Shown: positions 1 to 36,995 of the stretch, piece after piece
Numbering within the stretch: position 1 is the stretch's first letter
Layout: every line of letters begins with the position of its first letter
From: Nitrospira sp.
GTDB taxonomy: Bacteria > Nitrospirota > Nitrospiria > Nitrospirales > Nitrospiraceae
Direction of reading: 5' to 3'
Assembly (NCBI GenBank): GCA_029865225.1
Contig: JAOUHJ010000028.1
Coordinates: forward strand, 1-36,995
Length of the DNA: 36,995 bases
Program-made: the position numbers and the translations under genes
Notes under the pieces: model-generated
Databases searched by the model: none
Told to the model about the DNA's origin: nothing
Seen by the model: only the letters and a program-made list of their open reading frames with translations

Positions 1-1
1 C

Positions 2-40
2 TCCGACCATCTGGCCAGCGGGAAGGACCTGTCGACATGA
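2..40 (+). CDS. Possible C-terminal tail of a gene entering from the left edge (partial)
   Basis: The second frame is open from base 2 to a TGA at 38-40 and reads SDHLASGKDLST, which has the composition of a normal soluble C-terminus. Twelve residues are too few to assign a family, and the frame may be open by chance. I list it only because the window may cut a gene here. Confidence 0.2.
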   Translation, partial: SDHLASGKDLST

Positions 41-260
41 GGCCTGCACGCCCCACTCATCGGCTTGATTGCCCTGCGGATGTTGCTTGAATAGCTTGTT
101 TGGGCCCATCATGAATAATGCGGGCTAAGTCGCACGTCTCTCAAGCATCTTCGCCAGCCTAACAGACCAGCCTCCTCACTGGCATCATCATTGCCTATAG
201 ACACGAGTACATCATGAAGACGAGCTGAGCAGCTCGACTGAAAACAAAGGAGGGACGGAT

Positions 261-482
261 ATGAAATGCGCACGATGTAGTGGGCTCATGGTTGCGGATC
301 ATTTACTCGATATGCAGGAGAGCTATATCCCGATGTGGATGCAGGCTATGCGGTGTCTTACCTGTGGCAATATCGTGGACCCATTGATCCATTTTAATCG
401 CACAACCCAACGTGCTCGAAGAGCCAGGCAGCTCGCGACACGTCTGACAACAAAGGCGAACAGACCGGCAGTGGCAGCCTAG
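261..482 (+). CDS. Small cysteine-pair (Zn-ribbon-like) protein, unknown function
   Basis: This 73-aa protein has a CxxC pair at residues 3-6 (CARC) and a second at 32-35 (CLTC), the spacing of a small zinc ribbon, followed by an Arg-rich basic tail. A strong ribosome binding site, AAAGGAGGG at 246-254, lies 6 nt before the ATG and fixes the start. It has no signal peptide, so it is probably cytoplasmic. It stands alone, with RecQ on the opposite strand downstream. Short proteins of this kind are common in Nitrospira genomes (from memory). The zinc binding is inferred and no function is known to me. A structural or nucleic-acid-binding role is possible because of the basic tail. Confidence 0.75.
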   Translation: MKCARCSGLMVADHLLDMQESYIPMWMQAMRCLTCGNIVDPLIHFNRTTQRARRARQLATRLTTKANRPAVAA

Positions 483-798
483 AGGCCACCTCGCTGCCTA
501 CGGAGAGTGCTCAGCCAGCTTCATCGGGGAAAGGCGAAGACGCACATAATTCAGAAGTCCAATGGCCATCGTCATTGCAGAGCATTGGACGAAGTGACTC
601 GACGACCTCAAAACAAGATCCTTACGCTCTCTCTCGGGGGAGTGAAATATAGGACGATGGCCAACGCATCTGTCGTTCGACTGAGCATCCCCGTTAATTA
701 GCCGAGTAGAACGGTGTCAATACATCGATGCGGAGCGTGCACGGCGAGAGATCTGTCTCAGGCCAGAATCCTATTGTCTCCAAACGATTATCATCAAG
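483..798. other. Gene-free interval before the recQ terminus
   Basis: The 316 nt between the small Cys protein and the recQ stop codon hold only short open frames with poor composition and no ribosome binding site. One of about 64 codons at 507-701 looks like noise. I see no clear hairpin terminator or repeat. Confidence 0.5.
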
Positions 799-2661
799 CT
801 ATTGCTCCCCATTGACCACCGCCAACACTCGCCGACCATACCGTTCCGCTTTCATCTCGCCGATGCCTGGAATCTCGAGCAGCGCTGCGGTCGTCTCTGG
901 CTTGAAACCGGCGATCGCCTTTAACGTTTTGTCATGGAAAATGAGGAACGGCGCGACACCCTCTTCCTCGGCCAGTTCCGAGCGGAGTTGCCTGAGCCGT
1001 TCAACAAGTTGTCGATCCGGCGGCATAGCCTGTGGGATACCCGCTAGGGCCGCAGTTGAGCGACGCAGCTTCTGCACGGATCCGGCTAGCTGTTGGTCCT
1101 CGACCTGTTCCAACGCCACCTCGCTGATCCCTTGCAGAACCTCTCGTCCTTTGTGCGTCACATCGAGCGTGGGATACTCCGTTCCTTCGACCTGAAGATA
1201 CCCTGAAGTAATGAGGCCCTTCACGCGCGCGGTAACCGACGGTTTCGTCTGGTCACGACAGATTCCATAGGTCGGACAGGTGTCGGCCCCACAAGCCAGC
1301 AGCGCTTTCGAGCGACTTCCACGAAGGATGTCGACGATTCGATTCACGCCGAACCGTCCTCCACACCAGGAGACCGTTTCCAACACGTCTCGTGCCGAAA
1401 CGGTCGTCCCCTGAGAAGCCGTCCGGCCGGGTTGTCTGACCGGCACCACACAGCGATCGCACAGGCCGCACGGACCCAAGGCCTGCTCGGCTTCGTCGCT
1501 GAAGTATTCGAGAATGGCAAGCTGACGGCACGTCGACGTCGAGACATACCCCAGCATTTCTTGTAAAAGCGTCCTCATTCGTCCAGCGCGATCCGCGCCC
1601 TCGGAATCTTTTGAAGCCTGCTCGATGAAGTAGTCCTGGGTGGCCACATCACGCTCATGGAACAGCAGGACGCAGGCGGCACGCCGCCCATCGCGACCGG
1701 CGCGGCCGGCTTCCTGGTAGTAGGCTTCGAGACTTCCCGGTACGTCGAAATGGACGACTAAGCGGACATCTGGCTTGTCGATGCCCATACCGAACGCATT
1801 CGTGGCAACGAGAATTCGCAGAGCGCCCCGCCGAAAACTGTCATGCACAAGCCGACGTTCCTCATCGGAGAGACCGGCATGGTAGTAGCCGACGGCGGTG
1901 TGAGATTGTTCCAACCAGGCAGCCACCTCCTCAACGGCTCGGCGAGTCGAGCAATAGACGAGGATCGTACCCTTTTCCACTTCGCACACCAGACGCCCCA
2001 GCATGGCCAGCTTGTCTTGGCGAAGCTGGCAAAGATGAACCGAAAAAGCGAGGTTCGCTCGACGAAATCCGGTGACCAGCTGGAACGGTTCTCGAAGCGA
2101 AAGCCGTTGGCAGATATCGCGTTGCACACGGGCGGTAGCCGTGGCCGTCAGGGCCAGACAGGGAGGACTAGTGAGTTCTCGGCGAAGACGACCTATTTTG
2201 AGAAAATCGGGCCTGAAGTCATGCCCCCACTGCGAAATGCAGTGCGCTTCGTCCACGACCAGCAGCGAAACCCAAAGCGAACGCAAGAGTTGGAGAAACC
2301 CTTCGTGCTGCATTCGTTCCGGTGCCAGATACAGCAACTGGACTCGTCGGTGATGGAGATCCTGCGTCACATGGTTCTTCTCCAATGCGGTGAGGCCGGA
2401 ATGAAACGCGGCCGCCGCAATCTTCCGCTGCCTCATGGCTGTCACTTGATCTTGCATCAGCGCGATGAGGGGAGAAATCACCAGAGTCAATCCTGGCAAA
2501 AGCGTCGCCGGCAATTGGTAGCAAAGCGATTTCCCCTGCCCCGTCGGCATGACCGCCATGGCGTCGCGCCCGGCCAACACGGCGCGGATGACCTCCTCCT
2601 GGCCTGGACGAAACGTCGCAAACCCGAACCGTTCCTTAAGCTGTCGAGTCAGATCATTCAC
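799..2661 (-). CDS. recQ: ATP-dependent DNA helicase RecQ
   Basis: This is a superfamily 2, 3'-to-5' DNA helicase acting in recombinational repair and stalled-fork processing. It is 620 aa, the usual length for RecQ. In order, the sequence shows the aromatic-rich Q-motif region FGFATFRPGQ (12-21), Walker A MPTGQGKS (38-45), the DEAH box (137-140) followed by the RecQ-type CISQWGHDFRPDF loop, a helicase C domain with GMGIDKPDVR and QEAGRAGRDG, a four-Cys zinc site (about 377-403), an RQC winged helix, and an HRDC domain at the C-terminus (about 545-620). The start is a GTG without a good SD. An in-frame stop lies four codons upstream, so no longer N-terminus is possible. It appears to be transcribed alone. 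Confidence 0.95.
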   Translation of the reverse strand: MNDLTRQLKERFGFATFRPGQEEVIRAVLAGRDAMAVMPTGQGKSLCYQLPATLLPGLTLVISPLIALMQDQVTAMRQRKIAAAAFHSGLTALEKNHVTQDLHHRRVQLLYLAPERMQHEGFLQLLRSLWVSLLVVDEAHCISQWGHDFRPDFLKIGRLRRELTSPPCLALTATATARVQRDICQRLSLREPFQLVTGFRRANLAFSVHLCQLRQDKLAMLGRLVCEVEKGTILVYCSTRRAVEEVAAWLEQSHTAVGYYHAGLSDEERRLVHDSFRRGALRILVATNAFGMGIDKPDVRLVVHFDVPGSLEAYYQEAGRAGRDGRRAACVLLFHERDVATQDYFIEQASKDSEGADRAGRMRTLLQEMLGYVSTSTCRQLAILEYFSDEAEQALGPCGLCDRCVVPVRQPGRTASQGTTVSARDVLETVSWCGGRFGVNRIVDILRGSRSKALLACGADTCPTYGICRDQTKPSVTARVKGLITSGYLQVEGTEYPTLDVTHKGREVLQGISEVALEQVEDQQLAGSVQKLRRSTAALAGIPQAMPPDRQLVERLRQLRSELAEEEGVAPFLIFHDKTLKAIAGFKPETTAALLEIPGIGEMKAERYGRRVLAVVNGEQ

Positions 2662-2842
2662 AAGGAAGGTGCGTCAGAGCCATAGAATGGTAACAGAGAC
2701 TCACGCGCACAGAGTATAGACGCCAATCCACGGCCACATTCATCCGGCCAGTGTGGGACAAGCAGAAATCATGAGCAGACCTCACGGGATAATACAGCCC
2801 AGCTTCTTCCCCTCACGCTCAACCATTGGGCAGAACGAACGA

Positions 2843-3655
2843 TCACACGGACACGGTCACCCGTAGAAACGTCGCCGGGATGGAGGTCGTCCCTTTCGTC
2901 GAACTTCGGTTTTGGGTCTCGAATAATCCCTCGAGCTGCTGCTGCAACTCACCTGCTCGCCCGTTCTTTTCGGCGGATTCGAACGCATTCATAGTGGGTC
3001 CGTAGTACTGTCTGAAGGTATCCACAAACATCGATGGCGTGCCGGGGTAGTTGAAGATATATGTCTCCCGGGCGAATGCAATTCGTTCTGCCAGCACTCC
3101 GGCTCCGGTAAATCGCTCGACTACATGGTTCTCGATGCCCCATGTCATAGGACTGATGAACCCTTCTGGTGGAGGAGGAGCGTACGCGGCGCTGATTTTC
3201 AGAATTTGCGCGACCAACGTCGGATCGTTCGGAATCCAGTTCCCCATCACAACCCGTCCACCGGGCTTCGTCACCCGCACCATCTCTCTGGCCACATCGA
3301 ATGGTCTCGGTGCAAACATAGCGCCAAAAATACTCATAGCAAGATCAAACGTCTGGTCCTTCAGCTCGTGTAAGTTTGTCGCATCGCCTTCCTGGAACAC
3401 GAGATTGGCGAGTCCCTGCTCTTGCACGCGCTTGTTTCCAGCCTGTACTAAGTTGCTTGCGATATCGACACCCAAAACCTCTGCGCCAATTTTCGCCGCT
3501 GGCACGGCTGTTGTACCGTCGCCACACCCAAGATCTAATACCTTGAGCCCTGGCCTGATTCCAAGTTGTTGGACCAACGCTTCGCCACTTTCTCTCATGC
3601 TCATCGCAATTCGAGTAAAGTCGCCTTTTTCCCAGAGAGCTTTATTCGGATTCAT
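2843..3655 (-). CDS. Class I SAM-dependent methyltransferase (UbiE/COQ5-like)
   Basis: This is a 270-aa Rossmann-fold methyltransferase. Motif I is VLDLGCGDGTTA (39-50), the acidic loop at the end of strand 2 is VLGVDIA, motif II lies around FDLAMSIFGAMFAP, and motif III is VRVTKPGGRVVMGNW. These show binding of S-adenosylmethionine. The C-terminal third (residues 165-270) is the variable substrate cap, so the acceptor cannot be read from sequence. The family includes quinone, sterol and small-metabolite methyltransferases. The gene stands alone, separated by about 100 nt from the upstream minus-strand gene. The ATG at 3655 starts a conserved-looking NKALWEKGDFTRIA segment common in this subgroup. 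The methyltransferase assignment is secure; the substrate is unknown. Confidence 0.85.
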   Translation of the reverse strand: MNPNKALWEKGDFTRIAMSMRESGEALVQQLGIRPGLKVLDLGCGDGTTAVPAAKIGAEVLGVDIASNLVQAGNKRVQEQGLANLVFQEGDATNLHELKDQTFDLAMSIFGAMFAPRPFDVAREMVRVTKPGGRVVMGNWIPNDPTLVAQILKISAAYAPPPPEGFISPMTWGIENHVVERFTGAGVLAERIAFARETYIFNYPGTPSMFVDTFRQYYGPTMNAFESAEKNGRAGELQQQLEGLFETQNRSSTKGTTSIPATFLRVTVSV

Positions 3656-3754
3656 GTATCGACTCCAGCTAGATGATAACGATGGGGTAAGCTAGACATC
3701 CAGCGGGCAAGAGTCAAGAGAGATGAGCGCGAGTGAACTTCGTTGTAAGACTGG

Positions 3755-4279
3755 TCAGGCAGCCAGCGTATCGGAAGCGGCCTTCTTCCCCTGCATACTA
3801 CGCGTGTCGAATCGCTCAGCCTTCGGTTGGAGGCTGCTCACCTTCCGCAGAATCATGGTTCGCAAGTCCTCGTCCTCAAGATTGGAAAGCGCTTCGCGCA
3901 CTCCTGCGACATCCCCGTCCTGCGCAAGATGGGCGGCAACACCGATGAGCGGTAAGGTGCCGGCCTCTCCCATGGCCTTGGCGATCTCGATGGCCCCGGA
4001 CCGATCTCCGGCCTTGACGAACACTTGCGGAAGCTCCAGATAGAAGTGACTTGCCAACAATGAACGATCCGGGCACGAAACAATCGTATCTTTCACGGCC
4101 TGGACATTCCCCCGCTCCGATTCGATGAAGAGCATTATTTGCCAGGCATCCCGGAGATATCGCCTATCGACCACTCCGCTGATGGTTTCTCGCGCGCCGA
4201 TCGTATCACCTGAAAGCGCTTGCCTGATCGCTTGATCCTTTAACTGTTCATCTGTCGGTGTCTGGGTTGGCATCATCAT
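3755..4279 (-). CDS. Helical-repeat protein (TPR/ARM-like), unknown function
   Basis: This 174-aa, mostly helical, soluble protein has no signal peptide. It is built of units of about 33-37 residues that each end in an A-x-[DE]-x-x-GA/V-like turn (SGDTIGARETI, RGNVQAVKDTI, AGDRSGAIEIAKAM, DGDVAGVREAL), suggesting a small TPR- or ARM-like scaffold for protein contacts. Three consecutive ATG codons (4279-4271) follow a very strong SD, GGGAGGAGG, so the exact first Met is uncertain by one or two residues. The last 20 residues (RFDTRSMQGKKAASDTLAA) look disordered. I do not recognise a named family. Confidence 0.7.
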   Translation of the reverse strand: MMMPTQTPTDEQLKDQAIRQALSGDTIGARETISGVVDRRYLRDAWQIMLFIESERGNVQAVKDTIVSCPDRSLLASHFYLELPQVFVKAGDRSGAIEIAKAMGEAGTLPLIGVAAHLAQDGDVAGVREALSNLEDEDLRTMILRKVSSLQPKAERFDTRSMQGKKAASDTLAA

Positions 4280-4535
4280 TCGCCTCCTCCCTTCGATCGA
4301 TTGAGGGTCACAATGGAATTTTCAGAACGTCTATTTCGAAATGTAGCGACGAAAGTCATTCTTGTCGACTTTTTTGCGCCAATGTAACAAGACCCGTTGC
4401 GAGCTCATCCACGTAGAGACTCAGCACCCGGCATCCGTCTCACGCACCGAGCGATGTGGTGAGCCTCAGGCAGATAACAACTGACGAGTAGCAGGGTTGA
4501 TTCTTCGCTCGATGCCGCAACCCTCACGGAAGACA

Positions 4536-5330
4536 TCAATGAGAATTGGGAGGCCATGGAGCTGCGAAGAACGCATGAAGATATGGTGCCAACGAAACCA
4601 TCCACCGATCCGCCATCTGGGATTCACCTGTTGCGTTGGGGTGGATCCCGTCACGTGTCATGGAATGCGGATCGAAGTGTGAATGTTGGTCGACGATTAC
4701 GACCGGTGAGAGAGGGACCGTCTTTTCCTTTGCAAGCATGGGTAACTGTGCATTGAACACAGGAATCTGTGACATACAGGGCGCGCTCGATGCGATCACC
4801 TGGGCCAAGAGAATGACAACACGGGGATTCGCTTTCCGTAGGGTATCGATAATGGCGCCCAGCTCTTCGACGGTGCTTGCGACACTTTGTCCTTGGCAGA
4901 GATCATTGTGCCCAAGATGAATCAGGACAAAATCTGGATGTGACTAAGCACTCCACTGTGCAATCTTGGCTAAGATTCGATCAGCTCTCCATCCGCTGTG
5001 TCCCTCCTGATCCATATCGAAGTCGGAATGTAGCGGTGTCCCTCCCGTTGCCCCGCGTTGGGAACCAACGAAGTCGATACGATATCCACGGGCACGCGCG
5101 AGCTTCCAGAGGTAATATCGATAGGTCGGCATCCGTTTTGATGATTCCGTGATCGAGTCACCCAACGGCATGATACGAGCCGTTCTGGGCGAAGCGGCCG
5201 CCGTCTGATGCGAAGCTTCGGTCTCATCAGACTCACAAGCCGAGAGCCCACAGATGAGTGCTACCCCGAGTGCAAGAACAGTCGATAAGCGGCGAGTACG
5301 GCGAGGAGGCAGTCTGAAAAGACGTAGCAT
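4536..5330 (-). pseudogene. SGNH/GDSL esterase lipoprotein (CE3-like) interrupted by an in-frame TAG
   Basis: The frame starts at ATG 5330, one base overlapping the stop of the upstream gene (TAATG), so translation is coupled. An N-terminal lipoprotein signal ends in LICGLSAC (lipobox LSAC). Block I is MPLGDSITES, followed by FVGSQRG and EGHSGWRADRI, as in carbohydrate esterase 3/XynB-like SGNH hydrolases. A TAG at 4944-4946 then stops the frame after about 128 residues. The same frame continues without a shift through block III (VLIHLGHNDL) and block V (DGIHPN, supplying the catalytic Asp and His) to a TGA at 4536. Apart from that codon all catalytic blocks are intact. The gene is therefore a very recent nonsense mutant, a sequencing error, or a readthrough case. 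A downstream-only product would lack the nucleophile Ser. Confidence 0.85.
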
Positions 5331-5982
5331 TATTCCTTCACAAAGATTCGTTGTCTCACAAAGCGTCCGGCTTGTATCTCGTCGAGGATGAACGCCGCAA
5401 GACTGGTACAGCTGATCATCGATAGCAATCCGATTCGAAGGGAGGCACTGGCCTGGACGCACGCTTGTGACGGCGAATCCATCAAACGCGGCGGTTTCAC
5501 GATAGTCCAGTCCAACCCACTCGATTCGACAAGGCGCTCCTGCTCTTCCCGATCTCGAATAGCCTGAGGATGCCATCTCGCAAATGTCCGAGCCATCCAC
5601 TCCATCGGGTGCGATCGGTTTGGCGCAGGTCCGATCATCGCACCTGTTTGGCAGACCAACCGCTTGCAACCCGCTTGCTTCATCGCCGCAATAATCGCAG
5701 TGATCGCCTTCGCACAGAATATATCGGTATAAGGAGGCCGTGGCCCAATCAGGCAACAAACGGCCACGCTGTCGGCAACTGTCTCAACGACCCGATCGAA
5801 GTCTTCAAAGTTGCCCCGCACGATCCGGCCATGAACAATGGCGCCTTCACCCCTACTCGTCGGGCGCACAAGTCCACACACCTCCCAGCCTTTTATGCCG
5901 GCGCCCCTGGCAAGTTCATGCCCGGTCCGACCACTGATTCCAAAGATCGCCAGCCTGCGAGTCATCAGGTGACTATCTTCCA
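5330..5982 (-). CDS. NAD(P)-binding Rossmann protein (atypical SDR, NmrA-like)
   Basis: This protein of about 217 aa has an N-terminal dinucleotide-binding fold. The motif IFGISGRTGHELARG is the GxxGxxG variant of atypical short-chain dehydrogenases. Later features are a DSVAVCCLIGPRPPY strand, GCKRLVCQTGAMIG, and the ESSGLDWTIVKPPRL segment typical of NmrA/YwnB-type proteins. The Ser-Tyr-Lys catalytic triad of classical SDRs is not evident, so it may be a redox sensor or a reductase of unknown substrate. Start choices are GTG 5998, ATG 5982 and ATG 5964; the last leaves the shortest lead before the Rossmann motif, and none has a strong SD. The stop overlaps the next gene by one base, indicating a two-gene operon with the esterase. 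Confidence 0.8.
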
Positions 5983-6115
5983 TGAAGGCTGACCACACTG
6001 CAATTGAGATCTATCGAAATGGAGGAAAAAGAGAAGGAACGGCGCAGGTTTAACCCATTGGCTTTCTTAATGTTTTTCCGATTACCTTTCGATGGTTTTT
6101 GTTTCCTCCATTCAC

Positions 6116-6143
6116 TTGCGCATATGAAAACTCCGGCTATACT
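6116..6143 (+). promoter_or_regulatory. Candidate sigma70-type promoter giving a leaderless transcript
   Basis: TTGCGC (6116-6121) and TATACT (6138-6143) are separated by 16 nt. The -10 element ends 7 nt before the ATG at 6151, the usual distance from a -10 box to the transcription start. Translation from 6151 would therefore be leaderless, which fits the absence of any Shine-Dalgarno there. This is prediction from motif spacing only. Confidence 0.35.
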
Positions 6144-6150
6144 TTCTCTG

Positions 6151-6450
6151 ATGCGCTCCTCTAAATACATCCTCTGGCAAGACGACAACGGCTGGCGCGG
6201 CTACCTGGAAGGCTACCCTGAGTATGAAGTCCAGGGAGAGTCGTTCGAAGAACTCCAGGTCAAGCTCTGGCAACTGCACCAAGAGTTCTCCGCTCAATCC
6301 GAAGAGCGAGAACAGGACCAGTGCCTGACCACAGAACATGACCGGCACCACAGCCACACCCCCACCATGTCCCGACCCGTGTCGCAAGCGTATATCCAGC
6401 GACGGGCTCGGGTTGAACAGCTCCTCTTTGCACTCATCAGCAATCGCTGA
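6151..6450 (+). CDS. Orphan HicB-like antitoxin-family protein
   Basis: The segment KYILWQDDNGWRGYLEGYPEYEVQGESFEELQ matches the N-terminal half-RNase-H fold of the HicB family (YILWQ...GYLE.YPEY..QGES.EEL). The C-terminal half (residues 45-99) is low-complexity, His/Thr/Gln-rich and basic rather than a recognisable HTH or RHH domain. No hicA gene flanks it. The frame also offers an ATG at 6124, but 6151 gives the N-terminus normal for the family. The product would be 99 aa. It is either a solitary antitoxin or a diverged relic. A second, shorter frame of the same type lies 200 nt downstream. Confidence 0.6.
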   Translation: MRSSKYILWQDDNGWRGYLEGYPEYEVQGESFEELQVKLWQLHQEFSAQSEEREQDQCLTTEHDRHHSHTPTMSRPVSQAYIQRRARVEQLLFALISNR

Positions 6451-6648
6451 GTACAACCGCCATCCAACCTCTGATTTGTTCCCACTAGCCCCTCGATAAA
6501 CTCCGTGAATCGGCCATAGCCTTTGGTTTCCACGGTTCCTTGACCGTAAGACCATCGTGTGTTCGAATTTAGCATGGCATTACAACATGACATGGAGTAG
6601 CACACCCATCCGGCTGCTCATTGCTCAGGCGCGTTTGCGATCCAAGAG

Positions 6649-6834
6649 GTGAACTCCCATTTCCTGGAGGATGAGGAGCGGTGGCTTGGTTGTCTACGCA
6701 AGTACCCCGACTTCTGGGCGGAGGGACGCTCGTTTGCCGAGCTTGAGTACAACTTACGCAGACTGTTCTTCACCCTTTCTTTGGCGGAAGCTTTGAAGGA
6801 CGGGAGGATTATTCAGCACCCTCCCATCCGGTGA
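6649..6834 (+). CDS. Short HicB-like fragment
   Basis: This 61-aa frame begins at a GTG preceded by an AAGAG SD-like stretch. The stretch EERWLGCLRKYPDFWAEGRSFAELEYNLRRLF corresponds to the same HicB-like core as the gene at 6151 (W.G.L..YPD...G.S..EL...L). The N-terminal strand seen in complete members is shortened and no partner toxin follows. The short length and missing first strand suggest a decayed copy. The frame stays open 16 codons further upstream without a better start. Confidence 0.45.
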   Translation: MNSHFLEDEERWLGCLRKYPDFWAEGRSFAELEYNLRRLFFTLSLAEALKDGRIIQHPPIR

Positions 6835-7149
6835 AGGTCCTCAAGAGCTTCTATTCTTCCCGAAGATCTCTCCCAACCTTCGTGATATAGGCAAAGTGAG
6901 GCTTCTCTCCTGATGGTCCTATTGTAAGAATTCCATTTCCCAGACGACTGATACTCATGCTGCAATTTCCTTCGAGGACGTGCAATGAACATGTCGTCCG
7001 GGTCAGCTAAGTTGCAGGCGCATGGTTCCTCTTCTGTGCTGTTGACCACCCTTTGATCGAGAGTACCATGAAGTACCAGATTGACGTCGATCTGAAGGAT
7101 TGATACATAGACACAGCTCCATACGTCATTCATAAGGAGAAGGCCGGCT
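6835..7149. other. arsM upstream regulatory interval
   Basis: These 315 nt contain no supported gene. Close to the arsM start are a candidate promoter (7081-7109), a direct repeat AGTACC-N4-AGTACC just before it, and the arsM ribosome binding site AAGGAGAA ahead of ATG 7150. An ArsR operator would be expected here, but I could not identify one with confidence. Confidence 0.5.
7081..7109 (+). promoter_or_regulatory. Candidate promoter of the arsM-arsR-arsS-PiT operon
   Basis: TTGACG (7081-7086) and TACATA (7104-7109) are separated by 17 nt. The -35 is good and the -10 is weak, as expected for a repressed or activated promoter. It lies about 40 nt before the arsM start, and ArsR encoded by the second gene would be the obvious regulator. 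Motif evidence only. Confidence 0.35.
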
Positions 7150-8337
7150 ATGCCCACAGACGAAATTACTCAAAAGGTCAGCGACCGTTATGCCAAAGCC
7201 GCCAGTAGCGGCGAACAGATGTGCTGCCCCACCAGTTACGACATGGGGCATCTCAAGACCTTTATTCCCGAAGAAGTGCTCAAGATCTCCTACGGCTGCG
7301 GCACACCAGCCGGCCTTCAGACCGTACGGACCGGGGAGACCGTGTTAGACATCGGGGCAGGCGGCGGCATCGATTGCTTTGAGGCTTCGCGCTTAGTCGG
7401 TCCGTCAGGACACGTGATTGGCCTCGACATGACCGATACGATGTTGGAGATCGCACGTAAAAACGCGGCAGTCGTGGCCACGAACCTCGGCTATTCCCAT
7501 TCAAATGTGGAGTTCCGGAAAGGCCTCGCCGATGCGATGCCCGTAGAAGACAACACCATCGACCTGATCATCTCGAATTGCGTCATCAACTTGGCCCCGG
7601 ACAAGCGAAAAGTGTTCCGTGAAATGTATCGAGTCGCCAAATCAGGTGGCCGGTTTACTATCTCTGATATCGTCGCGGATCAGACCGTTCCACAATACCT
7701 CGTCCACGATACCCAGAAGTGGGGAGATTGCCTCTCCGGTGCTTTGACGCTGACCGACTACATGAACGGCATGACGGCAGCCGGGTTTCTCGGGATTCAT
7801 CTAGAGAAATTCTCTCCCTGGCAAGTGATCGACGGCATCCATTTCTTCTCCGTGACCTTGACCGGCTATAAACTGTCTCCAGCAATGGCGACCTCATCAG
7901 CCCAGTACGCTACGCTTCGTGGTCCCTTCAGTCGAGTAACGGATGAACGAGGCACGGTCTACGAGCGTGGCGTTCCAAAACTGATCAAGCCGGATGAGGC
8001 GCCGTTGCTGAGCTCTCCTCCTTTCACTGAACACTTCCTGCTGACCACCGAACCGGTCCAATTCGGCGACAACGATCCACGTTGGACCGCCGTACTTCCG
8101 GCCCAGGCTCCCTGTACGTGGCAGGGGCACTATGCCTTGCTCGCTGGCCCATTCGTCGAAGCCACAGACGATGACCACCATCTCTATCGACGAGGAGAGC
8201 CACTGGAGGTCTGCTCTAAGACCGTGGCGGTGCTGGAGGCCAAAGGGTATCGGCCACATTTCGCCATTTTGAATCGAGCCGGCGAACGTGTGAGCGGGGA
8301 TGCTGTGACCTGCTCGCCGGACGGAGCCTGCTGCTGA
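7150..8337 (+). CDS. arsM: Arsenite S-adenosylmethionine methyltransferase ArsM (arsenosugar-pathway type)
   Basis: This enzyme transfers methyl groups from SAM to arsenite in the cytoplasm, giving methylated arsenicals for detoxification or arsenosugar synthesis. The 395-aa product has motif [17 protein letters not shown] (65-80), a UbiE-like core and [12 protein letters not shown]. Likely As(III) ligands are Cys50 in SYGCGTP and Cys194 in WGDCLSGA, matching two of the conserved cysteines of characterised ArsM proteins. A third cysteine of algal ArsM is not obvious; the vicinal Cys25-Cys26 ([11 protein letters not shown]) may serve. The C-terminal domain (about 255-395) has two similar halves ([19 protein letters not shown] and [19 protein letters not shown]), so it may be an internal duplication, and ends in Cys-Cys. 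Its stop overlaps arsR by one base. Confidence 0.93.
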
Positions 8338-8714
8338 TGAAACCCGTATCGGAAGAAGATGTCCTGATGAGCCCGCGTCAATGTGCCACGGTGCTGAAGG
8401 CCCTGGCCGATGAAACGAGATTGCGAATTCTCGAGTCACTGCTGGTCAAAGAGAAATGTGTCACTGATCTCGTACGCGAACTAGGTTGTCCCCAACCGCA
8501 TGCATCTCATCACCTGCGTATTCTTCGGGATTCTGGCGTGGTGGAAGGAATTCGTGAAGGAAAGCAAGTGTGCTATCGGATCACCCCGGTCATGCAGCGG
8601 GTGCTCGCCGGTCGGCAGGGGAAGGCCCTCGATTTTGGCTGTTGCGAACTACGATTTCCAGAATCAGTCCTGGCAGCAACGAAAACGCGTGCGTTACAGA
8701 TGAGCAATTCTTAA
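8337..8714 (+). CDS. arsR: ArsR-family winged-helix repressor with atypical cysteine pattern
   Basis: This 125-aa metalloregulator of the ArsR/SmtB family probably represses its own operon until As(III) binds. The winged helix is clear: LKALADETRLRILESL, the recognition helix QPHASHHLRILRDSGVV, and the wing REGKQVCYRI. The classical E. coli-type ELCVCDLC site is not present; here it is EKCVTDL with a single Cys41. Cysteines instead occur at 16, 41, 51, 79 and a vicinal pair at 102-103 (FGCCELRF), suggesting a C-terminal sensing site of the kind known from Acidithiobacillus ArsR. That site is an inference. ATG overlaps the arsM stop (TGATG), so translation is coupled. Confidence 0.9.
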   Translation: MKPVSEEDVLMSPRQCATVLKALADETRLRILESLLVKEKCVTDLVRELGCPQPHASHHLRILRDSGVVEGIREGKQVCYRITPVMQRVLAGRQGKALDFGCCELRFPESVLAATKTRALQMSNS

Positions 8715-8745
8715 GTGGCGTATTGCTAACGCTGGAACCATAGCC

Positions 8746-9783
8746 ATGCCACTCACTTTGCTAGGACAACGCAACCCGCTTGCCTCCCCGTCTGAACAAC
8801 TGAAACTGCTAACCGAATGTGGTCCTCGTCTTCCCTTCGAGACACGACTGGCTGACGCCGGGCTATCTCCCCTGCATGCGACCGGCATTACGGTCTTCCA
8901 GATCAATGTCGGCAAACTCTGTAACCAAACCTGTCGCCACTGCCATGTCGATGCGGGGCCCGACCGCACCGAGATCATGTCGCGAGAAACCGCAGAGCTG
9001 TGCGTTGCCGCGCTTGCCCAAACCGATATTCCCACGGTGGATTTTACCGGCGGTGCGCCGGAACTTAATCTGAATTTCCGGTGGCTGGTCGAACAAGTCC
9101 GTCGACTCAACCGGCATGTCATGGATCGCTGTAATTTGTCCGTGTTACTGCTTCCTTCTCAGGCCGATCTCGCAGAGTTCTTGGCAAGTCATCAAGTAGA
9201 AATCATCGCCTCGCTTCCGTCCTACAGCGCGAGCCAGACTGATACCCAGCGCGGGGACGGCATCTTTGAGAAATCGATACACGCACTCCGTCTCTTGAAT
9301 CGACTCGGCTACGGACAACCGGACAGCGGCCTTGTCTTGAATCTTGTTTACAATCCGGTGGGAGCATTCTTGCCTCCGAAGCAGGAGGCCATTGAAGCCC
9401 AGTTCAAGAAGGAACTCCGCACCCGTCACAGCATCGAATTCAACCGACTCTACACGATTACCAACATGCCGATCAGCCGGTTCTTGGAGTTTCTCGTCGA
9501 GAGTGGGAACTACGACCAATACATGACGCGGCTGGTCAATGCGTTCAACCCCGCTGCTGCCACCGGTGTGATGTGCCGCTCGACCCTCTCTGTTGGCTGG
9601 GATGGCCGACTGTACGATTGCGACTTCAACCAAATGCTCGACCTTCCGGTTGACCATGGCGTGCCGTCCCATATCCGAGACTTCGACCCGACTCAGCTCC
9701 AACATCGCCAAATCGTCACCCACAACCATTGTTATGGTTGCACGGCAGGCTCCGGCTCCTCATGCGGAGGAGCCACTTCGTAA
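8746..9783 (+). CDS. arsS: Arsenosugar biosynthesis radical SAM protein ArsS
   Basis: This 345-aa radical SAM enzyme is proposed in arsenosugar biosynthesis to transfer a 5'-deoxyadenosyl group to dimethylarsinous acid. The [4Fe-4S] motif CNQTCRHC is at Cys59, Cys63 and Cys66, followed by HVDAGPDRTE, and DFTGGAPELN supplies the GGE-like SAM-binding strand. The C-terminal Cys-rich region contains CRSTLSVGWDGRLYDCDFNQ and YGCTAGSGSSCGG (Cys329, Cys332, Cys340), the expected auxiliary cluster region of the family. Some relatives carry selenocysteine near the C-terminus, but this one has only Cys and ends in TAA. It starts 31 nt after arsR and lies directly before the PiT transporter, so all four genes form one unit. 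Confidence 0.95.
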   Translation: MPLTLLGQRNPLASPSEQLKLLTECGPRLPFETRLADAGLSPLHATGITVFQINVGKLCNQTCRHCHVDAGPDRTEIMSRETAELCVAALAQTDIPTVDFTGGAPELNLNFRWLVEQVRRLNRHVMDRCNLSVLLLPSQADLAEFLASHQVEIIASLPSYSASQTDTQRGDGIFEKSIHALRLLNRLGYGQPDSGLVLNLVYNPVGAFLPPKQEAIEAQFKKELRTRHSIEFNRLYTITNMPISRFLEFLVESGNYDQYMTRLVNAFNPAAATGVMCRSTLSVGWDGRLYDCDFNQMLDLPVDHGVPSHIRDFDPTQLQHRQIVTHNHCYGCTAGSGSSCGGATS

Positions 9784-9793
9784 CCGATCACCG

Positions 9794-10936
9794 ATGGACC
9801 TGACTGTCTTCATATTTCTCCTGATCCTTCTCTTGGCCTTTGCCAACGGGACGAATGACGTATCGAAAGCGATCGCAACACTGGTCGGCAGCGGCATTGC
9901 CAACTATAGGACAGCTATCGCTTGGGGAACGTTCTGGACAATGGTCGGTGCCTCCGCTTCGGCCTTTGTCGCCTCTGCCATGGTCAAAACCTTCAGTAGC
10001 GGCTTCATCGAGCCGAACCTCGTGATTCCGTCGGTGCTTGCCCCGGCGGTCTTGTGTGGGGCTATCCTCTGGGTCCTTTTCGCGTCAAAGACCGGACTGC
10101 CGGTCTCCACCACGCATGCCTTAACCGGTTCGCTGGTTGGAGGAGGGTTGCTGGCCTTCGGCATCGATGGGCTGATCTGGTCGACAGTCTCCAAGAAAAT
10201 CGTGCTCCCGTTGTTGCTGAGCCCCTTTCTTTCATTCGGCCTCTCCATGTTGTTTCATCCTCTCATGGCCATGATCACCAAACGCTGGGAGGGGCTCTGT
10301 GTCTGCATCATGCCAAGCCATCGGGCGCTCGTGACGATCGATCCACAGGGTTGCACACGCACCCTCTTTCAAGCCGGAGGCAGCGGCATGCCGGTCGCCG
10401 CGGTCCCATCGCAATGCGACCGGGCAGGATTATCCGGCCCCACCATTGGCCTCGACTCTCTCCACTGGCTCTCCAGCGGACTCGCCTCGCTCGCGCGAGG
10501 CACTAACGATGCCCCGAAGATCGCCGCGATGTTCTTGCTTGGCAGTACCATGACAACGTGGCCGAGTCCCACCTGGCACATCCTCGCATTTGCCGGGGTG
10601 GCAATCGCCATGGGCGTCGGCAGCTACTGGGGCGGGCAGCGCGTCACGGAGGTACTGGCTGAAAGAGTGACGAAGATGAACCATGCAGAAGGTTTATCCG
10701 CCAATCTAACGACGTCGTCGCTGGTGCTGTTGTCGGGTACGTTCGGCTTGCCCGTCTCAACTACGCATATCAGCAGCTCTGCGATCATCGGCATCGGGCT
10801 CCTGAGGGGGACCGGTTCTCTCCGCTGGACCACGGTACGAGAAATAGTGCTGGCCTGGCTGGTGACGATTCCCGCCGCCGCCTGTTTGGCGTGCCTCGCC
10901 TACCTCCTGCTTTCCACGGTCCTCCAGACCTTTTAG
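9794..10936 (+). CDS. PiT-family inorganic phosphate (arsenate) transporter
   Basis: This inner-membrane, cation-coupled low-affinity phosphate transporter is 380 aa with about ten hydrophobic segments. Both PiT signatures are intact: FANGTNDVSKAIATLVGSG near the N-terminus and LARGTNDAPKIAAMFLLGS in the second half. Each is followed by GLPVSTTHAL or GLPVSTTHIS, the duplicated inverted repeat of the family. A hydrophilic central loop with two Cys residues (about 170-215) separates the halves. The ATG at 9794 gives the usual short N-terminus (MDLTVFIFLLILLLAFANGTND). The same frame is open upstream only because it overlaps arsS. The 10-nt gap after arsS suggests co-transcription. In this context it may import phosphate in competition with arsenate, or move arsenate itself; that is inference. 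Confidence 0.9.
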   Translation: MDLTVFIFLLILLLAFANGTNDVSKAIATLVGSGIANYRTAIAWGTFWTMVGASASAFVASAMVKTFSSGFIEPNLVIPSVLAPAVLCGAILWVLFASKTGLPVSTTHALTGSLVGGGLLAFGIDGLIWSTVSKKIVLPLLLSPFLSFGLSMLFHPLMAMITKRWEGLCVCIMPSHRALVTIDPQGCTRTLFQAGGSGMPVAAVPSQCDRAGLSGPTIGLDSLHWLSSGLASLARGTNDAPKIAAMFLLGSTMTTWPSPTWHILAFAGVAIAMGVGSYWGGQRVTEVLAERVTKMNHAEGLSANLTTSSLVLLSGTFGLPVSTTHISSSAIIGIGLLRGTGSLRWTTVREIVLAWLVTIPAAACLACLAYLLLSTVLQTF

Positions 10937-11019
10937 CCTTGTCACCAGCATTTCAGTTCTGTTAAGGTACCTCCTCATCTTCGGTCATTGATAACAATAC
11001 AAGTCACTCATCATTATTT

Positions 11020-12147
11020 ATGGTCTGGGACCCAAAAGATCCGTGGAGCAAGAAGTCCGATCCGCTTGAGGAGGCGCTCAAGCAGGCGCAGACGCAACTT
11101 AAGGGTTTGTTTCCCTCTGGAGGATTAAAAAATCTTCTCCCTTCAGGCGGCGCATGGAATATCATCATTGCCGGTCTATTGATCCTACTGGTGTGGCAGA
11201 GTGTCTTCATCGTGGCCCCTGATGAGGAGGGGGTCGTGAAACGGTTCGGTGTGCCGGTTCGTGCCGCGGAGCCTGGTCCGCATTTCAAAATCCCGTTCGT
11301 TGAGACCGTCCTCCAGCCAAAGGTCGAGAAACTCTACCGGGTGGAAGTCGGCTTCCGCACCACCCAACAGGGACGCCAGCAGATGGTCCCTCAGGAAGCG
11401 TTGATGCTGACCGGCGATATGAACATCCTCGGGATCGAATTTATCGTCCAATATAAGATCAAAGAAGCCCGCGACTTTCTCTTCAATGTGGCGGATATCC
11501 ATGAAACCATCGGTAAAGCCGCAGAGGCCTCGATGCGGGAAGTGGTCGGCAAGAGCAAGATCGATGAAGCCTTGACCACTGGCAAAGCCGTGATCCAAGC
11601 CGACACGATGACCTTACTGCAAACGATCCTCGATCAGTACAAGTCTGGCGTGCAGATCGCCGCTGTACAACTCCAAGACGTCGATCCTCCGGAAGCCGTG
11701 GCGGCCGCGTTCAAAGATGTGACCAACGCCAAGGAAGACCGGGAAAAGTTGATCAATCAAGCGCAGGGGTACCGCAACGACATCATTCCCAGGGCCAAAG
11801 GTGAAGCCGCGGAGCGGGTCAACCAGGCGAGGGGGTTTGCGCAGGCCCGCCTCAATCGCGCCCAGGGTGAGACGAACCGCTTTCTCGCCACATTAAAAGA
11901 GTACAGTCAGGCAAAGGACGTGATCAGCAAGCGCATTTATATCGAAACGCTGGAAGAGATTCTCCCCAACGTGGAGAAGGTGATTATCGACGGCAAAGGT
12001 GGCGAGCGGGTGCTGCCCTATCTGCCGCTGGATCGGCTCTCTAAATCTCCCTCCACACCTGTGGCGAAACCGGTCCCTCAACCGGAGGTTGAGGAGACCA
12101 GGCCCGAACTTCCCCCTACCATCAGGCCGAGAGGGACTCGACCATGA
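11020..12147 (+). CDS. hflK: FtsH modulator HflK (SPFH/band 7)
   Basis: HflK forms a membrane complex with HflC that encloses the FtsH protease and limits its access to membrane substrates. The 375-aa product has a hydrophilic N-terminus (DPWSKKSDPLEEALKQAQ), one transmembrane segment at about 47-66 and a band 7 domain starting at FIVAPDEEGVVKRFGVPVR. A long helical stretch rich in A, E and R (KGEAAERVNQARGFAQARLNRAQGETNRF) follows, then a Pro-rich tail. The bulk of the protein is expected on the periplasmic side. Its stop overlaps the hflC start (ATGA), the standard operon arrangement. The SD is weak before ATG 11020. Confidence 0.95.
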   Translation: MVWDPKDPWSKKSDPLEEALKQAQTQLKGLFPSGGLKNLLPSGGAWNIIIAGLLILLVWQSVFIVAPDEEGVVKRFGVPVRAAEPGPHFKIPFVETVLQPKVEKLYRVEVGFRTTQQGRQQMVPQEALMLTGDMNILGIEFIVQYKIKEARDFLFNVADIHETIGKAAEASMREVVGKSKIDEALTTGKAVIQADTMTLLQTILDQYKSGVQIAAVQLQDVDPPEAVAAAFKDVTNAKEDREKLINQAQGYRNDIIPRAKGEAAERVNQARGFAQARLNRAQGETNRFLATLKEYSQAKDVISKRIYIETLEEILPNVEKVIIDGKGGERVLPYLPLDRLSKSPSTPVAKPVPQPEVEETRPELPPTIRPRGTRP

Positions 12148-13004
12148 CGAAGCAGGGATTGCTCATCACACTGCTGGCCGTGATCGTGGCCTTATTCATA
12201 CTTGGTGCGTCACCGCTCTTCGTGGTCGATGTGATTCAGACTGCCATCGTCGTCCAACTCGGGAAGCCCGTCCGTAATATCACCGAGCCAGGGCTCTATA
12301 TGAAGGTGCCGTTTGTCCAGGAAGTGACGTACTTCGAGAAACGACTACTGGATTATGATTCCAATGCACAGGATGTCATTACTCAAGACAAAAAGACCCT
12401 GCTGCTGGACAATTTCGCCAAATGGCGAATCACCGATCCGTTGAAGGTCTATCAGGCCTTCCAAAGTCAACGCGGCGCGCTCCAACGGTTGAACGATATC
12501 ATCTATTCTGAGCTTCGTGTGGAATTGGGCCGGCACGAGTTGCTGGAGATCGTCTCGAGTACGCGAGCTGACATCATGCGGGTCGTTACCGAACGTGCGA
12601 ACGAAAAAGCTTCGGTGTACGGCATCGAGATTCAAGATGTCCGGATCAAGCGGGCCGATTTACCGGAGCAGAACGAGAAAGCCGTGTTCGCCCGGATGCA
12701 GGCGGAACGAGAGCGGCAAGCCAAACAGTATCGAGCTGAAGGTGCGGAGGAAGCGCAAAAAATTCGATCGGAAGCCGAAAAGGACCGAGAGATTATCCTG
12801 GCCCAAGCCTACAAAGAATCGGAAGAACTGCGGGGCGGCGGTGATGCCAAGGCGTTTCGGATCTATGCCGATGCCTATAAGCAAGATCCGAAGTTCTTCG
12901 AGTTTACCCGCTCGATGGAGGCCTACAAAAACGTGTTCAAAGAGGGCTCAATGCTGGTGATGAGTCCAGACTCGGAATTCTTTCGATATCTGAAGCAACG
13001 CTGA
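12144..13004 (+). CDS. hflC: FtsH modulator HflC (SPFH/band 7)
   Basis: HflC is the partner of HflK. This 286-aa protein has one N-terminal transmembrane segment (about 8-27) and a band 7 domain beginning VDVIQTAIVVQLGKPVRNITEPGLYMKVPFVQ. The coiled-coil arm is rich in ER repeats (MQAERERQAKQYRAEGAEEAQKI). The C-terminal segment ending in FEFTRSMEAYKNVF and MSPDSEFFRYL is characteristic of HflC, and the length is normal. It is translationally coupled to hflK by a 4-nt overlap. It converges with fhs on the other strand with only 5 nt between the stop codons, leaving little room for a separate terminator. Confidence 0.95.
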   Translation: MTKQGLLITLLAVIVALFILGASPLFVVDVIQTAIVVQLGKPVRNITEPGLYMKVPFVQEVTYFEKRLLDYDSNAQDVITQDKKTLLLDNFAKWRITDPLKVYQAFQSQRGALQRLNDIIYSELRVELGRHELLEIVSSTRADIMRVVTERANEKASVYGIEIQDVRIKRADLPEQNEKAVFARMQAERERQAKQYRAEGAEEAQKIRSEAEKDREIILAQAYKESEELRGGGDAKAFRIYADAYKQDPKFFEFTRSMEAYKNVFKEGSMLVMSPDSEFFRYLKQR

Positions 13005-13009
13005 CCTCT

Positions 13010-14692
13010 TCACGACAGCCCCACGATTTTCCCAGTCCTTGGATCAAGACCGATCCGCTCACCGGCTGGTTTTTTTGGCAATCCTGGCATCAGCTGAATC
13101 CCAGAACACACTGCCGTGACAAATCCGGCTCCAGCTAAGACTCGTAGCTCACGAATCGGTACTGTAAACCCGGTCGGCTTCCCTTTGAGCGTAGGATCAT
13201 GTGCCAAAGACAATGGAGTCTTAGCCATGCAAACGGGTAGCCCTCCAAATCCCAAGGCTTCCGCCATATCAATCTGACGTATCGCCGCTGGCTCAAATCG
13301 GACTGTTCCTGCTCCATACATCTGTGTGGCAATTGTCTGAATTTTCCTCCTGATCGACCAAGAGAGTTCATACAGGTGCTGGAATTGAGACGATTTTTCC
13401 GATGCCTTAGCCACCGCCACGGCCAGCTGTTCGGCACCTTTCCCCCCATCGGCCCAATGGGTTGAGACCGCAGCATCGACAGCCCCCATCTTCAGCGACT
13501 GTTCCCGAACCCAATCTAATTCGTCTTGAGGATCGTCCTTGAAGGCGTTGACTGCAACCACCACTGGCACCCCATGAGCGCGAACATTGGCGATGTGCTG
13601 CTCAAGATTGGCAATTCCCTTCGACAACGCCTCCTGATTCGGCCCAGTCAAACTCAATGGCAGTGCAGCCCCGGCTTTGGCAACCCCTCCACCGCCATGA
13701 AGTTTCAGGGCTCGTAACGTGGCCACGACTACCGCTACAGCCGGGACAAGTCCAGATGCACGGCACTTAATATTGAAAAACTTCTCCGCCCCCAGATCGC
13801 TCCCGAAACCGGCCTCCGTTATGACAAAATCGGCACATCGGAGCGCGATCGTATCCGAAATAATCGAACAATTGCCGTGGGCGATATTGCCGAAAGGTCC
13901 GGTATGAACGAACGCGGGAGTGCCTTCAAGCGTTTGAACCAGGTTCGGCATGAGTGCGTCCTTCAGGAGAGCGGCCATTGACCCTACACAGTTAAGCTGT
14001 TCGGCCGTAACTGGACTGCCAGACTTCGCAAGTCCCACGAGTATTCGGCCAAGCCTCTCCCGGAGATCACGTGGGTCCTTCGCCAGCGCCAGCACGGCCA
14101 TGACCTCCGAGGCCTCGGTGATGACAAACTGACCTCGGCGACCGCCAGTGCCTTCCCCGAGTACGATCTCCCGAAGGGCCCGATCATTCATACTCAGCGA
14201 TCGTGGCCACAGGATTTGATCCGAATCGATCGACAACGCGTTTCCATGGAACACATGGTTGTCGAGGAACGCGGAAAGAAGATTATGGCTGGCTGCCACA
14301 GCGTGGGCATCACCCGTCAGATGAAGATTGATATCTTCCATCGGAACGACTTGGGCACGCCCGCCGCCCGTTCCACCGCCCTTCATGCCGAATACGGGAC
14401 CTAAGGAGGGTTGCCTCAGGGTAAGCGCAGTCCGATGCCCTAGTCGCGAAAGCCCCATCGCGAGCCCGATGGATGTCGTCGTCTTTCCTTCTCCTAAGGG
14501 GGTGGGGTTGATCGCTGTGACCAGGACGTATCGTCCTTTTGGCTGATCTTTAAGCCGATCCAAAGTCTTGAGGGAAACCTTAGCCTTATCCCCGCCATAG
14601 AGGGTGAGCTCATCAGGATGAATTCCGAGCTGAAGACCGATATCAGTGATGGGAATGGGATTAACGGACTGCGCGATTTCGAGGTCGGTCAA
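13010..14692 (-). CDS. fhs: Formate--tetrahydrofolate ligase
   Basis: This enzyme couples ATP hydrolysis to formation of 10-formyl-tetrahydrofolate from formate and THF, feeding one-carbon metabolism and purine synthesis. It is 560 aa, the usual size. The P-loop TPLGEGKTTTSIGL is at 64-77, followed by the family hallmarks LRQPSLGPVFGMKGGGTGGG, HLTGDAHAV, FVHTGPFGNIAHGN and VITEAGFGSDLGAEKFF. The N-terminus SVNPIPITDIGLQLGI is the normal family start and indicates a TTG initiation codon at 14692. No strong SD is visible, so a somewhat different start cannot be excluded. It appears to be a single-gene unit. Confidence 0.96.
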   Translation of the reverse strand: MTDLEIAQSVNPIPITDIGLQLGIHPDELTLYGGDKAKVSLKTLDRLKDQPKGRYVLVTAINPTPLGEGKTTTSIGLAMGLSRLGHRTALTLRQPSLGPVFGMKGGGTGGGRAQVVPMEDINLHLTGDAHAVAASHNLLSAFLDNHVFHGNALSIDSDQILWPRSLSMNDRALREIVLGEGTGGRRGQFVITEASEVMAVLALAKDPRDLRERLGRILVGLAKSGSPVTAEQLNCVGSMAALLKDALMPNLVQTLEGTPAFVHTGPFGNIAHGNCSIISDTIALRCADFVITEAGFGSDLGAEKFFNIKCRASGLVPAVAVVVATLRALKLHGGGGVAKAGAALPLSLTGPNQEALSKGIANLEQHIANVRAHGVPVVVAVNAFKDDPQDELDWVREQSLKMGAVDAAVSTHWADGGKGAEQLAVAVAKASEKSSQFQHLYELSWSIRRKIQTIATQMYGAGTVRFEPAAIRQIDMAEALGFGGLPVCMAKTPLSLAHDPTLKGKPTGFTVPIRELRVLAGAGFVTAVCSGIQLMPGLPKKPAGERIGLDPRTGKIVGLS

Positions 14693-14820
14693 GGGGTTAT
14701 CTTTGCGGTCAATTTGGTTGGATCAAGATCAAACACAACGATTTTGTGAGGATCGGTGTGGTGTTGGAACGCAGCCTTGTTGTTCTGCCCTTACAATCAA
14801 GCCTAGGCTCGAACGAACGA

Positions 14821-15849
14821 TTACTCCAGAATGTATTTCCTTGGGTCAAGCGCTTGACCGTTTACCTTGATCATATAGTGAAGGTGGGGGCCTGTGGAAA
14901 GTCCTGAGCTTCCGACGAGGGCAATGACATCACCGCGTTCAACTCTCTGGCCTTCCTTCACAACCGCCTTCGCGAGGTGCCCATACAGCGTCTCGACTCC
15001 ATACCCATGGTCTACACGGACCATATTCCCAAGCTTAGGATCATAGCTGGTCGACGTAATCCGTCCCTGCGCAGGAGCACGAACCGGAGTATTTGGCGCT
15101 GCCCCGATGTCCAACCCATCATGCCAAGCTGGTTTTTCGGTGAACGGAGAAATGCGAGGGCCAAACCCTGATGTCACCCAACCTTTCACCGGCCAAATAG
15201 AGGGTGTTGAGGCCCATCGAGTCGAGCGCTGTTCGGCCGCCTCTGACAATTCGCTGAGGAGACGTTCTTGCGCAGTGGCCGCCCTCTCAAGCCAGTCTAG
15301 TCCGTCCTTAACCGACGCGACTGCCTCGAGATGACTCTTCGACGGTGCAATTCCGACAGTCGAATGTTGGTCGGTTCCTTCAACCCCGTCCTTTGAACCG
15401 CCAGGAATTGAGCCCATGCTCGTACTATTGTTCTCGTTAGGATTGGGCATAGCCCCTTCTTCAAGAATTGGTACCTCCTCGCCGCCTCGACCATTCACCA
15501 TGTCGCCGGACTTTGGAACTTCTATACCCAACATGACCCGGAGCCTTTGATTGACCTCATTCATAGCTCCAATACGTTTCTTTAAATCATCAATGGCCGT
15601 CGTGAAAGCTGCAGTTTGCTCCCGTGCACTCATCGCCTCGCTACGGAACGAGGCCAACTCCCAGACTTCTCCCGTTCGCACGACATAATGCGAGACGACA
15701 GCGAGATCGATAAGTGCCAGAAGTCCAGCACAAACCAGCAAACGACGTACGAGTTTTCGCGAAAAACTAAAACGAAGCGGCTTCGCGGTGGAACCCCTAA
15801 AGATTACAATTGTGTAGGAATCGCCATCTTGTGTAGTCGTCTGAGCCAT
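14821..15849 (-). CDS. M23-family peptidoglycan endopeptidase, membrane-anchored
   Basis: This is a 342-aa zinc metallopeptidase (LytM/peptidase M23) predicted to cut peptide cross-links in the cell wall. A short cytoplasmic N-terminus precedes one transmembrane anchor (about 32-53), then a coiled-coil region with NQRLRVMLGIEV and a Ser/Gly/Asn-rich linker. The catalytic domain at about 225-342 has His243 and Asp247 in HDGLDIG, His291 in YGHL, and His322 and His324 in GPHLHY. All metal and catalytic residues are present, so it should be an active enzyme rather than an EnvC-like activator. The ATG at 15849 follows a CGGTAGTT stretch with no obvious SD. It lies 120 nt downstream of cutA. Confidence 0.92.
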   Translation of the reverse strand: MAQTTTQDGDSYTIVIFRGSTAKPLRFSFSRKLVRRLLVCAGLLALIDLAVVSHYVVRTGEVWELASFRSEAMSAREQTAAFTTAIDDLKKRIGAMNEVNQRLRVMLGIEVPKSGDMVNGRGGEEVPILEEGAMPNPNENNSTSMGSIPGGSKDGVEGTDQHSTVGIAPSKSHLEAVASVKDGLDWLERAATAQERLLSELSEAAEQRSTRWASTPSIWPVKGWVTSGFGPRISPFTEKPAWHDGLDIGAAPNTPVRAPAQGRITSTSYDPKLGNMVRVDHGYGVETLYGHLAKAVVKEGQRVERGDVIALVGSSGLSTGPHLHYMIKVNGQALDPRKYILE

Positions 15850-15969
15850 AACTACCGCCCTCCATCATCCTGCTGGGCCTTGCCTTTTTCAGCCCAGTAA
15901 ATTACCGACTTTCGTTCCTGGTGGTCAACCGAAAAAAAGTGTGTTTACAATGCTGTTTCACCCCATGGG

Positions 15970-16299
15970 CTAGGACGTCTCCCGGTTCACCCATTCAAGA
16001 TACGGAGGCAACCCTTCCACTACAGGAATCGCTATTATTTCCGGCACCTTATAGGAGTGAAGCTCTTGTATCGCTGCCTGAAGAGAAGGGTATTTTCCAG
16101 AAGTCGTTTTGATCAACACGAGCGATTCTTGATCATTCATGATCTTACCTTCCCACCAATAGGTCGAACGCACCGTGGGAATGATTGACGCACAAGCCGC
16201 TAGACGAGCACGTACCACATGCTCGGCAATCTTAGCCGCCTCATCTTGGTTGGAAGTAGTGACCATAACAACTACCACATTGACCGGATCAGCCTTCAT
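15970..16299 (-). CDS. cutA: Divalent-cation tolerance protein CutA
   Basis: CutA is a small trimeric protein of the PII-like fold linked to copper and divalent-metal tolerance; its exact activity is unsettled. The 109-aa product shows the family pattern: VVVMVTTSNQDEAAKIAEHVVRARLAACASIIP, then STYWWEGKIMNDQESLVLIKT, and HSYKVPEIIAIPVVEGLPPYLEWV. The conserved Cys in LAACA and the WWEGK motif are intact. It is read toward the M23 peptidase gene, 120 nt upstream of it. Start ATG 16299 gives the normal N-terminus. Confidence 0.94.
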   Translation of the reverse strand: MKADPVNVVVVMVTTSNQDEAAKIAEHVVRARLAACASIIPTVRSTYWWEGKIMNDQESLVLIKTTSGKYPSLQAAIQELHSYKVPEIIAIPVVEGLPPYLEWVNRETS

Positions 16300-16537
16300 C
16301 AGAAGGCCAGGATACTCAATGGCCTATCCAGAATCAACTTCAACGGCTTATTACTCCTCGGTTTCTGATGATTGCATTGAGCAACATCTATGCCCAATTC
16401 GAAATGCTCACAAATGAACATCTATTTAGTTTACAATTGCTTATGAACTATTAGTTGTTTGAAGGGAAGGACGCTGAAGCCAGGAGTTGTCTGATAAACG
16501 ACACGGTTAACCAATTTTTGTGAGGCACTGTTCAAGA

Positions 16538-16557
16538 ACGGCCTATCGATAGGCCGT
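16538..16557. repeat. Perfect 20-bp palindrome
   Basis: ACGGCCTATCGATAGGCCGT equals its own reverse complement over all 20 bases. It lies between the start of cutA and the end of the M20 dipeptidase gene, both on the minus strand. As RNA it could form an 8-bp stem with a TCGA loop, but neither side carries a T tract, so a typical rho-independent terminator is unlikely. A protein-binding or resolution site is possible. Confidence 0.8.
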
Positions 16558-16591
16558 GAAACAGGTTACCCACAACCCGGTGTCCCTTATA

Positions 16592-17962
16592 TCATTTTCC
16601 AATCCTTGCAAGCTCTGAGAAGTACTGAGCGAAGGCTTTCATGCCGCCTGAGGCCTGGCCCCAATCATAGTATTCGTTAGGAGCGTGATACCCATGTTCC
16701 GGCAAGCTCAATCCCATGAAGAGAATGGGAACCTTCCACGTGTTCTGCATCGTTACGACCGCACCGATTGATCCTCCCTCTCGTACGAAGGCGGGATCTT
16801 TACCGAAACCTGCCTTGAGAGCCCGTTTCACACATTCCACGTAGGGTCCGGTAAGACTGCCCTTGAACGGATGAAGCATGCCTTCTCGTTCCACCTTCAC
16901 GTTTGGATTCACCTTGGCAACATGCTTCTTCAACTTGGCAAATATCCGCTCGGGCATTTGATTTGGAACCAGCCGCATGCTGACCTTCAGCTCGGCATGA
17001 CCAGGCACCACCGTCTTGATACCTTGCCCTTGATAGCCTCCAGTTAGGCCATGAATTTCAAAGGTTGGCGATGCCCAGATCCGACGCATGACTTCAACTG
17101 GATTGTCCACGCGAAGAGATCGAAACCCATAGGCATCCTTGAAACGCTTGACCTGGAAACCGGACTTGAGGAAGCTCTTGATCTCTTCCTTGGTCGGCTC
17201 GACCACGTCGTCATAAAAGCCAGGGATTTTCACTCGACCGGTCCTCGCATCAAGACACGTATTCGCGACCTCCATCAACTCAGTCAGTGGGTTTCGCGCA
17301 GCCCCTCCCGTCACACCTGAATGGGCATCCTTCTCTCCGGTTCGGAGCGTCAACCGTGCACCAAGCAACCCTCGCAGTCCGGATGGCACGGCCGGCTTGC
17401 CTTTGGAAATCCAGATCGTGTCCGAGACGACCACTGAGTCCGGTCGTGGAACAGCGCTGCGGTCTCGAAGCCCTGTACGAAAATGAGGGCTCCCGATCTC
17501 TTCTTCCAGTTCCCACAGAAAACGGATATTGATTGGTACACCTTGTTCAATAGCATAGCGGGCACCGAACAAAGCAGTCAGGGCTGGCCCCTTGTCGTCG
17601 GTAGCACCTCGGCCTTGATAGATGCCGTGCTTACTCCCAAACGCGAAGGGAGGATGCTTCCATTCCGGTTCTTGCGCAGGCTGTACATCCAGATGATTGT
17701 AGATCGTGACGGTTGGGTAGGTAGCCCCTGTTGTCCAGCCACCAGAGACAAGGGGATAACCACCGGTCTCGACCACCTGAGCTTGGGCGCCTATCCCCGT
17801 CAGATACTGCGCGGCTAAATCCGCCATGCGTCGGATATCGTTCTTTCGGGATGAGTCCATACTGATGGATGGCACCTCCACCATCTGCCCCAAGAGATCC
17901 TCAAATGTCGGCCGTGACTCGGTAATGAAAGTTCGAAGCTGCCGCTCATTTTTCATACGCAT
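16592..17962 (-). CDS. M20-family dipeptidase
   Basis: This is a 456-aa binuclear zinc peptidase of the M20 (CNDP/PepV/DapE-like) family that hydrolyses dipeptides or N-acyl amino acids. Metal-binding motifs include YNHLDVQPAQEPEWKHPPF (His and first Asp), GRGATDDKGP (bridging Asp), and WELEEEIGSPHF (catalytic Glu and metal Glu). The C-terminal HGYHAPNEYYDWGQASGG carries the last His ligand. A dimerisation (lid) domain occupies about residues 205-360. The ATG at 17962 is preceded by GGAGGGTC at good spacing, so it is preferred over the ATG at 17977. No signal peptide, so cytoplasmic. Substrate not predictable. Confidence 0.92.
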   Translation of the reverse strand: MRMKNERQLRTFITESRPTFEDLLGQMVEVPSISMDSSRKNDIRRMADLAAQYLTGIGAQAQVVETGGYPLVSGGWTTGATYPTVTIYNHLDVQPAQEPEWKHPPFAFGSKHGIYQGRGATDDKGPALTALFGARYAIEQGVPINIRFLWELEEEIGSPHFRTGLRDRSAVPRPDSVVVSDTIWISKGKPAVPSGLRGLLGARLTLRTGEKDAHSGVTGGAARNPLTELMEVANTCLDARTGRVKIPGFYDDVVEPTKEEIKSFLKSGFQVKRFKDAYGFRSLRVDNPVEVMRRIWASPTFEIHGLTGGYQGQGIKTVVPGHAELKVSMRLVPNQMPERIFAKLKKHVAKVNPNVKVEREGMLHPFKGSLTGPYVECVKRALKAGFGKDPAFVREGGSIGAVVTMQNTWKVPILFMGLSLPEHGYHAPNEYYDWGQASGGMKAFAQYFSELARIGK

Positions 17963-18060
17963 GACCCTCCACAACAAAAAGACAGAAGATTATAGCGGCC
18001 ATGTCTAGGAAGAGAAAGTCACTACGGGGCTCAGCGAAGAAGATGATAGAATGCGTCCAC

Positions 18061-18519
18061 ATGAGGGAATGGACTCTGTTCCTCGCCGTTATCCCTGTGG
18101 CATTTTTTGAAACTGTCACGCCGCGGCTTGTGTCGGCGGAGGAACCAATCCCCATCCAGCAAATACTCGAAGAACCACGAGTCTACCACCTGAGGCACGT
18201 CACCATGCACGGCACAGCACGGGATGTGCAGCCGCTCGCTCCCTACACAGTCCCTAATGGAGACAACTGTTATGGCGCGTACTTGTTTCGCTTGGAAGAA
18301 GACGAGGCGACAATCCCGGTGGCCGTGTTGGGCATTTGCGGAAGACCACTGGTCCGAGACCCCGACATCGAGGATGGCGAACGCATCGAAGTCAGCGCGA
18401 CGATCCAGGCGCCGAGTCACGGGGGGTACTATCTGAGCTTTAAAGGATTGAAAGCGGTAACCGAACAAGAAGGCGTCGTGCAGGCCGTGGCTGATCGCAT
18501 CCTTCCGCTCATCGAGTAG
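18061..18519 (+). CDS. Secreted OB-fold-like protein, unknown function
   Basis: Starting at ATG 18061 the product is 152 aa with a signal peptide (WTLFLAVIPVAFFETVTPRLVSA, cleavage likely after VSA). The mature part is beta-rich (YHLRHVTMHGTARDVQPL, CYGAYLFRLEEDEATIPVAVLG, GERIEVSATIQAPS, YYLSFKGLKAV), which resembles the tRNA_anti-like/OB-fold pattern of small periplasmic proteins. Two Cys residues (NCYGAY and GICGRP) could form a disulfide. An earlier in-frame ATG at 18001 would add 20 basic residues before the signal and seems less likely. It is divergent from the M20 dipeptidase gene and lies 116 nt upstream of lemA. Function unknown. Confidence 0.7.
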   Translation: MREWTLFLAVIPVAFFETVTPRLVSAEEPIPIQQILEEPRVYHLRHVTMHGTARDVQPLAPYTVPNGDNCYGAYLFRLEEDEATIPVAVLGICGRPLVRDPDIEDGERIEVSATIQAPSHGGYYLSFKGLKAVTEQEGVVQAVADRILPLIE

Positions 18520-18635
18520 CATTGATACTCTGCCCACCTGCGGGTATCACCACTTTGCTTTACAGCTCTTCGCACCGGCGATATAGTCGCGTCAAGTTCA
18601 GTACTCCTCAATATAAGTAAAGCTGGAGACGCCCT

Positions 18636-19196
18636 ATGGTGTGGATGGTCCTAGCCGTCTTGGCCATATCCATACTGCTCGTGATCGGCATGTACAACAG
18701 TCTCGTGCAGTTGACGGTTCAGACCGAAAACGCATGGGCAGACATCGATGTCCAGTTGAAGCGGCGCCACGACCTGATTCCGAACCTCGTTGAAACGGTG
18801 AAGGGCTATGCCGGTCATGAGAAACAGACCCTTGAGGCCGTCATCGCAGCCCGCAATCGCGCGATGTCGGCGACCACTCCTTCCACAAAAGCCGAGGCTG
18901 AAGGCATTCTTGCTCAATCGCTGAAATCCTTGTTTGCTCTGGCAGAGGCCTATCCGCAACTGCGCGCGGTGGAAAGCTTCACGCAACTACAGGGTTCTCT
19001 GAACCAGATTGAAGAAGCGGCGCAGAATGCCCGTCGGTACTACAACGCGGTAGTTCGAGACCTGAATACGAAGATCCAGGAATTTCCCTCCAACATGATC
19101 GCGCATTTCTTCAACTTCAAGACACGCGAGTTCTTCGAGATCGCTGATGTCGCAGAGCGAGCCGTGCCGAAAGTCAACTTCGAACAGACACGCTGA
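18636..19196 (+). CDS. lemA: LemA family protein
   Basis: This is a 186-aa membrane-anchored helical-bundle protein. An N-terminal transmembrane segment (VWMVLAVLAISILLVIGMYNSLV) precedes the family signature VQTENAWADIDVQLKRRHDLIPNLVETVKGYAGHEKQTLEAV. The rest matches too: LKSLFALAEAYPQLRAVESFTQLQ, ARRYYNAVVRDLNTKIQEFPSNMIAHFF and F...EFFEIADVAERAVPKVNF. The biochemical role is not established. In many bacteria lemA sits next to a gene for a DUF2207/YgcG-type or M48 membrane protein, as here. The next gene starts 8 nt downstream. Confidence 0.95.
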   Translation: MVWMVLAVLAISILLVIGMYNSLVQLTVQTENAWADIDVQLKRRHDLIPNLVETVKGYAGHEKQTLEAVIAARNRAMSATTPSTKAEAEGILAQSLKSLFALAEAYPQLRAVESFTQLQGSLNQIEEAAQNARRYYNAVVRDLNTKIQEFPSNMIAHFFNFKTREFFEIADVAERAVPKVNFEQTR

Positions 19197-19204
19197 TTGA
19201 TCCC

Positions 19205-20977
19205 GTGACCAGACTCCATCCGTTCAACCTCGCTCCTCGCTCACTCCCCCTTCTCAGCACCATCCTGCTTCCGGCCTGTCTGCTCATCATCGCCCAGGCT
19301 CCGGCCCAGGCTCGTACGATGGTCATCGAACAGTTCCACGCCGATATTCAGGTCCTCACAGACGGAGACCTCGTTGTCACTGAAACCATACGCCCTCGAT
19401 TTACGGGATCGTGGAACGGGTTGAAGCGTGACATCCCGGTCGAATACCGAACACCACAGGGTTTCAATTACACCTTGTTGCTGGATCTCATCAGCGTAAC
19501 AGACGAACACCTCATTCCGCTGAAGTACGAGACCTCTCGCGATCGGCACTATCGAACCTTCAAGGTCTGGTTGCCGGGTGCACAGAACACTACGAAGACG
19601 CTGATTCTGACGTACCGGGTATCGAATGGGCTGAAATACTTCGAGGAACATGACGAACTCTATTGGAATATCACTGGTGATGAATGGGACGTGCCGATCG
19701 AATCGGCAGGAGCCAGAATTCTTCTTCCTGCAGCGGCGACCGGCGTCAAGGCCTTGGCATTCAGCGGGGCCTATGGGGCAAGAGAACAGGAGGCCGAGGT
19801 GCGCATTACCGGCCCGGAGGTTCTCTATCAGATGACACGGCCACTCGGCTTTCGCGAGGGGCTCACCGCGGTTGTCGGGTGGGACAAGGGAACCGTCGCC
19901 GAACCCACTTCTCTACGACTGGCCGGCCTATTCCTGCGATCCAACTGGCCGGTGGCCATACCCATGGTTGTTTGTGGCCTGATGTGGCGCCTGTGGTACG
20001 TGCGCGGTCGCGACCCACATCTCCGCCCCATTACGGTCGCCTATGAACCACCGGCACAGCTGACTCCTGCCGAGCTCGGGACGCTCATCGACAATTCACC
20101 GGATCTGCGTGATATCACTGCGACACTGGTGGACCTCGCTGTTCGCGGGTTTCTCCGGATAGAGGAGCGTCAGGAATTCCAATTCCTCGGTCTCTGGTCG
20201 AGCACGTCGTTTGCTCTGCATCTCACAAGGAGCAGCACCGAGTGGGCAGACCTAAGACCGCACGAACGAATGATCATGAACGGAATCTTTTCAAACAGGA
20301 ACGCAACCGTCGTCACTTTAGCCGATCTTAAGAATCGCTTTTACATCTATCTGGATGGAATCAAATCCTCCCTCTTGGACCAACTCCTAAAGAAGGGATA
20401 TTATGCGGCTCGCCCAGATCGTGTCAGATTCATCTATGTGGCCATCGGCATTGCCGTGACCATCACGTCGGTATACGGAGCTGCAATCCTCCAAGAACAT
20501 TATGGCATCGCACTCCAAACCGGTTTTGCGGCAGGACTGTTGTCAGGACTCATCATTGTAGGATTCGGATGGTTCATGCCGGCTCGAACGATACGGGGCA
20601 CACGAGTGCTTGAACAAGTGCTCGGGTTTGAGGAATTCCTCACTCGTGTTGAATCGGATCGCTTTGCACGGGTGATCAAGACGCCCCAAATGTTCGAAAG
20701 GTTTTTGCCTTTTGCGATGGCGTTGGGAGTCGAACAGAATTGGGTCCACGCCTTCGAGGGCATTTACACCCAGCCACCCACCTGGTATCAAGGATCGAAC
20801 CTCGCCGACTTCAGGCCGAGTCGCTTTGTCGGGAACATCTCGCAGATGTCTGCGGCAGCCGGCACGGTCATGACCGCTGCGCCACGTAGTTCAGGTGGGT
20901 CCGGATTCGGTGGCGGTCGGTCGTCCGGCGGATCTTCAGGCGGAGGATTCGGCGGCGGTGGCGGAAGCGGATTTTGA
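19205..20977 (+). CDS. DUF2207-domain membrane protein with Gly-rich C-terminus
   Basis: This 590-aa protein begins at a GTG 8 nt after lemA. A signal peptide (PLLSTILLPACLLIIAQAPAQA) is followed by an extracytoplasmic beta domain that opens with IEQFHADIQVLTDGDLVVTETIRPRF and LKRDIPVEYRTPQGFNY, typical of DUF2207. Transmembrane segments lie near LRSNWPVAIPMVVCGLMWRL, VRFIYVAIGIAVTITSVYGA and TGFAAGLLSGLIIVGFGWF. The cytoplasmic part contains the LTPAELGTLIDNSPDLRDITATLVDLAVRG segment usual for the family. The last 25 residues are Gly/Ser repeats ending in SGF, also seen in relatives. The lemA partnership suggests a joint envelope role, unproved. Confidence 0.9.
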   Translation: MTRLHPFNLAPRSLPLLSTILLPACLLIIAQAPAQARTMVIEQFHADIQVLTDGDLVVTETIRPRFTGSWNGLKRDIPVEYRTPQGFNYTLLLDLISVTDEHLIPLKYETSRDRHYRTFKVWLPGAQNTTKTLILTYRVSNGLKYFEEHDELYWNITGDEWDVPIESAGARILLPAAATGVKALAFSGAYGAREQEAEVRITGPEVLYQMTRPLGFREGLTAVVGWDKGTVAEPTSLRLAGLFLRSNWPVAIPMVVCGLMWRLWYVRGRDPHLRPITVAYEPPAQLTPAELGTLIDNSPDLRDITATLVDLAVRGFLRIEERQEFQFLGLWSSTSFALHLTRSSTEWADLRPHERMIMNGIFSNRNATVVTLADLKNRFYIYLDGIKSSLLDQLLKKGYYAARPDRVRFIYVAIGIAVTITSVYGAAILQEHYGIALQTGFAAGLLSGLIIVGFGWFMPARTIRGTRVLEQVLGFEEFLTRVESDRFARVIKTPQMFERFLPFAMALGVEQNWVHAFEGIYTQPPTWYQGSNLADFRPSRFVGNISQMSAAAGTVMTAAPRSSGGSGFGGGRSSGGSSGGGFGGGGGSGF

Positions 20978-20986
20978 ACGTCGAAG

Positions 20987-21718
20987 ATGATGCGACAACT
21001 TTTCAAGATAGCCTTCGGGCTGACGGTGGTACTCTCGGCCGGCTGTGCCGGCAGCCAAGGATTCGATCGGTCCGCGATGACCGAAGTCCTCCACATCGCC
21101 TCCTCCTCAGATGGCGGGAATCGTGACCCATCAACCCAGAACTCTGCCCTCTCCCCGCCGGTTCGGCTCGCGGTCTTTTTTTCAGATCATGAATTCCCAA
21201 ACCATCAGTCTCTGAGAAAAGTCGAGTGGCTCAGCGCAGATCGGGAACAGCTCCTTCAGGGCCTGGCTTCTTTGCGAGATCAGGAGCTGGTGACAGACAT
21301 CTTTGTGTTGATGGATTCCACTGTTCAGGCGGGAAATATTGATGGGATCAGGCAAGCCGGCGCCCGGTACGGAGCCGACACAGTGTTGGTCATCGATGCA
21401 GCTGGGGCGATCGATCGGTACAACAACCGCTATGCCTGGCTATATCCCACGCTGATTGGTGCCTATCTCGCGCCAGGCACTGAAAGCGCTGCCCTCGTAA
21501 TAGTCACGGGCAGCCTGTGGGCGGTGCACTCCGACTGGCAGGCCCCCATCCGGACAGCCGAAGGCGTATCAACGATAGTTGGATCGGCGGTGTTCGTTGA
21601 AGATAGCGCCGCCCTACAGGAGGCGAAGGAGCACGCCATCCAAGCACTCAGCACCAGTATCGTCGAGCAGCTCCAACTCTGGATGTACGAATCTCCTCCT
21701 CTCTCGCAGTTACGGTGA
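20987..21718 (+). CDS. Lipoprotein, unknown function (possibly rhombotarget-lipoprotein-like)
   Basis: This 243-aa predicted lipoprotein has the signal MMRQLFKIAFGLTVVLSAGC with Cys20 in the lipobox LSAGC. The mature part has alternating strands and helices: RLAVFFSDHE, EQLLQGLASLRDQELVTDIFVLMDS, GIRQAGARYGADTVLVIDAAG, ALVIVTGSLWAVHSDW. This resembles an ABA- or TolB-N-like periplasmic fold. The arrangement reminded me of the family called rhombotarget lipoprotein, but I cannot confirm that. It starts 9 nt after the DUF2207 gene and is probably the third gene of the lemA operon. Its 3' end overlaps the convergent porin gene by 9 nt. Confidence 0.75.
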   Translation: MMRQLFKIAFGLTVVLSAGCAGSQGFDRSAMTEVLHIASSSDGGNRDPSTQNSALSPPVRLAVFFSDHEFPNHQSLRKVEWLSADREQLLQGLASLRDQELVTDIFVLMDSTVQAGNIDGIRQAGARYGADTVLVIDAAGAIDRYNNRYAWLYPTLIGAYLAPGTESAALVIVTGSLWAVHSDWQAPIRTAEGVSTIVGSAVFVEDSAALQEAKEHAIQALSTSIVEQLQLWMYESPPLSQLR

Positions 21719-22957
21719 GTCGAAGCTCACGAGAACCCCCAGCAAGAGCAAATGTTGGCCAGGAGTCAGCCCGGCGACACCGGGCCGGATCTCGCCATTT
21801 TTGAAAAATCCGCCTCCAACTCCGGTGGATTCATCGTAGCGGTGTTCGACACGTATAAGCGTATTCGTCCATTGATACGGAAGCTTGTACTCGACAGTGG
21901 ACGTAATAGCCTTTACGAACTGTTCTTCCCCTGTCCACCGGCCATTCCGATCCCAGTAAAACTCAGGGCGAACCGCCACAGCCCAAGGACCAGCAATATG
22001 CCATCTCACAACGATGTTCCCGCCCATGACAAAAGCCCGCGGGCTTCCAACCCGTCCGGCAACATTCTCCGTCCCAATATCGAAGGATGCGGCAACCGTC
22101 ACATCCTCACCTTTCCATTCCACGATATGATTTCCATACAAGCGCCAGAACTCTAGCGAAGTATCCGTTTGATCTGGTCCCCCATAGAGTGTTTGGATCA
22201 GCGTCAATCGTGGGGTGGCTCGCCACACCCATCGCCCGCCGTAGCTCGGGAGATCGTTCGGATGGGCCAGGTGGGCGTAGCTGTTCACGACGAACGCCGC
22301 GACCGTGAACTCCTCACTCAACGGATACTGAACGTTCACGCCAAACATCATGTAGGGGCTATTGTCGGCGATCCAAGAACGGGTGTAGTTCGCATTGTCT
22401 CTGGCATAGAGCGATTCGTACCCCATCAGACTGTTAAACAAACCAGCCGTCACCATCAGTCCCCTTCCGACCGGCGCAAGATAGGACACATTGGCGCGAT
22501 GAATGTGCCGCAGCACATCCGATCCATCAACCCGTCGTTCACCCGGCAAAAAAGCAAACCCCTCTGTGTCACGCCCTCCTTGGAAGCCCAGTTCCATGCC
22601 CCAACGGGAGGACGTGTTGGCATCCTTCCGTACATAGGCCAAGCCCATATTGGGAGAAAGCTCGTTATGGTTGAACGCTGTCGTACGACTGCGCCAGAGG
22701 TGGTTATCGGGAAAATTGAAATTTCCGATGTACGCAACATCTACATAGGCACCATAGTGCCAGTCTTGGGTTGAGGGCGTTGGTGACGGAGCAACGCCCT
22801 GGGCCTGACTACTGGACTCACCGCCGTTTGAATCCTGGCCGAAGGCTAACGACGCAAGAAACACTGCCGTGAGTAAGTGGAACCAGAATGCAACCCTGGG
22901 AAGAGACGGGATGTGCGGCCCCTCCAACTCCCTCATGAGAATGTGCCCTGATTTCAT
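21710..22957 (-). CDS. Outer-membrane beta-barrel porin (BBP2/OmpL-like)
   Basis: This 415-aa outer-membrane protein has a signal peptide ending around LASLAFGQ, then an amphipathic beta pattern with alternating aromatic residues throughout. Blocks typical of the putative beta-barrel porin-2 family include WHYGAYVDVAYIGNFNFPDNHLWRSR, NMGLAYVRKD, SYLAPVGRGLMVTAGLFNSLMGYESL, and a final strand YKLPYQWTNTLIRVEHRYDES...GQHLLLLGVLVSFDSP. The C-terminus is not a Phe, as often in this family. The transported solute is unknown. Start ATG 22957 has an AGGAAAC stretch about 10 nt upstream; ATG 22936 is an alternative. The 3' end overlaps the lipoprotein gene tail to tail. Confidence 0.88.
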   Translation of the reverse strand: MKSGHILMRELEGPHIPSLPRVAFWFHLLTAVFLASLAFGQDSNGGESSSQAQGVAPSPTPSTQDWHYGAYVDVAYIGNFNFPDNHLWRSRTTAFNHNELSPNMGLAYVRKDANTSSRWGMELGFQGGRDTEGFAFLPGERRVDGSDVLRHIHRANVSYLAPVGRGLMVTAGLFNSLMGYESLYARDNANYTRSWIADNSPYMMFGVNVQYPLSEEFTVAAFVVNSYAHLAHPNDLPSYGGRWVWRATPRLTLIQTLYGGPDQTDTSLEFWRLYGNHIVEWKGEDVTVAASFDIGTENVAGRVGSPRAFVMGGNIVVRWHIAGPWAVAVRPEFYWDRNGRWTGEEQFVKAITSTVEYKLPYQWTNTLIRVEHRYDESTGVGGGFFKNGEIRPGVAGLTPGQHLLLLGVLVSFDSP

Positions 22958-23023
22958 ACCGCTTAAGTTTCCTGACCGTCGAACATCGTAAGAGAGTCGG
23001 GACAGCCGCGCAAGGATGGAGCG

Positions 23024-23776
23024 CTAGGGAGAAAATCGCCGATAGTGGCGTAGCAAGAGAACACCTCCCCACAGGAGGGAGACAAGCATGAGGAGAATCC
23101 CAACGCTATAGGTGAGATGCGCCAGCCAATGATCCCATTCCAACAAGTTCAGCATCGTCAAGATGTTATTCCAATCGTGCCCATCGCTTTCTTTTCCAGT
23201 TACGCCGCCGATGAGCATCAGCCCCAATTCCCGCGCATCGTTGATGTAGGGAGCGATATCCATCAAGCTCTCAGCCGTCCACCACAAGGCCACCGAGGCG
23301 CCAAACGGATCACGCGTCTTGATCAGGAATGTGCCGAGACAGATCATCGGCATGAGAATTTGACCAAGTGTGCCCCCCAAAATCGTCATGAAGCGACCGA
23401 ACGGGATGAAAATCACATGGCCGGCCTCATGAAAGGGCAGATTGATCAAATGCAGGAATGACTCGCCGGTGTAATTGGTCTCGAGCGGCGTGGTGATCAA
23501 GGCCCAGCCCCACCACACCATGGCTACGAACACGGCCGCCCGACCATAAAAGGTCATAGATTCGGTCGTTGTATCCGATTCAATTAACCACTCCTTGGCC
23601 GTTACCACCCACCAAGAACGAGCAATCGAGGGCGAAGGTGGTAAGCCCTGGGCTCTCGCCAGACCTGGCCGGTACTTAGCGAAGATAATTCCGCAACGCA
23701 CACATTCCGTCGCCTCTTCAAGCCGTTCAGCCTGGCATTTCGGGCAATGCGTCGTGGAGGCATCGGTCGTGAACAT
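23024..23776 (-). CDS. Zinc-ribbon plus membrane protein with HEAGH motif (M50-like)
   Basis: This 250-aa protein begins with a zinc ribbon, CPKCQAERLEEATECVRCG (residues 15-33, two CxxC pairs), followed by FAKYRPGLARAQG. The membrane part has about four or five hydrophobic segments. NLPFHEAGHVIFIPFGRF contains an HExxH zinc-metallopeptidase motif at the start of a helix, as in site-2-protease-like families, with GGTLGQILMPMICLGTFL next. I do not see a clear second metal motif such as NxxPxxxLDG; DARELG or DGHDW could contribute. It may be an active intramembrane peptidase or a relative that kept only the fold. It is divergent from the hicB-hicA pair. Confidence 0.75.
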   Translation of the reverse strand: MFTTDASTTHCPKCQAERLEEATECVRCGIIFAKYRPGLARAQGLPPSPSIARSWWVVTAKEWLIESDTTTESMTFYGRAAVFVAMVWWGWALITTPLETNYTGESFLHLINLPFHEAGHVIFIPFGRFMTILGGTLGQILMPMICLGTFLIKTRDPFGASVALWWTAESLMDIAPYINDARELGLMLIGGVTGKESDGHDWNNILTMLNLLEWDHWLAHLTYSVGILLMLVSLLWGGVLLLRHYRRFSP

Positions 23777-23884
23777 GTCTTCACTCTAGAAGCGCGGAAC
23801 GAATCGGACAAGGAAATCTCAAGAATGCTGCGTGGATAGAATGGATCAAGCGATCGAGGAAACTGGATACACACTTCGATTCGC

Positions 23885-23913
23885 TTGCTTCGCATGGGAA
23901 ACAGGGCTATCCT
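23885..23913 (+). promoter_or_regulatory. Candidate promoter of hicB-hicA
   Basis: TTGCTT (23885-23890) and TATCCT (23908-23913) are spaced by 17 nt and end 26 nt before the hicB start. AGGAGGA (23928-23934) follows as a strong ribosome binding site. The match to consensus is moderate; prediction only. Confidence 0.3.
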
Positions 23914-23939
23914 CAGAGTTGCCGATTAGGAGGATTTCC

Positions 23940-24185
23940 ATGAGTTACTTGCAGCAGACCATTAAAGCCGTGATTCGCCCTGGCGATGAAGCCGGTTACG
24001 TGGCTGAGTGCCTGGAAATCGCCGTCGTCACGCAAGGGCGGACACTCGATGAAACCGTCAAGCATCTGCAAGAAGCGACCGCACTGCATCTGGAAGGCGA
24101 GTCTCTGGAGGCCTTTGGCTTACGCAACAAGCCGACTCTCATACTGACCATGGAATTGGACCCCGTCCATGCCCAAGCTTCGTAG
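23940..24185 (+). CDS. hicB: HicB-family antitoxin
   Basis: This 81-aa protein has the HicB half-RNase-H fold: YLQQTIKAVIRPGDEAGYVAECLEIAVVTQGRTLDETVKHLQEATALHLEGESL. It neutralises HicA by direct binding. It is the short form without an obvious C-terminal HTH or RHH domain, so autoregulation, if any, may need another protein. The ATG at 23940 is chosen because AGGAGGA lies 5 nt upstream; the frame extends further 5' without a good SD. It overlaps hicA by 17 nt. The antitoxin comes first, the reverse of the classical E. coli hicA-hicB order but frequent in this short-HicB subgroup. Confidence 0.9.
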   Translation: MSYLQQTIKAVIRPGDEAGYVAECLEIAVVTQGRTLDETVKHLQEATALHLEGESLEAFGLRNKPTLILTMELDPVHAQAS

Positions 24186-24414
24186 GCTCGCTGGTCGCGA
24201 TCTCCTCACCATCCTCCAAGGATTCGGCTTTCTGCAGGTCTCTCAACGTGGAAGTCACGTGAAGCTGGCTCGTGAAGTCGCGGGGGCACGCCAAGTCTTA
24301 ACAGTTCCCCTCCATGCCGAGCTCGATCCTGGCACCCTACGCGCCATATTTCGCCAAGCGAGTCGATTCATTTCAGAGTCAGAATTGCGCCCTCATTCTA
24401 TACATAACAATTGA
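24169..24414 (+). CDS. hicA: HicA-family mRNA interferase toxin
   Basis: This is an 81-aa toxin of the double-stranded RNA-binding-like HicA fold that cleaves mRNA when free of HicB. The pattern is complete: LAGRDLLTILQGFGFLQVSQRGSHVKLAREVAGARQVLTVPLHAELDPGTLRAIFRQASRFISESEL. The catalytic His lies in GSH, and the PLH...L.PGTLR segment is intact. The length is normal, so the toxin is probably functional. Its start lies within the hicB 3' end (17-nt overlap), indicating coupled translation. Confidence 0.92.
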   Translation: MPKLRRLAGRDLLTILQGFGFLQVSQRGSHVKLAREVAGARQVLTVPLHAELDPGTLRAIFRQASRFISESELRPHSIHNN

Positions 24415-24473
24415 AGACCAGCCTGTTCTTCTTTTTCTCTCACTTCCCTTGGTCTTTATCTTGCCAGAATGCC

Positions 24474-24498
24474 ATGAAGTAAGATGTTCTTACTTCAT
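24474..24498. promoter_or_regulatory. Inverted repeat, likely operator of the AbrB/PIN toxin-antitoxin unit
   Basis: ATGAAGTAAGA (24474-24484) and TCTTACTTCAT (24488-24498) are perfect reverse complements with a 3-nt spacer. The site lies 14 nt before the antitoxin ATG. Antitoxins of the AbrB/MazE type usually bind such sites in their own promoter. Binding is inferred. Confidence 0.75.
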
Positions 24499-24512
24499 TA
24501 TCGGGGGTGAGC

Positions 24513-24752
24513 ATGCTGGCCAAAAAGACCTCGAAGAATCAAGTCACGCTGCCCAAGAAAGTGCTTCAAGAGATACCGGACACGGATTACTTCGATGTCA
24601 CCACCAAGGACGGGGTGCTGATCCTCAAGCCCGTCACCGTGAATGAAGCAGGGTCTCGACTGGCCACTATACGGCAGAAGATCAAAGATCTTGGTATTGA
24701 GCCGGAAGACGTCGATCGCGCCATCACCTGGGCAAGAGGACGCCGTCGGTGA
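24513..24752 (+). CDS. AbrB/MazE/SpoVT-family antitoxin
   Basis: This 79-aa protein has an N-terminal swapped-hairpin DNA-binding domain: AKKTSKNQVTLPKKVLQEIPDTDYFDVTTKDGVLILKPV, with the TSKNQVTLPKKV core of AbrB-type antitoxins. The C-terminal part (AGSRLATIRQKIKDLGIEPEDVDRAITWARGRR) would wrap the cognate PIN toxin. A GGGGGTGA stretch precedes ATG 24513; a GTG two codons earlier is also possible. Its stop overlaps the GTG start of the PIN frame by 4 nt, the usual antitoxin-toxin layout. The antitoxin looks intact although its toxin is not. Confidence 0.88.
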   Translation: MLAKKTSKNQVTLPKKVLQEIPDTDYFDVTTKDGVLILKPVTVNEAGSRLATIRQKIKDLGIEPEDVDRAITWARGRRR

Positions 24753-24940
24753 TCCGCGCCGTGCTCGACACGAACGAGGTTCGTGACCCAGACGATGCCA
24801 AATTCATCACCTGTGCGGCAACGGCCGGAGTGCGTTGGCTAGTCAGCGGAGACGACGATCTCCTGAGTCTTCACCACATCCAATCAGTAGAGATCATCTC
24901 AGTCACCACAGTCCTCCAACTGCTGAAAGGCAAACCATAG
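24749..24940 (+). pseudogene. PIN-domain toxin remnant with internal in-frame deletion
   Basis: The 63-aa frame joins the first strand of a PIN nuclease (IRAVLDTN, carrying the first catalytic Asp at residue 7) directly to the C-terminal part (VRDPDDAKFITCAATAGVRWLVSGDDDLLSLHHIQSVEIISVTTVLQLL). Complete PIN toxins of this group are about 135-145 aa, so roughly 75 residues, including the conserved central Glu, are missing while the frame is kept. The core cannot fold as a normal nuclease. The junction coincides with a perfect inverted repeat, CACGAAC-GAG-GTTCGTG (24769-24785). The intact antitoxin and operator suggest recent decay. Confidence 0.85.
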
Positions 24941-24944
24941 AGGG

Positions 24945-25106
24945 CTACAAGGCAAGCTGCGAACTGGATTTCACACCTGTAAAGCTGTCCGACTCCATAA
25001 CTTTGCCAAGTTTCGTAGAAAGCGAACTGCACACTCCCACAAAAGCGAGGAACACTTCCGCGCTCCAGAGAGGAAGCTTCTCAACAATCTTACTCAGAAC
25101 GTCCAT
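24945..25106 (-). CDS. Small 53-aa hydrophobic protein, unknown function
   Basis: The product begins MDVLSKIVEKLPLWSAEVFL and continues with a hydrophobic stretch (WSAEVFLAFVGVCSSLS) that could span the membrane once. ATG 25106 is preceded at good spacing by GGGGAGGG, a strong SD, which is the main support for a real gene. It starts 19 nt after the stop of the 88-aa membrane protein and is probably co-translated with it. I do not recognise a family. It is short and could be a chance frame, but the SD and position argue against that. Confidence 0.5.
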   Translation of the reverse strand: MDVLSKIVEKLPLWSAEVFLAFVGVCSSLSTKLGKVMESDSFTGVKSSSQLAL

Positions 25107-25125
25107 GATACCCTCCCCGAGAGCA

Positions 25126-25392
25126 CTACCGAAGGAGCGGGATTGCAGAGAAAACAGAGACGCAGAGAGAGAGGATTGTGCAGACTACGTAAAATAGGCA
25201 CACTCCTCTTCGATATTTCTTGAACTCTTTCTCATAAGTAGACGTCCCTTCCCAGATGTGTCGACGAGCCTCAACAATCCTACATGCCTCTCTATCAATT
25301 CTCGTGAGAAACCAGATCGATACTCCCGCAAAGACAAGCGAACCTATAACATTCCACAAGGGGTTCGTTTCAAACCTGTCCAAATCCGTCAT
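25126..25392 (-). CDS. Small two-helix membrane protein, unknown function
   Basis: This 88-aa protein has two predicted transmembrane segments (WNVIGSLVFAGVSIWFL and GVCLFYVVCTILSLCVSVFSAIPLL) joined by a charged loop (RIDREACRIVEARRHIWEGTSTYEKEFKKYRR). AAGGA lies about 7 nt before ATG 25392. Nested palindromes (25428-25448) occur 36 nt upstream and may be its operator. The local base composition is more AT-rich than the flanking housekeeping genes, in line with an accessory island. No family recognised. Confidence 0.6.
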   Translation of the reverse strand: MTDLDRFETNPLWNVIGSLVFAGVSIWFLTRIDREACRIVEARRHIWEGTSTYEKEFKKYRRGVCLFYVVCTILSLCVSVFSAIPLLR

Positions 25393-25427
25393 TTACTATT
25401 CCTTATCCAGGGACAATGAGAGTCAGG

Positions 25428-25445
25428 CATGAGTGCTCACTCATG
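25428..25445. promoter_or_regulatory. Palindrome upstream of the small membrane-protein pair
   Basis: CATGAGTG (25428-25435) and CACTCATG (25438-25445) are perfect inverted arms with a 2-nt spacer. A second, overlapping inverted repeat, GCTCA-CTCA-TGAGC, covers 25435-25448. The site lies 36 nt before the start of the 88-aa gene, where an operator would be expected. No cognate regulator is evident nearby. Confidence 0.55.
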
Positions 25446-25631
25446 AGCAGATCATTCTGTAACCTGCTCTAGACCCACCCACCATTTTTCGGTTACGGTG
25501 ATCCACAGATATCCAGTCTGGCCTCGTGAGTAAACCTGCCTTAAGAATCACTACACTGTAAGACTCTGTCAGAATTGGGACAAGAAAATCAGAAAAATAG
25601 TTCGAGCGAGAATGGCAAGGCGAGGTGCCAG

Positions 25632-26636
25632 TTAGTGAAATGAAAACGGAACCGGTGCGAAGGTGACGACAAACACGGCCAGGGCAATCCAGCCGACGAT
25701 TGTCCGATTTCGGCCGAGCGGAGCATCAGGATCCATGACCGGGGGATGCCCGACGCCAAAGAGCCCCGCCATAAAGGCCCAGAGAAACCACCCTGCCCAG
25801 CCGAAGAATCCTAAGACTATCAAGATCGGGAGAAAGGCGAGCGCCATGGATCGCTGTCGCGATCCCCACAGGGCATAGGCGACATGGCCGCCATCGAGCT
25901 GGCCTATAGGCAGGAGATTGAGCGACGTCACAAACAGCCCGAACCAGGCGGCAAAGCCGATCGGGTGGAGCACCACATCGGCCTCCGGCGCGATCGGTCC
26001 GATGACCAGCCACGACATGAATTGGAGCAGCAGCGGTTCGCCGAGGTGCAAGCCGTATGTCGCCGATCGATCCACCACCGTGGACAGGCTGAGTCCGACG
26101 ATCAACATGACGACGGCGACCACGAAGCCCGCCAAGGGACCGGCAACGCCGATGTCGAACAAGGCGCGACGGCTCAGAATCGGCCCACGCATGCGGATAA
26201 TCGCGCCGAACGTGCCGATAAAATGCGGCGGCCCTGGAATAAACAGCGGGAGAGAAGCCGGCACGCGGTGAATCTTGGACAGCAGATAATGCCCCAGTTC
26301 GTGCGTGGTGAGGATAAAGAGCAGGGCACCGGCGAATGGAATGCCGCGCCAGAGCGTCTCAGGAGCGGCGAGAAGAAAATTCAACGGGCCACGCACCGGC
26401 CCGGTGTAGGCTTGGTAGGCCCCGGCCCACAACGTGGTAAACACCGTCAGGAGAAAGAGGACGAGAGGCAATGTCCACTGCGAAAAAAAAGACGGCTCGA
26501 CGTCGTCTTCCCTCTCCGTCGAGTCGATGGTAGGCGAATCCGGTCCCTGCCTCGTATCGAGAAGGACCTCACGATCAAACTCCCGATGTTCGTGACGACT
26601 CAGCCCATTCATGACATCCTTGCTCAGGGAATCCAT
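25632..26636 (-). CDS. Site-2 protease family zinc metalloprotease (M50)
   Basis: This is a 334-aa intramembrane metalloprotease that should cut membrane-bound substrates. A hydrophilic N-terminus of about 50 residues precedes at least six hydrophobic segments. The zinc motif HELGH is at 112-116 within LLFILTTHELGHYLLSKIHR, and the third ligand motif NLLPIGQLDGGHVAYAL matches the LDG motif of the family, so it should be active. FIPGPPHFIGTFGAIIRMRGP is typical of the EcsC/plant-EGY-like M50 subgroup. The first 13 bases overlap the end of the upstream XRE-MBL gene, so it is the last gene of the array that begins at 31856. Confidence 0.92.
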   Translation of the reverse strand: MDSLSKDVMNGLSRHEHREFDREVLLDTRQGPDSPTIDSTEREDDVEPSFFSQWTLPLVLFLLTVFTTLWAGAYQAYTGPVRGPLNFLLAAPETLWRGIPFAGALLFILTTHELGHYLLSKIHRVPASLPLFIPGPPHFIGTFGAIIRMRGPILSRRALFDIGVAGPLAGFVVAVVMLIVGLSLSTVVDRSATYGLHLGEPLLLQFMSWLVIGPIAPEADVVLHPIGFAAWFGLFVTSLNLLPIGQLDGGHVAYALWGSRQRSMALAFLPILIVLGFFGWAGWFLWAFMAGLFGVGHPPVMDPDAPLGRNRTIVGWIALAVFVVTFAPVPFSFH

Positions 26637-27466
26637 ACAAATGGATTGTGATCAAGCTCTTCCTCAACCGTCGTGGCAGGGCCATGCCCAGGAAAGAGAC
26701 GATAGTCCGGAGAGAGCGTCAACAAACGGTCGCGAACGGAATTGAGATGCGTCCTGTACAGTTCCTTGGGATTGGACCGCCCGATGGACCCGGCGAAGAG
26801 CGTATCGCCGACGAAACAGACCGGCAGCGTCTCATCATCCAGACGATAACAGACGCCCCCCGGGGTATGCCCTGGCGTTATCAGGCATCGGACCGTCCGG
26901 CTACCGACGCGAATCGCCATTCCATCGACCGGCGTCACGAGCAAGTCTGCCCGTGGCCGCCAACTCAGCAACGCTTCATCTTCAGGACCGAGATACACCG
27001 GGACTTCGCAATGGCCCAGGATCTGCTCAATCCCATCCGCATGGTCCGCGTGGCCGTGCGTCAAGCACACGCCCACCAAGCGTAATCCACGTCGACGAAG
27101 CTGGTCCAGCATGGCAGGAGCGTTATAGGCCGTATCGACCAAGAGCGCTTCGCCCTCATCGTGGATGATATAGCCCTGAACTCCATACCCACTGATAGAG
27201 CCCTGCACCATTTCAACCCACAGCGGCATGCGTTGTGCCACCGGCTCCCACCGGTCGATCGCGATCTGTTCAAGCGAGTCCTCTCGCAAGGCCAGCGCCT
27301 TTGCCAACGCGCGCACTTCCGTACGGTCTCTCGGCTGATCTCCCCGCTCTAACGCGCTGATGTCGCTACTAGGCAAACCGGTTGCCCTCACCACATCGCC
27401 GACCGACAGGCCCTGCCCGATGCGCGCTTTCTTCAGGATATCGCAAAAGTCATCTTCTAACGGCAT
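26624..27466 (-). CDS. XRE-type HTH fused to a metallo-beta-lactamase-fold hydrolase
   Basis: This 280-aa protein joins two domains. Residues about 8-62 form a Cro/CI-type HTH (LKKARIGQGLSVGDVVRATGLPSSDISALERGD...EVRALAKALAL). Residues about 80-280 form an MBL-fold hydrolase of the glyoxalase II-like group. THGHADHADG supplies the HxHxDH zinc motif, with ITPGHTPGGVCY (third His), CFVGDTLFAGSIGR (bridging Asp) and LFPGHGPATTVEEE (last His) following. All zinc ligands are present. The fusion suggests either a hydrolase whose DNA binding responds to its substrate, or an HTH used as a protein-contact module. It overlaps the M50 gene by 13 nt and follows the M16 pair by 68 nt. Confidence 0.88.
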   Translation of the reverse strand: MPLEDDFCDILKKARIGQGLSVGDVVRATGLPSSDISALERGDQPRDRTEVRALAKALALREDSLEQIAIDRWEPVAQRMPLWVEMVQGSISGYGVQGYIIHDEGEALLVDTAYNAPAMLDQLRRRGLRLVGVCLTHGHADHADGIEQILGHCEVPVYLGPEDEALLSWRPRADLLVTPVDGMAIRVGSRTVRCLITPGHTPGGVCYRLDDETLPVCFVGDTLFAGSIGRSNPKELYRTHLNSVRDRLLTLSPDYRLFPGHGPATTVEEELDHNPFVWIP

Positions 27467-27534
27467 GAATTACCTATGAGCAAGTTGGGTTCCACTTCCT
27501 TTCATCTGCGTGGCGACGAGGTCGCGCACCCCCT

Positions 27535-29013
27535 TCACCCTTCCGGGGTGAGTTTGATTTCCTTCACCTCTCCAAAGGTCGATAGGGCTTTTACCAGCGC
27601 GTCTCCGGACCCGACTGCGATGATTTTCAGTCGATCGGGGTGCAAATGCTTTTTTGCCGCAGCCTGGACATCGTCTTTGGTCAGCTGGATTACCTGCGTT
27701 CGCAACTGCTGGAGAAAGTCCTTCGGCAACCCATCGTACTCCAGCTCGATCAAACGACTGACGATGGCAGACGAACTCGCAAAGGAGAACACGAACGAAT
27801 TGACGTACGCTTCCTTCGCTTCCGCCAATTCCGCGTCTGTCACCGGCTCTTCACGCATGCGTGTGATATTGGCTACGAACCGCTCGATCACCTCCTGTGT
27901 GGAGGTGAGTTTGGTTTCAGCCTTCATCATCCAAACCCCTTGATCATGCATGCCGGTATACAGTCGGCTACCGACGGAGTAGGCCAACCCTCGCTTCGTC
28001 CGCACATCATTGAAAAGGCGACTGCGAAACGAGCTTCCCCCCAAGATGTCGTTCACAATGGCCAATGCCACGTAATCGGGATCGTTCTCTTTGATCGAAA
28101 GATGGCCCACTCGAATGTGTGTCTGCGACGTATCCTTATCGACGAATCTCACCACGGGTTGGGACATGTCCGCTTCCGACACGTCGGGGATCTTCAGCTC
28201 GGGCACTGCGCCTTTCTGCCAATCTCCAAACAGCTTCCGGAGTGAGGCCAGCATCTCGTGTTTCGTAAAGTCACCGGTCACGCCAAGCAGCATTCCGTTC
28301 GGATGAATGGTGTTGTGATGAAACGCGACGAGATCTTGTCGCGTGAGACGCTTGATTGACTCGACGGAACTTTCTCGAGCCGTCGGATGATCAGCACCGT
28401 AGAGCGCCTTGGAAAATTCCCGGCTGACGATAGACCCCGGGCTATCCTGTCGGCGGCGGATCCCTTCGATGGCCTGTAACTTGGCCAACTCCAGGCGAGC
28501 TGGTTCAAACGCCGGCGATCGAAGAAGACCGGCAAAGATCTCCAGCCCGCGATTCAGGTCCTTGCTCAACACGTCGAGGGATGCCGACCCAGACTGCCTC
28601 CCAATCCCAATATGGATATCGCCCGCAAACTGCTCCAACTCCGCATCGACTTGCTCTGCCGACAACCCCCCTCCGCCACCGGTCCGCATCACCGCACCGG
28701 TCATCGACGCCAGACCGACTTTCTCAGCTGGGTCGAGCCAACTTCCAGTACGCATGGTGGCGGTGATTGTAATCAAGGGTAACTCGTGGTCCTCTAAGAG
28801 ATAGACAACCAAGCCGTTGTCCAATACCACCCGCTCCGGTTCAGGAGTTGAGAACTCAACGGGGTCAAACGTCATGGTTCTGGGATCCCCGACCTCGAGA
28901 TCAAGCTCGGCCGAATAGCTCGCCGATCCCCACGCCAGCAGGAGGATCATCACCCCAGCCATCACCCCGACCTGGTTGCGCATGCCCATCCGGCCCACCT
29001 TCCCCCGCTTCAT
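27535..29013 (-). CDS. M16-family peptidase, non-catalytic subunit
   Basis: This 492-aa, probably periplasmic protein has an N-terminal signal segment (MRNQVGVMAGVMILLLAWGSASYSA). It has the M16 pitrilysin fold: VVLDNGLVVYLLEDHELPLITITATMRTGSW, and a second half with SQTHIRVGHLSIKENDPDYVALAIVNDILGGSSFRSRLFNDVRTKRGLAYSVGS. The HxxEH zinc motif is absent; the equivalent helix reads KVGLASMTGAVMRTGG. In M16B heterodimers one subunit is catalytic and the other lacks zinc but carries the R/Y substrate-binding pair, here RGLAYSV. It overlaps the catalytic partner gene by 4 nt. The frame allows several starts; 29013 is the coupled one. Confidence 0.92.
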   Translation of the reverse strand: MKRGKVGRMGMRNQVGVMAGVMILLLAWGSASYSAELDLEVGDPRTMTFDPVEFSTPEPERVVLDNGLVVYLLEDHELPLITITATMRTGSWLDPAEKVGLASMTGAVMRTGGGGGLSAEQVDAELEQFAGDIHIGIGRQSGSASLDVLSKDLNRGLEIFAGLLRSPAFEPARLELAKLQAIEGIRRRQDSPGSIVSREFSKALYGADHPTARESSVESIKRLTRQDLVAFHHNTIHPNGMLLGVTGDFTKHEMLASLRKLFGDWQKGAVPELKIPDVSEADMSQPVVRFVDKDTSQTHIRVGHLSIKENDPDYVALAIVNDILGGSSFRSRLFNDVRTKRGLAYSVGSRLYTGMHDQGVWMMKAETKLTSTQEVIERFVANITRMREEPVTDAELAEAKEAYVNSFVFSFASSSAIVSRLIELEYDGLPKDFLQQLRTQVIQLTKDDVQAAAKKHLHPDRLKIIAVGSGDALVKALSTFGEVKEIKLTPEG

Positions 29014-30572
29014 GGTCTCACCCCAAGGGCCGGCGTGGCCGCCACCGGTTTCGCGCTCCCTTTCTTGACCAACACCGCAACGGTCCTATTCGACTTGGTC
29101 AAGTACTGGGTGGCGACTCGCTGCACATCGGCGGCCGTCACCTTGGCGATGTTATCCCGCGAAGTCAGGACGTATTGCCAATCGCCCGCCAATGCCTGAT
29201 ACAACGCCAGTTGGGACGCCAACCCGCTGTTCGAGCGTAACCCTCGCACCAAGTCCGCATCCAAATTGTTAAGCACCTTCTCTAGCTCCTTCTGGGATAC
29301 AGGTTCTCGTTTCAGTCGTTCGATCTCTTCATAGATCGCCGCTTCGACTTCAGTGGTCGTGTGAGGAGCCAGCGGGGTGGCTGTGACGACAAATAGGTTT
29401 GGCGCCCGAGCTCCTGGATGACTCGCGTCCGACCCGACCGAAGCGGCCAGACGTTTGTCACGGACCAACTTCTGATGGAGGCGAGACGTGAGCCCTTCGC
29501 TCAGAAGAGCATCGATGACGTCGAAAACATCGTCATCCGGATGTCGGATGGTCGGCTTGTGATACCCGATGAGGATGGCCGGCTCCGCATCAAATTCAAC
29601 TTCGACTCGTCGCTCCCCGCGTTGCTCCGGCTCGACCGTCACCAACGGAGGAGGGGGCGGCGCGGCCGGAATTTTCCCAAACGTCTCTTCGATCAACGGG
29701 ATGACTTCTCTGGGATTGATATCGCCGACCAGGGCAATGGTGGCGCGATTCGGGCCATAGTGAGTTTTGAAGAAGGCTTCCGTATCAGCTGGCGTCAGCG
29801 ACAAGATATCGGACCCCCATCCGATCGTCGGAATGCCATAGCCATGGGCACGAAATGCCGCCGACGTGAACGTCTCAAACAACAGACCATTCGGGCTGTC
29901 GTCGTTCCGCAGGCGCCGTTCTTCCATCACGACACCCCGCTCCTTATAAAATTCGCGCAACACCGGATGCGCCATCCGATCCGATTCAATCGCCGCCCAC
30001 AACGGTAATCGATTGGACGGGAAACTGATCATGTAGCGGGTCAAATCCTTCCCCGTCGACGCGTTGAGCCCGACACTACCGTGGCGCTGATACAACAGCG
30101 CCATTTCGTTGCCGACCACATACTCCGACGCCTTCGCCTGGAGGTCTGTAAAGCGTTCCTGGAGCGATTCGATCGTGGCTCGCGTCTCATCCGTTTCACC
30201 GGCACCGTTGGCATCGAACTCCCGCAGGCGTTGGTCGAGCTCATTCCCCACGAGTGCAAGTTCGTCCAAGAGCGGCTGTTCTTCCTCGTAGTTCCTGGTG
30301 CCGATCGTACGAGTACCTTTAAACGCCATATGTTCATACAGATGCGCAATGCCGGTCTGGCCGACCTGCTCGTCGATGCCGCCGACCGCAAAGGTGATGT
30401 TGATCGAGACGATGGGGGTCTGATGTCGTTCGACCATGAGCACCGTCAACCCATTGGCCAGTCGGTGTTCAACCACGCGCTCCGCAAGGCTCGAGTTGGA
30501 CGCGTACGCCGAATGGATGGGGGAGAGGATCACCACATAGAGCGAGAACACCGCAAGGCCCGATAGACGCAT
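29010..30572 (-). CDS. M16-family zinc peptidase, catalytic subunit
   Basis: This is a 520-aa zinc endopeptidase of the insulinase/processing-peptidase family. A signal segment (LSGLAVFSLYVVILSPIHSAYA) is followed by VEHRLANGLTVLMVERHQTP and the inverted zinc motif HLYEH at 77-81 (GIAHLYEHMAFKGT). A Gln/Glu-rich insertion of about 60 residues follows it. The second domain includes PNRATIALVGDINPREVIPLIEETFGKIP and EGLTSRLHQKLVRDKRLAASVGS. ATG 30572 is chosen because GGAGAGG lies 7 nt upstream; the frame is open nine codons further. It should form a heterodimer with the non-catalytic M16 protein encoded next. Confidence 0.94.
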   Translation of the reverse strand: MRLSGLAVFSLYVVILSPIHSAYASNSSLAERVVEHRLANGLTVLMVERHQTPIVSINITFAVGGIDEQVGQTGIAHLYEHMAFKGTRTIGTRNYEEEQPLLDELALVGNELDQRLREFDANGAGETDETRATIESLQERFTDLQAKASEYVVGNEMALLYQRHGSVGLNASTGKDLTRYMISFPSNRLPLWAAIESDRMAHPVLREFYKERGVVMEERRLRNDDSPNGLLFETFTSAAFRAHGYGIPTIGWGSDILSLTPADTEAFFKTHYGPNRATIALVGDINPREVIPLIEETFGKIPAAPPPPPLVTVEPEQRGERRVEVEFDAEPAILIGYHKPTIRHPDDDVFDVIDALLSEGLTSRLHQKLVRDKRLAASVGSDASHPGARAPNLFVVTATPLAPHTTTEVEAAIYEEIERLKREPVSQKELEKVLNNLDADLVRGLRSNSGLASQLALYQALAGDWQYVLTSRDNIAKVTAADVQRVATQYLTKSNRTVAVLVKKGSAKPVAATPALGVRP

Positions 30573-30629
30573 CACTTCACCTCTCCTTCTTCCGCCCAAC
30601 CATTCGGCCCGAACGTGTCCATTGATAGC

Positions 30630-31277
30630 TCATACGAAAAGCTCCATCAGTTCTTCTGGGCGTTCGATGAACCAATCAGGCTGACAGGCGGCCATTTTTT
30701 CACGATTCCCCATCCCATACCCTACCGCACAGACACGGATCCCGGCGTTATGGCCTCCATTGATATCATTCGTACTGTCTCCAATCAGAACCGTCCGCTC
30801 CTTCGACGCACCCAGCATCTCCATGACGTGCAACAACATGCCGGGTTCCGGCTTGAGCCCAAACCCATTGTCTCCACCCACCATGTACCCAAAATGTTGC
30901 GGGCCTAACCCATTCAGAATGACGCGAGTGTATTCAATAGATTTGTTGGTCGCAATCGCCTTGGTCTTGCCTGAAAAATGCTGCAGCATCGGCTCGATGC
31001 CAGGGTAGAAGGTGGTCCGGTCCAAGCAATGCTCGAGATAGTGGCCACGAAACACCTGTAAGGCCTCCTCGAATCTGGCCTGATTGCCCTCTCCGACCGC
31101 CAGGCGGAGCAGCCGTTTCACGCCGTCCCCGACAAACCCGAAAATCTCCTCGATCGGGCGCTCCGGCAACCCCAACTCGACTAAGGTAAAGTTCACGGAG
31201 TGGGCGATATCCCACTTGGATTCGATCAAGGTGCCGTCCAGGTCGAAGATCAGCAAATCTACCGAAGTTGGTGCCAT
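30630..31277 (-). CDS. HAD-superfamily phosphatase (phosphoglycolate phosphatase-like)
   Basis: This 215-aa HAD subfamily IA phosphatase has motif I LLIFDLDGTLIES (nucleophile Asp in DLDGT, about 12-16), an alpha-helical cap, and motif II ATNKS. Motif III is the Lys of LKPEPGMLLHVMEMLG, and motif IV is VLIGDSTNDINGGHNAG. These match Gph-type enzymes that remove phosphate from 2-phosphoglycolate, though the subfamily also covers other small substrates and pyrophosphate. It begins 3 nt after the stop of the upstream secreted-protein gene and lies 57 nt before the M16 pair, so it is probably in the same transcript. Confidence 0.9.
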   Translation of the reverse strand: MAPTSVDLLIFDLDGTLIESKWDIAHSVNFTLVELGLPERPIEEIFGFVGDGVKRLLRLAVGEGNQARFEEALQVFRGHYLEHCLDRTTFYPGIEPMLQHFSGKTKAIATNKSIEYTRVILNGLGPQHFGYMVGGDNGFGLKPEPGMLLHVMEMLGASKERTVLIGDSTNDINGGHNAGIRVCAVGYGMGNREKMAACQPDWFIERPEELMELFV

Positions 31278-31280
31278 AGC

Positions 31281-31856
31281 TTATTTAGCCTTTCGCAAGG
31301 AGTCGATAAGTGCTGCCAGTGCTGTGCGATGGGCTTCGTTCTGCTCCTTCGCTTGCGCTTGTCGTGCGAAACTCACCATCCGTTTCAAACCGACATGTGG
31401 AGGGATGATAGGAGAGATAATGCGCCAGTAGTTCTTCACCACTTTCACGTGGAATCTGACCTCTTCAACCGTGTCCTCCGGAATAAAGGACGCATTCTCC
31501 AGATACACGGCCCCCAACACATGAAACGTCACAGGGATGATCACCTCAAGATTGTTGAGGATTTCCCACTTCTGATAATCCTCCGGCACGTTGGTTTGCT
31601 GAACGACAACGACACGGCCCCACGCTGGCTCTTCCTTCCAATCGATGTAGGGCAAGACAGTGTCGAACGAGGGCGCGTCCAGACGAGCCCCCTTCTGATC
31701 GAGAAGGACATACCGCTTGACGGCATCGACCGGAGACCGCTTCATCGAGCCGCTCGGCGTCACCTGTGCGTGGGAACCGACAGCCAGACCGAGAATCGCG
31801 ACGGCGATGAGGGAAGGTGCGAGAGGAACGTGCGACCTCTTCACAATGTTGACCAT
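31281..31856 (-). CDS. Secreted protein, unknown function
   Basis: This 191-aa protein has a signal peptide (VPLAPSLIAVAILGLAVGSHAQ, cleavage near SHA). The mature part contains SPVDAVKRYVLLDQKGARLDAPSFDTVLPYIDWKEEPAWGRVVVVQQ and a beta-rich segment NNLEVIIPVTFHVLGAVY...EEVRFHVKVVKNYWRIISPIIPPHVG. This loosely recalls an NTF2-like fold with an aromatic pocket, but I do not recognise the family. The C-terminus is a charged helix. It is the first gene of the minus-strand array running to the M50 protease and is divergent from the RNase gene. Confidence 0.7.
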   Translation of the reverse strand: MVNIVKRSHVPLAPSLIAVAILGLAVGSHAQVTPSGSMKRSPVDAVKRYVLLDQKGARLDAPSFDTVLPYIDWKEEPAWGRVVVVQQTNVPEDYQKWEILNNLEVIIPVTFHVLGAVYLENASFIPEDTVEEVRFHVKVVKNYWRIISPIIPPHVGLKRMVSFARQAQAKEQNEAHRTALAALIDSLRKAK

Positions 31857-32077
31857 ACCGCACTGATACGTAGCCAGTAAGTTCCCAAGGAGGTTCCACC
31901 CAAGTCAGTCACGATCTCGCTTCGTCTCACTCATAAGTGCGGTACAGCGTATTGTAGCAAACAGGACTGGAGACATCCAGGATGAGGCATGCAGTTGTCT
32001 GCACCGTTTGACCTTGTTGAAATGAGAATGCTACGGTCGGCTCATCCTCTTCGTCCGCAACCGAAGGAACGGAATCG

Positions 32078-32509
32078 ATGTTCACTGGTCTACGACGATG
32101 GATGCCACTCTGCGCGCTTCTCCTCGCACTGCTCTATGCGAGCGGCATGGGGTCTTCTCCATCATCGACCGAGGCCGAACGTGACCTGGCTCCCGGTCCT
32201 GGTAACTCGATCCTCACCCTTCCGGAGTCAAGTGATCCACCTTCTTCACTGAGAGGAGTTCCTCAGAAGGTCTACGACCTCCTGCCACGACTGGAAGAAC
32301 GCGGCGGTTCTCCGCTCCCAGGCTACGTCGGCGGACGCGAGTTTCAGAATCGAGAGCGACGCCTTCCACGAGGTCGCTATCGGGAGTATGATGTCAATCC
32401 AAAGATACGGGGCCAAAGCCGTGATGCCGAGCGAATCGTGATCGAGCAGCGCACGGGGAAAGCGTACTACACCGGAGACCATTACCGAACCTTTATCCCG
32501 CTCAATTGA
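32078..32509 (+). CDS. Exported barnase/RNase Sa-like guanyl-specific ribonuclease
   Basis: This 143-aa protein has an N-terminal export signal (RRWMPLCALLLALLYASGMGS) and then a Pro/Ser-rich linker. The microbial RNase domain covers about 58-143: VPQKVYDLLPRLEERG, GGREFQNRERRLP, GRYREYDVNPKI, RDAERIVIEQRTGKAYYTGDHYRTF. By alignment in mind with RNase Sa, the catalytic base is Glu103 (REYDV), the phosphate-binding Arg is Arg119 (ERIV), and the general acid is His135 (DHYRTF). All are present, so it should be an active RNA-cleaving enzyme. SD AAGGAAC lies 7 nt before ATG. A barstar-like gene follows directly. Confidence 0.88.
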   Translation: MFTGLRRWMPLCALLLALLYASGMGSSPSSTEAERDLAPGPGNSILTLPESSDPPSSLRGVPQKVYDLLPRLEERGGSPLPGYVGGREFQNRERRLPRGRYREYDVNPKIRGQSRDAERIVIEQRTGKAYYTGDHYRTFIPLN

Positions 32510-32538
32510 ATCGGATCGCTATTCAACAAGCAGACATT

Positions 32539-33087
32539 ATGGCTGCCAAACTCACACTTTCTGCTCATCTGAACACCACGACCCCTCCGTGGTCGTCCTT
32601 GCTCATGGTCCCTGGAAAGTCCTCCACCACATCCTTGGTGAAAGCCCCTCCGGGATTTGCGCTGCGTCTCGTTCAAGGCAAGAAATGTGGAACTCCATCG
32701 AACCTCTTCGACGAATTTGCGCAGGCGCTCGACTTTCCCGACTACTTCGGACACAACTGGGACGCGTTAGAAGAATGCCTCACCGATTTTGAGTGGCTCC
32801 CAGCCAAAGGGTACATCCTGCTCATCACAGATGCTCACGCGGTGCTCCCCGATGATGAAGATGAATACGAAACGCTGTTGGAAGTGCTCAGCGACGCCGG
32901 CGAAGCGTGGAGAACCGGACAAACCGCTGACGGTCGTCGAGCCCCATTTCATACGGTGTTTGTCGTGGCCGAACAAGACAAATCGAAGCGAAAACGGTGG
33001 GAGTTGGAGGAAGTGTCCTTCGAAGAGCGGAAGACTTCGCGAACGCGACCAGTCCGCAAACGCTCATCCAAACCTTCGAAGCGGTGA
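32539..33087 (+). CDS. Barstar-family RNase inhibitor
   Basis: This 182-aa cytoplasmic protein has a barstar domain at about 40-120: GFALRLVQGKKCGTPSNLFDEFAQALDFPDYFGHNWDALEECLTDFEWLP, then GYILLITDAH. The GHNWDAL helix carries the Asp that enters the RNase active site in barstar. It is longer than classical barstar (about 90 aa), with a lead of about 35 residues and a basic tail (RKTSRTRPVRKRSSKPSKR) that may contact RNA. The frame also offers a TTG at 32506 that overlaps the RNase stop; either start couples the two genes. It presumably protects the producing cell from the RNase encoded immediately upstream. Confidence 0.88.
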   Translation: MAAKLTLSAHLNTTTPPWSSLLMVPGKSSTTSLVKAPPGFALRLVQGKKCGTPSNLFDEFAQALDFPDYFGHNWDALEECLTDFEWLPAKGYILLITDAHAVLPDDEDEYETLLEVLSDAGEAWRTGQTADGRRAPFHTVFVVAEQDKSKRKRWELEEVSFEERKTSRTRPVRKRSSKPSKR

Positions 33088-33143
33088 AGAACTTGCCAGG
33101 CTGTTGAGAATTCGGAAGAGGTCGAGGGAGTTTGGGAACGTTA

Positions 33144-33416
33144 TCAGCGTGCTTTGGAAGCCCAACCCTTGAGGTCGACACCGAGCTGGAGAGCCGAGAG
33201 CACCACTCGCCGAGTCCGCCACGCTAAGTGCCTGACGTTATCGGTGGAAGCCGTATAGAAACCGATCCTCGGCCCATGAGCCGCCCATCGAGCCCGCACG
33301 GCAGTCTCATGCTCGAGGCAGATACTATGGGTTTCCCTCATATCATCCAGCGGAGCTTTTTCGCCGACGAATCCGCTCCGCCCTTCTCCGCGACACCATG
33401 AACAGACAACTTTCAT
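33144..33416 (-). CDS. Small cysteine-containing protein, unknown function
   Basis: The 90-aa product starts MKVVCSWCRGEGRSGFVGEK and continues with LDDMRETHSICLEHE. The CxxC pair plus a later CxxH (ICLEH) make a likely zinc-binding unit of three Cys and one His. The second half (RWAAHGPRIGFYTASTDNVRHLAWRTRRVV) is basic. Proteins that begin VVCSWC..EG are common in Nitrospira-type genomes as I recall them, which is why I place the start at ATG 33416 although the frame is open to 33662. The SD is weak. Function unknown. Confidence 0.65.
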   Translation of the reverse strand: MKVVCSWCRGEGRSGFVGEKAPLDDMRETHSICLEHETAVRARWAAHGPRIGFYTASTDNVRHLAWRTRRVVLSALQLGVDLKGWASKAR

Positions 33417-33663
33417 TGGATCTCGCTTTCTTGAGCGATGAATGCAGCAAGAATTGCGCCGCATCCCCACACGGAGGAAAGACAGAAAATCACCAGAAAA
33501 TGAGCATTCAGTCGATGTGCGAGGCCGCGAACTGTATCTGATCAGGAGGAGGATGTATCTCTTTATGCCAATTTTTGTCATCGGCGATCCCTCCACACAC
33601 TGATTCTTTTCTGGCCCATTTCTTGACCAGCTCTTGCCCTGCATGATAGGGTGCGCCCCCATT

Positions 33664-34947
33664 ATGAAGATATCCCGATCCGCGAAACTCTTCGCTGAAG
33701 CTCAGCAACTCATACCTGGAGGGGTCAACAGTCCTGTTCGAGCCTTTCGTTCGGTGGGCGGGCAGCCGCGCTTTATCGCGCGTGCAAAGGGCTCGCGTCT
33801 CTACGATGTAGACAAGAACGTCTATATCGACTACGTGCTGTCCTGGGGCCCGATGATCCTGGGCCATGCTCATCCAGCCGTCATTGCCTCGATCAAGAAG
33901 GCAGCAGGACAAGGAACGAGCTACGGCGCACCCACAGAGCTTGAGGTGACACTGGCCAGAGAAATCCGCAACGCGTTCCCCTCGATGGAAAAACTCAGGC
34001 TGGTCAGTTCTGGAACGGAAGCCGTCATGAGCGCGATCCGGGTCGCCCGAGGGTTCACCAAGCGAACCGGGATCATGAAATTCGAAGGGTGCTACCACGG
34101 GCACAGCGATTACCTCTTGGCTAAGGCCGGCTCGGGGTTAGCGACTCTGGGAATCCCTGATTCACCGGGCGTACCGGATGATTTCGCAAAACATACGCTG
34201 ACCGCCCCCTATAATGACATTCGGACTGTTCAGCAGCTCATCCAGGCGAATCGAGAGCAACTCGCCTGCATTATCGTCGAACCGATCGCGGGTAATATGG
34301 GCGTAGTACCCCCCGCTCCGGAGTTCCTCGCCGCACTCCGGCAACTCACTGCCGACCACAACATCCTATTGATTTTTGATGAAGTCATCTCTGGATTCCG
34401 CGTGAGTTACGGCGGCGCGCAGGCACTCTATGGCATCACGCCCGACCTCACCGTACTGGGCAAGATTATCGGAGGCGGTCTACCCGTCGGCGCCTACGGC
34501 GGGCGGAAAGAGATTATGGATCTCATCGCGCCGGTGGGACCGGTTTATCAGGCCGGCACCCTCTCTGGGAATCCACTCGCAGTCAGCGCAGGATTGGCCA
34601 CCCTTAAACAACTTCGGATGAAGGGGGTCTATAAGAAACTCGAGGAACGGTCAGTAACCCTAGTGAAAGGCATCGGCGAAGCGGCAAAGAAAGCTGGAGT
34701 TCCCGTGACGCAAACCCGTGTCGGGTCGATGTTGACGACATTTTTTACGCCTGGTCCTGTCGTGGATTGGAATACGGCGAAACAATCCGATACCAAGCGC
34801 TACGGTCAGTTCTTCCACTCTATGTTGGAGCAGGGCGTCTATCTCGCCCCGTCCCAGTTCGAAGCGGCCTTTCTCTCCACGGCCCACAGCACGCAGGATA
34901 TCGACAAGACCATCCGCGCCGCTCACGCTGCGTTCAAGAAACTCTAG
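33664..34947 (+). CDS. hemL: Glutamate-1-semialdehyde 2,1-aminomutase
   Basis: This is the PLP enzyme of the C5 pathway that converts glutamate-1-semialdehyde to 5-aminolevulinate, the precursor of heme and siroheme. It is 427 aa, the standard length. Hallmarks are [16 protein letters not shown] (N-terminal), [16 protein letters not shown] (cofactor phosphate region), [10 protein letters not shown] (Asp239 contacting the PLP nitrogen) and [18 protein letters not shown] with the PLP-binding Lys267. [19 protein letters not shown] follows. ATG 33664 gives the family's normal start; ten more codons are open upstream. Heme supply matters to an organism rich in cytochromes, but no other heme gene is adjacent. 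Confidence 0.97.
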
Positions 34948-34999
34948 CGACCGTATTCCTGACCCTTCTCATCTTCTATGAGGTCGATCCAAACAGTTC

Positions 35000-35036
35000 G
35001 TATCTGAATTGATACAGATGGTATCTGTTTAGATAC
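35000..35036. repeat. Array of four alternating GTATC/GATAC half-sites
   Basis: The pattern is GTATC-N6-GATAC-N5-GTATC-N6-GATAC, with half-sites at 35000, 35011, 35021 and 35032, so consecutive half-sites are 10-11 bp apart, one helical turn. It forms two 16-bp inverted repeats 21 bp apart. It lies between the convergent ends of hemL and the 77-aa gene. No T tract follows, so it does not look like a terminator. It resembles a double operator. Confidence 0.75.
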
Positions 35037-35188
35037 GGTGTCCTGCGCAGGCTGATCAGGACGGTTGTCCAGCGAGGCAACAACAAGCGAGGGGCTGAGG
35101 AGATACATACCAAGCTTTGCATGAACCGCTCGCTTTGCTCACATCTGAGCGGATAAGTACCTTCCCTCCAAGCGTTTTGATCGGCCTG

Positions 35189-35422
35189 CTATTCGTCGTC
35201 GTCCTCGTCTTCGGCTTCTAACGCCTCCTGCCTCTTCTGTTCCTCCATCGCATTGTGGAGCAACAGGCGGATAAACATTGAATAGAGCGACCCTTTTTCT
35301 AAGGTTCCACCAGGCGGGATGGCAATTTTCCCTTCTTGTATCATGCGATCCATCCAGGCCTTCTGATCCGGGGCGATCAACACCGAAATCTCAACCAGCC
35401 CCACTCGTCCCATCATATCCAT
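35189..35422 (-). CDS. Small protein with acidic tail, unknown function (RHH-like pattern)
   Basis: This 77-aa protein has GGAGGGTGATGTC directly before ATG 35422, a strong SD. The sequence VEISVLIAPDQKAWMDRMIQEGKIAIPPGG followed by GSLYSMFIRLLLHNAMEEQKRQ shows one strand followed by two helices, which loosely recalls a ribbon-helix-helix DNA-binding protein; this is an inference. The last ten residues are almost all Asp and Glu. The gene is isolated, reading toward hemL, with the half-site array downstream of it. Confidence 0.65.
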   Translation of the reverse strand: MDMMGRVGLVEISVLIAPDQKAWMDRMIQEGKIAIPPGGTLEKGSLYSMFIRLLLHNAMEEQKRQEALEAEDEDDDE

Positions 35423-35544
35423 GACATCACCCTCCGTAACACAACATCACTCCACATCGAATACGCCTTCGCATTGCAACATGCCGTTTTGAACATTGTC
35501 AATCGACCAGAATCTGGCACGACACATGCGTATGCCATTACACC

Positions 35545-36135
35545 ATGAAACTATATTTGAGCATCGTGACGTGGTCGCTCTTCGGATGGATGACGTTCAT
35601 CTCATTCGTAGCTGTCGCCGATGCCGAGCGCCTGCCGAAATCCGATCTCGGCTCTACCCTCAACCAGCAGTGTGACCTCTGCTGGTATCCGTCACCGAAC
35701 GAAGAACGATCGAGCCGCCTCCCGACCTACAAGCAGCCTCGACACAAACATCCACCCGACAGCCGCCCACAACGCTATCCCAAGGGGCGGTACAAACTCG
35801 GGGGCGGTCACAAGCAAACTCGGCTTTCCACTCTTCGATCTAAGGCAAGACAGGAGATGAGACTGCTGAGCGATCTCCAAGTCCATGCCGTCGATGGCGA
35901 TACGATTCGGGTTGGCGGTGAACGTATCAGGCTCCGTGGCATCGACACCCCCGAAATGAGCGAGTTTGAAGGCCCAGCTGCGAAGCAGCGGCTGGAAGAG
36001 TTACTTCGGGCAGGACCGATCCGTATCGTGCCCCATGCCCGAGATGTATACGACCGTCTCGTGGCCGATGTGTTCGTGAATGGGCAGAATGTAGCGGAGA
36101 TTCTTCGGAACGAAGGTTTTTCAAAAGCAGGATAG
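35545..36135 (+). CDS. Secreted thermonuclease-family (SNase-like) nuclease
   Basis: This 196-aa protein has a signal peptide (YLSIVTWSLFGWMTFISFVAVADA). A linker of about 80 residues, rich in Pro, Lys and Arg and containing a CDLC pair (43-46), precedes a compact SNase domain (about 108-196). The domain shows VHAVDGDTIRVGGERIRLRGIDTPEMSEFEGPAAKQRL and VYDRLVADVFVNGQNVAEILRNEG. By comparison with staphylococcal nuclease the calcium and catalytic residues are Asp117, Asp134, Arg131, Glu137 and Arg171, all present. It should cleave DNA or RNA outside the cytoplasm. The domain is a short version of the fold. Confidence 0.9.
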   Translation: MKLYLSIVTWSLFGWMTFISFVAVADAERLPKSDLGSTLNQQCDLCWYPSPNEERSSRLPTYKQPRHKHPPDSRPQRYPKGRYKLGGGHKQTRLSTLRSKARQEMRLLSDLQVHAVDGDTIRVGGERIRLRGIDTPEMSEFEGPAAKQRLEELLRAGPIRIVPHARDVYDRLVADVFVNGQNVAEILRNEGFSKAG

Positions 36136-36207
36136 CCTAGTACCGGTGCGGATCCTCACTGTGCGCACTTGCAGATCGGTCGAGCCCTCTCATACGGGAG
36201 CTGTCAG

Positions 36208-36516
36208 ATGAAGTCCATCATTCGTTGCCAAGACGTTACTGGAATTGAAGTCATGAACATCACCAAGTACGGACTCTGGTTGCTGACCAGCGACAGTGAG
36301 CTCTTTATTTCCTTCCAAGGCTTTCCCCAGTTTCTAGACGCCTCCGTGTCGAAGATCATGAAGGTTCAACAGCCCAATCCCAACCTTTTGCATTGGCCGG
36401 ACCTCGGCATTGATCTCGCAATCCAATCCGTCCTACGCTTCCCGCTGGCGGCGAAACCGCCGATCCCCAGAAGACGTTCTCCTCAACGAGTAAAGGCAGG
36501 CCCCACTAACCAGTGA
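36208..36516 (+). CDS. DUF2442-domain protein
   Basis: This 102-aa protein has the DUF2442 pattern: VTGIEVMNITKYGLWLLTSDSELFISFQGFPQFLDASVSKIMKVQQPNPNLLHWPDLGIDLAIQSVLRFPL. DUF2442 proteins are small, often sit beside DUF4160 genes, and are suspected toxin-antitoxin or phage-related partners; their function is not known. No DUF4160 partner is visible here. ATG 36208 with GGGAG upstream is chosen. The tail after residue 80 is basic and probably disordered. Confidence 0.8.
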   Translation: MKSIIRCQDVTGIEVMNITKYGLWLLTSDSELFISFQGFPQFLDASVSKIMKVQQPNPNLLHWPDLGIDLAIQSVLRFPLAAKPPIPRRRSPQRVKAGPTNQ

Positions 36517-36871
36517 CCAACGGCTTTCAGATCCGATCAGCACGTCACCTAAAGAACAAGACACGACTGGAACCAGGAGCTAACGAACCGGCAAGCTACC
36601 GCAGGCTGCGACATCCGTTCGCCAGCCATCTACGTGGAGCTGGTGCGATATTCAGCCAGGCATGAACTCATTGATGGAGCAAGGATATCCCACCCTATAA
36701 CCTCTTCTGGATATACCACCAGGTGCGCCTGGCCTACACCGGTTAGCGGTACCTTGACAAAGACTGACAAGAGACAGATATTGCAGATATTTTTGACAGG
36801 GAAGCATCGGAGTGGAGCGGAATATTCTGAGAGCCAATCGCGGAGTCCTCAGCGATACAGGTAACAGTTAG
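36517..36871. other. Intergenic stretch before the insertion sequence
   Basis: There is no supported gene in these 355 nt. It contains a good promoter-like pair (36754-36782), a tandem direct repeat of CAGATATT just after it, and the presumed IS target site TTAG at 36868-36871. Confidence 0.5.
36754..36782 (+). promoter_or_regulatory. Candidate sigma70-type promoter
   Basis: TTGACA (36754-36759), the exact -35 consensus, is followed after 17 nt by GATATT (36777-36782). No gene begins within the next 90 nt before the IS end, so it may belong to a gene now separated by the insertion, or could read into the transposase gene. Motif evidence only. Confidence 0.4.
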
Positions 36872-36995
36872 GGAAGGTCTGATTTATTCATCTCTCCTGA
36901 TGTGCTAAGAGAAGCGCAGCAGTGAATTGGAGGTACGCCCATGCCGCAACAGACCTTTGCTGAAGTCACCTTCGAGCAGTATCGCAAATCCACCC
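36872..36995 (+). mobile_element. Left end of an IS5-family insertion sequence (truncated by window edge)
   Basis: GGAAGGTCTGATTTATTC at 36872 resembles the terminal inverted repeat of IS5-type elements (E. coli IS5 begins GGAAGGTGCGAATAAG). It is preceded by TTAG, which fits the YTAR target preference of IS5. About 69 nt further in, a transposase gene starts. The right end lies outside the window, so the inverted repeat and target duplication cannot be confirmed here. Confidence 0.75.
36941..36995 (+). CDS. IS5-family transposase, N-terminus (partial)
   Basis: ATG 36941 follows GGAGG with good spacing and opens MPQQTFAEVTFEQYRKST, a start I recognise from IS5-family DDE transposases (usual form: QQTFAEVTFEQYRKPTRRE). 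Only 18 residues lie in the window, so the catalytic DDE residues cannot be seen. The enzyme would move the element that begins at 36872. Confidence 0.8.
   Translation, partial: MPQQTFAEVTFEQYRKST

Follow-up and report, generated by a model that had tools for sequence, protein, structure and literature searches.

A single in-frame TAG in an otherwise intact CE3-like esterase lipoprotein gene of Nitrospira

Does a lone in-frame TAG within an otherwise intact esterase gene represent a fresh nonsense mutation, an error in the sequence, or a codon that is read through? The question is raised by a gene on the minus strand of a Nitrospira contig (C99), the whole of which, 36,995 nucleotides in length, was analyzed and is referred to here as the window. 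The genome totals 4.12 Mb in 169 contigs, with an estimated contamination of 1.3%. An initial annotation had noted the stop, had offered these three readings, and had described the rest of the frame, from a lipoprotein signal through GDSI, GHND and DGIH blocks, as free of frameshifts and other decay. The parts of the gene are as follows.

4536-5330, minus strand: SGNH/CE3-like esterase lipoprotein gene with one interruption, 264 codons plus TGA (from translation, PF13472, phmmer and Foldseek)
4944-4946, minus strand: premature TAG, codon 129 of 264; Gln or Glu in the orthologue column
4947-5330, minus strand: translated 5′ part of 128 residues, with the lipoprotein signal, Block I and the Block II region, without Blocks III and V
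5246-5235, minus strand: lipobox LSAC, within the 5′ part
5162-5148, minus strand: Block I, GDSIT, within the 5′ part
4536-4943, minus strand: 3′ part past the TAG, under purifying selection on the window lineage (codon model)
4913-4902, minus strand: Block III, GHND, past the TAG
4652-4641, minus strand: Block V, DGIH, past the TAG

This description of the gene was borne out. The frame runs from an ATG at 5330 to a TGA at 4538-4536, and the CTA at 4944-4946 of the plus strand, read as TAG on the coding strand, is its only internal stop. All of the named motifs, together with an EGHSGW region, lie in this one frame, and neither a frameshift nor a second internal stop was found between 5330 and 4536. 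When the sequence was shuffled with its composition preserved, the frame typically held ∼10 stops, and two or fewer occurred in 0.25% of shuffles.

The read-through frame matched PF13472 with 69.6 bits (cut-off 32.9) over residues 57-236, which span both sides of the TAG, and carries GDS(I/L) in Block I, Gly in Block II, GxND in Block III and DxxH in Block V, as members of the SGNH group do. Searches with phmmer matched the CE3 structures 5b5s (E = 4e-24) and 2vpt (E = 1e-22), and Foldseek, using an AlphaFold model of moderate confidence (pLDDT 64.5, pTM 0.65), placed CE3 structures at ranks 1 to 3. By sequence and predicted fold the protein is nearest to CAZy family CE3, and it is treated here as a putative esterase/deacetylase. 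In the SGNH scheme, the oxyanion-hole Asn is supplied by Block III and the catalytic Asp and His by Block V (PMC9487903). Because both of these blocks are encoded past the TAG, they are missing from the translated product, which would have the Ser without the Asn, Asp and His. We infer from the sequence that the activity of the 128-residue product would be lost.

A search of 79 genomes of the genus, counting that of the window, found the esterase gene in 5. The other four are G013 (locus L037), G099 (L040, taken as the same locus as L038), G020 (L039) and G098 (L041). The gene order recQ, hypothetical gene, esterase, small hypothetical gene, arsM is common to the window, L037 and L038, and the esterases there are therefore considered orthologues. 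Aligning the orthologues, as had been proposed, revealed Gln in the TAG column in G013 and Glu in G099, G020 and G098; for three of the four codons, one base change would suffice to give TAG. All four genes are uninterrupted and show no indels within the domain relative to the read-through frame. The initial annotation had also allowed that orthologues might naturally end at the TAG; instead, all four continue to a C-terminus at about the same point. Residues aligned to the TAG site in 2vpt and 5b5s are ordinary polar ones, and in the AlphaFold model the site falls in a helix, at its final turn, ahead of the strand leading to Block III. Alignment and model together indicate that the TAG occupies a variable, non-catalytic position.

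Although only 5 of the 79 genomes carry the esterase, its neighbors recQ and arsM are common to the relatives compared. A plasmid search returned only relatives less than 60% identical. The esterase of G098 is located between 139-base direct repeats (L041:1059-1197 and 2357-2495, 96% identical), which code for the C-terminus of a DDE transposase (a weak match, under the Pfam cut-off). This arrangement suggests that the G098 gene may have been moved or trapped by insertion sequences.

Translational coupling of the esterase to the gene upstream had been described as preserved, and the features concerned are these.

5330-5998, minus strand: upstream, overlapping gene for an NAD(P)H-binding protein (PF13460), 73% identical to L037:3068-3721
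5328-5332, minus strand: TAATG overlap of the upstream stop and the esterase start, with a GAAGGA Shine-Dalgarno-like stretch ahead

The overlap is real, but the word “preserved” does not hold, as the adjacency is absent from L037 and L038. In L037 (region 3071-5780), a convergent glutamine synthetase gene lies between the two genes, which are more than 2 kb apart, the 12-kb L038 locus gave no match to the NAD(P)-binding gene, and the match in L039 covers 64 residues only, a fragment. Judged from these loci, the overlap occurs in this genome alone and is not ancestral. It therefore provides no evidence of preserved function. Local rearrangement is evident around this sporadic gene.

Selection past the stop was estimated by codon maximum likelihood using five taxa and 206 codons, with a separate dN/dS on the window branch. 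Note that the branches are deep and the figures approximate: omega past the TAG was 0.25 on the window branch (0.22 in a richer model) versus 0.21 in the background (ΔlnL 0.16, no difference), and forcing that branch to omega = 1 past the TAG lost 11.8 lnL. The best value for the neutral fraction f of the window branch was ∼0, with a 95% limit of ∼11% if both halves decay and ∼24% if decay is confined to the 3′ part. Due to the background-level dN/dS past the TAG, a real stop should span at most ∼11% of the branch. The constraint test is compatible with a stop that is recent, not real, or not fully effective, and does not discriminate among these.

The TAG is probably best explained as a very recent nonsense mutation or a strain variant. 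The ancestral gene would have encoded an exported lipoprotein esterase or deacetylase of the SGNH type, nearest to CE3, in which a single very recent substitution converted a codon for Gln or Glu, located in a helix or loop at the surface, to TAG. We infer that the base is genuine, and the TAG may be either fixed in the strain or present in part of the population. Translation would be ended by RF1 after residue 128. The product would keep its lipoprotein signal and nucleophilic Ser but be without the Asn of Block III and the Asp-His pair of Block V, and is predicted to be inactive and probably unstable. The esterase, an accessory gene held sporadically, would now be a nascent pseudogene or else a null allele that can revert. 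As expected of a nascent pseudogene, the disabling change is absent from the orthologues. The scattered occurrence of the esterase across the genus indicates that its loss is tolerated. A very fresh nonsense mutation, one of the readings offered at the outset, fits all of the data; programmed readthrough or suppression is the one that gained no support.

The main rival is that the TAG arose as an error of sequencing or consensus calling, or was contributed to the contig by a minority strain, and that the organism itself carries an intact gene. A base mistake in an assembled genome would look identical to a fresh mutation, the TAG is the only decay in the gene, and the assembly is one of 169 contigs with some estimated contamination. 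Elsewhere in this assembly, however, internal stops were seen in 0 of 85 response-regulator matches and in 1 of 45 ABC-transporter matches (a short fragment). Since such stops are rare, single-base errors seem infrequent, and we regard this explanation as rather unlikely, though a serious contender.

Alternatively, low-level readthrough of the TAG by a near-cognate tRNA could produce some full-length esterase, the stop serving as an expression damper. The purifying selection past the TAG speaks for this reading, the lack of other decay fits a low level of readthrough too, and bacterial stops of this kind have been argued often not to cause pseudogenisation (PMC7918605). However, recency of the stop fully accounts for the constraint on the branch, and the TAG is in none of the four orthologues, so that readthrough, given also the decoding results below, is improbable. 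It is very improbable that the TAG is tolerated because readthrough is frequent enough to keep the esterase working, in which case the stop would act as a reversible dimmer for a surface enzyme.

Support for programmed readthrough or suppression was sought in RF1, tRNAs, TAG usage, continuations past stops, orthologues, the variable and non-catalytic site, and RNA structure, and was found in none of them. Programmed readthrough is recognized by a stop that different species share, with constraint before and after it, and no stop is present in any of the four orthologues. Amber suppression or reassignment of TAG is likewise not indicated. RF1 is intact (502 bits), and the CUA anticodon is absent among 44 tRNA matches obtained with an RF00005 scan and ARAGORN (one under the gathering score), a negative limited by the incompleteness of the recovered set, from which Ile, Ala-UGC and two Ser isoacceptors are missing. 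Nor did a genome search with a pattern of a CTA anticodon and a T-arm after it find the suppressor tRNA that the initial annotation had proposed looking for; the hits of this pattern within tRNAs were rejected as D-arm matches in tRNA-Gln and tRNA-Glu. A weak match in contig C98 was rejected as a truncated tRNA-Gly-like remnant. This remnant (C98:30004-30066, L087) resembles tRNA-Gly(CCC) without a normal 3′ half and is perhaps an integration scar. Pyrrolysyl-tRNA synthetase (PylS) gave no match above the cut-off of 178 bits; the sole match, of 20 bits, is a 500-amino-acid frame that is probably an ordinary class II synthetase.

TAG terminates 96 of 350 likely genes in a 426-kb sample of the genome. 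In a raw count, frames of more than 100 codons followed the stop in 21% of cases for TAG, 12% for TAA and 10% for TGA. This excess vanished in a test of coding character, in which coding-like in-frame continuations without a nearby start numbered four for TAG, four for TAA and one for TGA in the 426 kb. Genome-wide TAG readthrough was rejected on this basis, and the other in-frame TAGs that had been suggested as a check were not in excess. The TAGs flagged as internal stops in L041 and L030 proved to be where those genes naturally end. A stretch of 108 bases spanning the esterase TAG and the sequence past it folded no better as RNA than shuffles did (z = +0.95). Separately, window positions 6556-6834 contain a small plus-strand frame with 68% identity to L039:756-1037; an in-frame TAG lies at 6598-6600, toward the 5′ end of this frame. 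This region is likely leader sequence, with the true start probably further on.

That the gene is split, its C-terminal part being made by reinitiation and the two fragments assembling, is scarcely credible: the frame stays open for 135 codons past the TAG, but its first in-frame start there is a TTG at 4808, 45 codons on and beyond Block III, so the fragment would lack the oxyanion-hole Asn, and no orthologue is split.

As an observation the finding is sound; as biology it is ordinary. It shows a gene at or just after its inactivation, or a base error, and serves as a caution that a lone in-frame stop in one assembled genome should not be taken as recoding. Larger significance would follow only if a genuine TAG occurred together with a full-length product.

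Compared with known systems, the locus resembles pyrrolysine recoding of TAG in having an in-frame TAG within an otherwise intact frame. It differs in the PylS and CUA tRNA results given above, in the predicted non-catalytic site, and in the Gln or Glu of relatives. With CtCes3-1 (PDB 2vpt) and TcAE206 (PDB 5b5s), the esterase aligns at the GDS nucleophile block, the EGHSGW region, GxND and DxxH; unlike them, the Nitrospira protein, at ∼30% identity, is a lipoprotein with an N-terminal lipobox and is interrupted by a TAG. In-frame stops are reported to be widespread, and mostly short-lived, in bacterial genes under constraint, and sharing of a stop between species has been used to limit artefacts (Belinky et al. 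2021, PMC7918605). That study focuses on stops present in at least two species, a filter that the esterase TAG, occurring in one genome only, does not pass. In other respects the gene is like the cases described there, with a single stop, a dN/dS of less than 1 around it, and a sense codon in the orthologues.
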